Shown here: positions 1-43,416 of the stretch, one piece after another | Layout of the letters: every line of letters starts with the position of its first letter | Numbering within the stretch: position 1 is the first letter of the stretch | Source: Candidatus Aquabacterium excrementipullorum | Lineage (GTDB): Bacteria > Pseudomonadota > Gammaproteobacteria > Burkholderiales > Burkholderiaceae_C | Assembly: GCA_019112875.1 (NCBI GenBank) | Contig: DXIO01000083.1 | Coordinates: 1 to 43,416 of the forward strand | Length of the DNA: 43,416 nt | Direction of reading: 5' to 3' | Made by a program: the position numbers and the translations under genes | The notes under the pieces: generated by a model | The model's input: only the letters and a program-made list of their open reading frames with translations | Told to the model about the DNA's origin: nothing | The model's database searches: none

Positions 1-389
1 GGGACCAAGAACAGCAAAAAGAAGTGGCAAAAGGCTAAATGCCTGACCAACAATCTTCCCCCCGTTAGCAAAGCAACGCCAATTGTTAAGGGAACGGCGG
101 ACAACACCTCAAACAACGGAAATGCTTGCGATCGCCCGATGACATACAGCAATAAGCCGACCAACACGCAACTCCACCCACACAAAGGCATCGGCTGCTC
201 CAGGGGCTTGGCCGGGGCTTCTTTGAGGCGATTCCAGAACAGCCAGCATGCCAATGCGACCAAGACAGGGCCGTGCGAATGACGGTCGTCCTGCCAGAGT
301 CCGCGAGCCAGTTCTACCGCAGTCGGCCCATAAAGGACCAGAGCCGCCAGAAGCAGCAGCCACGAGTGCTTGCGAAGTTGGAGATACAC
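1..389 (-). CDS. Exosortase, N-terminal part (runs off left edge)
   Basis: Exosortases are polytopic inner-membrane cysteine proteases/transpeptidases that recognise C-terminal PEP-CTERM sorting signals and are linked to exopolysaccharide clusters. About 129 codons are visible. A GTG start at 387-389 follows an in-frame stop and is the only reasonable start in this frame; no clear ribosome-binding site is seen. The product begins with a hydrophobic segment (about residues 9-25), then a family-typical W-Q-D-D-R-H-S-H-G-P motif near residues 30-40 and further hydrophobic stretches containing Y-V-I-G-R-S-Q-A, as in the exosortase N-terminal half. The catalytic Cys, Arg and His would lie beyond the window, so activity cannot be judged. 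It is divergent from two PEP-CTERM substrate genes, which supports the call. The subtype (XrtA or XrtB) is not decided. Confidence 0.82.
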   Translation of the reverse strand, partial: MYLQLRKHSWLLLLAALVLYGPTAVELARGLWQDDRHSHGPVLVALACWLFWNRLKEAPAKPLEQPMPLCGWSCVLVGLLLYVIGRSQAFPLFEVLSAVPLTIGVALLTGGRLLVRHLAFCHFFLLFLV

Positions 390-660
390 GGCGGTTCAGC
401 GGAAGTGGTTTGCGGTTGCTTACCAATGCTGACATGTGCATACGCTATGCCGCAATCCCTGATCTGGACGCACCAGCGTGCATAGTGCATGCGTCTGCTT
501 GGTGCCTGCTGCGCCGCCCTGGTGCATGTACCAGATAGTGGTGTCAGCCACCCCCAACCCGAGGGGAGTTCGCGGCTTTTACGTGAACAAACACCCCACA
601 GGAATTAGCGGTTCTCCTACACTTCAATCGTTGCAAATTGTTTGTTGCAGGGAACCCACC
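390..660. promoter_or_regulatory. Divergent intergenic region, exosortase / PEP-CTERM
   Basis: These 271 bp separate the exosortase from the first PEP-CTERM gene and should carry promoters for both directions. The stretch is less GC-rich than most of the window. A ribosome-binding-site-like GCAGGGAA lies just upstream of the ATG at 661. I looked for a sigma-54 -24/-12 element, because PEP-CTERM genes are under RpoN/PrsR-type control in some relatives, and found only matches with wrong spacing. No promoter is called. Confidence 0.4.
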
Positions 661-1194
661 ATGAAGATCACGTCTGTAGCTACCGCCCTGGCCCTGAGTG
701 CCGCGCTGTTCGCCGCGCCCGCTGCCCAGGCCGCCGATGCCTCATACAGCTTCGGAGCTGTCATCGGTGAAGGCTCGAACCAGGACGTTCTTCCAGGTTT
801 TGTGGTTGGTGGAACGACTGTGCCGCAGTTCTCGGTCGGCTCGTTGTCCACGATCACGCTGACTTGGTCCGGTACGGCCCTAGATGGCTACGCTGCGGCC
901 GCAACCAACTTTGGCGATCTCAAGCTGATCAGCTACGGCTCGAGCGGCACAACAACAGTGTCCGGATCCTTCGTTGAATCGAGTGGGGTTTACACAGCGG
1001 TGTTCAACAACATCGCAGCAGGAACTTACTCGTTCTCTCTCGATGCCGATGGGGGCGATTCGCTCGGCGGCGCATTCGCTGGGACGGTCAACATCTCCGC
1101 GGTGCCAGAACCTGCCACGCTCGGCCTCTCGTTGGTTGGCATTGCCAGCCTCTTTGGCCTCTCCCGCCTGCAATCCAAACGCGATCGCGCCTGA
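661..1194 (+). CDS. PEP-CTERM sorting-domain protein (tandem copy 1)
   Basis: Small exported protein of 177 aa. The ATG at 661 follows GCAGGGAA and starts a clear Sec signal peptide (M-K-I-T-S-V-A-T, then a hydrophobic stretch, cleavage after A-A-Q-A). The mature part is rich in Ser, Thr, Gly and Ala with beta-type alternation. The C-terminus has the complete sorting signal: V-P-E-P-A-T near residues 146-151, a transmembrane segment and a basic tail (S-K-R-D-R-A). Family knowledge: such proteins are processed by exosortase and end up in the extracellular matrix. About 35 residues before V-P-E-P match the next gene (F-x-N-x-A-A-G-x-Y, then G-G...S-A-V-P-E-P), so the two look like tandem paralogues. 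The specific role is unknown. Confidence 0.9.
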   Translation: MKITSVATALALSAALFAAPAAQAADASYSFGAVIGEGSNQDVLPGFVVGGTTVPQFSVGSLSTITLTWSGTALDGYAAAATNFGDLKLISYGSSGTTTVSGSFVESSGVYTAVFNNIAAGTYSFSLDADGGDSLGGAFAGTVNISAVPEPATLGLSLVGIASLFGLSRLQSKRDRA

Positions 1195-1224
1195 TCGCCG
1201 ACTAAACCTCTTTACAGGGATTCC

Positions 1225-1752
1225 ATGATGTCCAACGCTCTGATTTCCAAGCTGGCCTGTGCTGTCGCAACGGGTGCTCTGATGTCCTTCGCGTCACTGG
1301 CGTCCGCAACCACCTACTCCGTGAGTGGAACGGTGGCCAGCGGTACTCGCACGGTGACGCTGGACGCCGACGGCACGACGACAGGCGTTGTCGATCCGTT
1401 TGTGGTGGCCTCGCTGTCTGACGTCAGTTTGAACCTGAGTTCCCTGCTGTCCACAGTTCAATTTCCCAGCTTTACGCTGACCCTTCAGCCCATCAGCTTC
1501 AGCGGCGCTACGTTGGCCAGCTACACCTTCACCGATCTGACCACGGCCGCCAACACCCTGGTCGGTACCTTCTCGAACGTGGCAGCTGGTTCTTACTACC
1601 TGAGCTTCACGTCCACAGCCGCCGCTGGCGGTGGTACTTACAGCGGTTCCGTGTCGGTCAGCGCCGTGCCCGAACCCGAGGCCCTGGCTCTGCTGCTGGC
1701 CGGTGTCGGCGTGGTCGGCGCGAGCCGTCTGCGCAGCCGCAAGGCCGCCTGA
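1225..1752 (+). CDS. PEP-CTERM sorting-domain protein (tandem copy 2)
   Basis: 175-aa exported protein, 30 bp downstream of its paralogue and probably co-transcribed. Two adjacent ATGs (1225, 1228) follow an AGGGA at about 1216-1220; the first has the better spacing. It has a Sec signal peptide (cleavage around S-A-T-T), a Ser/Thr/Leu-rich mature region, and a C-terminal V-P-E-P-E motif, hydrophobic helix and R-S-R-K tail. The segment F-S-N-V-A-A-G-S-Y upstream of the sorting signal matches the preceding protein, indicating duplication and divergence of the N-terminal halves. It is an expected exosortase substrate. No enzymatic motif is visible; a matrix or surface role is inferred only. Confidence 0.9.
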   Translation: MMSNALISKLACAVATGALMSFASLASATTYSVSGTVASGTRTVTLDADGTTTGVVDPFVVASLSDVSLNLSSLLSTVQFPSFTLTLQPISFSGATLASYTFTDLTTAANTLVGTFSNVAAGSYYLSFTSTAAAGGGTYSGSVSVSAVPEPEALALLLAGVGVVGASRLRSRKAA

Positions 1753-1812
1753 CCAACGTCGTAGACCAACCGCACACGAGTTGGCGCCACAAAGCTCAAG
1801 GAGTTGCCAGAA

Positions 1813-2490
1813 ATGTCCACCACCACGTCTTACGTCGCGACAGGGCTGAGCGTCACGTCTCGTTTGCGCGACAAGAACCGCTTCGAGCGCCTGATCACGC
1901 TGCTGAACCAATTTGGTGCGGCCATCTTGATCGTGGCGGTCAGCCCGATGATGGCCGTGGTGGCCTGGCTGATCTGGCGCAAGGATGGCAACCCGATTTT
2001 CTTCGGGCACTACCGCGTGGGCCAGAACGGCCAACTCTTCAAGTGCTGGAAGTTCCGGAGCATGGCCGTGAACTCGGCCGAGATGCTGGCCGAGATCCTC
2101 AAGACCGACCCGGCCGCCCGCGCTGAGTGGGACCGTGACCAGAAGCTCACGAACGATCCGCGCATCACGCCGATCGGCCACTTCCTGCGCAAGACCAGCC
2201 TGGACGAACTGCCCCAGCTGTTCAACGTGCTGCGTGGCGAGATGCACCTGGTGGGCCCGCGCCCCATCACCCTGGCCGAGCTGGACCGTTATGGCGAGAC
2301 CCGCTGGCACTACCTGAACGCCAAGCCCGGCATGACCGGCCTGTGGCAGGTCAGCGGCCGCAGCGACACCACCTACGAAGAACGGGTGGAACTGGACCGC
2401 AATTACGTCGAGCGCCGCACCCTGTGGCAAGACATCATCATCCTGGTCAAGACCATCTCGGTGGTACTGGGCAAGGGCGGCGCCCGCTGA
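1813..2490 (+). CDS. Undecaprenyl-phosphate sugar phosphotransferase
   Basis: Phosphoglycosyl transferase of the bacterial sugar transferase family (WcaJ/PssY/PglC type), 225 aa. It moves a sugar-1-phosphate from a nucleotide sugar to undecaprenyl phosphate at the inner membrane, the first step of exopolysaccharide repeat-unit assembly. The ATG at 1813 is chosen because AAGGAG lies 9 nt before it; an in-frame TTG at 1804 lacks a ribosome-binding site. One hydrophobic segment (residues 28-54) is followed by the catalytic domain: K-x-W-K-F-R-S-M (about 77-84), L-D-E-L-P-Q with the Asp-Glu dyad at 131-132, G-P-R-P (148-151) and K-P-G-M-T-G-L-W (171-178). The four-helix N-terminal domain of long WcaJ-type enzymes is absent, as in the short monotopic class. 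The substrate sugar is not determined. It follows the PEP-CTERM pair and precedes a glycosyltransferase. Confidence 0.92.
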   Translation: MSTTTSYVATGLSVTSRLRDKNRFERLITLLNQFGAAILIVAVSPMMAVVAWLIWRKDGNPIFFGHYRVGQNGQLFKCWKFRSMAVNSAEMLAEILKTDPAARAEWDRDQKLTNDPRITPIGHFLRKTSLDELPQLFNVLRGEMHLVGPRPITLAELDRYGETRWHYLNAKPGMTGLWQVSGRSDTTYEERVELDRNYVERRTLWQDIIILVKTISVVLGKGGAR

Positions 2491-2558
2491 CCGCGGGCCA
2501 CGCACAAAACAAACAGGATGGATGAGGTGGGCGACCACCCACCGCAGGGAACGCATTG

Positions 2559-3743
2559 ATGGCCGAACAAAGCGCCGAGACATCCGGCAGCAGCAGTACC
2601 CAGAACGTATTGCACATCGTTGGCAACGTCACAGAGGCGGTGTACAGCTTTTTGGGGCCTGCGTCCGAGACATTGGACCGGGCCGGCTTCGCTCAGACCA
2701 TCGTGATGCTGGACAACCCCCGGCACCGCCACCTGAAGGTGAAGTTCGCGCCCGGCATCCGCCTGGAGACCGTCCCGGTCGAGGCACGCAACCGCCGCCA
2801 CTGGCTGCTGATGGAAAAGGTGATTCGTGGCCTGCTGGACACCCAGCAGTACAGCGCCGTGCACCTGCACGGCTTTTTGCCTTGGGCGCTCGGCACCCGC
2901 ATGGGCCGCCTGCTGCCGCGCGAAGTGAAGGTGTACTACTCGCCCCACGGCTCGCGCACGCTCAAGCTGCTGCGTCCGCTGCAATCCACCATGGCCTCGG
3001 TGATGTCGCTGCTGGGCCCCGCGCAGCCCGACATCATCGCCAGCAGCGTGTCCGATGCGCGGCGCATTTCTTCGATCACGGATGGCCCGGTGATGACGGT
3101 CGAGGCCGCCATCGACGACGAGTTCTTCGAACACCCCCGCAACGAGGCACGCCGGCCCTTGCTGGTCTCTGGCGACACGGATGAGAACCAGCGCTCGGTC
3201 GAGCTGTTCTGCCGCCTAGCGGTGGTGATGAGCGCCGCCGAGCTGGGCCTGAGCTTCAACTGGATCGGCCACCCGGACGAAATCTCCAACGCCCGGCTGA
3301 AGGCGGCCAATGTGGGCCCCTTCGAGATCAACGACCGGCAGGCCATTGCCGCGCGCCTGTCCACCGGCTGGATCTTCATGGCCGCGGGCGATGCCGACGA
3401 GTTCCCGGTGCTGCTGGGCTGGGCCATGGCCCTGGGCCTGCCGTGCGTGGTGGCCAACACGGCCTACCACCGCGACCTGATCACGCATGGCCAGAACGGG
3501 CTGATCTACAACTCGGAAGAAGAGGCGTTGGCCCAGGTCAGCCGCCTGATCGACAACCCCGCGTTGCGCGCACAGTTGGGTGAAGCCGCCCGGGCGGATG
3601 CGCGCGAACGCCTGTCACGCAGCAAGCTCGATGACGCGCTGCTGGCGGCCTACCGCCGGCCGGCCGAAGCGGCCGCCGAGAAGGCCGCGGGCCCCGTGTC
3701 GCTGGCGCCAGCCGGCGAAGGCCAGGCCAACCCTTCGGCCTGA
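2559..3743 (+). CDS. GT-B glycosyltransferase (GT4-like)
   Basis: 394-aa protein without signal peptide or membrane helix, resembling cytoplasmic GT-B glycosyltransferases that extend lipid-linked glycans. The ATG at 2559 follows GCAGGGA; a TTG just upstream is less likely. The N-terminal domain contains H-I-V-G-N-V and V-H-L-H-G-F segments; the C-terminal part has a donor-binding region with E-F-P-V-L-L-G-W-A-M-A-L-G-L-P and N-G-L-I-Y, typical of GT family 4. It is weakly conserved overall, so donor and acceptor cannot be named. Sitting 68 bp after the phosphoglycosyl transferase and before a terminator, it probably ends the EPS transcript. The last about 30 residues are Ala/Pro-rich and look disordered. 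Confidence 0.78.
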   Translation: MAEQSAETSGSSSTQNVLHIVGNVTEAVYSFLGPASETLDRAGFAQTIVMLDNPRHRHLKVKFAPGIRLETVPVEARNRRHWLLMEKVIRGLLDTQQYSAVHLHGFLPWALGTRMGRLLPREVKVYYSPHGSRTLKLLRPLQSTMASVMSLLGPAQPDIIASSVSDARRISSITDGPVMTVEAAIDDEFFEHPRNEARRPLLVSGDTDENQRSVELFCRLAVVMSAAELGLSFNWIGHPDEISNARLKAANVGPFEINDRQAIAARLSTGWIFMAAGDADEFPVLLGWAMALGLPCVVANTAYHRDLITHGQNGLIYNSEEEALAQVSRLIDNPALRAQLGEAARADARERLSRSKLDDALLAAYRRPAEAAAEKAAGPVSLAPAGEGQANPSA

Positions 3744-3770
3744 CAGCACCGCCGAAGCCGCCAAAAGCAA

Positions 3771-3800
3771 CAAGGGCCTTTCGGCCCTTGTCTGTTTTTA
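3771..3800 (+). terminator. Rho-independent terminator after glycosyltransferase
   Basis: An 8-bp perfect stem (3771-3778 with 3783-3790, CAAGGGCC/GGCCCTTG) with loop TTTC is followed by a T-rich run TCTGTTTTT. It ends the PEP-CTERM/EPS transcript and abuts the stop codon of the convergent ugd gene. Confidence 0.88.
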
Positions 3801-5120
3801 CGCCCGGCCAATACTTTGGTAATCCAGCCCGGTCTGCTTGACCAGCTCGGGGTTGTACAGATTGCGCCCGTCGAATATCACCGGCGTCTTGAGCGTGCCC
3901 TTGATGCGGTCGAAATCGGGGCTGCGGAACTCCTTCCACTCGGTCACGATCACCAGCGCATCGGCGCCTTCCAGCGCGGCGTTGGGATTGGCGGCGTAGG
4001 CCAGGCGCGGCTCGTCGCCGAAGATTCGCTTGGCTTCGTCCATGGCCACCGGGTCATAGGCCGTGACGGTGGCCCCACGGTCGAACAGCTCCTTGAGCAC
4101 CACGCGGCTGGTGGCCTCGCGCATGTCGTCGGTGTTGGGCTTGAAGGCCAGGCCCCACAGCGCGAAGTGCTTGCCCTTCAGATCCTGCCCGAAGCGGCGC
4201 GTGATCTTGTCGACCAGCACCAGCTTCTGCGCATCGTTGGCGTCTTCCACGGCCTGCAGCACCTTCAGGTGCTGGCCTTCGCCGGCCGCTGTCTTGATCA
4301 GCGCCTTCACATCCTTGGGAAAGCAGCTGCCGCCGTAGCCACAGCCGGCGTACAGGAAGTGCGTGCCGATGCGCACATCGGAGCCGATGCCCTGGCGCAC
4401 CTGCTCGATGTCGGCGCCCATCTTCTCGGCCAGCAGCGCCAGCTCGTTCATGAAGCTGATGCGCGTGGCCAGCATGGCGTTGGCGGCGTACTTGGTGAGC
4501 TCGGCGCTGCGCACGTCCATCACGACCAGGCGCTCGTGGTTGCGCTGGAAGGGAGCGTACAGGGCACGCATCAGCAGGATGGCCTGCTCGTCTTCCGCGC
4601 CCACGATGATGCGGTCGGGCCGCATGAAGTCATCCACCGCCGCGCCTTCCTTCAGGAACTCGGGGTTGGACACCACCGCGAAGCGGGCATCGCTGCCGCG
4701 CTTGGCCAGCTCATCGGCCACGGCGGCCTTGACCTTGTCCGCCGTGCCAACGGGCACCGTGCTCTTGTCGACGATGACCTTGTAGTCCGTCATCAGGCGG
4801 CCGATGTTGCGGGCCGCGGCCAGCACGTACTGCAGGTCGGCCGAGCCGTCTTCATCGGGGGGCGTGCCCACGGCGATGAACTGGATGGTGCCGTGCGCCA
4901 CGGCGCGCTCCACATCGGTGGTGAAGTGCAGGCGGCCGGCGGCCACGTTGCGCGCCACGACCACATCGAGCCCGGGCTCGTGGATGGGGATGCCGCCGTT
5001 GTCGAGGATCTCGATCTTGCGCGGGTCCACATCCAGGCACAGCACGTCGTTGCCCATCTCGGCCAGACACGCACCGGTGACCAGGCCCACATAACCGGTT
5101 CCTACAACGGAAATTTTCAT
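3798..5120 (-). CDS. ugd: UDP-glucose 6-dehydrogenase
   Basis: Oxidises UDP-glucose to UDP-glucuronate with two NAD+, supplying acidic sugar for exopolysaccharide or LPS. 440 aa, the usual size. The N-terminal Rossmann motif is V-V-G-T-G-Y-V-G-L (residues 5-13). Family catalytic elements are present: E-L-T-K-Y-A-A-N-A (K210, N214) and the [10 protein letters not shown] loop with the nucleophile C266. The start was set at the ATG at 5118-5120, where homology begins; upstream in-frame sequence looks non-coding. The gene is convergent to the EPS genes and shares the end of their terminator region. Confidence 0.96.
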
Positions 5121-5255
5121 TCTGAGAAAGCTCTTGACGACACGCGGATTTGCAAACGAATAATCATGCCATTGCCACCAGCTTAGGCCGCACAACAGAC
5201 GAGTTGAGTCTTTGATTCGACGCCGAATGGCTCACGTTTAAGAAGTGTTCACGCC

Positions 5256-6209
5256 GTGCAAGACACCATCGACCGCTACCTCGATTACCAGCGCCACCAG
5301 CGCCACCTGGCCGAGCGCACGCTGGAGGTGTATGCCGAGGCGCTCGCGCGCCTGTGCGCCCATTGCGAGAGAGACAAGCTTGGGTTGGCCGATGTGCGCC
5401 CGCACCATGTGCGCGGCTGGGCGGCGCGGTTGCATGCCGGCGGGCTGGGCCCGCGCAGCCTGGCGCAGTTGCTCTCGGCCTGGCGCGGCTTGTTCAAGTG
5501 GCTGGGCCGCGAGGGCCTGGTCGCGCAGAACCCGGTGGATGGCCTGAAGGCGCCCAAGGCACCGCGCCCCTTGCCCAAGGCGCTGTCGGTGGACGATGCC
5601 GTGGCCCTGGCCGATGCCAGCGCCAGCCCGCCGCCGCTGCCGGCCTCGGCCTCCGCGCGCGACCAGCGCGAAGCCCCCTGGCTGGCCGCGCGCGACCACT
5701 GCATGGTCGAGCTGCTCTACGGCAGCGGTCTGCGCAGCGCCGAATTGCTGGGGCTGGATGTGCAGGCCCATCCGCAGGCCCAGGGTTGGGTGGATGCTTC
5801 CGCTGGCGAGGCCCACGTGCTGGGCAAGGGCAGCAAGTGGCGGCAGGTGCCGGTGGGCACGCCCGCGCTCAAGGCGCTGGCGGCCTGGCTGGCCGTGCGT
5901 GGCGATCTGGCCGCGCCGGGTGAGACCGCCTTGTTCGTGGGCCGCACCGGCACGCGGCTCACGGCAGCCCAGTTGCGCAACCGGCTCAAGCAGCTCACGG
6001 TGCGGGCCGGCCTTCCCACCCATGTGCACCCGCACATGCTGCGCCACAGTTTTGCGAGCCACCTGCTGCAATCCAGCAGCGATCTGCGAGGGGTACAGGA
6101 GCTGTTGGGCCACGCCCACATCACCACCACCCAGGTCTACACGCGGCTGGATTTCCAACACCTGGCCAAGGCCTACGACGCAGCCCACCCACGCGCACGC
6201 CGCAAGTGA
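5256..6209 (+). CDS. xerC: Site-specific tyrosine recombinase XerC
   Basis: 317-aa tyrosine recombinase that, with XerD, resolves chromosome dimers at dif. The start is a GTG at 5256; no ATG upstream fits. The N-terminal SAM-like DNA-binding domain (about 1-95) has the Xer pattern. Catalytic residues are all present: R160 (G-S-G-L-R-S-A-E), K191 (G-K-G-S-K), H260 and R263 (H-P-H-M-L-R-H), H286 (L-L-G-H-A-H) and Y295 (T-T-Q-V-Y-T-R-L-D). The ending F-Q-H-L-A-K-x-Y-D-A-A-H-P-R-A is typical of XerC rather than XerD. There is no mobile-element context, so it is the housekeeping enzyme, divergent from ugd across 135 bp. Confidence 0.93.
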   Translation: MQDTIDRYLDYQRHQRHLAERTLEVYAEALARLCAHCERDKLGLADVRPHHVRGWAARLHAGGLGPRSLAQLLSAWRGLFKWLGREGLVAQNPVDGLKAPKAPRPLPKALSVDDAVALADASASPPPLPASASARDQREAPWLAARDHCMVELLYGSGLRSAELLGLDVQAHPQAQGWVDASAGEAHVLGKGSKWRQVPVGTPALKALAAWLAVRGDLAAPGETALFVGRTGTRLTAAQLRNRLKQLTVRAGLPTHVHPHMLRHSFASHLLQSSSDLRGVQELLGHAHITTTQVYTRLDFQHLAKAYDAAHPRARRK

Positions 6210-6218
6210 ACGCTCACA

Positions 6219-6638
6219 TCAGGTTGTCGATACCCGGATCTCGTTGACCACGCTGCTCACGCCTTCCACGGCGCTGGCCAGCTCGGTGGCGCGGGCGATC
6301 ACCAGCGCGTCGGGCGCGCTGCCACGCAGGGTGACGATGCCGGCTTGCGTCTGCACCTCGATGTGCAGGCCGCTGAGCTGGCGATCGGACATCAGCGCGG
6401 CGTTCACCCGGGCGGTGATGGCGGCATCCTGCAGCGAAGCCTGCATTTCGGTGGCATCCTGCCGGCGGCCATCGGTCAGGCGCATGCCGGCCTCGTCGGC
6501 CCGGGCGATGGCCAGGTCGAGCGACTGGGGGCCGCCGTCCGTCTCGGTCACGCGCTGGGGCGCATGGCGGTCACAGGCCGCCAACCCGCCCGCCAGGAAG
6601 ACCATGGCCGGCAACCACCTTGTCGTTCGTGGGTACAT
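6219..6638 (-). CDS. BON-domain lipoprotein
   Basis: 139-aa protein. The ATG at 6636-6638 is preferred because GAGGAG at 6645-6650 is then 6 nt away; another ATG at 6642-6644 abuts it. The N-terminus is a signal peptide ending in a lipobox, L-A-A-C with C22, so it is probably a periplasmic lipoprotein. A BON domain fills about residues 67-135 (L-Q-D-A-A-I-T-A-R-V-N-A-A-L, then G-I-V-T-L-R-G and V-V-N-E-I-R-V), the OsmY-type fold thought to bind membranes. It is convergent with xerC, 9 bp apart. Substrate and role are unknown; envelope-stress function is inferred from the family. Confidence 0.83.
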   Translation of the reverse strand: MYPRTTRWLPAMVFLAGGLAACDRHAPQRVTETDGGPQSLDLAIARADEAGMRLTDGRRQDATEMQASLQDAAITARVNAALMSDRQLSGLHIEVQTQAGIVTLRGSAPDALVIARATELASAVEGVSSVVNEIRVSTT

Positions 6639-6767
6639 GTCCATCTCCTCGCCCGTCCACCTTGCCCCCAAGATAGCGGGGGCGGCCGCGCGCAAACAGT
6701 CACCAAACGCCGATACGGCTGTCGGCGATGCCCGACAGCGGCGGCGTCAGCGGCGACAATCACGCCC

Positions 6768-7961
6768 ATGAAAACCATCACCCTGCGCGACGGCAAGGAA
6801 CGCTCCCTGCTGCGTCGCCACCCCTGGGTCTTCCAGGGCTCCGTCGCCAAAGGCAAGGCCGATCCCGGCGAGACCGTGCGCGTCGAATCGGCGGACGGCC
6901 GCTTCCTGGCCTGGGCCGCCTTCAGCCCCAGCTCGCAGATCCGCGTGCGCGCCTGGACCTTCGACGAGGCCGAGCGCGTGGACGAGGCCTTCTTCGCCCG
7001 CCGCATCCAGGCGGCCCTGGCCCTGCGCGGCCAGCTGGGCATCGACAGCGACGGCGTGCGCCTGATCCACGGCGAGGCCGACGGGCTGCCCGGCCTGATC
7101 GTGGACCGCTACGGCGATCTGCTGAGCGCCCAGTTCCTGAGCGCCGGCACCGAACGCTTCAAGCAGGCCATCGCCGATGCGCTGGTGGCCGCCACCGGTT
7201 GCCAGGCCTTGTACGAGCGCTCGGATTCCGGCGTGCGCCAGATGGAAGGCCTGGAGCCCGTGACCGGCTGGCTGCGCACGCCCGCCAGCGGTGCGCCCAG
7301 CACCGAGGTGACCATCCGCGAGCACGGCTGGCGCCTCACGCTCGATGTGGCCGAGGGCCACAAGACCGGCTACTACCTGGACCAGCGCGACAACCGCAAG
7401 CTCTTCGCCGACCTGGTGCGCCAGATGGGCCTGAAGACGGCGCTGAACTGCTACAGCTACACCGGCGGTTTCAGCGTGGCGGCCCTGGCCGGCGGCGCCG
7501 AGCACGTGACCAGCGTCGATTCGTCCGCGCCCGCCCTGGCCCGCGCCGGCGCCCACATCACCCTCAACGGTTTTGACGCATCGCGCCATACCGCGATGGA
7601 CGCCGACGTGAACGGCGCGCTGCGTCAATTCATCAAGGAGGGCCGCCGCTTCGACGCCATCATCCTGGACCCGCCCAAGTTCGCGCCCAGCGCCGCCCAC
7701 GCGGACCGCGCCTCGCGCGCCTACAAGGACATCAACCGCCTGGCGTTCAAGCTGCTGGAGCCCGGCGGCCTGTTGATGACCTACTCATGCTCCGGCGGCA
7801 TCGGGGCCGAGCTCTTCCACAAGATCGTGGCCGGCGCGGGCATGGACGCCTACGTCGATGGTTACCTGATCAAGCGCCTGGAAGCCTCGCCCGACCACCC
7901 CACGACCATCAACTACCCCGAGGGCGAGTACCTCAAGGGCCTGGCCATCGTGCGCCGCTGA
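6768..7961 (+). CDS. rlmI: 23S rRNA m5C1962 methyltransferase RlmI family
   Basis: 397-aa SAM-dependent RNA methyltransferase. It has an N-terminal PUA-like domain (about 1-75, L-L-R-R-H-P-W-V-F near the start), then the class I fold with motif I in Y-S-Y-T-G-G-F-S-V-A-A-L and motif IV in L-D-P-P-K-F-A-P (D301). C341 in Y-S-C-S-G-G is the expected catalytic cysteine of RNA m5C enzymes. Length and order match E. coli RlmI. The ATG at 6768 fits the family N-terminus; no strong ribosome-binding site is visible. It is divergent from the BON lipoprotein gene. Confidence 0.92.
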   Translation: MKTITLRDGKERSLLRRHPWVFQGSVAKGKADPGETVRVESADGRFLAWAAFSPSSQIRVRAWTFDEAERVDEAFFARRIQAALALRGQLGIDSDGVRLIHGEADGLPGLIVDRYGDLLSAQFLSAGTERFKQAIADALVAATGCQALYERSDSGVRQMEGLEPVTGWLRTPASGAPSTEVTIREHGWRLTLDVAEGHKTGYYLDQRDNRKLFADLVRQMGLKTALNCYSYTGGFSVAALAGGAEHVTSVDSSAPALARAGAHITLNGFDASRHTAMDADVNGALRQFIKEGRRFDAIILDPPKFAPSAAHADRASRAYKDINRLAFKLLEPGGLLMTYSCSGGIGAELFHKIVAGAGMDAYVDGYLIKRLEASPDHPTTINYPEGEYLKGLAIVRR

Positions 7962-8016
7962 GCAGGCCGGCAGCGCCGAAAACGCTGCAATATCAATCAC
8001 TTATGACCGCAGTGCG

Positions 8017-8026
8017 GAATATATTC
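8017..8026. promoter_or_regulatory. Palindrome GAATATATTC upstream of AraC-type gene
   Basis: A perfect 10-bp palindrome in an unusually AT-rich 242-bp gap between rlmI and the AraC-type gene, flanked by imperfect GCG/TGC extensions. It could be an operator or overlap a -10 element. The function is inferred from position only. Confidence 0.35.
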
Positions 8027-8203
8027 TGCGGCTGCGGAAGTGTTTGCACAAAAATTACACGCAAAGACAGGAAAGTCCTACAAAACTTACCGGTTTAGGC
8101 TCTTTGACCGGACAACCATATTTTGTTTACGGACATAATGAATCGAGCCTGAGCCAGGGCACCACCAATCCAGTCACCCCGTCCTGGCCAGACAAGGAAG
8201 TAC

Positions 8204-9343
8204 ATGTCCACCAGTCACAAGCTGCCACCGTGGGATTTCCGCCGCGGAATCGCCACTGCCCGTGTCCTCGTCCAACTGGGCCTGGACAAAGGCGCCGGAC
8301 TCGACGCCCTGCTGCAGCAGACGGGCATCACCCGTCAGATGCTGGACGATCCCAAGGCCGAGATCGAGGCCACGCAGGAGATCCAGCTCATCCGCAACCT
8401 GCTGTCCACGCTGGGCCACCCGCCCGAGCTGGGCCTGGAAGCCGGCCAGCGCTACCGACTGACCACCTACGGCCTGTGGGGCTACGCGGTGCTGAGCAGC
8501 CCGACGCTGGGCGACGCGATCCACCTGACGCGCCGCATGCTCAACCAGACCTTCTCGCTCACGCGCAACATCGCCGTGCAGGAGGGTGACCAGATCATCA
8601 TCACGCACATGGACGAGCACCTGCCGCCCGATGTGCGCCAGTTCATCATCGACCGCGACCGCGCCGCCATCACGGTGCTGCAGCGCGAGATCCTTGGCCG
8701 CCCGCTGAGCTACACCGCCTTCGAGATGAAGCACAACGAGCCGGACCCGGGCATGACCGCCCGCTACACCGACTGGATCGGCATCCGCCCGACCTTCGGC
8801 TGCCAGCAGCACCGCAGCATCTTCCCGGCCACGCTCATGAACGAGCCGCTGCCCCAGGCCGATCCGCACACCGCCCGCCTGTGCGAGGAGATGTGCCGCA
8901 AGCTGGTCGAGGCGCGCAGCAGCCGCACTGGTGTCGCCGCCGCCGTGCGCGACCGCCTGCTGCGCACGCCCGGCCACATCCCGGACATGGAGGAGATCTC
9001 CGCCGAGATGCACATGACCTCGCGCACGCTGCGCCGCCACCTGACGGCCGAAGGCGCCACCTTCCGCGCCCTGCTCGAAGAAGTGCGCAGCACCCTGGCC
9101 ACCGAGCTGATGGCCAACGCGCGCCTGACGCACGCCGAGATCGCGCAGCGCCTGGGCTATGCGGATGTGACCACCTTCATCGAGGCCTTCCGCCGCTGGA
9201 AGGGCGTGCCCCCCAGCGAGTACCGCCGCCAGCAGGGCCTGCGCACCTCGGCCACCCGCGCGTCGGCCTTCCGCACCGTGGTGCTGACGCCGGCCGCCAA
9301 GGACGCTGCCAGCAGCAACGACCCCGAAGCCGACGCGGCTTGA
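8204..9343 (+). CDS. AraC-family regulator (OruR/ArgR-like N-domain)
   Basis: 379-aa transcription regulator. The ATG at 8204 follows AAGGAAG. The N-terminal about 200 residues match the 'arabinose-binding domain of AraC, N-terminal' type seen in OruR-like regulators (G-L-D-x-x-x-L-L-x-x-x-G-I, then Y-G-L-W-G-Y-A-V-L-S-S-P-T-L). The C-terminal AraC helix-turn-helix pair occupies about 255-340 (M-T-S-R-T-L-R-R-H-L, A-Q-R-L-G-Y-A-D-V-T-T-F-I-E-A-F-R-R-W-K-G-V-P-P-S-E-Y-R). The ligand is unknown; relatives often control lipid or amino-acid catabolism. The upstream gap is AT-rich with a palindrome at 8017-8026. The tail after 345 is Ala-rich. It stands as a single gene with its own terminator. 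Confidence 0.88.
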   Translation: MSTSHKLPPWDFRRGIATARVLVQLGLDKGAGLDALLQQTGITRQMLDDPKAEIEATQEIQLIRNLLSTLGHPPELGLEAGQRYRLTTYGLWGYAVLSSPTLGDAIHLTRRMLNQTFSLTRNIAVQEGDQIIITHMDEHLPPDVRQFIIDRDRAAITVLQREILGRPLSYTAFEMKHNEPDPGMTARYTDWIGIRPTFGCQQHRSIFPATLMNEPLPQADPHTARLCEEMCRKLVEARSSRTGVAAAVRDRLLRTPGHIPDMEEISAEMHMTSRTLRRHLTAEGATFRALLEEVRSTLATELMANARLTHAEIAQRLGYADVTTFIEAFRRWKGVPPSEYRRQQGLRTSATRASAFRTVVLTPAAKDAASSNDPEADAA

Positions 9344-9365
9344 GGCGTGAACGAATGCACACGGC

Positions 9366-9390
9366 AAGGCGGGCAAGTCCCGCCTTTTTT
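9366..9390 (+). terminator. Rho-independent terminator after AraC-type gene
   Basis: An 8-bp stem (9366-9373 with 9379-9386, AAGGCGGG/CCCGCCTT) with a 5-nt loop runs into a six-T tract ending at 9390. Confidence 0.9.
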
Positions 9391-9429
9391 CATATTTGAA
9401 AAGCGGCCAGAACGCTCTAGACTGCGCCC

Positions 9430-10248
9430 ATGAGCATCGACCCCAAACTGCGGGAGCTGAACATCGACCTGCCCGCGTGCCCCGCCACGCTGGTCAAGCT
9501 GTCGCTGATGATGGCTGATGAAGACAGCTCCATGGCCCAGATCGCCGCGCTGATCGAGACCGACATGGCGCTGGCCTCGGCCGTCGTGCGCACCGTCAAT
9601 TCCGCCCTGTTCGGGCTGCTCAAGCGCGTCGAGACCGTGCACGAGGCCATCCGCTACCTGGGCATGGCGCAGGTGGCCGGCCTCACCTACGAGATCGGCC
9701 TGCGCGGGGCCTTCCCGCCCACACCCCTGCTGCAGCAGCTCTGGGACCGCGCCGGCATCCGCGGCCTGGCCATGGGCCGCGTGGCCCGCCAGCTCGATGT
9801 CGATCCGTGGCTGGCCCACACCATGGGCCTGTTCGCCGAAACCGGCCGCGCCGTGCTGATCGCCTACGACGCCTCCGTCTACGCCGGCCACACCCAGTCG
9901 CCGCCCGACGAGGCCGTGCTCAGCGCCCTGGAAATCGAAACCTTTGGTGTCAGCCATGCCGCCTTCGGCGCCGCCCTGTGCAAGGCCTGGGGCCTCTCGC
10001 GCGAGGTGGCCGACGGCGTGCGCACCCGCACCCAGGCGCCCAGCCAGTGGACGTACGAGCGCCCCACCGTGCGCCAGTTGCTGACCATCGGCGCCGCCGT
10101 CGATGCGCTGCTGCTGGACCCGGCCCGCGCCGCCAACCCCAAGGCGGTCTGGGCCGAACTCGAGCCGGTGGCCGGCCAGGTCGGCCTGCACTTCGAGGCC
10201 TTCCAGCTGGCCACCACGCGGGTGTGCGAGCGGCTCAACATGCCCTGA
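9430..10248 (+). CDS. HDOD-domain signalling protein
   Basis: 272-aa cytoplasmic protein. An HDOD domain covers about residues 10-205 (L-P-A-C-P-A-T-L-V-K-L, D-M-A-L-A-S-A-V-V-R-T-V-N-S-A-L-F-G, V-H-E-A-I-R-Y-L-G). HDOD is the non-catalytic relative of the HD superfamily, common in signalling proteins linked to motility, c-di-GMP and stress. No second domain is attached. It lies 40 bp after the preceding terminator and 174 bp before a hybrid kinase in the same direction, so the two may act together. The partner is unknown. Confidence 0.85.
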   Translation: MSIDPKLRELNIDLPACPATLVKLSLMMADEDSSMAQIAALIETDMALASAVVRTVNSALFGLLKRVETVHEAIRYLGMAQVAGLTYEIGLRGAFPPTPLLQQLWDRAGIRGLAMGRVARQLDVDPWLAHTMGLFAETGRAVLIAYDASVYAGHTQSPPDEAVLSALEIETFGVSHAAFGAALCKAWGLSREVADGVRTRTQAPSQWTYERPTVRQLLTIGAAVDALLLDPARAANPKAVWAELEPVAGQVGLHFEAFQLATTRVCERLNMP

Positions 10249-10331
10249 GCGGCGGTTGTCGCCTCGCCACCACGTGAGGGCCTTCGGGCCCCGCCAGCAG
10301 GCCCCCGAACCCGGGTGATTTCATCCTTATC

Positions 10332-10388
10332 CGGACACGGCCTGGGGACTGTCCGTATTCAAGCAGGTATGGTTTTCGCCGATACCTG
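10332..10388. promoter_or_regulatory. Two tandem inverted repeats upstream of hybrid kinase
   Basis: Two inverted repeats lie side by side in the 174-bp gap before the kinase: CGGACA/TGTCCG (10332-10337 and 10350-10355) and CAGGTAT/ATACCTG (10364-10370 and 10382-10388, 11-nt spacer). Neither has a T-run, so termination of the HDOD gene is unlikely. They could be operators or leader hairpins. Confidence 0.4.
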
Positions 10389-10422
10389 ATCGACGGCCCG
10401 AGAGGCCGCCGTTCAACGCTTC

Positions 10423-12426
10423 ATGTCCCTTTTCCACCCTTCATCCCGGCTGTCCCCCGACGATCCGCAGCTGGTTCACCTGATCAATGCCGAGCGGGTG
10501 AGGATGCTCTACGCCCCCACGGTGCTGATGGTGGGCATGAGCTCGGCCTTCTCGCTGGCGCTGGCCGTGATCATGGGCCCGCAGGTGGGCTGGATCACGG
10601 CCCTGGGCTGGGCCATGCTGTGCCTGGCCGCCGGTGGCGTGCGCCTGCTCAACGACCGGGCCTACCGCCGCGCCGACGACCGTGACGACCCGCGCTGGCT
10701 GCGCAACTTCGTGATGGCCTGCGGCCTGCATGGCACCTGCTGGGGCCTGGCAGGCGTGCTGCTGATGCCGGTGCAGGACATGGTCACCGTGGCCGTCGTC
10801 GTGGCCACGCTGATCGGGGCGGGCTCGCTCTCCACCTTCACCCTGCAGGCCCACGTGGCGCCCAACGCGGCCATGAACGTGCCGCTGATGCTGCCGGCCG
10901 CGCTGATGCTGCTCACGCGCATGGACACCTACGGCCTGTTCGGCGCCGTGGGCATCATCAGCCTGGGCGTGGTCATGCTCAACGAAAGCCGCCGCGCCGA
11001 GCGCCGCATCAGCGAGCTGCTGTGGCTGCGCTTCACCACCGACCGCATCGCGCAGGAGCGCGCCGACGCGCTCAAGCTGGCCCAGCGCCACAGCGCCGTG
11101 AAGGACCAGTTCCTGGCCACCATGAGCCACGAGATGCGCACGCCGCTGCACGGCATCCTGGGCCTGTCGCAGCTGATCCAGCAGCGCCTGCCGCAGCGCC
11201 CCGGCGTGCTGGGCGATGCGCGCCAGCACGCGGCCCTGATCCAGCGCTCGGGCGAGCACCTGCTCTCGCTGATCAGCGATGTGCTCGATTTCTCGCGCAT
11301 CGAGGCCGGCATGCTGGCCATCGACCGCAGCGTCTTCGATGTGCGCCAGGTGCTCGACGACGTGCTGGCGCTCTCACGCGTCACCGCCGCCGGCAAGGGC
11401 CTGCCGCTGATCGAAGACGTGCGCCTGCCCCGCCCCTGCCTGGTCGAGGGCGATCCGGCGCGCCTGCGCCAGGTGCTCTACAACCTGCTGGGCAACGCCA
11501 TCAAGTTCACCGACAGCGGCGAGGTGCGCCTGACGGTGGCCCGCCGCCCCGGCGTCGAGAGCGGCGGCCTGCCGCCCATCCCCGGCCCGGCGGGTGACGA
11601 CCCGGCGCAGATCCGCATCGGCTTCGAGATCGCCGACACCGGCGTGGGCATCCCGCCCGACCAGATCGACCGCATCTTCGAGGCCTTCCAGCAGCTGGAC
11701 AACAGCTTCGGCCGGCGCCACCAGGGCACGGGCCTGGGCCTGACCATCTCGCGCGAGATCGCCCGCGCCATGGGTGGCGACATCACCTGCCAGAGCGCAC
11801 CCGGCAAGGGCTCGGTGTTCACGCTGGGCGTGCCGCTGGCCCCGGCGGCCCAGGACGCCAAGCCCGAGGCCCTGCCCAACTGGACGGCCGGCAACCTGGG
11901 CCATGACGACCTGGACACCCAGCCCGCGCTGGCCACCACGGTGGACACGAGCCAGGCGCCTGTGCCACGGCCCGCCTCGGCCACGGGCGAGCCCGAGCCG
12001 GAAGCGCCCCTGCCGCCGATGTCGCTGCAGGGCCGCGTGCTGCTGGTCGAGGACAACCCCGTCAACGCGCTGGTGGCGCAGGCCGGCATGAGCCAGTTGG
12101 GCCTGGACGTGACCCTGGTGACGGACGGCGAGCAGGCCCTGAGCCTGCTCGTGCCCGGGCCGCATGAGTTCGACGTGGTGCTGATGGACTGCCAGATGCC
12201 CGTGCTCGACGGGGTCGAGACCACGCGGCGCCTGCGCGCCCACGAGGATTCGATCGGCAGCCCCAATGTGCCGGTGATCGCGCTCACGGCCAACGCCATG
12301 CCGCAGGACCGCCGGCGCTGCGCCGCGGCCGGCATGGACGATCACCTGGCCAAGCCCTTCCGGCAGGAGGAGTTGCGGGCGGTGCTGCTGCGCCACCTGC
12401 ACCCCCGCCAGAAGGTGCCTGCCTGA
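10423..12426 (+). CDS. Membrane hybrid histidine kinase (HisKA-HATPase-REC)
   Basis: 667-aa sensor kinase. About residues 28-190 form roughly six membrane helices with short loops and no large periplasmic domain, so the signal is probably membrane-associated. HisKA follows with the phospho-accepting H236 in F-L-A-T-M-S-H-E-M-R-T-P-L. HATPase_c has the N-box L-L-G-N-A-I-K-F-T and G1-box D-T-G-V-G-I-P. A linker (about 480-535) leads to a receiver domain with V-E-D-N-P-V-N and acceptor D589 in M-D-C-Q-M-P. It ends in the receiver and has no Hpt domain, so phosphorelay needs a separate Hpt or output protein. It is convergent with the YceI gene, 9 bp apart. The layout resembles RpfC without its Hpt, but the signal is unknown. 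Confidence 0.92.
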   Translation: MSLFHPSSRLSPDDPQLVHLINAERVRMLYAPTVLMVGMSSAFSLALAVIMGPQVGWITALGWAMLCLAAGGVRLLNDRAYRRADDRDDPRWLRNFVMACGLHGTCWGLAGVLLMPVQDMVTVAVVVATLIGAGSLSTFTLQAHVAPNAAMNVPLMLPAALMLLTRMDTYGLFGAVGIISLGVVMLNESRRAERRISELLWLRFTTDRIAQERADALKLAQRHSAVKDQFLATMSHEMRTPLHGILGLSQLIQQRLPQRPGVLGDARQHAALIQRSGEHLLSLISDVLDFSRIEAGMLAIDRSVFDVRQVLDDVLALSRVTAAGKGLPLIEDVRLPRPCLVEGDPARLRQVLYNLLGNAIKFTDSGEVRLTVARRPGVESGGLPPIPGPAGDDPAQIRIGFEIADTGVGIPPDQIDRIFEAFQQLDNSFGRRHQGTGLGLTISREIARAMGGDITCQSAPGKGSVFTLGVPLAPAAQDAKPEALPNWTAGNLGHDDLDTQPALATTVDTSQAPVPRPASATGEPEPEAPLPPMSLQGRVLLVEDNPVNALVAQAGMSQLGLDVTLVTDGEQALSLLVPGPHEFDVVLMDCQMPVLDGVETTRRLRAHEDSIGSPNVPVIALTANAMPQDRRRCAAAGMDDHLAKPFRQEELRAVLLRHLHPRQKVPA

Positions 12427-12435
12427 CCGGACCGC

Positions 12436-13017
12436 TTACTGCTTGACGGCTTCGGCCTGGATCACCAGCTTGATGTCGTCGGGGATGCCGGGCAGGCCAT
12501 AGGTGATGCCGTAGTCGCTGCGCTTGATGGTGGTCTCGAAGTCGCCGCCGCACACCTCGCGCTTGAGCATCGGGTTCTGGTAGCAGTTGAAGTTGCTGGC
12601 CTTGAGCGTCACGGGCTGGGTCTTGCCGACCAGGGTCAGCTTGCCGGTGACCTCGACCACCTTGTCGCCGTCGAACTTGAACTGGTCACCCACGAAGGTG
12701 GCCGTCGGGAAGGCTTCGGCGTTGAAGAAGTCCTTGCTCTTGAGGTGGCCGTCGAACGGGGCGGTACCGGTGTTGATCGATGTGGTCTCGATCGTGATCT
12801 CGACCTTGCCCGTCTTGGCTTCCTTGTCCAGCGTCACGGTGCCGTGCTTCTTGTCGAAGCGGCCACGGTTGGTGGAGGTGCCGAAGTGCTTGGCCTCGAA
12901 GGTCACGAAGGTGTGCGTGGGGTCGAGCGCGTAGGTCGCGGGGGCGGCCTGGGCGGCGCCCACGGCGGTGGCCAGCACGGCAGCGGTCAGAACGGAGAGG
13001 ATCGGGGTCGTTTTCAT
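12436..13017 (-). CDS. YceI family periplasmic protein (copy 1)
   Basis: 193-aa secreted protein. The ATG at 13015-13017 follows AGGAAA. The Sec signal peptide is cleaved near A-Q-A-A-P. The YceI lipocalin-like barrel is clear: Y-A-L-D-P-T-H-T-F-V-T-F-E-A-K-H, then G-R-F-D, L-K-S-K-D-F-F-N-A-E-x-F-P, and R-S-D-Y-G-I-T-Y-G. Relatives bind isoprenoid lipids such as polyprenyl compounds. The pair C-Y-Q-N-P and E-V-C-G-G could form a disulfide in this copy. It is the last gene of a cytochrome b561-YceI-YceI operon, 41 bp after its paralogue. Confidence 0.93.
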   Translation of the reverse strand: MKTTPILSVLTAAVLATAVGAAQAAPATYALDPTHTFVTFEAKHFGTSTNRGRFDKKHGTVTLDKEAKTGKVEITIETTSINTGTAPFDGHLKSKDFFNAEAFPTATFVGDQFKFDGDKVVEVTGKLTLVGKTQPVTLKASNFNCYQNPMLKREVCGGDFETTIKRSDYGITYGLPGIPDDIKLVIQAEAVKQ

Positions 13018-13058
13018 GGTGAGTTTCCTGTTGGACGAAAAAGTGGGAACAGCGGGGA

Positions 13059-13721
13059 TCACAGCGGGCCCAGGCCCTGCAGCAGCAGCTTGAAGCGCAC
13101 CTGCACTTCGTTGGCCACCACGGAGGTGTCGGCCCATTCGCCTTCACCGATCTTGAAATCCAGGCGCTTGAGCGTGAAGCCGCCCGTGGCCGTGGTCTGG
13201 CCGCCGGCCTGCGTCAGCGTCACGGGCACTGTCACCGGGCGCTGCTGGCCCTTGATGTTCAGCGTGCCGGTGGCTTCGAAGCGCCCGCCGCCCAGGCCCT
13301 TGATGGCCGTGGACGTGAAGGTGGCCTTGGGGAACTTGGCCGTGTCGAACCACAGGTTCTTGCCCAGCTCGCTGTCGCTTTCCGGGTTGATGGCGACGCT
13401 GCCCAGCTCGATGGCGAAGGCCACCTTGCCGGTCTGCGGCTGCTTCGGATCCAGCGCGATCTGCGCATCGAAGCGCTTGAAGCGGCCGTCCAGCGGCACG
13501 CCCAGCTGCTTGGCGGTGAAGGTGACCTCGCTGCCGGCGGGCACCAGCTTGGCGGCCGCCGGTGCAGCGGCGGCGGCCGGCGTGGCCGCCTGGGCCGGCT
13601 GCAGGCTCAGGGCCACCAGGGCGCCACCGGCCAGGGCCAGCGCCATCAGGCCGAGGCGCAGGCGTTGCTGGGCGTTGCGCTGCGCAGGCAGGGCACGAAC
13701 TTGGGCGGGCGTACGGTTCAC
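13059..13721 (-). CDS. YceI family periplasmic protein (copy 2)
   Basis: 220-aa secreted YceI-type protein. The GTG at 13719-13721 is chosen because AAGGAG lies about 6 nt upstream; ATGs at 13748 and 13745 would add 8-9 residues. A long basic n-region precedes a hydrophobic signal core ending Q-P-A-Q-A-A, then an Ala/Pro linker and the barrel (V-T-F-T-A-K-Q-L-G-V-P-L-D-G-R-F, L-W-F-D-T-A-K-F-P, R-L-D-F-K-I-G-E-G-E-W). The G-E-G-E-W-x-D ending is typical of YceI proteins encoded with cytochrome b561. It lies 30 bp after the cytochrome gene and is probably translationally linked to it. Confidence 0.9.
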   Translation of the reverse strand: MNRTPAQVRALPAQRNAQQRLRLGLMALALAGGALVALSLQPAQAATPAAAAAPAAAKLVPAGSEVTFTAKQLGVPLDGRFKRFDAQIALDPKQPQTGKVAFAIELGSVAINPESDSELGKNLWFDTAKFPKATFTSTAIKGLGGGRFEATGTLNIKGQQRPVTVPVTLTQAGGQTTATGGFTLKRLDFKIGEGEWADTSVVANEVQVRFKLLLQGLGPL

Positions 13722-13751
13722 GTTCTTCTCCTTGTTGCGGGGCATCATCGT

Positions 13752-14309
13752 TCAGGCACGGCGGGGCAGCATGCGTTCGAGCAGGCCGTCCCGGTCGATC
13801 ACGTGGTGTTTGAGCGCGGCGGCCACGTGCAGGGCCACCAGGCCGATCAGCGCGAAGGCCGACCACTCGTGCACGGTCCACAGCAGCTTGGCCAGCTCAT
13901 CGCTCTTGGCGACCAGGTCGGGCAGGCGCAGCACGCCGAACCACACCACCGGGAAGCCCTTGGCCGAGCTGTAGGCCCAGCCGGCCACCGGCACCACGAA
14001 GAACAGCAGGTACAGCAGGTGGTGGGTGGCGTGGTAGGCCGCCTTCTGCCAGCCGGGCATGTTCAGGTCGATGGCCGCGGGCAAACCCGGGGGCCGGTGC
14101 GTCACGCGCCACAGCAGGCGCAGCACCGACAGGGCCAGGATCGTCACGCCGGCCCACTTGTGCCAGTTGATCAGTTGCAACTTGCGTAGCGAAAACGGCA
14201 AATCCGACACGTACAGCCCCACGGCGAAGGTGGCCAGGATGGCCACGGCCAGCACCCAATGCAGCAACATGGCGGTGCGTGTGTAGCGCTGTGAGGACGG
14301 CAGGCTCAT
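13752..14309 (-). CDS. Cytochrome b561
   Basis: 185-aa inner-membrane diheme cytochrome of the bacterial b561 (CybB) type. Four hydrophobic helices carry the conserved His residues: R-Y-x-x-x-A-M-L-L-H-W near the start, N-W-H-K-W-A-G, Y-H-A-T-H-H-L-L-Y, and H-E-W-S-A with L-H-V-A-A-A-L-K-H-H at the end. It is thought to pass electrons between quinols and periplasmic acceptors or superoxide. The ATG at 14307-14309 follows AAGGAA. It leads two YceI genes, a common pairing in which YceI may carry a quinone-like ligand (inference). Confidence 0.93.
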   Translation of the reverse strand: MSLPSSQRYTRTAMLLHWVLAVAILATFAVGLYVSDLPFSLRKLQLINWHKWAGVTILALSVLRLLWRVTHRPPGLPAAIDLNMPGWQKAAYHATHHLLYLLFFVVPVAGWAYSSAKGFPVVWFGVLRLPDLVAKSDELAKLLWTVHEWSAFALIGLVALHVAAALKHHVIDRDGLLERMLPRRA

Positions 14310-14508
14310 GGCGGGGTTTCCTTGAGTGGGGACTCGATGCCTGCAAGGTTAGTGAAAAACCATTCGCCAAGGTTGCATGGCCTTGACGGGTCAGTTCAAC
14401 GGTTTTGAACCATGCGGGGAGCTACAGCTTCGATCCATTGTGCCGAAATCCCGAACAGCGGCCGATGACGTGCGCCATCGTCGCGCCATCCCCCACAGGA
14501 AGGACCCC

Positions 14509-15672
14509 ATGACATCGTCTTTCATCACGCGCACCGGCGACCTCCTCCTGGGCAAGGAGCCCAAGCAACGGCTGCGGATCTACCGCTCGCTGATGGCCGC
14601 CAGTGTCTACCTGATCTGCATCGCGCTGCAAGGCTATGCCTGCATCATCGGTTTCATGCACTGGAACGACGCCCTGCTGCTCTCCAGCCTGATCGTGCTG
14701 AACGTGCTGTTCTGGTACGGCGTGCTGCGCTCGGGCGTCAACGAGCGTTTCGCCGACCCGGCCCTCACCCTGCCCCAGATCCTGTCGGCGCTCACGGTGA
14801 TCGCTGGCGCCTACGCCGTGACCGGCCCGGTGCATGGCTCCACGCTGATGCTGCTGGCGCTGGTGCTGGTGTTCGGCATTTTCAACATGAAGGCGCCCGA
14901 CGCCAAGCTGGCCGGCGTCTACACCGTGCTGCTGATGGGCCTGACCATGCTGATCAAGTCGCAGTCCGAGGCCATCCACTACCCCATTCACCTGGAGGTC
15001 GCGCACTTCGTGCTGGTGGCCGCCATCGTGCCGACCATCTCCTCGCTGGCGGCCCAGCTCTCGAACCTGCGCGCCAAGCTGCAGAACCAGAAGGAAGAAC
15101 TGACCCAGGCGCTCAACCGCATCCAGGTGCTGGCCACGCGTGACGAGCTCACGGGCCTGTACAACCGTCGGCACATGATGGACGTGCTCAACCAGCACCA
15201 GAAGCGCCTGAACCGCTCGGGCCACCACCGCTTCTGCCTGGCCATCATCGACATCGACTTCTTCAAGCGCATCAACGACACCTACGGCCACAACGTGGGC
15301 GACGAGGTGCTGCGCAACTTCGCCCAGGCCGCCGCCCAGGTGATGCGCGAGACCGACGTGATCGCCCGCTGGGGCGGCGAGGAGTTCCTGGTGCTGCTCA
15401 ACGACACGCAGACGGGCGCCGCCGCCATCGGCCTGGAGCGCCTGCGCGAGCACCTGCAGCAGGTCGTGCTGGTGCCGCGCCTGTCCGAACTGCGCCCCAC
15501 CTTCTCGGCCGGGCTGACCGATTACGCCTTGAGCGAGCCACTGCACACGTGCATCGAAAGGGCCGACCGCGCACTGTACGCGGCCAAGCATGGCGGCCGC
15601 GACCGCACCGTGACGGTCGACGGATCGGCCGAAGTGCAGCAGGAAGTCGCACAACCGGCGGCCGTGGCCTGA
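14509..15672 (+). CDS. Membrane diguanylate cyclase (GGDEF)
   Basis: 387-aa enzyme expected to make c-di-GMP from two GTP. The ATG at 14509 follows AGGAAGG. About residues 25-205 form six membrane helices with short loops; a coiled coil (about 208-232) joins the GGDEF domain (about 235-375). The active site is G-G-E-E-F at 289-293, a functional variant. The inhibitory I-site R-E-T-D is present at 280-283 with the canonical five-residue spacing, so product feedback inhibition is expected. Metal-binding I-D-I-D-F-F-K and the D-E-L-T-G-L-Y-N-R-R start motif are intact. There is no EAL domain. It is divergent from cytochrome b561 across 199 bp. Confidence 0.94.
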   Translation: MTSSFITRTGDLLLGKEPKQRLRIYRSLMAASVYLICIALQGYACIIGFMHWNDALLLSSLIVLNVLFWYGVLRSGVNERFADPALTLPQILSALTVIAGAYAVTGPVHGSTLMLLALVLVFGIFNMKAPDAKLAGVYTVLLMGLTMLIKSQSEAIHYPIHLEVAHFVLVAAIVPTISSLAAQLSNLRAKLQNQKEELTQALNRIQVLATRDELTGLYNRRHMMDVLNQHQKRLNRSGHHRFCLAIIDIDFFKRINDTYGHNVGDEVLRNFAQAAAQVMRETDVIARWGGEEFLVLLNDTQTGAAAIGLERLREHLQQVVLVPRLSELRPTFSAGLTDYALSEPLHTCIERADRALYAAKHGGRDRTVTVDGSAEVQQEVAQPAAVA

Positions 15673-15701
15673 AAACCTTCTGAAAGCACTTGAAACAGAT
15701 G

Positions 15702-15778
15702 CTGTCGCGCTTGTTGCAACCCCCATGTTTGTGCGACAGTAGAAATCACTGACAGGACGCACCACCCCGTCCGTCAGT
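15702..15778 (+). promoter_or_regulatory. Tandem hairpins upstream of hybrid kinase
   Basis: Two stem-loops sit between the diguanylate cyclase and the next kinase. The first pairs 15702-15710 with 15731-15739 (CTGTCGC/GCGACAG core plus a wobble). The second pairs ACTGAC-GGACG (15748-15759, one bulged A) with 15768-15778, an 11-bp stem with an 8-nt loop. Neither has a T-tract. An AGGAGAGG lies just after the second hairpin. They could be transcript-end stabilisers, an attenuator or a small RNA. Confidence 0.4.
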
Positions 15779-15852
15779 ACAGGAGAGGCACGCGCCACCT
15801 TTCAACAATTCAGGTGCGTGAACATGGGGTGGGCTGCTTGGTCTTGATCCAG

Positions 15853-18018
15853 ATGCCGAGTTCCCCTCCCGCAGTGTCCTTGCATTCCCTGACGGAGTTG
15901 GTCCAACAGCTCAGCGCCGGCTACGTGCGCGGGGCGGCATCGTCCGATCTGTTCGAAACCCTGCTGCCCGACCTGCTCGCCTACACCGGCAGCGCGCTGG
16001 GCTTCATCGGCCTGCCCACGGGTGACGACGCCTCGGGCCGCCATGTGCAGGTCTTCACGCTGCAGAGCATCGACTGGGAGGCCAGCGCCTCGGCCTCCAT
16101 GATCCGCTCGGTCGAGCCGGCCCGCCTGGTGTTCCGCGACGTGGACACGCTGTTCGGGCGCGTGCTCTCCGAAGGGCAGGTGCTGGTCAGCAACCAGCCG
16201 CCAGCCGATCCGTCCGGCGGCAGCCACACCCCGCCGGGCTACCCGCGCATCGAGAACTTCCTGGGCCTGCCGCTGCGCCACGGCGGCACGCTCGTGGGCA
16301 TGCTGGGCCTGGCCAACCGCGCCGGCGGCTACGACACCGACCTGGCCCAGGCCCTGCAGCCGGCCGTGGACATGCTGGCCAGCATCGTCGGCGCCATCGA
16401 GCTCGAACGCGGCCAGCGCGAGGCGCTGCGGGCGCAGAGCGCCGCGCAGGACACGCTCAAGCGCAGCGAGGCCTACTACCAGCAGATCTTCGAGACCGCG
16501 GGCGTGGGCATCGCCCGCGTCGCCACCGATGGCCAGTTGCTGGACGTGAACCAGCGCTTCGCCGACATCTGCCAGCGCACGCGCCACGAGCTGCTGGGCC
16601 TGTGCGTGCAGGACTTCACCCACAGCGACGACCTGACCGTGCACACCGCGCTGCTGGAGGCCACCCTGCAGGGCCACCAGGACCGCTACACGATGGAAAA
16701 GCGCTACCTGTGCCCCAGTGGCGGCCACGTGTGGGTGCAGCTCAACGCCGTGCTGGCCCGCGACGAGGCCGGGCGCCCAAGCCACTTCGTTTCCGTCATC
16801 GAAGACATCTCCGAGCGCAGGCGCTATCAAGAGGCCATCCTCAGCGCCCAGGCCGCCGAGCGCGCCAGCAAGGCCAAGACCGAGTTCCTCTCGCGCATGA
16901 GCCACGAGCTGCGCACGCCACTGAACGCCATGCTGGGCTTCGCGCAACTGCTGCGCGTGGACCCGCGCCACCCGCTCAACGATCCGCAGAAGCAGAAGGT
17001 GCGCCACATCGAGCAGGCCGGCGCCCACCTGCTGGCCATGCTGACCGACGTGCTCGACCTGTCGCGCATCGAGGCCGGCAGCCTGCCGCTGTCACTCGAA
17101 TCGCTGCGCGTGGGCGAGGTCATCCGCGAAGCCGCCACCATGGTCGGCACGCAGGCCCAGCAGCAAGGCGTGCTGCTGCAACAGACGCCCATCGACCCCG
17201 ACCTGCACGTGAAGGCCGATCCACTGCGCCTGCGCCAGATCCTGGTCAACCTGCTGAGCAACGCGATCAAGTACAACCGCCCCGAGGGGCAGGTGCGCAT
17301 CGAGGTGCAGGTGCTCAAGCCGCACGTGCTGATCGCCATCCACGACACCGGCATGGGCCTGAGCCCCGAGCAGCAGGCCCATCTGTTCGAGCCCTTCAAC
17401 CGCCTGGGCGCCGAGCGCTCGGGCGTGGAAGGCACGGGCATCGGCCTGGTGATCGTGCAGCGCCTGGCCGCGCTGATGCACGGCCGCATCGAGGTGAGCA
17501 GCGTGCAGGGCCAGGGCTCGGTGTTCCGCGTGGCCCTGCCCTGGGCGCCCAGCCCGGTGCGCCATGACGACCGGGCCGGGGTGCGCAGCGGGTTCGGCGA
17601 ACTGGCCGCGTTGGGCGGCCTGGAGCCCGACGAGAACCTGACGGTGCTCTACGCCGAGGACAACGTGGTCAATGTGGAGCTGGTGCGGCAGGTGATGCGC
17701 ATGCGGCCGAACTGGCACCTGGACGTGGCCCTGAGCGGCGCGGAAGCCATCGAGATGGCCATGGCCTCGCCCCCTGACTTGCTGCTGCTGGACATGCACC
17801 TGGGTGACATGACGGGGCTGGATGTGGCGGACACGCTGGCGCAGCACGCGCACACGATGGGGCTACCGAAGGTGGCGCTGTCGGCGGACGTGATGCCCGA
17901 TCAGCTGCGGGCGGCGAAGGAACGCGGGTTCCTGGATTACCTCACGAAGCCGCTGGATGTGGCGCGCTTGCTCAAGCTGCTGGATTCGTTCAGTCCGCAA
18001 GAGGCTGAGGCCAGCTGA
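15853..18018 (+). CDS. Cytoplasmic hybrid histidine kinase GAF-PAS-HisKA-HATPase-REC
   Basis: 721-aa soluble sensor kinase. The ATG at 15853 is preferred; an in-frame GTG at 15814 would add 13 residues, and neither has a strong ribosome-binding site. The N-terminal GAF-like domain covers about 30-185 (G-A-L-G-F-I-G-L, E-N-F-L-G-L-P-L, G-M-L-G-L-A-N-R). PAS/PAC covers about 205-325, ending D-I-S-E-R-R-R. HisKA has H351 (F-L-S-R-M-S-H-E-L-R-T-P-L-N). HATPase_c has L-L-S-N-A-I-K-Y-N-R and G-T-G-I-G-L-V-I-V. The receiver acceptor is D647 in L-L-L-L-D-M-H-L-G-D-M-T-G. There are no membrane helices and no Hpt domain. The core from HisKA on is closely similar to the kinase at 23489-25504, so the two are paralogues with different sensor domains. 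Confidence 0.9.
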   Translation: MPSSPPAVSLHSLTELVQQLSAGYVRGAASSDLFETLLPDLLAYTGSALGFIGLPTGDDASGRHVQVFTLQSIDWEASASASMIRSVEPARLVFRDVDTLFGRVLSEGQVLVSNQPPADPSGGSHTPPGYPRIENFLGLPLRHGGTLVGMLGLANRAGGYDTDLAQALQPAVDMLASIVGAIELERGQREALRAQSAAQDTLKRSEAYYQQIFETAGVGIARVATDGQLLDVNQRFADICQRTRHELLGLCVQDFTHSDDLTVHTALLEATLQGHQDRYTMEKRYLCPSGGHVWVQLNAVLARDEAGRPSHFVSVIEDISERRRYQEAILSAQAAERASKAKTEFLSRMSHELRTPLNAMLGFAQLLRVDPRHPLNDPQKQKVRHIEQAGAHLLAMLTDVLDLSRIEAGSLPLSLESLRVGEVIREAATMVGTQAQQQGVLLQQTPIDPDLHVKADPLRLRQILVNLLSNAIKYNRPEGQVRIEVQVLKPHVLIAIHDTGMGLSPEQQAHLFEPFNRLGAERSGVEGTGIGLVIVQRLAALMHGRIEVSSVQGQGSVFRVALPWAPSPVRHDDRAGVRSGFGELAALGGLEPDENLTVLYAEDNVVNVELVRQVMRMRPNWHLDVALSGAEAIEMAMASPPDLLLLDMHLGDMTGLDVADTLAQHAHTMGLPKVALSADVMPDQLRAAKERGFLDYLTKPLDVARLLKLLDSFSPQEAEAS

Positions 18019-18339
18019 GCTTTCCGTCGCATGCGGCGAGCGGGGCACCAAGAGGGCTGAGCCGGCATCCGGCCGGGCGCCTTGAGGGTGCCGAGGAGCG
18101 CAGTGGTGAGGTGGGCGCGCGCAGCGCGCTTCGTCAACTGACTCGCTGCCCTTGTTTGAACGGAGCGCCTGAAGGGCGCGCAGTGAGTTGGGCAGCGCCA
18201 CCTCACCGCGAGCACCACAGGGAAGTCCCGCCGAAGGCGGGACCACCCGAATGAAGCCTGGCCGGATGCCGGCTCAGCCCCCGCCCCGCGCTCTCACGCC
18301 AAAGCGCCAGACCCAAGCAGGCAAAGGAAAAAGCAGCCC
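18019..18339. other. Non-coding gap holding a palindromic element
   Basis: No gene is supported in these 321 bp between the hybrid kinase and the convergent flavin reductase. Most of it is the 227-bp palindromic element listed separately; the remaining flanks show nothing I recognise. Confidence 0.6.
18054..18280. repeat. 227-bp nested palindromic element with 21-bp terminal inverted repeats
   Basis: The ends are a perfect 21-bp inverted repeat (18054-18074 with 18260-18280). Two further arm pairs are nested inside: GGTGAGGTGG/CCACCTCACC (18105-18114 with 18198-18207) and CGCTGCCC/GGGCAGCG (18144-18151 with 18190-18197). A side hairpin GTCCCGCC-GAA-GGCGGGAC lies at 18225-18243. All pairs are compatible with one long branched hairpin. 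There is no T-tract and no open reading frame of interest, and I see no target-site duplication. It resembles dispersed palindromic repeats of GC-rich Burkholderiales (impression, not searched). Confidence 0.75.
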
Positions 18340-18825
18340 TTAAACCGCCAACCCCGTGAAGAACCGCCCGCCATGGAAGACCAATGGCTCAGCCCCCACC
18401 CGACGCCGGCAATGCGTCACCTCACCAACGAAGATGATGTGATCCCCCGCCTCATGCTGACTGCGGTTCACGCATTCGAAACTGGCCACCGCCCCATCGA
18501 TCAGCGGCGACCCGCCGAACCCAGCCCGCCAGGCCACGCCCTCGAACCGGTCGATCCCCTTGCGCGCGAACCGCTCGGCCAGCACGCGCTGATCGGCCGC
18601 CAGCACGTTGATCACATAGCCCTTGCACGCGCTCATCGCGGCCAGCGAGCCCGAGGTCCGGGCCAGGCTCCACAGCACCAGCGGCGGCGACAAGGACACG
18701 GAGTTGAAGGAGTTGGCCGTGAGGCCGACCTTGTGGCCCTGCTCGTCCATCGTGGTCACGATGGTGACGCCAGTGGCGAACTGGCCCAGCGCGGCGCGGA
18801 AATCCTCGGAGGTGAAGGCAGACAT
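18340..18825 (-). CDS. Flavin reductase domain protein (HpaC-like)
   Basis: 161-aa flavin reductase-like FMN-binding protein. Typical members pass reduced FMN or FAD to a partner monooxygenase. Family features: F-R-A-A-L-G-Q-F-A-T-G-V-T-I-V-T-T near the N-terminus, G-L-T-A-N-S-F-N-S-V-S-L-S-P-P-L-V-L-W (flavin contact), I-N-V-L-A-A-D-Q, and H-x-I-F-V-G-E-V near the C-terminus. No oxygenase component is adjacent; the only monooxygenase in the window is a P450 3 kb away, a class not known to use this reductase. The next gene upstream ends 6 bp from its start, so the two may be co-transcribed. Confidence 0.9.
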   Translation of the reverse strand: MSAFTSEDFRAALGQFATGVTIVTTMDEQGHKVGLTANSFNSVSLSPPLVLWSLARTSGSLAAMSACKGYVINVLAADQRVLAERFARKGIDRFEGVAWRAGFGGSPLIDGAVASFECVNRSQHEAGDHIIFVGEVTHCRRRVGAEPLVFHGGRFFTGLAV

Positions 18826-18831
18826 ACCAAG

Positions 18832-19596
18832 TCAGTGTAGCCGGTACACCCAGACACTCCGCGCCGGGGTCAAGGCGATGCGGGCCACGGGCGTCAGGCC
18901 CACGGCTTCGAATTCCAGGCTCACCAGCCAGGCGCCGGCCTTCAACTCGCGCCGGGCCTTCTCGATCGCCTGTGGCATGGATTCGGGACGCTGGAACAGG
19001 TAGACCAGGTCGAAGCTGCTCCAGGACTGAGCCCACATGTCACCCCGGCGCACGCGCGCCCACGGGCAGCGCAGACGGCAGGCCAGCGCCAGCGGCCAGC
19101 TCCATTCGGTGCCATGCAGCGCCGCCTGCGGATAGGCGGCGCGCAGCTCGCGCAGGCCCGCGCCCAGGCCGCAGCCGGCATCCAGCACCAGCGCGCCCGG
19201 CTTCAAAGGCGCATGGCGCGCCAGTTCGGCCAACGCCCCCATGGGCGTGGGAAACAGCGGCGCATCGCGCCAGGCCCGCATCGGATAGGCCAGCAGCAGC
19301 AGGCCCAGCGGCAGCAGCCACACCCACGATCCGGGCGCCATCATGCCGGCCACGCCGGCCTGCTGCAGGCCCGTCACCACGGCCGACACCGGAAAGCCCG
19401 CCGCCACGAAGATGGCGCGCCAGCGCGTGGCCGCCACCGCGGGCCACTGGGCCAGCACCACGCCCAGCGCCGCCGGCAACGTCAGCACCGCCCAATAGGG
19501 CGCGCCTGCGCTGGCCAGGGCCTTGCACAGGGCCCAGGCCAGCACCCAGGTCAGCAGGGCCGGCAGCGGCCAAGATCGGCTCAGCAGGCGGCCCAT
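18832..19596 (-). CDS. Membrane-anchored class I SAM methyltransferase
   Basis: 254-aa protein. Start uncertain: the ATG at 19594-19596 begins M-G-R-L-L-S just before the first membrane helix; a TTG at 19653 would add 19 residues. About four hydrophobic helices (roughly 13-30, 33-50, 62-79, 91-106) precede a small Rossmann domain with motif I V-L-D-A-G-C-G-L-G-A-G (137-147) and a later F-D-L-V-Y-L-F-Q-R-P segment. Family knowledge supports SAM binding; the substrate is unknown. It precedes the flavin reductase gene by 6 bp and follows parB on the same strand. Confidence 0.8.
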   Translation of the reverse strand: MGRLLSRSWPLPALLTWVLAWALCKALASAGAPYWAVLTLPAALGVVLAQWPAVAATRWRAIFVAAGFPVSAVVTGLQQAGVAGMMAPGSWVWLLPLGLLLLAYPMRAWRDAPLFPTPMGALAELARHAPLKPGALVLDAGCGLGAGLRELRAAYPQAALHGTEWSWPLALACRLRCPWARVRRGDMWAQSWSSFDLVYLFQRPESMPQAIEKARRELKAGAWLVSLEFEAVGLTPVARIALTPARSVWVYRLH

Positions 19597-19661
19597 GGTC
19601 CAACACACATCGGTTGAGTCCGCATCACGGCGGGCAGCGCCAGCATGCGTCAATGCGGCGC

Positions 19662-20561
19662 TCAGCCTTGCGGGCCGCGCAGCTTGTCGATCAGGCCGTT
19701 GAGCTCGTCGAGCGAGCCGAACTGGATCGTCACCTCGCCCTGCTCGCCGCGCTTGGTGCGGCGCTTCACGTTGATCTCCACCTGCGCGGTGAGCAGGTCG
19801 GAGAGCTCTTCTTCCAGGCGCAGCACGTCGCGGGATTTGTCCTGCTTGACGCGCAGCAGCGGCGTCTGGCGCCCTGCCCCGTTCACCTTGGCGACGAGCT
19901 TTTCGGCGTCGCGCACATTGAGCTTCTTGCCCGCGATCTCGTGCGCGGTGGTGATCTGCACGGCCTTGTCCAGCGGCAGCAGCGCGCGGGCGTGGCCCAT
20001 GTCGATGTCGCCGGCCATCAGCATGGCCTGCACGGGTTCGGCCAGGTTCAGCAGGCGCAGCAGGTTGCTGGCGGCGCTGCGCGAGCGGCCCACGGCCTGG
20101 GCGGCCTGCTCATGCGTGAGGCCGAACTCCTGCGTCAGGCGCTGCAGGCCCTGGGCCTCTTCGAGCGGGTTCAGGTCTTCGCGCTGGATGTTCTCGATCA
20201 GGGCCATCACGGCGGCGGCCTCGTCGGGCACCTCCTTGACCAGCACGGGCACTTCGGTGAGCCCAGCCAGCTTGGCGGCGCGCGAGCGGCGTTCGCCGGC
20301 GATGATCTCGTAGCGTCCGCTGCCGATGGGGCGCACCAGGATCGGCTGCATGATGCCCTGGGAGCGGATGCTCTCGGCCAGTTCGTACAGCGAGCCCTCG
20401 TCCATGCGCGTGCGCGGCTGGTACTTGCCGGCCTGCATCAGGTCCAGGCGCAGGGTGGTGGGCGCGCCGGGCACGGCTTCGGCCGCGGGGGTGTCGCTGA
20501 CCTTGGGGCCCAGCAGGGCCTCCAGGCCGAGGCCGAGGCCCTTGGTTTTCTTGGTGGCCAT
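19662..20561 (-). CDS. parB: Chromosome partitioning protein ParB
   Basis: 299-aa centromere-binding CTPase clamp that loads at parS and spreads on the origin region. The N-terminal K-K-T-K-G-L-G-L-G-L-E-A-L-L is the usual ParA-contacting start of chromosomal ParB. ParB/Srx box residues are present, including G-E-R-R-S-R-A at 89-95 (CTP-binding motif) and E-N-I-Q-R-E-D-L-N-P-L-E-E-A. The helix-turn-helix is about 147-170 and a C-terminal dimerisation region is present. The ATG at 20559-20561 fits the family. It is separated from parA by a hybrid kinase, a P450, a tetR gene and a repeat region, although the two usually adjoin. Three parS sites lie at 28562, 28808 and 30430. Confidence 0.96.
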   Translation of the reverse strand: MATKKTKGLGLGLEALLGPKVSDTPAAEAVPGAPTTLRLDLMQAGKYQPRTRMDEGSLYELAESIRSQGIMQPILVRPIGSGRYEIIAGERRSRAAKLAGLTEVPVLVKEVPDEAAAVMALIENIQREDLNPLEEAQGLQRLTQEFGLTHEQAAQAVGRSRSAASNLLRLLNLAEPVQAMLMAGDIDMGHARALLPLDKAVQITTAHEIAGKKLNVRDAEKLVAKVNGAGRQTPLLRVKQDKSRDVLRLEEELSDLLTAQVEINVKRRTKRGEQGEVTIQFGSLDELNGLIDKLRGPQG

Positions 20562-20645
20562 GAGAGTGGTGTGTCGGGAGATGGGGCGCAACGTGCGCGC
20601 GCGCGGAGAGCGATGGTAACAAACCCCTTGGGGCGGGGGGAGCGA

Positions 20646-20796
20646 CGGAGCGGGGGCGATGGGTGCCTGCTCTCGGCCCACGCTCGCGGGGCCGCACCGC
20701 GCATGGCCACCCTCACCTCGTCAAGACCGGCCAAGCTTGCCACCAGCCATGACACCGCGAATGGGGCCTTCGCAGGCACCCATCGCCCCCACTCCG
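20646..20796 (+). repeat. Structured repeat unit X (151 bp)
   Basis: Its ends are complementary 25-nt arms (20646-20670 with 20772-20796, 24 of 25 pairs). Inside, a 29-bp block at 20674-20702 and a 14-bp block at 20755-20768 are identical to blocks in unit Y, which lies in the opposite orientation. The 52 bp between the blocks is only partly conserved, sharing short islands such as ACCGGCCA. The arms themselves do not resemble those of unit Y. Confidence 0.8.
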
Positions 20797-20807
20797 CTAG
20801 ACGCCAA

Positions 20808-20847
20808 AAGGAGAAGAGGCGAACCCAACGGTTCGCCTCTTCTCCTT
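20808..20847. repeat. Central 18-bp hairpin, possible tetR terminator
   Basis: A perfect 18-bp stem (20808-20825 with 20830-20847) with a 4-nt CAAC loop lies between units X and Y. Read on the minus strand it is followed by TTTTGG, so it could act as a weak terminator for tetR about 190 bp upstream; on the plus strand the following bases are C-rich. Confidence 0.7.
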
Positions 20848-20875
20848 CCCCCACCCCACGCGCTGGCTGGTTCGG

Positions 20876-21024
20876 GGGTTCGGTGGCTGGGTGGGCGGGC
20901 GCAGGCCCCATTCGCGGCGTCCTGCCGGTGCCCCGCCTGGCCGGTGTTCAGGCGGCCAACGAGGCAGCGCGCGGTGCGGCCCCGCGAGCGTGGGCCGGAG
21001 AACGCCCACCCAGCCACCGAACCC
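20876..21024 (-). repeat. Structured repeat unit Y (149 bp, inverted relative to X)
   Basis: Arms 20876-20897 and 21003-21024 are perfectly complementary over 22 bp. On the minus strand the unit has the same order as X: arm, 29-bp block (20969-20997), about 51 bp of variable middle, 14-bp block (20904-20917), arm. Blocks are identical to X; arms are not. Unit Y ends 15 bp before the tetR stop codon. Confidence 0.8.
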
Positions 21025-21038
21025 AAGCTCAAAACCAG

Positions 21039-21689
21039 TCAGTGCTCCCGAATCAACTCCCAGACCATGCGCACGAGCTCATCCTCGAACGCCTGCGTGC
21101 CCAACAGCGGCGAGTTCTCCAGCGACGCCGCGCGGATCGTGCCGATCACCGCCCGCGTCGCCACGAACAGCAAGGCCGGCGTCGGCGCCCGCAGCCCCGG
21201 CTCGCGCGCCTGCACCTGCGCCCACGCGATGGCGATGTGCTCGGCCCCCTCGCGCTGCGCCTGCGCCACCGTGTCCACATGGTCCATCTGCCAGGCCAGC
21301 TTCACGATGGCGCGGTTCAGCGCGTTGCCCAGCCCGAAAGCCTGGATCAGCGCTCGGATCCGCAGTCGCAAACCCTCCAGTGGCTCCTGCCGCCCGGCCG
21401 CCACCTCCAGCAGCACGGCCTGCATCTCGTTCATCACGCGCTGGCGCTCGTCCGCGATCATCGCGTGCAACACCGCCTCCTTGCTCGGGAAGTACTGGTA
21501 GAGCGTGCCCACCGAGAACCCCGCCAAGCGCGCGATCTTGTTGGTGCTGAGCGCGGCCAGCCCTTCGTTCTCAATGATCTGAGCAGTGGCTTGATAAATC
21601 ATCCGCACGGTGTGCAGCGCACGGCCCTGCACGGGGGCCTTGCGCATGGTTTTCTGCTGGGCGGCGGTGGTCTGGCGAGGTCGGGCCAT
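21039..21689 (-). CDS. TetR-family transcriptional repressor
   Basis: 216-aa regulator. The N-terminal helix-turn-helix (about 35-75) reads L-S-T-N-K-I-A-R-L-A-G-F-S-V-G-T-L-Y-Q-Y-F, followed by P-S-K-E-A-V-L, diagnostic of TetR. The C-terminal ligand-binding half is variable, as usual. It is transcribed divergently from the P450 gene across 116 bp that contain a perfect palindrome (21750-21764), so it probably represses the P450 gene and itself and is released by a P450 substrate (inference). Start at the ATG at 21687-21689. Confidence 0.9.
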   Translation of the reverse strand: MARPRQTTAAQQKTMRKAPVQGRALHTVRMIYQATAQIIENEGLAALSTNKIARLAGFSVGTLYQYFPSKEAVLHAMIADERQRVMNEMQAVLLEVAAGRQEPLEGLRLRIRALIQAFGLGNALNRAIVKLAWQMDHVDTVAQAQREGAEHIAIAWAQVQAREPGLRAPTPALLFVATRAVIGTIRAASLENSPLLGTQAFEDELVRMVWELIREH

Positions 21690-21749
21690 GGTCGAAAAGC
21701 AAAACTGAGCAGTAAGCGAGCCGCAAACGAGTTGCCACGGCGTCAATAC

Positions 21750-21764
21750 CTGAATAATATTCAG
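21750..21764. promoter_or_regulatory. Probable TetR operator, palindrome CTGAATA-A-TATTCAG
   Basis: Perfect 7+7 palindrome with one central base, between the divergent tetR and P450 starts. It is AT-rich in a GC-rich context and lies where it would block both promoters. Assignment to this TetR protein is by position and form. Confidence 0.65.
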
Positions 21765-21805
21765 TTTCAGAACAGAACGCACCCAACGTTGAGCAGGAGA
21801 CGGGC

Positions 21806-23254
21806 ATGACGGAACACGGCACCACACTTTCGGCACGTTTGCGACGCCTGGATGAGCTGCCCGGTCCCAAGCCCTGGCCCCTGGTCGGCAACGCCCTGCA
21901 GTTCGACCGCCCGCATGTGCACCAGGACATGGAGGCCCTGGCCCGGGAACACGGCGCCTGCTTCCTGGTGAACTTCATGGGCACGCCCATCCTGGTGGTG
22001 GCCGACCACGCCCTGTCGCACCAGATCATGCGGGCGCGTCCGCACGACTTCAGCCGCTCGCAGCGCCTGGAGCGCGAGATGCGCGACCTGCGCCTCAAAC
22101 CCGGCCTCTTCAACGCCGAGGGCGACACCTGGCAGCGCCAGCGCCGCATGGTGATGGCCGGCTTCACCCCGCAGCGCGTGCGTGCCTACTTCCCGGCCAT
22201 GCTGCGCGTGCTGCAGCGCCTGCAGACGCGCTGGCAGCGCGCCGCCACCCAGGGCACGCCCATCGACCTGCAGGCCGACCTGATGCGCTACACGGTGGAC
22301 ACCATCACCGGCCTGGCCTTCGGGCAGGAGGTCAACACCCTGGAGGCCGAGGGCGACGTGATCCAGCGCCACCTCGATGTCATCTTCCCCGCCCTGTTCA
22401 ACCGCCTGTTCAGCGTGCTGCCCTACTGGCGCGTCTTCAAGCTGCCCTCGGACCACGCCGTGGACCGCAGCGTGGCCGCGCTGCACGAGGCCATCGCCGG
22501 CTTCATGGCCAGCGCCCGCGAGCGCCTGCGCCAGGATCCGGCCCGCCGCGAGAACCCGCCCAACCTGCTGGAGGCCTTCCTGCTGGCCGCCGAGCAGGAC
22601 GGCAGCGGCGTCAACGACGACGACGTCAACGGCAATGTGCTGACCATGCTGCTGGCCGGTGAGGACACCACCGCCAACACCCTGGCCTGGATGATCTGGC
22701 TGCTGCACACCCACCCGCAGGTGCTGGCCCGCGCACGCGACGAAGTGCGCGCCGCCGCGCCCAACGGCCTGGCCGACTTCACCCCCGAACTGATGGACTC
22801 GCTGGACTACCTGGAGGCCTGCGCGCACGAGACCATGCGCCTCAAGCCCGTGGCGCCCTTCATGCCCGTCGAGGCCCTGCGCGACATGGTGATCGGCGAC
22901 GTGGCCGTGCCCGCCGGCACCCTGGTGTGGAACGTGTTGCGCCACGACAGCGTCAGCGAGCAGCACGTGGACCACGCCGCCGAGTTCCGCCCCGAGCGCT
23001 GGCTGGCCGATGTGAACCCCGCCAAGAACCTCTCGGTGCCCTTCGGCAGCGGCCCGCGCATCTGCCCCGGCCGCTACCTGGCGCTGCTGGAGATCAAGAT
23101 GGCCATGGCCCTGCTGCTGTCGGCCTTCGACATCGAAGAGGTGCGCGCGCAGGATGGCGGCGCGGTGCGGGAAACCATGGCCTTCACGATGGGCCCGTCG
23201 CCCCTGACGCTGAAGATCCGGCCGGCGGCCCCGCCCTCGCACGTGCCGGCCTGA
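21806..23254 (+). CDS. Cytochrome P450 monooxygenase
   Basis: 482-aa soluble P450; there is no signal or anchor. The ATG at 21806 follows CAGGAGA. Signature elements: I-helix A-G-E-D-T-T (284-289), K-helix E-T-M-R (342-345), a P-E-R-W segment in the meander, and the heme loop F-G-S-G-P-R-I-C-P-G-R with thiolate C420. The proline-rich L-P-G-P-K-P-W-P-L-V-G start and overall length resemble CYP4/CYP102-like fatty-acid or hydrocarbon hydroxylases. No ferredoxin or reductase is encoded nearby, so electrons must come from elsewhere. The substrate is unknown. It is probably controlled by the divergent TetR protein. Confidence 0.94.
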   Translation: MTEHGTTLSARLRRLDELPGPKPWPLVGNALQFDRPHVHQDMEALAREHGACFLVNFMGTPILVVADHALSHQIMRARPHDFSRSQRLEREMRDLRLKPGLFNAEGDTWQRQRRMVMAGFTPQRVRAYFPAMLRVLQRLQTRWQRAATQGTPIDLQADLMRYTVDTITGLAFGQEVNTLEAEGDVIQRHLDVIFPALFNRLFSVLPYWRVFKLPSDHAVDRSVAALHEAIAGFMASARERLRQDPARRENPPNLLEAFLLAAEQDGSGVNDDDVNGNVLTMLLAGEDTTANTLAWMIWLLHTHPQVLARARDEVRAAAPNGLADFTPELMDSLDYLEACAHETMRLKPVAPFMPVEALRDMVIGDVAVPAGTLVWNVLRHDSVSEQHVDHAAEFRPERWLADVNPAKNLSVPFGSGPRICPGRYLALLEIKMAMALLLSAFDIEEVRAQDGGAVRETMAFTMGPSPLTLKIRPAAPPSHVPA

Positions 23255-23355
23255 GCGCGGCGATCACGGCCCGGCGCCAGGGGCTTTGGCCGCACGCCAC
23301 GCCACATGTTTGTCTGGCTTGACGCCGCTGGCGGGCTGGTGTTTGATGGGGGAAT

Positions 23356-23375
23356 GCGTTCACACAGCAGAACGC
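23356..23375. promoter_or_regulatory. Inverted repeat GCGTTC-N8-GAACGC before hybrid kinase
   Basis: A 6+6 inverted repeat with an 8-nt spacer lies in the 234-bp gap between the P450 gene and the kinase, about 115 bp before the kinase start. It may be a regulator site; nothing else in the gap is recognisable. Confidence 0.3.
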
Positions 23376-23488
23376 GTCAGCATTGCCCACCATGGCCGCG
23401 TTTCAAACAACACAAAAAACCGCTTTCGGCCCGATGACCTCGACCCTGCCCCGTAACGGGCTGGGCAGCGTCCGATAAAGTCTGGCCC

Positions 23489-25504
23489 ATGTCCGAGATG
23501 TCTTCTCCCGCAGCGCCCTCGTCGCCCGCCACGGCCGACGAGAACGCCGCCTTGCGCGCCGAACTGCAGGCCGCCCGCGCCGAGGCCGACCGCTACCGCG
23601 CCAGCTTCGAGCTGAGCGCCTCGGGCCAGGTCATCTCGACGCTGGAAGGCCGCATGACCATGGTCAACGACCGCACCTGCGCCATCTTCGGCCGCAGCCG
23701 CGAGGCCTTGATCGGCTGCCACTTCAGCGAGATCACCCACCCCGACGACCTGGGCGTCAACAACGTCCTGCTCGATCAGCTGCGCGCCGGCCTGCTGCCC
23801 AGCTTCCGCATGGACAAGCGCTACCTGCGCGGCGACGGCAGCACCGTGTGGTGCGCCATCCACGTGGCCCCGCTGAGCGATGCCGAGGGCCGCGTGACCG
23901 GCCTGCTGGGCGTGGTCAACGACATCTCCGAGCGCAAGCGCTTCGAGGCCGACCTGCGCCAGCGCGACGAGATGCTGGCCGGGCTGAGCGCCCACATGCC
24001 GATCGCGCTGTTCGTCTACAAGGTCGATCAGCAGGGCCGCCAGAGCCTGCCCTACCTCAGCGAGAGCATGAGCACCATGTTCGAGCTGGACCTGGTCACC
24101 CTGCGCCAGGACGCCACGCTGCTGGCCCAGCGCATCCACCCGGAAGACGTGCACCGCCTGGCCGCCGACGCCGAGTACAGCCACCGCCACCTCACGCCCA
24201 TCCAGCACGAGTACCGCGTGCTGCTGCCCACGCGCGGGCAGCGCTGGGTGGCCGCGCGCAGCATGCCCCGCCGCATGCCCGACGGCACCACGCAGTGGTA
24301 CGGCGTGATGACCGACATCACCGAGCAGAAGCTCTACCAGGAGGCCCTGGTCAACGCCCAGGCCGCCGAGCGCGCCAACCAGGCCAAGAGCGAGTTCCTC
24401 TCGCGCATGAGCCACGAGTTGCGCACGCCGCTCAACGCCGTGATCGGCTTCGCCCAGCTGCTGCGCATGGACACCCAGCGCCCGATGGACGACGAGCAGC
24501 GCCGCCGCGTGGGCCTGATCGAAGAGGCCGGCGCCCACCTGCAGGCCGTGATCAACGACGTGCTCGATCTCTCGCGCATCGAGGCCGGCAGCCTGCCGCT
24601 GTCCATCGAATCGCTGAACCTGCGGGCCCTGGCCGACGAGGCCCTGAACATGGTCGAGGAAAGCGCCCACGCCGCCGACGTGCGCCTGCTGCCCGTCGAG
24701 GTGGCCACCGACCTGTACGTGCGGGGCGACCGCGTGCGCCTGCGCCAGGTCCTGGTCAATCTGCTGAGCAACGCCATCAAGTACAACCGCAGCGGCGGCA
24801 CGGTGCAGGTCAAGGCGCGCGCGCAGGGCGCCGATGTGCACCTGGACGTCAGCGACAACGGCATCGGCATGAGCGAGGAGCAGCAGCGCCACCTCTTCGA
24901 GCCCTTCAACCGCCTGGGCGTCGAGGCCAGCGGCGTGGAAGGCACGGGCATCGGCCTGGTGATCGTGCGCAAGCTGCTGGAGCTGATGGAGGGCGGCATC
25001 AAGCTCACCAGCCACAAGGGCCGCGGCACCACCGTGTGCATCAGCCTGGCCAGCGCCCTGCCCGCCACGCCCGCGCTGCCGCCCGCCCGCACGCCGGACG
25101 AGCCCGTGCCCGCGCAGCGCACCGCCACCCTGCTCTACGCTGAGGACAACGACGTCAACGTGATGCTGGTCGAGCAGATCCTGGCGCTGCGCCCCGAATG
25201 GACGCTGCTGGTGGCCGTGAGCGGCACGCAGGCCCTGGCGCTGGCCCGGGAGACCTTCCCGGATCTGCTGCTGCTGGACATGCACCTGGGCGACATGACC
25301 GGCTTCGACGTGGTCACCGAGCTGGACAAGGACGAGCGCCTGTCCACCATCCCGCGCGTGGCCTTGTCGGCCGATGCCATGCCCGACCAGATCCACGCGG
25401 CCAAGGCACGCGGCTTCGAGGCCTACCTGACCAAGCCGCTGGACGTGAGCAACCTGCTCGATTGCCTGGACGAGCACATGCGGCGCCTCACGGCCGCCGG
25501 CTGA
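23489..25504 (+). CDS. Cytoplasmic hybrid histidine kinase PAS-PAS-HisKA-HATPase-REC
   Basis: 671-aa soluble sensor kinase. It has a short coiled start (about 12-35), PAS/PAC 1 (about 36-155, ending N-D-I-S-E-R-K-R), PAS/PAC 2 (about 160-285, ending T-D-I-T-E-Q-K), HisKA with H309 (F-L-S-R-M-S-H-E-L-R-T-P-L-N), HATPase_c (L-L-S-N-A-I-K-Y-N-R; D-N-G-I-G-M; G-T-G-I-G-L-V-I-V) and a receiver with D597 in L-L-L-L-D-M-H-L-G-D-M-T-G. No output or Hpt domain is present. The catalytic half is near-identical in motif order and wording to the kinase at 15853-18018, indicating a recent paralogue with exchanged sensor modules. It lies between the P450 gene and parA, convergent with parA 9 bp apart. Confidence 0.91.
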   Translation: MSEMSSPAAPSSPATADENAALRAELQAARAEADRYRASFELSASGQVISTLEGRMTMVNDRTCAIFGRSREALIGCHFSEITHPDDLGVNNVLLDQLRAGLLPSFRMDKRYLRGDGSTVWCAIHVAPLSDAEGRVTGLLGVVNDISERKRFEADLRQRDEMLAGLSAHMPIALFVYKVDQQGRQSLPYLSESMSTMFELDLVTLRQDATLLAQRIHPEDVHRLAADAEYSHRHLTPIQHEYRVLLPTRGQRWVAARSMPRRMPDGTTQWYGVMTDITEQKLYQEALVNAQAAERANQAKSEFLSRMSHELRTPLNAVIGFAQLLRMDTQRPMDDEQRRRVGLIEEAGAHLQAVINDVLDLSRIEAGSLPLSIESLNLRALADEALNMVEESAHAADVRLLPVEVATDLYVRGDRVRLRQVLVNLLSNAIKYNRSGGTVQVKARAQGADVHLDVSDNGIGMSEEQQRHLFEPFNRLGVEASGVEGTGIGLVIVRKLLELMEGGIKLTSHKGRGTTVCISLASALPATPALPPARTPDEPVPAQRTATLLYAEDNDVNVMLVEQILALRPEWTLLVAVSGTQALALARETFPDLLLLDMHLGDMTGFDVVTELDKDERLSTIPRVALSADAMPDQIHAAKARGFEAYLTKPLDVSNLLDCLDEHMRRLTAAG

Positions 25505-25513
25505 GCCTCGCCC

Positions 25514-26293
25514 TTACTTCAGCTTGCCGCCCTTGACGCGCTCGACCAGCTCCTGCGCGAACTCGATGAAGGCCTGAGCGCCCTTGCTGCTGCGATCGAA
25601 CACCACGCCCGGCATGCCGTGGCTGGGCGCCTCGGCCAGGCGCACGTTGCGCGGGATCACGGTGTTGAACACCTTGTCGCCGAAGTGGCCCTTGAGCTGG
25701 TCGCTCACCTGCTGCTGCAAGGTGATGCGCGGATCGAACATCACGCGCAGCAGCCCGATCAGCTGCAGCTCGCGGTTGAGGTTGGCATGCACCTGCTTGA
25801 CGGTGTTGACGAGGTCGGTGAGGCCTTCGAGCGCGAAGTACTCGCACTGCATCGGCACGATCACGCCATGCGCGCAGGTCAGGCCGTTCAGCGTGAGCAG
25901 GCTCAAGCTGGGCGGGCAGTCGATCAGCACGAAGTCGTAGTCGTTGGCGGCCGTCTCGATCGCGGTTTTCAGACGGCGATCGCGGCGCTCCAGATTGACC
26001 AGCTCGATCTCGGCGCCCGACAGCTCGCGGTTGGCGCCCAGCACGTCGTAGCCGCCCTTGGGGCTGGGCTGGCGCGCCTCGGCGATGGACACGTCCTCCA
26101 GCAGCACGTCGTACACCGTGTGCGCCAGCGTGCGCTTGTCCACGCCCGAACCCATCGTCGCATTGCCCTGGGGATCCAGGTCCACGATCAGCACCCGCTG
26201 CCCGATCTGGGCCAGGCCGGCGGCCAGGTTGACGGTGGTGGTGGTCTTGCCGACCCCGCCCTTTTGGTTGGCAATGCAGAAGATGTGCGGCAT
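25514..26293 (-). CDS. parA: Chromosome partitioning ATPase ParA (Soj)
   Basis: 259-aa deviant Walker ATPase that moves ParB-parS complexes. Walker A K-G-G-V-G-K-T-T-T-T is at 11-20, with the signature lysine; Walker A' V-L-I-V-D-L-D-P-Q-G-N-A-T and Walker B F-V-L-I-D-C-P-P-S-L follow. Length and the absence of an N-terminal DNA-binding domain match the chromosomal (Soj) class, not plasmid type Ia ParA. The ATG at 26291-26293 is directly before the conserved start. It lies downstream of mnmG, rsmG and a PEP-CTERM gene; the terminator at 26363-26398 separates it from that gene, so it needs its own promoter in the about 70 bp upstream. Confidence 0.97.
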   Translation of the reverse strand: MPHIFCIANQKGGVGKTTTTVNLAAGLAQIGQRVLIVDLDPQGNATMGSGVDKRTLAHTVYDVLLEDVSIAEARQPSPKGGYDVLGANRELSGAEIELVNLERRDRRLKTAIETAANDYDFVLIDCPPSLSLLTLNGLTCAHGVIVPMQCEYFALEGLTDLVNTVKQVHANLNRELQLIGLLRVMFDPRITLQQQVSDQLKGHFGDKVFNTVIPRNVRLAEAPSHGMPGVVFDRSSKGAQAFIEFAQELVERVKGGKLK

Positions 26294-26362
26294 GCCTGGA
26301 TTATGGCGGCTGGCCTTGCGGCTGGGCAGCCGGGACAGGCCCGATCGGCCCTGCGGCAGGCA

Positions 26363-26398
26363 CAAAAAAGCCGCCGCTGGGATGCCAGCAGGCGGCTT
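26363..26398 (-). terminator. Rho-independent terminator of PEP-CTERM gene
   Basis: On the minus strand an interrupted 11-bp stem (GCCGCC plus CTGG-type inner pairs, 26370-26396) with a 4-nt loop is followed by six T. It lies between the PEP-CTERM stop and the parA start. Confidence 0.88.
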
Positions 26399-26438
26399 CG
26401 TTGCGGCGCCGTGACAGGCGCCGCATGGCAGGCTGCGC

Positions 26439-27248
26439 TCAGTCCGCGCGGCGACGGCGGCGGGCGGCCAGCGCCATGCCCGCGAAGCCCAGGCCCATCA
26501 TGGCCCAGGTGCCAGGCTCGGGCACCGAGGGCATCACCAGCGTGCCTTGCGCGACGATGGTGGAGGTGATGGAGCCGTAGTCGGACACGCCCTTGATCGT
26601 GCTCAGGCCCAGGTCGATCAGGCCCAGCGCCGAGGCGAAGTTGTTCAGGCCGGCCTGGGTGATCTTCAGGCCGGAGATCACGTTGGTGTAGCTGCCCGCG
26701 CCCACCTGCACGTTGGTCGGGCCGGTCAGGCTGGCGAAGTCCCAGAGGTAGAAGTTCTGCAGCGTGGTGGCAGAGGCACCCGACACGCCTGAGAAGTTGC
26801 CGGTGAGGTCGGCGTACACGCGCTTCTGGGTGAGGTCGACGCTCAGGTTCGCCACCGTGATCGAGCCGCCTGTGGACACGCCCGCCAGCGGCGCGATGGT
26901 GAGGGTGGCGCCGCCGCGCGAGCCTGCGGCCAGCACGTCACCGGTGGTGTCGTCCACCGTCATGAAGCTCAGGGGGGCGTTGGCGGTCACACCCGTGCGC
27001 ACGGAGCCGAAGGGCGGCTGGGCGGTGTAGACCTCGTTCACCGCGGCGGGGGCCACCGAGGTGAAGACCACCTTGCCCACGTTCAGGGCCGTGACCAGGC
27101 TGGAGCTGAAAGACAGGACGGCGTTGCCGCCCACCAGGGTCAGGCCCTGGTGCGTTTCGCCGGGCAGCGCGGTGATGGTGCCGGCCTGAGCCAGACCGGC
27201 GGTGGCGATGATGGAAGCGGCCACCAGCGACTTGACGTTGAACTTCAT
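26439..27248 (-). CDS. PEP-CTERM sorting-domain protein
   Basis: 269-aa exported protein. A Sec signal peptide (M-K-F-N-V-K-S-L, cleavage after A-Q-A) is followed by a Ser/Thr/Gly/Val-rich mature region without Cys and with beta-type alternation. The end is a textbook sorting signal: V-P-E-P-G-T-W-A-M-M-G-L-G, a short hydrophobic helix and A-A-R-R-R-R-R. It has no recognised functional domain. It sits alone with its own terminator between rsmG and parA, an unusual place inside a housekeeping block, and depends on the exosortase elsewhere. Confidence 0.92.
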   Translation of the reverse strand: MKFNVKSLVAASIIATAGLAQAGTITALPGETHQGLTLVGGNAVLSFSSSLVTALNVGKVVFTSVAPAAVNEVYTAQPPFGSVRTGVTANAPLSFMTVDDTTGDVLAAGSRGGATLTIAPLAGVSTGGSITVANLSVDLTQKRVYADLTGNFSGVSGASATTLQNFYLWDFASLTGPTNVQVGAGSYTNVISGLKITQAGLNNFASALGLIDLGLSTIKGVSDYGSITSTIVAQGTLVMPSVPEPGTWAMMGLGFAGMALAARRRRRAD

Positions 27249-27377
27249 GTGGGTTCTCCTCAGTGGAGTACTTGGACTTGCTGACGATGCGATGCCGTGT
27301 ACGACAAAGCATGACTCAGGTTAGCAGCCGGCCGCTCGACTGAACAACTACCGTTAACCCTGGTCCATGCACCCCAT

Positions 27378-28175
27378 TCAAGGGATGGCCGTCATCCAGA
27401 CGATGCAGCGCTCGGCGTCCAGCCCCGGCACGCTCAGCGCCTCGGTGCGCAGCACCTTCACGAAGGCCGGCAGGGCCTGCAGTTCGTCCTCGGGGTGCTT
27501 GCCCTTCATCGCCATCCAGACACCGCCAGCCGGGTTCAGGCGCTCCCGCGTCCAGGATGTGAAATCCGGCAGCGAGGCGAAGGCGCGCGAAGCCACCACG
27601 TCGAACTGCCCGGGCAGCTGTTCCACCCGGGCATGCTCGGCCCGCAGGTTGCCCAGGCCCAGTTCGGCGCCCACCTGGCGGATGAAGGCCGCCTTCTTGC
27701 CCACCGTGTCCACGCAGCTCACGGCGATGGCCGGGCACAGGATGGCCAGCACCACGCCGGGCAGTCCCCCGCCGCTGCCCACGTCCAGCAGCTTGAAGCG
27801 GGGCGGCACGGCCTGGGCCTGCGCGGAGTTCAGCCCCAGGTGCTGGCGCAGCGGCTCGACCACGACCAGGCAATCGGCCAGATGGTGGCTGAGCATGTCT
27901 TCGGGGCTGCGCAATGCGGTCAGGTTGTAGGTGGCGTTCCAGCGTTGCAGCAAGGCCATGTAGCGGGCCAGGGCCTGCACCTGGGCGTCCGATGCCGTCA
28001 GCCCCACGCTGGCCAGCACGGCCGGGATGCGCTCCGCCCAGGCCTCGGGCGCCCAGGCCTCATGGACGGGCGCCGGCTTTTTGACGCCGCCGGCCGGCCG
28101 TGGCGCGTGCCCCACGCCGGCCGCCCTGCCCCCTGCGCCACGAGCTGGCGCACCACGCGACATCGGCGACTTCAT
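27378..28175 (-). CDS. rsmG: 16S rRNA m7G527 methyltransferase RsmG
   Basis: 265-aa SAM-dependent enzyme that methylates G527 of 16S rRNA. Motif I is [26 protein letters not shown] and [10 protein letters not shown] are family hallmarks. The start overlaps the mnmG stop as ATGA (28172-28175), which sets the start and suggests translational coupling. The first about 45 residues are an Ala/Pro/Gly/Arg-rich extension absent from E. coli RsmG (207 aa). An internal ATG at 28163 is also possible. Confidence 0.94.
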
Positions 28176-30283
28176 GCGGCAGCACCCTTCGCGCCTTGGC
28201 CGGCTTCGGCCTCGTCGTTCACGGCCCGGCCGTCGAAGCCCTTGAAGCGGCCCTTCTTCAGGTGGATCAACAGCAGCGAGATGGCCGCCGGCGTGATGCC
28301 CGAAAGGCGCGAAGCCTGACCCAGGGTTTCGGGGCGGTGGCGTTGCAGCTTCTGGCGCACTTCATGGCTGAGGGCCGACACCTGGGTGTAGTCCAGCTCA
28401 TCTGGCAATTTGAGGTGCTCGTAGTAGGCAGCGCGCTGTACCTCGTCGTTCTGCTTGTCGATGTAGCCGGCGTACTTGATGCTGATCTCCACCTGCTCGA
28501 TCACGGCATCGGCCAGCGAGGAACCAAGGTCCTGCTGCAGACCGGTGCGCGATGGTGCGGTGGTTTCACGTGAAACATCGTCTGAAACAGTCGGGCTGCC
28601 CTGCTTGACTTGGGGCTTGATCGTGGGCTTGGTGTTGGGCTTCGCGCCAGCAATGCGCGCGACTTCTTCCAGCGTGTCGAAGGTGACCCCCGGGCGACGC
28701 AGCAGGTCTGCCAGGCTGTATTCATGCTCCAGCGCCTTGCCGACCAGCCGCTCGGCCTCGGCCGAGGGGAGTGTGGCCGGCCGCACCCAGGTGGCACGCA
28801 GTCGCTCTGTTTCACGTGAAACAGCGTCGCGCTTGCGGTTGAACTGTGCCCAGCGTGCGTCGTCCACCAGGCCGATCTGCCGGCCCAGTTCGGTGAGCCG
28901 CAGATCGGCATTGTCTTCGCGCAGCTGCAGACGGAACTCGGCCCGGCTGGTGAACATGCGGTAGGGTTCGGTCACGCCTTTGGTGATCAGGTCGTCCACC
29001 AGCACGCCCAGGTAAGCCTGGTCACGGCGCAGGGTGAAGGGCTCCCGCCCTTGCGCCTGCAGGCCGGCGTTGACGCCCGCGTACAGACCCTGGGCCGCCG
29101 CCTCTTCATAGCCTGTGGTGCCGTTGATCTGCCCGGCGAAGAACAGGCCGCCAATGGCCCGGCTCTCGAAGGTGGCCTTGAGCTCGCGCGGATCGAAGTA
29201 GTCGTACTCGATGGCATAACCGGGGCGCAACACATAGGCCTGCTCCAGCCCCGGCATGGACTGCAGCGCCGCCAGCTGGATGTCGAAGGGCAAGGAGGTG
29301 CTGATGCCGTTGGGGTAGAACTCGTTGGTGGTCAGGCCTTCGGGCTCCAGGAAAATCTGGTGCGAATCCTTGTCGGCGAAGCGGTTGACCTTGTCTTCGA
29401 TGCTCGGGCAGTAACGCGGCCCCACCCCTTCGATCACGCCGGTGAACATCGGGCTGCGGTCAAAGCCGGAACGAATGATCTCGTGCGTGCGTTCGTTGGT
29501 GTGGGTGATCCAGCACGGCAACTGGCGCGGATGCTGCTCAGGCGTGCCCAGGAAGCTGAACACGGGCACCTCCGGACCGGTCGGCGCAGACTCGCCCCAC
29601 TGCCCCACCAGCCCAACACCATCGCCTGGCTGCTCGGACAGCTTGCTGAAATCGATGCTGCGCCCGTCGATGCGCGGCGGCGTACCCGTCTTGAGCCGGC
29701 CCTGCGGCAGCTTGAGCTCCTTCAGGCGGCCAGACAGGCTCACCGCCGGCGGATCACCGGCGCGGCCGGCGCTGTAGTTCTGCAGGCCCACGTGGATCTT
29801 GCCGTCCAGGAAAGTGCCAGCCGTGAGCACCACGGTGCGGGCCCGAAAGCGCACGCCCACCTGGGTCACGGCCCCGGTCACCCGGTCGCCCTCGACCATC
29901 AGGTCGTCCACGGCCTGCTGGAAGATCCACAGGTTGGGCTGGTTCTCCAGCCTACGGCGGATGGCGGCCTTGTACAGGATGCGGTCGGCCTGAGCCCGGG
30001 TGGCCCGTACAGCCGGCCCCTTGCTGGAGTTGAGGATGCGGAACTGGATGCCACCCTCATCGGTCGCGGCGGCCATGGCCCCGCCCAGCGCATCCACCTC
30101 CTTGACGAGGTGGCCCTTGCCGATGCCCCCGATGGAGGGGTTGCAGCTCATCTGCCCCAGCGTCTCGATGTTGTGGGTCAACAGCAAGGTGGCGCAGCCC
30201 ATGCGTGCGGCGGCCAAGGCGGCCTCCGTGCCTGCATGGCCGCCACCGACCACGATCACATCGAATTCTTTGGGGTAGATCAT
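28172..30283 (-). CDS. mnmG: tRNA uridine-34 5-carboxymethylaminomethyl modification enzyme MnmG (GidA)
   Basis: 703-aa FAD protein acting with MnmE on the wobble uridine of certain tRNAs. The FAD-binding G-G-G-H-A-G is at residues 13-18, [12 protein letters not shown] follows, and the C-terminal helical domain ends [16 protein letters not shown]. The start is the ATG at 30281-30283. At 703 aa it is longer than E. coli MnmG (about 629 aa): an insert of roughly 38 residues, rich in Lys, Pro, Thr and Ser, precedes the conserved E-Q-V-E-I segment. Two parS sites lie inside the gene; each is read as V-S-R-E-T (about residues 487-492 and 569-574). One falls in the insert. Confidence 0.96.
28562..28577. 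promoter_or_regulatory. parS: parS site A (15/16), inside mnmG insert
   Basis: Matches the parS consensus TGTTTCACGTGAAACA at 15 of 16 positions (first T is G). It lies in the part of mnmG that encodes the non-conserved insert. Confidence 0.85.
28808..28823. promoter_or_regulatory. parS: parS site B (16/16), inside mnmG
   Basis: Perfect match to TGTTTCACGTGAAACA, 246 bp from site A. In the mnmG frame it encodes V-S-R-E-T within an aligned, non-insert part of the protein. Confidence 0.95.
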
Positions 30284-30554
30284 CGCAACACCATCAACAA
30301 GTGACGACGCGGCCCCAGGGCCGCGCACAGCCCGGATTATCCCGGAGGGGCTGTCCGATCACCAGGGGCCACTGCACGTTTCCCCAGCATTCATGTGGGC
30401 GGATGCGCCCAGGGAAGGCGCCAGGCTGTTGTTTCACGTGGAACAGCCGGCCCTCTGTTTGAGGGTTTTACACCGGGCCCAGGCCTTCACCTGATGACCA
30501 AGACCGCCCGGCTTTTGTACGCTTGCCATTCATCACCACAACCAGGGTACGACC
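30284..30554. promoter_or_regulatory. Divergent region mnmG / PEP-CTERM
   Basis: 271 bp with no gene. It contains parS site C and a 7-bp inverted repeat ACAGCCC/GGGCTGT (30327-30333 with 30348-30354) that may belong to the mnmG promoter. No DnaA-box (TTATCCACA-type) cluster is seen, so this is not evidently oriC. Confidence 0.4.
30430..30445. promoter_or_regulatory. parS: parS site C (15/16), upstream of mnmG
   Basis: TGTTTCACGTGGAACA differs from consensus at one position. It is the only one of the three in non-coding DNA, between the divergent mnmG and PEP-CTERM starts. Confidence 0.85.
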
Positions 30555-31202
30555 ATGAAGAAAGCCATCACGGCAGGCCTCGCGCTGGCCTGCGTCCTCT
30601 CCGTCCCACAAGCCCAGGCCAGCGTGAGCGCCGGGCACTGGGAGGTGCAAGGCAGCAACACCGCCTTGAACTTCGGCTTGTATCAGGACGAAGCCAACAC
30701 CGACGTCACCTACCTCTATGCCACGGTCGACACCACCACCACCGCCATCCCGACGGTGGCATGGCGCACCCTCACCGGCAACCAGTACACGCTCGACTCC
30801 GCAGCCGATCTGTACATCGTTCACGAAGGCGCCCAGCTGAGCAATGCGCTGTTCGAAGCCGGCACCTACACAGCGCTGGTCGGCGCCACCAATGCCAGTC
30901 CGTCGGGCACGCAAGGCTGGCCCTCCACCCTGATCTTCGACAACGACGAGTTCTGGGTGGGTGCGCGCATCCGCTCCGGTAATCTGGGCGACCAACCCTG
31001 GACAGGCCTCGGCTGGGCGCACCTGCGTTTCGAGGACGACGGCAGCATCACCCTGCTGGGCAGCGCCATGGCCTATGACGAATCCAGCCTCGTGGTGGGC
31101 GCCGTGCCCGAGCCCTCCAGCTGGGCCCTGATGGGTGCCGGCCTGGTGGCGCTCGGCCTGCGCACCCGCATGCGCCGCCGCACGGACGGCCAGCGCGGCT
31201 GA
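30555..31202 (+). CDS. PEP-CTERM sorting-domain protein
   Basis: 215-aa exported protein. The ATG at 30555 opens a Sec signal peptide (M-K-K-A-I-T-A-G-L, cleavage after A-Q-A). The mature part is more acidic and aromatic than the other three PEP-CTERM proteins here (several Trp, Tyr and Asp), with no known domain. The C-terminus has [13 protein letters not shown], a hydrophobic helix and R-T-R-M-R-R-R. It is not related to the tandem pair outside the sorting signal. It is divergent from mnmG and lies next to parS site C. Confidence 0.9.
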
Positions 31203-31258
31203 CAAAAGCCACACGCATGGGCCCCCAGTGGGCCACGCGCACGGCACAATGGCCGCCC

Positions 31259-31481
31259 ATGCACTGCCGACCGGGCTGTGGCGCCTGCTGCACCGCCCCC
31301 TCCATCAGCTCACCGATGCCGGGCTTGCCTCACGGCAAGCCGGCGGGCATGCCCTGCCCACATCTGGATGAAGCGCTGCGCTGCCGCCTGTTCGGCCAGC
31401 CCGAACGCCCAGCCGTGTGCGGCTCTCTGAAACCTTCGCAAGAGATGTGCGGCGCGGACCGGGCCTACGCCATGCACTGGC

Positions 31482-31510
<29 letters not shown>
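31259..31510 (+). CDS. YkgJ family cysteine-cluster protein
   Basis: 83-aa protein. The start [17 protein letters not shown] matches E. coli YkgJ almost residue for residue, followed by the G-K-P-A-G segment, C-P-H-L-D and E-M-C-G. Seven or more Cys suggest an iron-sulfur or zinc cluster; the family is annotated as zinc/iron-chelating, with function unproven. The ATG at 31259 has no clear ribosome-binding site. Its 3' end overlaps the convergent hydroxylase gene by 29 bp. Confidence 0.88.
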
Positions 31511-32546
<1,036 letters not shown>

Positions 32547-32752
32547 GGTGATGCCGCCCAGGGCGGATGGAGGTACTGCGCTTGTTCGTCACCATAAGGA
32601 TTTCCCTGGGCCCTGTCTCCCGGGGAAGCCCTCTGCGCAGCCCCCTCACCCCCTGATCAGGGGTGCCCATTGCATGCATAACGCACAGGCATTTGCGCCA
32701 CCGCAAACGGGGGGCTTGGCCCCAACGCCGCCGAGTTGCCCCGCCAGGCGCG

Positions 32753-33166
32753 TCAGGTATTGCCTTCGACCGCGGCCAGGTAATACCAGCGGTCCTGCTC
32801 GCGCACGAAATCGCTGGTTTCCTCCAGGCGTTGCGCACGCCCGCCGATCTTGAACTTGGCCACGAAACTCACGCGGCCGCGGTTCTCTGCTGGCGGGGGG
32901 GCGGCCTTCACGGTCAGGCCCAGCCATTTCAGCCCCGGCTCTGGCGGCTCGATGCCGGGTGGCCGGGTCGTGGGATGCCAGGTTTCCACCAGGTAAGGGC
33001 GCAGATCCTTGACGAATGCCGTGTAACGCGAGCGCATCAGCGCCTCCGGCGTGGGGGCCTGCAAGGGCAGGGTGCCGCCCGGGTGGTAGCGGCCACAGCA
33101 ATCGGCATAGGCCACGGGCAGGCCACAGGGGCAGGGATCGGCCGGCGGGCGGCGGGATGCGCTCAT
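32753..33166 (-). CDS. YchJ family protein (SEC-C motif)
   Basis: 137-aa protein of the UPF0225/YchJ type. The N-terminal zinc-binding SEC-C-like motif reads C-P-C-G-L-P-V-A-Y-A-D-C-C-G-R-Y-H, then the conserved A-L-M-R-S-R-Y-T-A-F segment and an NTF2-like fold with W-L-G-L-T-V and F-V-A-K-F-K ending W-Y-Y-L. Function is unknown in the family. The ATG at 33164-33166 begins M-S-A-S-R-R-P-P. It is divergent from the SDR gene at 33223. Confidence 0.9.
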   Translation of the reverse strand: MSASRRPPADPCPCGLPVAYADCCGRYHPGGTLPLQAPTPEALMRSRYTAFVKDLRPYLVETWHPTTRPPGIEPPEPGLKWLGLTVKAAPPPAENRGRVSFVAKFKIGGRAQRLEETSDFVREQDRWYYLAAVEGNT

Positions 33167-33222
33167 CGTGTCGGAGGGGCCCGGCAAGCCGGGGCCATGG
33201 CGGTGGAAGGCACAATCATGGC

Positions 33223-34035
33223 ATGACAACGGACGCCGTCGCATCCCCTCACCCCTTCCGGCTGGACGGGCGCGTGGCCCTGGTCACCGGCGCCGCGCGC
33301 GGCCTGGGGTGGTGCATGGCGCAGGCACTGGCGCAGGCCGGAGCCACCGTGTGGCTCAACGGGCGCGATCCGGCCCTGCTCGACGCCGCCGCGCAGGCCA
33401 TCGCGCCAACCTTGCTCCAAGGCGCGCCGCCGCCCCGCGCCCTGCCCTTCGACATCGCCGACGAAGCCGCCCGTGCCCGGGCCCTGGCCCGCATCGAGGC
33501 CGAGCACGGGGCGCTGCACATCCTGGTCAACAACGTGGGGCAACGCGACCGCCGCCCGCTCGAGGCCTTCGCGCCCGGCGACATCCTGCGCCTGCTGGAG
33601 ACGAACCTGGTGGCGCCGCTGCTGCTGGCGCGCGACGCCGCCCTGCGCATGCCCGATGGACAGCGCCAGCCCGGCCTGGGCGGGCGCATCGTGAACATCA
33701 CCTCCATCGCCGGGCCCATTTCGCGGGCGGGAGATGCGGCCTACACCGTGGCCAAAGGCGGGCTGGACGCCGCCACCCGCGCACTGGCCGCCGAGCTGGG
33801 CCCGCGCGGCATCACGGTCAACGCCGTGGCGCCCGGCTATTTCGCCACCGAGGCCAATGCCGCCATGGTGGCCGATGCGGACGTGGCCGGCTGGCTGGCG
33901 CGCCGCACCTCACTGGGCCGCTGGGGGCAGCCGCAGGAAATCGCCGGCGCGGTGGTGTTCCTGGCGTCCGGCGCGGCCAGCTACATCACCGGGCAGACCC
34001 TGGCGGTGGACGGCGGCTACCTCGCGCACTTCTGA
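33223..34035 (+). CDS. Short-chain dehydrogenase/reductase
   Basis: 270-aa classical SDR oxidoreductase. Cofactor motif T-G-A-A-R-G-L-G; N-N-V-G; catalytic S, Y-T-V-A-K (Tyr-x-x-x-Lys); V-A-P-G-Y-F-A-T-E after the active site and the C-terminal I-T-G-Q-T-L-A-V-D-G-G-Y. The whole resembles gluconate 5-dehydrogenase/3-oxoacyl-ACP reductase-like members; the substrate cannot be assigned. It is convergent with the membrane protein gene, 4 bp apart. Confidence 0.92.
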   Translation: MTTDAVASPHPFRLDGRVALVTGAARGLGWCMAQALAQAGATVWLNGRDPALLDAAAQAIAPTLLQGAPPPRALPFDIADEAARARALARIEAEHGALHILVNNVGQRDRRPLEAFAPGDILRLLETNLVAPLLLARDAALRMPDGQRQPGLGGRIVNITSIAGPISRAGDAAYTVAKGGLDAATRALAAELGPRGITVNAVAPGYFATEANAAMVADADVAGWLARRTSLGRWGQPQEIAGAVVFLASGAASYITGQTLAVDGGYLAHF

Positions 34036-34039
34036 GCCT

Positions 34040-34969
34040 TCAGCCGCCACGCGTGAGTTCGTCCTCGGCATCCCGGCTGCGCAGCGTCAGGTAGATCTCG
34101 CACACGCCACGAAGGTAGACCAGCGTCGGCATGACCAGCGCCAGCGAGAACACCACGCCGCCACCGATGGCGGCCGCACGGATGTAGCCCAGCGCCTGCG
34201 GCGGCACCACCCCCGCGTTGATGTTGCTCAGCCCGCCACCGAACAGGCCGACCATCAGCACCTCGGGTGGCACGTCCACGCCGATGAGCCACACCGAGGC
34301 CTCGGCCATCAGTCGCCCGCCGGCCATCACGACGAAGCCGCTGCCCGCGCCCACCAGGCCCGTCACCAGGCTCAGGCCCACCATCATCACGGCCGCGTGC
34401 AGCACGTGGTGGCGCAGGAAGCGCGCCACCTGGCGCACGCTCTGCCATGAAGAAGCCCCGGCCCACACCGTGGGCCCCGTGAGCGGCCCCACCACCGCCC
34501 CGCCGGCCAGCATGGCCAGGCCCAGCACCACCACCGTCAGCGGCACCACCAGCGCGTACAGCCAGGCCCCGACGGTCGGCAGGCGGCACAGCCAGAACAG
34601 CCCGGCCAGCACCGCGATCAGCATGCCCGCGGCCAGCGCCACCACGGCCAGCGTGATGAACACCCGGTGCCCCACGCCCAGCGCATCCTGCACGGCATCG
34701 AGCACCTCGCGGGGCGGCCGGCCGAGCGCACGGTCCATCAGCAGCAGGCCCGCGGCGTTCGAGCCATAGAAGGCGATGAAGAGCGCCGCCGCGCCCTGCC
34801 CCACGGCCCACGGTATTTCACCGCGCCCCAGCGAGGCCTGAGCCGTGGCGAACGCCAGCCCGGCAGCGGCAAAGGCCGCCAGCAGCACGTACATGGCGCG
34901 GCCATCGCGAACCGCCTCGATGCTGCCCAGCACCCGCACGATCGCCTGCCACCAATCGAAACGCCCCAT
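34040..34969 (-). CDS. Polytopic membrane protein of unknown function
   Basis: 309 aa, not recognised. The start at the ATG at 34967-34969 (M-G-R-F-D-W-W) is chosen because GGGAGAAA lies about 10 nt upstream and the DNA above it is AT-rich and non-coding-like; an ATG near 35032 would add 21 residues. Hydrophobic segments at about 26-44, 55-76, 103-127, 135-160, 190-216, 223-250 and 263-287 give six or seven helices. There is no signal peptide and no transporter or enzyme motif. The short polar N- and C-termini probably face the cytoplasm. It is weakly reminiscent of DUF4013-like proteins, not claimed. Confidence 0.7.
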   Translation of the reverse strand: MGRFDWWQAIVRVLGSIEAVRDGRAMYVLLAAFAAAGLAFATAQASLGRGEIPWAVGQGAAALFIAFYGSNAAGLLLMDRALGRPPREVLDAVQDALGVGHRVFITLAVVALAAGMLIAVLAGLFWLCRLPTVGAWLYALVVPLTVVVLGLAMLAGGAVVGPLTGPTVWAGASSWQSVRQVARFLRHHVLHAAVMMVGLSLVTGLVGAGSGFVVMAGGRLMAEASVWLIGVDVPPEVLMVGLFGGGLSNINAGVVPPQALGYIRAAAIGGGVVFSLALVMPTLVYLRGVCEIYLTLRSRDAEDELTRGG

Positions 34970-35275
34970 GGAAATTTTCTCCCTTATCCCATCGTCTGAA
35001 AAATTGCTTTGTGCCGACATCAAGGTATTCATGGACAGCATTTTCGAAAAATTAGGGGCTAGCCCTAGGTGATTTTGACGATCAAATGCAACACCGCAGC
35101 TGAGTGCTTGACATTTCCGAACCAATTGGCCCCCTAAGTGAGGTTAAGGGTGCTATTCGAAACCAAATAAAGACCACATAATGGCAGCCTGTGTCTGGTA
35201 GCGGCGCCTTCGATGGAATGGGTCCCGATGGTTGAAAGCTCCACATGGTTGATTAGATAGAAGGAGCTCCTTTCC
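34970..35275. promoter_or_regulatory. Long AT-richer leader / divergent region before RRM gene
   Basis: 306 bp without a gene, markedly less GC-rich than its surroundings. TTGACA at 35108-35113 is a good -35 candidate, but no clear -10 at 16-18 bp follows. The region ends in a ribosome-binding site inside a palindrome (35261-35272). It probably holds the promoter and a long 5' UTR of the RNA-binding protein gene. Confidence 0.5.
35261..35272 (+). promoter_or_regulatory. Ribosome-binding site inside palindrome AAGGAGCTCCTT
   Basis: The strong Shine-Dalgarno AAGGAG is the left half of a perfect 12-bp palindrome, 3 nt before the ATG at 35276. A short AAGG/CCTT stem or transcript dimerisation could mask it, which would make translation structure-sensitive (inference). 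Confidence 0.5.
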
Positions 35276-35704
35276 ATGAGCAACAACAAGCTGTACGTGG
35301 GCAATCTGGCCTACAGCATCCGCGATCAGGATCTGCAGGACGCCTTTGGTGCCTACGGTGCTGTGCAATCCGCCAAGGTCATGATGGACCGTGACACCGG
35401 CCGTTCCAAGGGCTTCGGTTTCGTCGAAATGGGCTCCGATGCCGAAGCGCAAGCTGCCATCAACGCTCTGAACGGTCAGCCCCTGGCCGGTCGTTCGATC
35501 GTGGTCAACGTGGCCCGTCCCCGTGAAGAGCGTCCCAGCGGTTTCCGCAGCCCCTACGGCGGCGGTGGTCGCAGTGAAGGCGGCTTCGGTGGTGGCGGCG
35601 GCGGCGGTGGCCGTCGTGAAGGCGGCGGCGGTGGCTTCGGTGGCGGTCGTCGCGAAGGCGGCGGTGGCGGCTACGGCGGCGGTCGCCGCGACGGTGGCTA
35701 CTGA
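35276..35704 (+). CDS. Glycine-rich RNA-binding protein (RRM)
   Basis: 142-aa protein with one RNA recognition motif (about 4-82): RNP2 L-Y-V-G-N-L and RNP1 K-G-F-G-F-V-E-M are intact, so single-stranded RNA binding is expected. The tail (about 95-142) is almost only Gly, Arg and Tyr in imperfect repeats of the G-G-G-R-R-E-G-G type, like cyanobacterial Rbp and plant GRP proteins. Such bacterial proteins are often cold-induced RNA chaperones (family knowledge). The ribosome-binding site sits in a palindrome and the upstream region is long. A strong terminator follows. Confidence 0.94.
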
Positions 35705-35737
35705 TCCAGCCCGGTTTCCTTCCAGAAACCAACAAAG

Positions 35738-35763
35738 TGGTGCCTTCGGGCACCATTTTTTTT
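35738..35763 (+). terminator. Rho-independent terminator after RRM gene
   Basis: A 7-bp stem TGGTGCC/GGCACCA (35738-35744 with 35749-35755), stable TTCG tetraloop and eight T. Confidence 0.93.
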
Positions 35764-35904
35764 GCCTGGCAGGATGGCCGCCGGAGGCCCTCAGCTGAAC
35801 GGAAGCTTTGTCATTTGCTTACACAATCCTTGTCGTCGGCGCTCGCCTGCCAGCCGTTGAAGAGACACAACGCAACGCCTTTCGAAGGCGAAGGAGTCGA
35901 CAAC

Positions 35905-36342
35905 ATGAAGCACGTCAAAACCATTTCCCGCCAACTGCTGCTGGCCGCCGTCGGTGGCCTGGCCCTGGCACACGGCGCGGCACAGGCGGGCGTGAACGTC
36001 AGCGTGGGTGTGAACCAGCCCGGCTTTTATGGCCGTGTCATCGTGGGTGAAGAACGCCCTGCCGTGATCTATCCGCAGCCCGTCATCATCCAGCAGACGC
36101 CGATGGCCGTGGTGCAGCAACCGATCTACATGCACGTGCCTCCGGGCCACTACAAGCGATGGGCTTCGTATTGCGGCCGTTATGGCGCCTGCGGCCAGCC
36201 GGTGTATTTCGTGCAGGACGCGCCGCGCCCCGTGGTGGTTCGCGAACCGGTGCGCCGCTGGGATCGCCATGACCACCACGATCGCCATGATCACCGCCAT
36301 GACCACGACGACCGCCGTGGTGGCGACGGCCGCTGGCGCTGA
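35905..36342 (+). CDS. Secreted protein with His/Asp-rich tail
   Basis: 145-aa hypothetical exported protein. The ATG at 35905 follows AAGGAG. The Sec signal peptide is cleaved after A-A-Q-A. The middle (about 30-100) contains V-N-V-S-V-G-V-N-Q-P-G-F-Y-G-R-V and a Pro/Gln/Val-rich stretch, then H-V-P-P-G-H-Y-K-R-W and two Cys (Y-C-G-R-Y-G-A-C). The last about 28 residues are alternating His, Asp and Arg, with over ten His, a plausible metal-binding tail. The family is small and uncharacterised to my knowledge; the G-x-Y-G-R-V part recalls short periplasmic proteins of Burkholderiales. Function is unknown. Confidence 0.83.
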   Translation: MKHVKTISRQLLLAAVGGLALAHGAAQAGVNVSVGVNQPGFYGRVIVGEERPAVIYPQPVIIQQTPMAVVQQPIYMHVPPGHYKRWASYCGRYGACGQPVYFVQDAPRPVVVREPVRRWDRHDHHDRHDHRHDHDDRRGGDGRWR

Positions 36343-36351
36343 GCCGTCCCC

Positions 36352-37161
36352 TCAGGCCGGACTGTCGGGCTCGCTGGTCCGGCGCCGCTTCTTGCGGTGC
36401 TTCTGCGAGCCCACCAGTGCATCGAACAGCCCGCGGGGCAGCGCCCGCAGCACGGCATAGACCACGCCCATGGGCCAGGGGATCACCGTGAAGCGTGCGC
36501 CCCGCCCGATGGCCTGCACCGCCCTGGCGGCGAAGTCATCGGCGTTCATCAGGAAGGGCATGGGGTAGTCGTTGTGCGCCGTCAGCGGCGTGGCGACGTA
36601 GCCCGGCGTCAAGGTCACCACCCGGATGCCGCGCGGGCGCAGTTCGCCCCGCAGGGTCTCGCACATCTGCACCACGGCACCCTTGGTGCCGCAGTAGCCC
36701 GCATGGCCAGGCAGGCCACGGGCGGCGGCCACGCTGGCCACGCCCACCAGGGTGCCGCTGCCACGCTGCGCCATGGGCTCGATGAAGGGCTGGAAGGTGG
36801 CGGCCATGCCCAGCACGTTGGTTTCGTACAGTTCGCGCAGCACGGGCAGGTCTTCGGCCAGGGACAGGTCCACGCCGATGCTCACGCCCGCATTGGCGAT
36901 GACGATGTCGGGCAGGCCCTGCCCGGCCAGGCAGCGCGCGGCCACGGCCAGCACGGCCTCGGTGTCACGCACGTCGGCCTGGTAGAGGGCCACGCGCCCA
37001 GCGGCATCGCCCTGGGCATCAGCCCAGTGCCGCAAGGCATCGACCCGGCGGGCCACCAGCGCCAGCCGTGCGCCCTGCGCCAGATAGCGGGCGGCCAGCG
37101 CCTGGCCGATCCCGCTGGACGCCCCGGTGATGAACACCAGCGGCCGTGCCGCGCCGCTCAC
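36352..37161 (-). CDS. SDR family oxidoreductase coupled to lptC
   Basis: 269-aa classical SDR. T-G-A-S-S-G-I-G, N-A-G-V, catalytic S and Y-C-G-T-K are present. It ends with a hydrophobic/basic C-terminus (G-V-V-Y-A-V-L-R-A-L-P, then K-H-R-K-K-R-R-R), suggesting membrane association. The start is a GTG at 37159-37161 overlapping the lptC stop as GTGA, so it is translationally coupled to an LPS-export gene. The substrate is unknown; a role in lipid or envelope metabolism is inferred from this position. Confidence 0.88.
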   Translation of the reverse strand: MSGAARPLVFITGASSGIGQALAARYLAQGARLALVARRVDALRHWADAQGDAAGRVALYQADVRDTEAVLAVAARCLAGQGLPDIVIANAGVSIGVDLSLAEDLPVLRELYETNVLGMAATFQPFIEPMAQRGSGTLVGVASVAAARGLPGHAGYCGTKGAVVQMCETLRGELRPRGIRVVTLTPGYVATPLTAHNDYPMPFLMNADDFAARAVQAIGRGARFTVIPWPMGVVYAVLRALPRGLFDALVGSQKHRKKRRRTSEPDSPA

Positions 37162-37781
37162 GGCTGCACGGCCCGGTTCTGCTGCAGCCGGCCCGACACG
37201 CGCCCGCCCAACTGCGTGAGGCCGGTGGCCGCGTCGTAATCCAGCGAACTGCCGTTGACCACGCCTTCGGGGCTGGTCACGCGCACGGGCTTCTTGGACA
37301 CCACGCGGCGCGCGTCGGTGTAGAGCGTGAACTCTTCGCCGTCGAACACGATCGGGCCTCGCGCCTGGTTCGGTGCCACCGGCGTGGCCACCACGTGGGC
37401 CTGCCCCAGCAGGTTGACGACGGCGTCATCGCCTTGGTAGAGGCCCTCCAGGGCACGGGCGGTGACGTGCTGGCCCTGCTCGTCCTGGGCGACGACGTGC
37501 AGGTCGCTGACCACCATGCGGTCGCCCTCCGGGAAGTGCTTCATGGTCTTGCCACGCAGCACGGAAATGCGCCTGCCCGTGGCATCGAAGCGTTCGACCA
37601 GGCCATCGGCCAGCACGTAGTCGGGGATGGAGGGCGGCACGGCGGCACGCGCGGCGTCGTCACCGGACGGCACGGACTGCACCAGCCACCAGGTGTAGGC
37701 CGCCAGCCCACCGAGCACCACGATGGGCACGGCGGAGCGCACCTGGTCGATCGCCTGCGTCAGGGTCCGCGAAAGCTTCAC
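37158..37781 (-). CDS. lptC: LPS export component LptC
   Basis: 207-aa bitopic inner-membrane protein that passes LPS from LptBFG to LptA. A single N-terminal helix (about 16-36: V-P-I-V-V-L-G-G-L-A-A-Y-T-W-W-L) leads to a periplasmic beta-jellyroll (P-D-Y-V-L-A-D-G-L-V-E-R-F-D, L-R-G-K-T-M-K-H-F-P-E, F-T-L-Y-T-D-A-R-R-V-V-S-K-K-P-V). The GTG start overlaps the kdsC stop (GTGA, 37778-37781). In many proteobacteria lptA and lptB follow; here an SDR gene does instead. Confidence 0.92.
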   Translation of the reverse strand: MKLSRTLTQAIDQVRSAVPIVVLGGLAAYTWWLVQSVPSGDDAARAAVPPSIPDYVLADGLVERFDATGRRISVLRGKTMKHFPEGDRMVVSDLHVVAQDEQGQHVTARALEGLYQGDDAVVNLLGQAHVVATPVAPNQARGPIVFDGEEFTLYTDARRVVSKKPVRVTSPEGVVNGSSLDYDAATGLTQLGGRVSGRLQQNRAVQP

Positions 37782-38377
37782 GCGCGGCCCTCCGGCGGGG
37801 CGTTGGGCACGTTGGTGTCCAGCGTGGTGAGGTGGCCGTGCAGCAAGGCCTCGTAGCGACCATTGGCCTGCAGCAGCAGGTCGCAGCATTCACGCGCCGC
37901 GCCATGGCCGCCCTGGGCGGTGGTGACGTGGTGCGCCACGGCGCGGACCTCGGCATGGGCATTGGCCGGCGCGCAGGCCCAGCCGGCGCGCAGCAGCAGC
38001 GGCAGGTCGGGCCAGTCGTCGCCGATGGCGGCCACTTGCGGCCAGTCCAGGCCCAGCGAGGCCAGCAGCGGCGTGGCGGCGGCGAACTTGTCGTGCGCGC
38101 CGAAGACGGCGTGGGTCAGGCCCAGGTCCTTCAAACGGCGGCGCACCGCAGGCGAATCACGGCCGGTGATCACGATGGGCGTGATGCCGCCCTGGGCCAG
38201 CAGCTTCAGGCCGTGGCCATCGAGCGCGTGGAAGGCCTTGAGCGTTTCACCGGCCTCGCTGATGTAGAGGCTGCCGTCGGTGAGCACGCCATCGACGTCG
38301 AAGATGCAGGCGCGGATGCCACGGGCCGGGGCCAGCACGGCCTCGTCGAAGCGCAGGGAGGGGGTGAGGGATCGCAT
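37778..38377 (-). CDS. kdsC: Kdo-8-phosphate phosphatase KdsC
   Basis: 199-aa HAD phosphatase of the Kdo pathway; it frees Kdo for LPS. HAD motif I F-D-V-D-G-V-L-T-D, motif II I-T-G-R, then motif IV G-D-D-W-P-D. No cap domain, as usual. It lies directly downstream of kdsD and overlaps lptC by 4 bp. ATG at 38375-38377. Confidence 0.95.
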   Translation of the reverse strand: MRSLTPSLRFDEAVLAPARGIRACIFDVDGVLTDGSLYISEAGETLKAFHALDGHGLKLLAQGGITPIVITGRDSPAVRRRLKDLGLTHAVFGAHDKFAAATPLLASLGLDWPQVAAIGDDWPDLPLLLRAGWACAPANAHAEVRAVAHHVTTAQGGHGAARECCDLLLQANGRYEALLHGHLTTLDTNVPNAPPEGRA

Positions 38378-38404
38378 GCGGACAGCGTTGAGGATGCTCG
38401 CCGG

Positions 38405-39448
38405 TCAGATGACCTTGGCGCGCATCAGGTCGTTGGTGTTGAGGGCGCCCACCAGGCGGCCATCGGCATCGACCACCAGCAAGGTGGTGATGCGGCGCTC
38501 TTCCATCACGGCCACCGCCTCGGCGGCCAGCAGCTCGTCGCCGATGGTGCGCGGCCCGGGCGTCATGACCTGGGCGGCGGTGGTGGCGCGCAGGTCGGCG
38601 CCGGATTCGATCTTGCGGCGCAGGTCGCCGTCGGTGAAGATGCCCAGCACGCGGCGCTCGGCATCGACGATGGCGGCGGCGCCCAGGCCCTTGGCGCTCA
38701 TCTCGCGCATCAGATCGCCGAAGGCGGCATCGGGGCCCACGGCGGGCACGGCATCGCCCGAGCGCATCACGTCGCGCACGTGGGTGAGCAGGCGCCGGCC
38801 CAGCGAGCCGCCCGGGTGCGAGCGGGCGAAATCCTCGGGCTTGAAGCCGCGCACATCGAGCAGGGTCACGGCCAGGGCATCGCCCAGGGCCATCTGCGCG
38901 GTGGTGCTGGCCGTGGGCGCCAGGTTCAGCGGGCAGGCCTCGACGGCGACGGCGCTGTCGAGCACCACATCGGCATGGCGGGCCAGGGCCGAGTCGGGCT
39001 TGCCCGTCATCGCGATCAGGGGCACGCCCTGGCGCTTGAGCACGGGCAACAGCCCGGTGAGCTCTTCGCTTTCGCCGGAGTTGGAGATGGCCAGCACGAC
39101 GTCACCGGGCGTCACCATGCCCAGGTCGCCGTGGTGCGCCTCGGCCGGGTGCACGAACATGGCCGGCGTGCCGGTGGAGGCCAGGGTGGCCGTGATCTTG
39201 CGTCCGACATGGCCGCTCTTGCCCATGCCCATCACCACCACGCGGCCCTGGCAGGCCAGCACCAGGGCCACGGCGCGCGCGAAGGCGGCGGCGGGGGCGC
39301 CGCCACCGTCCAGGCGGGTGCACAGGTCCAGCAGGGCCTGGGCTTCGATCTGCAGGGCCTGGCGCGCCAGGCCCGCGAGCACCTCGTCGGAGGGCGTGGC
39401 AGGCGAATTCACGGCGGGGGGCGTGGCAGGAGGGGGCGAAAGGGACAT
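38405..39448 (-). CDS. kdsD: D-arabinose 5-phosphate isomerase KdsD
   Basis: 347-aa enzyme converting ribulose-5-P to arabinose-5-P for Kdo synthesis. An SIS domain (about 55-190) has V-M-G-M-G-K-S-G-H-V, A-I-S-N-S-G-E-S-E-E-L and H-P-G-G-S-L-G-R-R-L. Two CBS repeats (about 225-345) end the protein. It has an extended Pro-rich N-terminus of about 20 residues. First gene of the operon, 27 bp before kdsC; divergent from the antiporter gene across 44 bp. Confidence 0.96.
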   Translation of the reverse strand: MSLSPPPATPPAVNSPATPSDEVLAGLARQALQIEAQALLDLCTRLDGGGAPAAAFARAVALVLACQGRVVVMGMGKSGHVGRKITATLASTGTPAMFVHPAEAHHGDLGMVTPGDVVLAISNSGESEELTGLLPVLKRQGVPLIAMTGKPDSALARHADVVLDSAVAVEACPLNLAPTASTTAQMALGDALAVTLLDVRGFKPEDFARSHPGGSLGRRLLTHVRDVMRSGDAVPAVGPDAAFGDLMREMSAKGLGAAAIVDAERRVLGIFTDGDLRRKIESGADLRATTAAQVMTPGPRTIGDELLAAEAVAVMEERRITTLLVVDADGRLVGALNTNDLMRAKVI

Positions 39449-39492
39449 GAAGGCAAAACCACACAGTAGGATCAGAGGATTCTAGGGACAAC

Positions 39493-41517
39493 ATGGCCAC
39501 CACGCTCGACCTGACGCTGCTCTACCTTTTTGCCGCCGTGATCGGCGTGGTCGTGTGCCGCCTGTTCAAGCTGCCGCCCATGTTGGGCTACCTCGTCGTC
39601 GGCGTGGTCATCGGGCCCAATGCGCTGGCGCTGGCGAAGGATTCGTCCGGCGTGGAGCACCTGGCCGAGTTCGGCGTGGTGTTCCTGATGTTCGTGATCG
39701 GGCTGGAGTTCAACCTGCCCAAGCTCAAGAGCATGCGCTCGCTGGTGTTCGGGCTGGGCTCCAGCCAGGTGCTGCTGACCATGGCGGCCACCATGCTGGG
39801 CTATGTCGGCCTGGCCGCCGTGGTGGGCTGGACGGGCGAGGACAGCGCCCATCCCAACGGCCTGCTGGGCTGGGGCCTGAACTGGCAGAGCAGCATCGCG
39901 CTGGGCGGCGCGCTGGCCATGAGCTCCACCGCCATCGTGGTCAAGATGATGGCCGAGCGGCTGGAGCTGGACACCGAGCACGGCAAGCGGGTGCTGGGCA
40001 TCCTGCTGTTCCAGGATCTGGCCGTGGTGCCGCTGCTGGTGCTGATCCCGACCCTCAGCGCTGGCCCGGCCGACCTGACCCGCGCGCTGTTCTTCGCCAC
40101 GCTCAAGGCCACGGTGTTGCTGGGCCTGCTGCTGGCCGGCGGCCAGAAGGTGATGCACTGGTGGCTGACGCTGGTGGCGCGGCGCAAGAGCGAAGAGCTC
40201 TTCATGCTCAACCTGCTGCTGGTCACGCTGGGCCTGGCCTGGCTTACCGAGCACTTCGGCCTGTCGCTGGCGCTGGGCGCCTTCGTGGCCGGCATGCTGG
40301 TGGCCGAGACCGAATACAAGCACCAGGTGGAAGCCGACATCCGCCCCTTCCACGACGTGCTGCTGGGCCTGTTCTTCATCACCATCGGCATGAAGCTCGA
40401 CTGGCACCACGTGGTCGACCACTGGGCGCTGGTGGCGCTGCTGACCACCCTGCCCGTGCTGTTCAAGTTCGCGCTGGTGGCCTCGCTGGCGCGCTGGTTC
40501 GGCGCGCAGGCCGGCGTGGCGCTGCGCACCGGCCTGTACCTGGCGCAGGCCGGCGAGTTCGGCTTCGTGCTGCTGAGCCTGGCCAGCGAGCACGGCCTGA
40601 TCGCCCCGCAGGCGCAGAGCCCGCTGCTGGCCTCGATGGTGCTGTCGATGCTGGCCACGCCCATCATCATCATGTACAGCAACCGCATCGTGACGCGGCT
40701 GTCGTCCACCGACTGGATGATGCAGTCGCTGGCCATGACGAAGATCGCCACCAAGGCCATCAACACCGACAAGCACGTGCTGATCTGCGGCTACGGGCGC
40801 AGCGGCCAGAACCTGGCGCGCCTGCTGGAGATCGAGCACATTCCCTACATCGCGCTGGATCTGGACCCGGACCGCGTGCAGCAGGCCGCCGCCGCCGGCC
40901 AGAACGTGGTGTTCGGCGATGCCACCCGGCTGCAGAGCCTGATGGCCGCCGGCCTGTCGCGCGCCAACGCCGTGGTCATCACCTGGCCCAGCGTGCCGGC
41001 CGCGCTCAAGATCCTGGCGCTGGTGCACGAACAGGCGCCGCACGTGCCCACCGTCGTCCGCACCATCGATGATTCCGGCCTGGACGTGCTGCAGACCGCC
41101 GGCGCCGCCGCCGTGGTGCCCGAGGCCATCGAGGGCTCGCTGATGCTGGCCTCGCAGGCGCTGGCGCTGGTGGGCGTGCCCATGCGCCGGGTACTGCGTC
41201 TTGTTCGCGAACAGCGCTCGGCCCGCTACGGCCTGCTGCGCGACTACTTCCACGGGGCGGACGACGATTCGGTCGACGAACTGGAGCTCAAGCGTCTGCA
41301 ATCCGTCACGTTGGGCGCCGATGCGGCCTGCACGGGCTTGAGCATCGGCGAATTGCAGCCCATGATGGAGGCGGTGGCGGTGGTGTCCCTGCGGCGCGCC
41401 GGTGGTGCCGTGGTCGCGCCCGATCCAGCGGCCCGGGTCCAGGCGGGCGACACGCTGGTGCTGTCCGGGCGCCCACAGGATCTGGCCAGGGCCGAGCACA
41501 CCCTGCTCAACGGATGA
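39493..41517 (+). CDS. CPA2-type monovalent cation:proton antiporter (Kef/YbaL-like)
   Basis: 674-aa membrane protein. About twelve helices fill residues 1-400, with conserved G-L-E-F-N-L-P-K, L-F-Q-D-L-A-V-V-P-L and the Q-A-G-E-F-G-F-V-L-L segment near the transport site. A cytosolic TrkA-N (RCK) domain starts at about 427 with V-L-I-C-G-Y-G-R-S-G-Q-N-L, and a TrkA-C-like domain covers about 580-670. K+/H+ exchange gated by nucleotide or glutathione is known for Kef members; the ion is not proven here. It lies next to kdsD, as in many beta- and gammaproteobacteria. Confidence 0.93.
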   Translation: MATTLDLTLLYLFAAVIGVVVCRLFKLPPMLGYLVVGVVIGPNALALAKDSSGVEHLAEFGVVFLMFVIGLEFNLPKLKSMRSLVFGLGSSQVLLTMAATMLGYVGLAAVVGWTGEDSAHPNGLLGWGLNWQSSIALGGALAMSSTAIVVKMMAERLELDTEHGKRVLGILLFQDLAVVPLLVLIPTLSAGPADLTRALFFATLKATVLLGLLLAGGQKVMHWWLTLVARRKSEELFMLNLLLVTLGLAWLTEHFGLSLALGAFVAGMLVAETEYKHQVEADIRPFHDVLLGLFFITIGMKLDWHHVVDHWALVALLTTLPVLFKFALVASLARWFGAQAGVALRTGLYLAQAGEFGFVLLSLASEHGLIAPQAQSPLLASMVLSMLATPIIIMYSNRIVTRLSSTDWMMQSLAMTKIATKAINTDKHVLICGYGRSGQNLARLLEIEHIPYIALDLDPDRVQQAAAAGQNVVFGDATRLQSLMAAGLSRANAVVITWPSVPAALKILALVHEQAPHVPTVVRTIDDSGLDVLQTAGAAAVVPEAIEGSLMLASQALALVGVPMRRVLRLVREQRSARYGLLRDYFHGADDDSVDELELKRLQSVTLGADAACTGLSIGELQPMMEAVAVVSLRRAGGAVVAPDPAARVQAGDTLVLSGRPQDLARAEHTLLNG

Positions 41518-41591
41518 GCGACTGAACGGCTGATCGACGCCACGCGGGGCGTCCGTCCGCCGCGAACAATAACCACGGACGAGGAGCCTCC

Positions 41592-43416
41592 ATGACCCCA
41601 GAGCCCAGCAGCCCCGCCGGTGCGGCGCCGCTCAGCCGCCCGCCGGGCGCCCGTGGCGCACGCACCGCCATCCTGGGTTGGGCGGCGGGGGTGTGGACCC
41701 TGCTGGTCATCGCCGGGGCGACCTGGAACATCAACCACGAACTGGACCAGGGCCGCGAGGACAACCTGGCCAACGCCAGCCACCGCCTGGACAGCCTGCG
41801 CGACACGCTCGATTCGAGCTTCCAGCAGCTCGTGGCCTTGCCCCGGGCCCTGGGCCGCGAGGACGGCATGCAGCGTTTCCTGCTCGACACCCAGGTCGAG
41901 GGTTCGGCCGGCCTCACCGAAGCCGACCGCAGCCGCGTGCAGTCCCACCTGCTGTCGCGCCCCACCGTGCGCCAGATGAGCCAGCAGCTCAAGGACACGA
42001 GCAAGGATTTCAAGCTCTCCGAGATCTTCCTGATGGACCGCTACGGCACCGTGATCGCCGACAGCGGCTACGACGCCCAGCCCAATCCCATCGGCGGCAA
42101 CTACAAGACACGCAGCTACTACACCGAGGCCCTGGACGTGGGCAGCGGCTCGCAGTTCGTCGTCGGGCGCGTCAACCCGCAACCGGGCTTCTACTTCGCC
42201 GGCCGGGTCGACCGCGAGGGCCAGGCCGTCGGCGTGCTGGTCATCAAGCGCGACCCGGAAGGCATGGCCCGCCTGTTCGACGGCGACCAGCGCCTGATCT
42301 TCGTCACCGACCGCAACGGCGTGATCGTGATGAGCAACCAGCCGCGCTGGACGCTCACCCACGCCCCCATCCGCGACAAGCTGACCCTGTCCGAGGGCAG
42401 CCAGCAGAAGCTCTACCGGCGGCAGGTGCCTTCGCAGAACTGGCAGGTCAGCAGCGCCGCCGTGGGCTCGCGCACCGCCGACCTGGTCACCATCGGCTCG
42501 CAGCGCTACCTGGCCGTGCAGCGCCCCGTGATGGCCGACACCTACACCGCCTGGGTGCTGGCGCCGCTGGAAGGCGAGTCCGCCCTGATCACGGCGCGGG
42601 GGCTGGCCTGGGCCCTGGTGCTGATGCTGGGCTACGGTGTGCTGTCGATGCTGCTGCAGCGCAGCCGGCGCCTGAACGCCATGGCCTCCGCCCGCCGCGA
42701 ACTGCACGACATGGCCCAGACCCTGCCGCTGGCGCTGTTCCGCTACCACCGCCGGGCCGATGGCGAGGCGCAGTTCGGCTTCCTGAGCCAGGCGGTCGAA
42801 CGCGTGATCGGGCTGGACGCCACCACCGTGCTCAACGATCCCACCCTGCCCTGGCGCCTGGCCGGCCTGCCCGAGCAGCTGCCGCCCACGCAGCCCACCG
42901 AGCTGGCCGTGCGCGTACAGGGCCGCCCGCGCTGGGTGCGCTGCCACAGCACGCCCACGCGGGACGCCGACGGCGGCACCACCTACAACGGCTACTGGCT
43001 GGACATCACCGAGCACAAGGAGCAGTCCACGCGTTCGCTGGCCGTGTTCCAGAACACCCCCAACGCCTTCCTCTTCTTCAGCCAGGAGCAGGGCATCCAG
43101 CGCGCCAACCCCCAGGCCCTGGCCATGTTCCGCGCCGACAGCGAGCGCGCGCTGCTGGGCCTCAAGCCCTGGCTGCCACCGCTGTCCGCCGCCGTGCAGG
43201 CCGATGGGCAGCCCGCGCAGGAGCTGGCCCATGCGCTGATGGACGAGGTGCGCAGCACCGGCCAGGCCCGCACGTTCGAATGGCGCCACAGCACGCTCGA
43301 TGGCCGCCCCTTCGACACCGAGGTCGTGCTGATCCCCTTCGAGCACGACGGCCTGCCGCTGTACTGCGTCATCATTCAGGACATCTCGGTGCGCAAGCAG
43401 GCCGAGGCCTTCACCC
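41592..43416 (+). CDS. Cache-PAS membrane sensor protein (runs off right edge)
   Basis: 608 codons are visible and the gene continues beyond the window. The ATG at 41592 follows GAGGAG. A first membrane helix at about 27-46, a large periplasmic dCache-like domain at about 47-330 (I-F-L-M-D-R-Y-G-T-V-I-A-D-S, R-S-Y-Y-T-E-A, Y-F-A-G-R-V, L-I-F-V-T-D-R-N-G-V-I-V-M-S-N) of the kind found in DctB-like sensors, and a second helix at about 335-356. Two PAS/PAC domains follow (about 370-475, ending L-D-I-T-E-H-K; about 480-605, ending Q-D-I-S-V-R-K-Q). The output domain (histidine kinase, GGDEF or EAL) is not visible. The ligand may be a carboxylate (inference). Confidence 0.88.
   Translation, partial: MTPEPSSPAGAAPLSRPPGARGARTAILGWAAGVWTLLVIAGATWNINHELDQGREDNLANASHRLDSLRDTLDSSFQQLVALPRALGREDGMQRFLLDTQVEGSAGLTEADRSRVQSHLLSRPTVRQMSQQLKDTSKDFKLSEIFLMDRYGTVIADSGYDAQPNPIGGNYKTRSYYTEALDVGSGSQFVVGRVNPQPGFYFAGRVDREGQAVGVLVIKRDPEGMARLFDGDQRLIFVTDRNGVIVMSNQPRWTLTHAPIRDKLTLSEGSQQKLYRRQVPSQNWQVSSAAVGSRTADLVTIGSQRYLAVQRPVMADTYTAWVLAPLEGESALITARGLAWALVLMLGYGVLSMLLQRSRRLNAMASARRELHDMAQTLPLALFRYHRRADGEAQFGFLSQAVERVIGLDATTVLNDPTLPWRLAGLPEQLPPTQPTELAVRVQGRPRWVRCHSTPTRDADGGTTYNGYWLDITEHKEQSTRSLAVFQNTPNAFLFFSQEQGIQRANPQALAMFRADSERALLGLKPWLPPLSAAVQADGQPAQELAHALMDEVRSTGQARTFEWRHSTLDGRPFDTEVVLIPFEHDGLPLYCVIIQDISVRKQAEAFT

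Follow-up and report, generated by a model that had tools for sequence, protein, structure and literature searches.

MITEs are short, geneless and dispersed sequences with inverted ends. The attC sites of integrons are long imperfect hairpins that are strand-specific and in which pairing is conserved above sequence, and in IS200/IS605 elements both hairpins lie on the same strand. These IS200/IS605 hairpins are sub-terminal and, as PMC6006769 describes them, are recognised as single strand. REP and REPIN sequences are presented in PMC3733652 and PMC6006769 as paired inverted palindromes of intergenic gaps, mainly convergent or unidirectional ones, for which mobilisation in trans by an enzyme that cleaves the folded single strand has been proposed. 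A single REP unit is a palindrome of 20-40 bp in the account of PMC3733652, and PMC2817692 gives a copy number that is usually above 100.

The composite described here comes from Candidatus Aquabacterium excrementipullorum (contig DXIO01000083.1), from a window of 43,416 nucleotides, the whole stretch of DNA that was analysed. It is positioned between two tandem genes, for a TetR-family regulator and ParB, and consists of two long stem-loops, X and Y, inverted relative to each other on either side of a centre hairpin (Table 1). The strand that runs 5' to 3' from the centre to the outside at each end is termed the F strand; it is the opposite of the unit strand. Folded as a single strand, positions 20600-21040 give z = -11.6 against 100 dinucleotide shuffles, none of which was as stable. 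An earlier reading made from the sequence only had reported the paired units with their common blocks, the long complementary arms and the hairpin between them; on recomputation the arm and hairpin pairs came out the same, and the longer common block is identical in the two units and inverted in Y. The second common block, which that reading gave as 14 bp, is present in both units with a length of 15 bp, and the structure it measured at 379 bp belongs to an insertion that is a little longer.

Table 1. Parts of the composite in the window and its flanking genes
Feature	Position	Strand	Remark
Composite insertion, whole	20633..21038		boundaries approximate, by eye against the empty G025 locus
End unit X, long stem-loop	20646..20796	-	strand given is the selected (F) strand
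X arm, outer	20646..20670		pairs 24/25 with 20772-20796
X arm, inner	20772..20796		partner of X outer arm
29-bp block in X, common to Y	20674..20702	+	
15-bp block in X, common to Y	20755..20769	+	
Centre hairpin, 18 bp (18/18), 4-nt loop	20808..20847		stem 20808-20825/20830-20847
End unit Y, long stem-loop, inverted relative to X	20876..21024	+	strand given is the selected (F) strand
Y arm, inner	20876..20897		pairs 22/22 with 21003-21024
Y arm, outer	21003..21024		partner of Y inner arm
29-bp block in Y, common to X	20969..20997	-	
15-bp block in Y, common to X	20903..20917	-	
parB, flanking gene outside the element	19662..20561	-	PF02195, PF17762, PF23552
TetR-family regulator, flanking gene outside the element	21039..21692	-	PF00440

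The element resembles MITEs in being short, geneless and dispersed with inverted ends, but its ends conserve fold more than sequence and no target duplication was seen by eye at loci whose flanks have diverged. It differs from IS200/IS605 in that opposite strands are selected at its two ends and in having no internal transposase gene. With REP, BIME and REPIN sequences it shares the inverted unit pairs, seen in 34 Aquabacterium composites (a tandem arrangement in genome G348 is the exception), and an intergenic placement, mainly in convergent or unidirectional gaps (32 and 23 of 60, respectively). Unlike a REP, it has two end types; its units, about 150 nt long and measuring 149-151 bp in the window, fall outside the 20-40 bp palindrome of PMC3733652, and its copies number about 1-20, where the usual REP number given in PMC2817692 exceeds 100. 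We file it as REPIN-like in the way it works and do not place it in the REP family. The element is apparently undescribed: a search for it and for the closest kinds in titles and the starts of abstracts returned no description, a weak negative confined to open-access papers.

Two end types and their distribution

A DNA search of the genome of origin recovered four X/Y pairs (in the window and on contigs C107, C30 and C38) and a lone Y (C46). The DNA search of 61 genomes gave matches in 12, all of them in the genus of the window (12 of 37 genomes of that genus), with about 10 loci in G001. A covariance model, R1, added G026 and G218 within the genus; in the family it found the unit in 31 of 299 genomes and 20 of 141 genera, and among 399 genomes drawn from the order it matched 3, all of the same family. 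Filters in these family and order searches were stricter and 7-10 candidates were scored in each genome, so that the copy numbers they yield are lower bounds. A pattern scan of named genomes returned 47 stretches and added Ideonella and Roseateles records amid chance matches. The plasmid and phage collections held no match to the window element, and the plasmid collection none to the element of G150. In viral contigs a 17-letter pattern gave five loci, none credible by R1 (best E 0.014), and a 21-base pattern gave none.

Alignment A1 was assembled from 126 candidate units, of which 103 passed the filters and 77 remained without duplicates; with six restored by hand it comprises 83 units from Aquabacterium, Ideonella and Roseateles. 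Alignment A2 holds 65 of these 83. A second set consists of 72 units that were both found and aligned by R1, all but one from other genera.

Composites were defined as neighbouring units on opposite strands, a definition that excludes same-strand pairs; all those found face the same way. All 34 opposite-strand pairs in Aquabacterium consist of one X facing one Y, the label being a forced choice made from the arms, and it is because each pair has this make-up that we regard X and Y as the two ends of one element. Inside one genome, mean arm identity is 0.85 between units of the same type and 0.53-0.54 between types, and core identity is 0.85 and 0.80, respectively. Among 54 units from five genomes, the nearest arm neighbour was of the same type for all 54, a partly circular result as the types were set from the arms, and the nearest core at another locus belonged to the same end type for 52, which is the fairer evidence. 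The sequence-only reading had treated the X and Y arms as unrelated, changing ends and on that ground had argued against a transposon-type repeat. The two sets of arms are indeed unlike each other, but they are not free, since each type recurs. That argument was too strong: other copies exist, and in them the arms of each end are like those of the same end type elsewhere, so by that reading's own test the element is also an ordinary two-ended dispersed repeat.

A centre hairpin with a score of at least 12 is found in 28 of the 34 Aquabacterium composites. The exception to the facing arrangement, G348, has its F units in direct tandem with a spacing of about 206 bp (L215 5067-5625 and L216 4724-5069). 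At another locus, L184 850-1652 of G189, about 500 bp of other sequence separates X from Y; by eye, this includes a short ORF of some 46 codons. For a possible outer stem between the two far flanks, the flanks of a composite paired no better with each other than with those of other loci in Aquabacterium, where permuted flank pairings were as good in 1910 of 2000 cases, and only weakly better in the others (112 of 2000 permutations as good); such a stem is not claimed here.

Conservation of the fold and the selected strand

Across the 65 units of A2, 97.9% of arm cells are paired on the F strand, so the arms pair in other copies as the sequence-only reading had anticipated. Compensatory changes, with both sides altered, occur in 22 of the 22 arm pairs in A2. 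These double changes uphold the proposal that a stem is selected, while its companion, that the ends change freely, is too strong. Over the whole structure 96.1% of cells are paired in A2, a level that shuffled partners reached in 0 of 500 trials, and sliding the partner columns by 1-3 positions lowers pairing to 39-47%. Against a tree-based null with independent sites, arm pairs filled the top 13 ranks out of 10,178 column pairs, and 10 of these 13 were never reached in 20 tree simulations. In the apical loop no column pair stands out in the covariation test; the apical sequence of the units is conserved. The 72-unit set, mostly from other genera, shows the same helix with 95.7% pairing, as a set that leans towards the model.

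The mismatches left in the arms distinguish the two strands. Read on the unit strand, the arm cells of A1 comprise 1,564 Watson-Crick pairs, 88 A.C, 2 G.T and 35 others, and on the F strand the same cells read as 88 G.U against 2 A.C. Counted as pair-column entries, A.C or C.A occurs at 25 and G.T or T.G at 2, the sequences being related and the cells not independent. Because the leftovers are so unequal, the selected strand is taken to be F, the opposite of the strand read, and the suggestion that a single strand is favoured is borne out. The unit finder favoured G.T over A.C, so this bias runs against the method. In the set mostly from other genera the F strand has 116 G.U against 5 A.C in 51 distinct arm sets, a count that leans towards G.U because the model used both to find and to align this set had been trained on the F strand. 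As F is read away from the centre at either end, selection falls on opposite DNA strands at X and at Y.

Near-perfect arms that change together could also be produced with no selection for folding, by template switching (quasi-palindrome correction) during replication. Such a process does not predict the 88-to-2 strand bias of the leftover mismatches, and the unpaired apical columns show no matching mutation bias, with C>T in 21 columns and G>A in 13 on the unit strand, which is the reverse direction. We consider this explanation improbable.

Insertion sites, neighbouring genes and transcription

Several observations bear on mobility. Three copies at different loci of G150 share 98.7-99.6% identity along 444-453 bp, and their similarity breaks off at the same ends. 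Of 17 relatives searched, only G025 has the two window flanks next to each other, and its locus is empty: in its parB-TetR gap about 24 bp take the place of about 406 bp of the window, between flanks that can be aligned on either side. In G001 the L062 and L063 loci are filled, and all three relatives, G017, G028 and G033, have them empty; at L063 these three have terminator-like hairpins (by eye) where G001 has the composite. Some insertions replace native sequence. G252, G720 and G724 have no composite at the L199 locus of G150; G325 and G721, in which the flanks are about 4 kb apart, and G723, which gave no flank pair, were not counted as empty. From the number of empty relatives, counted without a species tree, we infer gain rather than loss. 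No target-site duplication was seen by eye at the four empty-site loci, where the flanks have diverged. Most G150 copies end in CGGCCC..GGGCCG, and the ends in Aquabacterium are not sharp.

Two further features of these loci were observed. In G150, 18 of 22 copies or fragments have the same chromosomal orientation (two-sided binomial P about 0.004; 17 of 20 and P 0.003 in another test), with no clear relation to position. At L075/L081, G033 and G017 are 99% identical in one flank and 88% in the other, possibly a recombination edge near the element.

Copies favour gaps between convergent genes. Of 68 loci, 8 were dropped because a flanking gene lay beyond 350 bp. The flanking genes of the remaining 60 composites were convergent in 32, tandem in 23 and divergent in 5, four of the latter being one orthologous locus; of 164 background gaps at least 30 bp long from the same loci, 14 were convergent and 50 divergent. 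The resulting P of 4.5e-12 is too small because several loci are orthologues, and the genes were called by a home-made codon score, with approximate coordinates for six G150 loci. This placement would suit a BIME-like host function, as a bidirectional terminator or as a supercoiling or nucleoid site between convergent genes, and so would the centre hairpin of most Aquabacterium composites and the replacement of terminator-like hairpins at L063. A terminator scan, however, did not call the centre hairpin, which is rejected as a strong terminator, the sites are empty in relatives, and a 3' UTR role for the proximal gene would select the unit strand, whereas it is F that is selected. A function of this kind seems unlikely to us.

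The strand bias alone does not identify the folded molecule as DNA, since RNA tolerates G.U no less well than DNA tolerates G.T. The units could be a pair of structured RNAs, with the F strand transcribed from an outward promoter, as antisense or by read-through, and the DNA spreading by other means. Strand-specific tolerance of G.U, strong covariation and a conserved apical sequence are all consistent with this, and between convergent genes each flanking transcript could read one F unit. Read-through RNA predicts the decay of those F units that the flanking genes cannot transcribe, but the 29 such units are kept about equally, with 3.9% bad cells against 2.8% in 74 readable units (P = 0.62); these copies may have inherited their structure from before insertion. 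No sigma-70-like promoter was detected in the three composites scanned, other promoter types being outside the scan, and since the units are just 46 nt apart in L131 and in L198 of G150, divergent transcription from the centre looks unlikely. Searched against Rfam, the whole window gave no match over the gathering score, and 20550-21120, at E up to 10, gave 14 matches, all below their gathering scores and none credible. The balance leans towards folded DNA without settling the question, and we regard paired RNAs as a possible but doubtful reading.

The reading we prefer, with an even chance in our estimate of being correct, is that the element is a mobile repeat of about 400-470 bp, non-autonomous and two-ended, with strand-specific hairpin ends that would be acted on, as folded single-strand DNA, by an enzyme supplied in trans. 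This hypothetical enzyme would recognise each end in its folded single-strand form, by analogy with TnpA-REP on REP/REPIN and IntI on attC, and the same enzyme would move the composite. Insertions would survive mainly behind genes, above all between convergent ones.

Candidate enzymes and related hairpins

The Y1_Tnp domain (PF01797) is absent from 13 of 27 carriers tested (G000, G001, G017, G025, G026, G028, G032, G033, G150, G722, G348, G177 and G157) and present in 14, including the copy-rich G130, G313, G061 and G160. Its absence from these 13 excludes it as the general mobiliser and sets the element further apart from REP sequences.

The sequence-only reading had also raised an attC-type recombination substrate. 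The units are indeed long strand-specific hairpins in which pairing is kept more than sequence, as attC sites are, and the integron integrase model TIGR02249 scored over its cut-off in 14 of 20 genomes searched, a count made in carriers only. They are nevertheless not attC: the complementary RYYYAAC/GTTRRRY pair of R boxes was found in 0 of 47 composites, although a similar scan with slightly different limits finds attC-like sites in the integron regions L352, L353, L356, L357, L361 and L363, with seven rows in the G722 integron region. The units also form mostly facing pairs, not cassette arrays. In 14 integron regions R1 gave no match with E below 0.6, and TIGR02249 had no match over cut-off in G313, G348, G173 and G338 and only broken pieces in G219 and G061. 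A relative of attC moved by a chromosomal integron integrase is, in our judgement, very improbable. The chromosomal integron integrase regions L363 (G722), L357 (G150) and L361 (G160) have attC-like sites that are 72-127 bp long.

A second long-arm hairpin occupies positions 18054-18280 of the window, in a gap flanked by a histidine kinase gene and an ORF that opposes it, with 25-bp arms containing one mismatch and an interior of about 177 nt. Its core matches hairpins of G722 (L282/L289), which in turn match L215 4740-4965 and L216 9116-9366 of G348. This hairpin and its matches are a second family of the same style; the second-family hairpin has no BLAST match to X or Y and none in the plasmid collection. 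In L215 of G348 the tandem F units adjoin a second-family hairpin, and the G722 counterpart of the L199 locus (L282/L289, G722:C4) has a second-family hairpin together with a terminator-like hairpin (by eye). Elsewhere in the window, positions 26439-27248 encode a predicted PEP-CTERM protein (PF07589).

We suggest, more tentatively than the mobile repeat itself, that both long ends of the element would be recognised as folded single strands by an enzyme of neither the Y1/REP nor the integron type, and that the element may be one of at least two families of long-arm hairpins in convergent gaps. Whatever the folded molecule, this is an element without an Rfam entry, and its 83 aligned units and 72 further matches provide an unusually clean natural data set for a stem that persists as its letters are replaced, and from whose leftover G.U pairs the active strand can be read. 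If the ends act as RNA, they would be an overlooked paired RNA family of this bacterial family; if they are recognised as folded DNA, the missing enzyme would represent a new single-strand recombination system.
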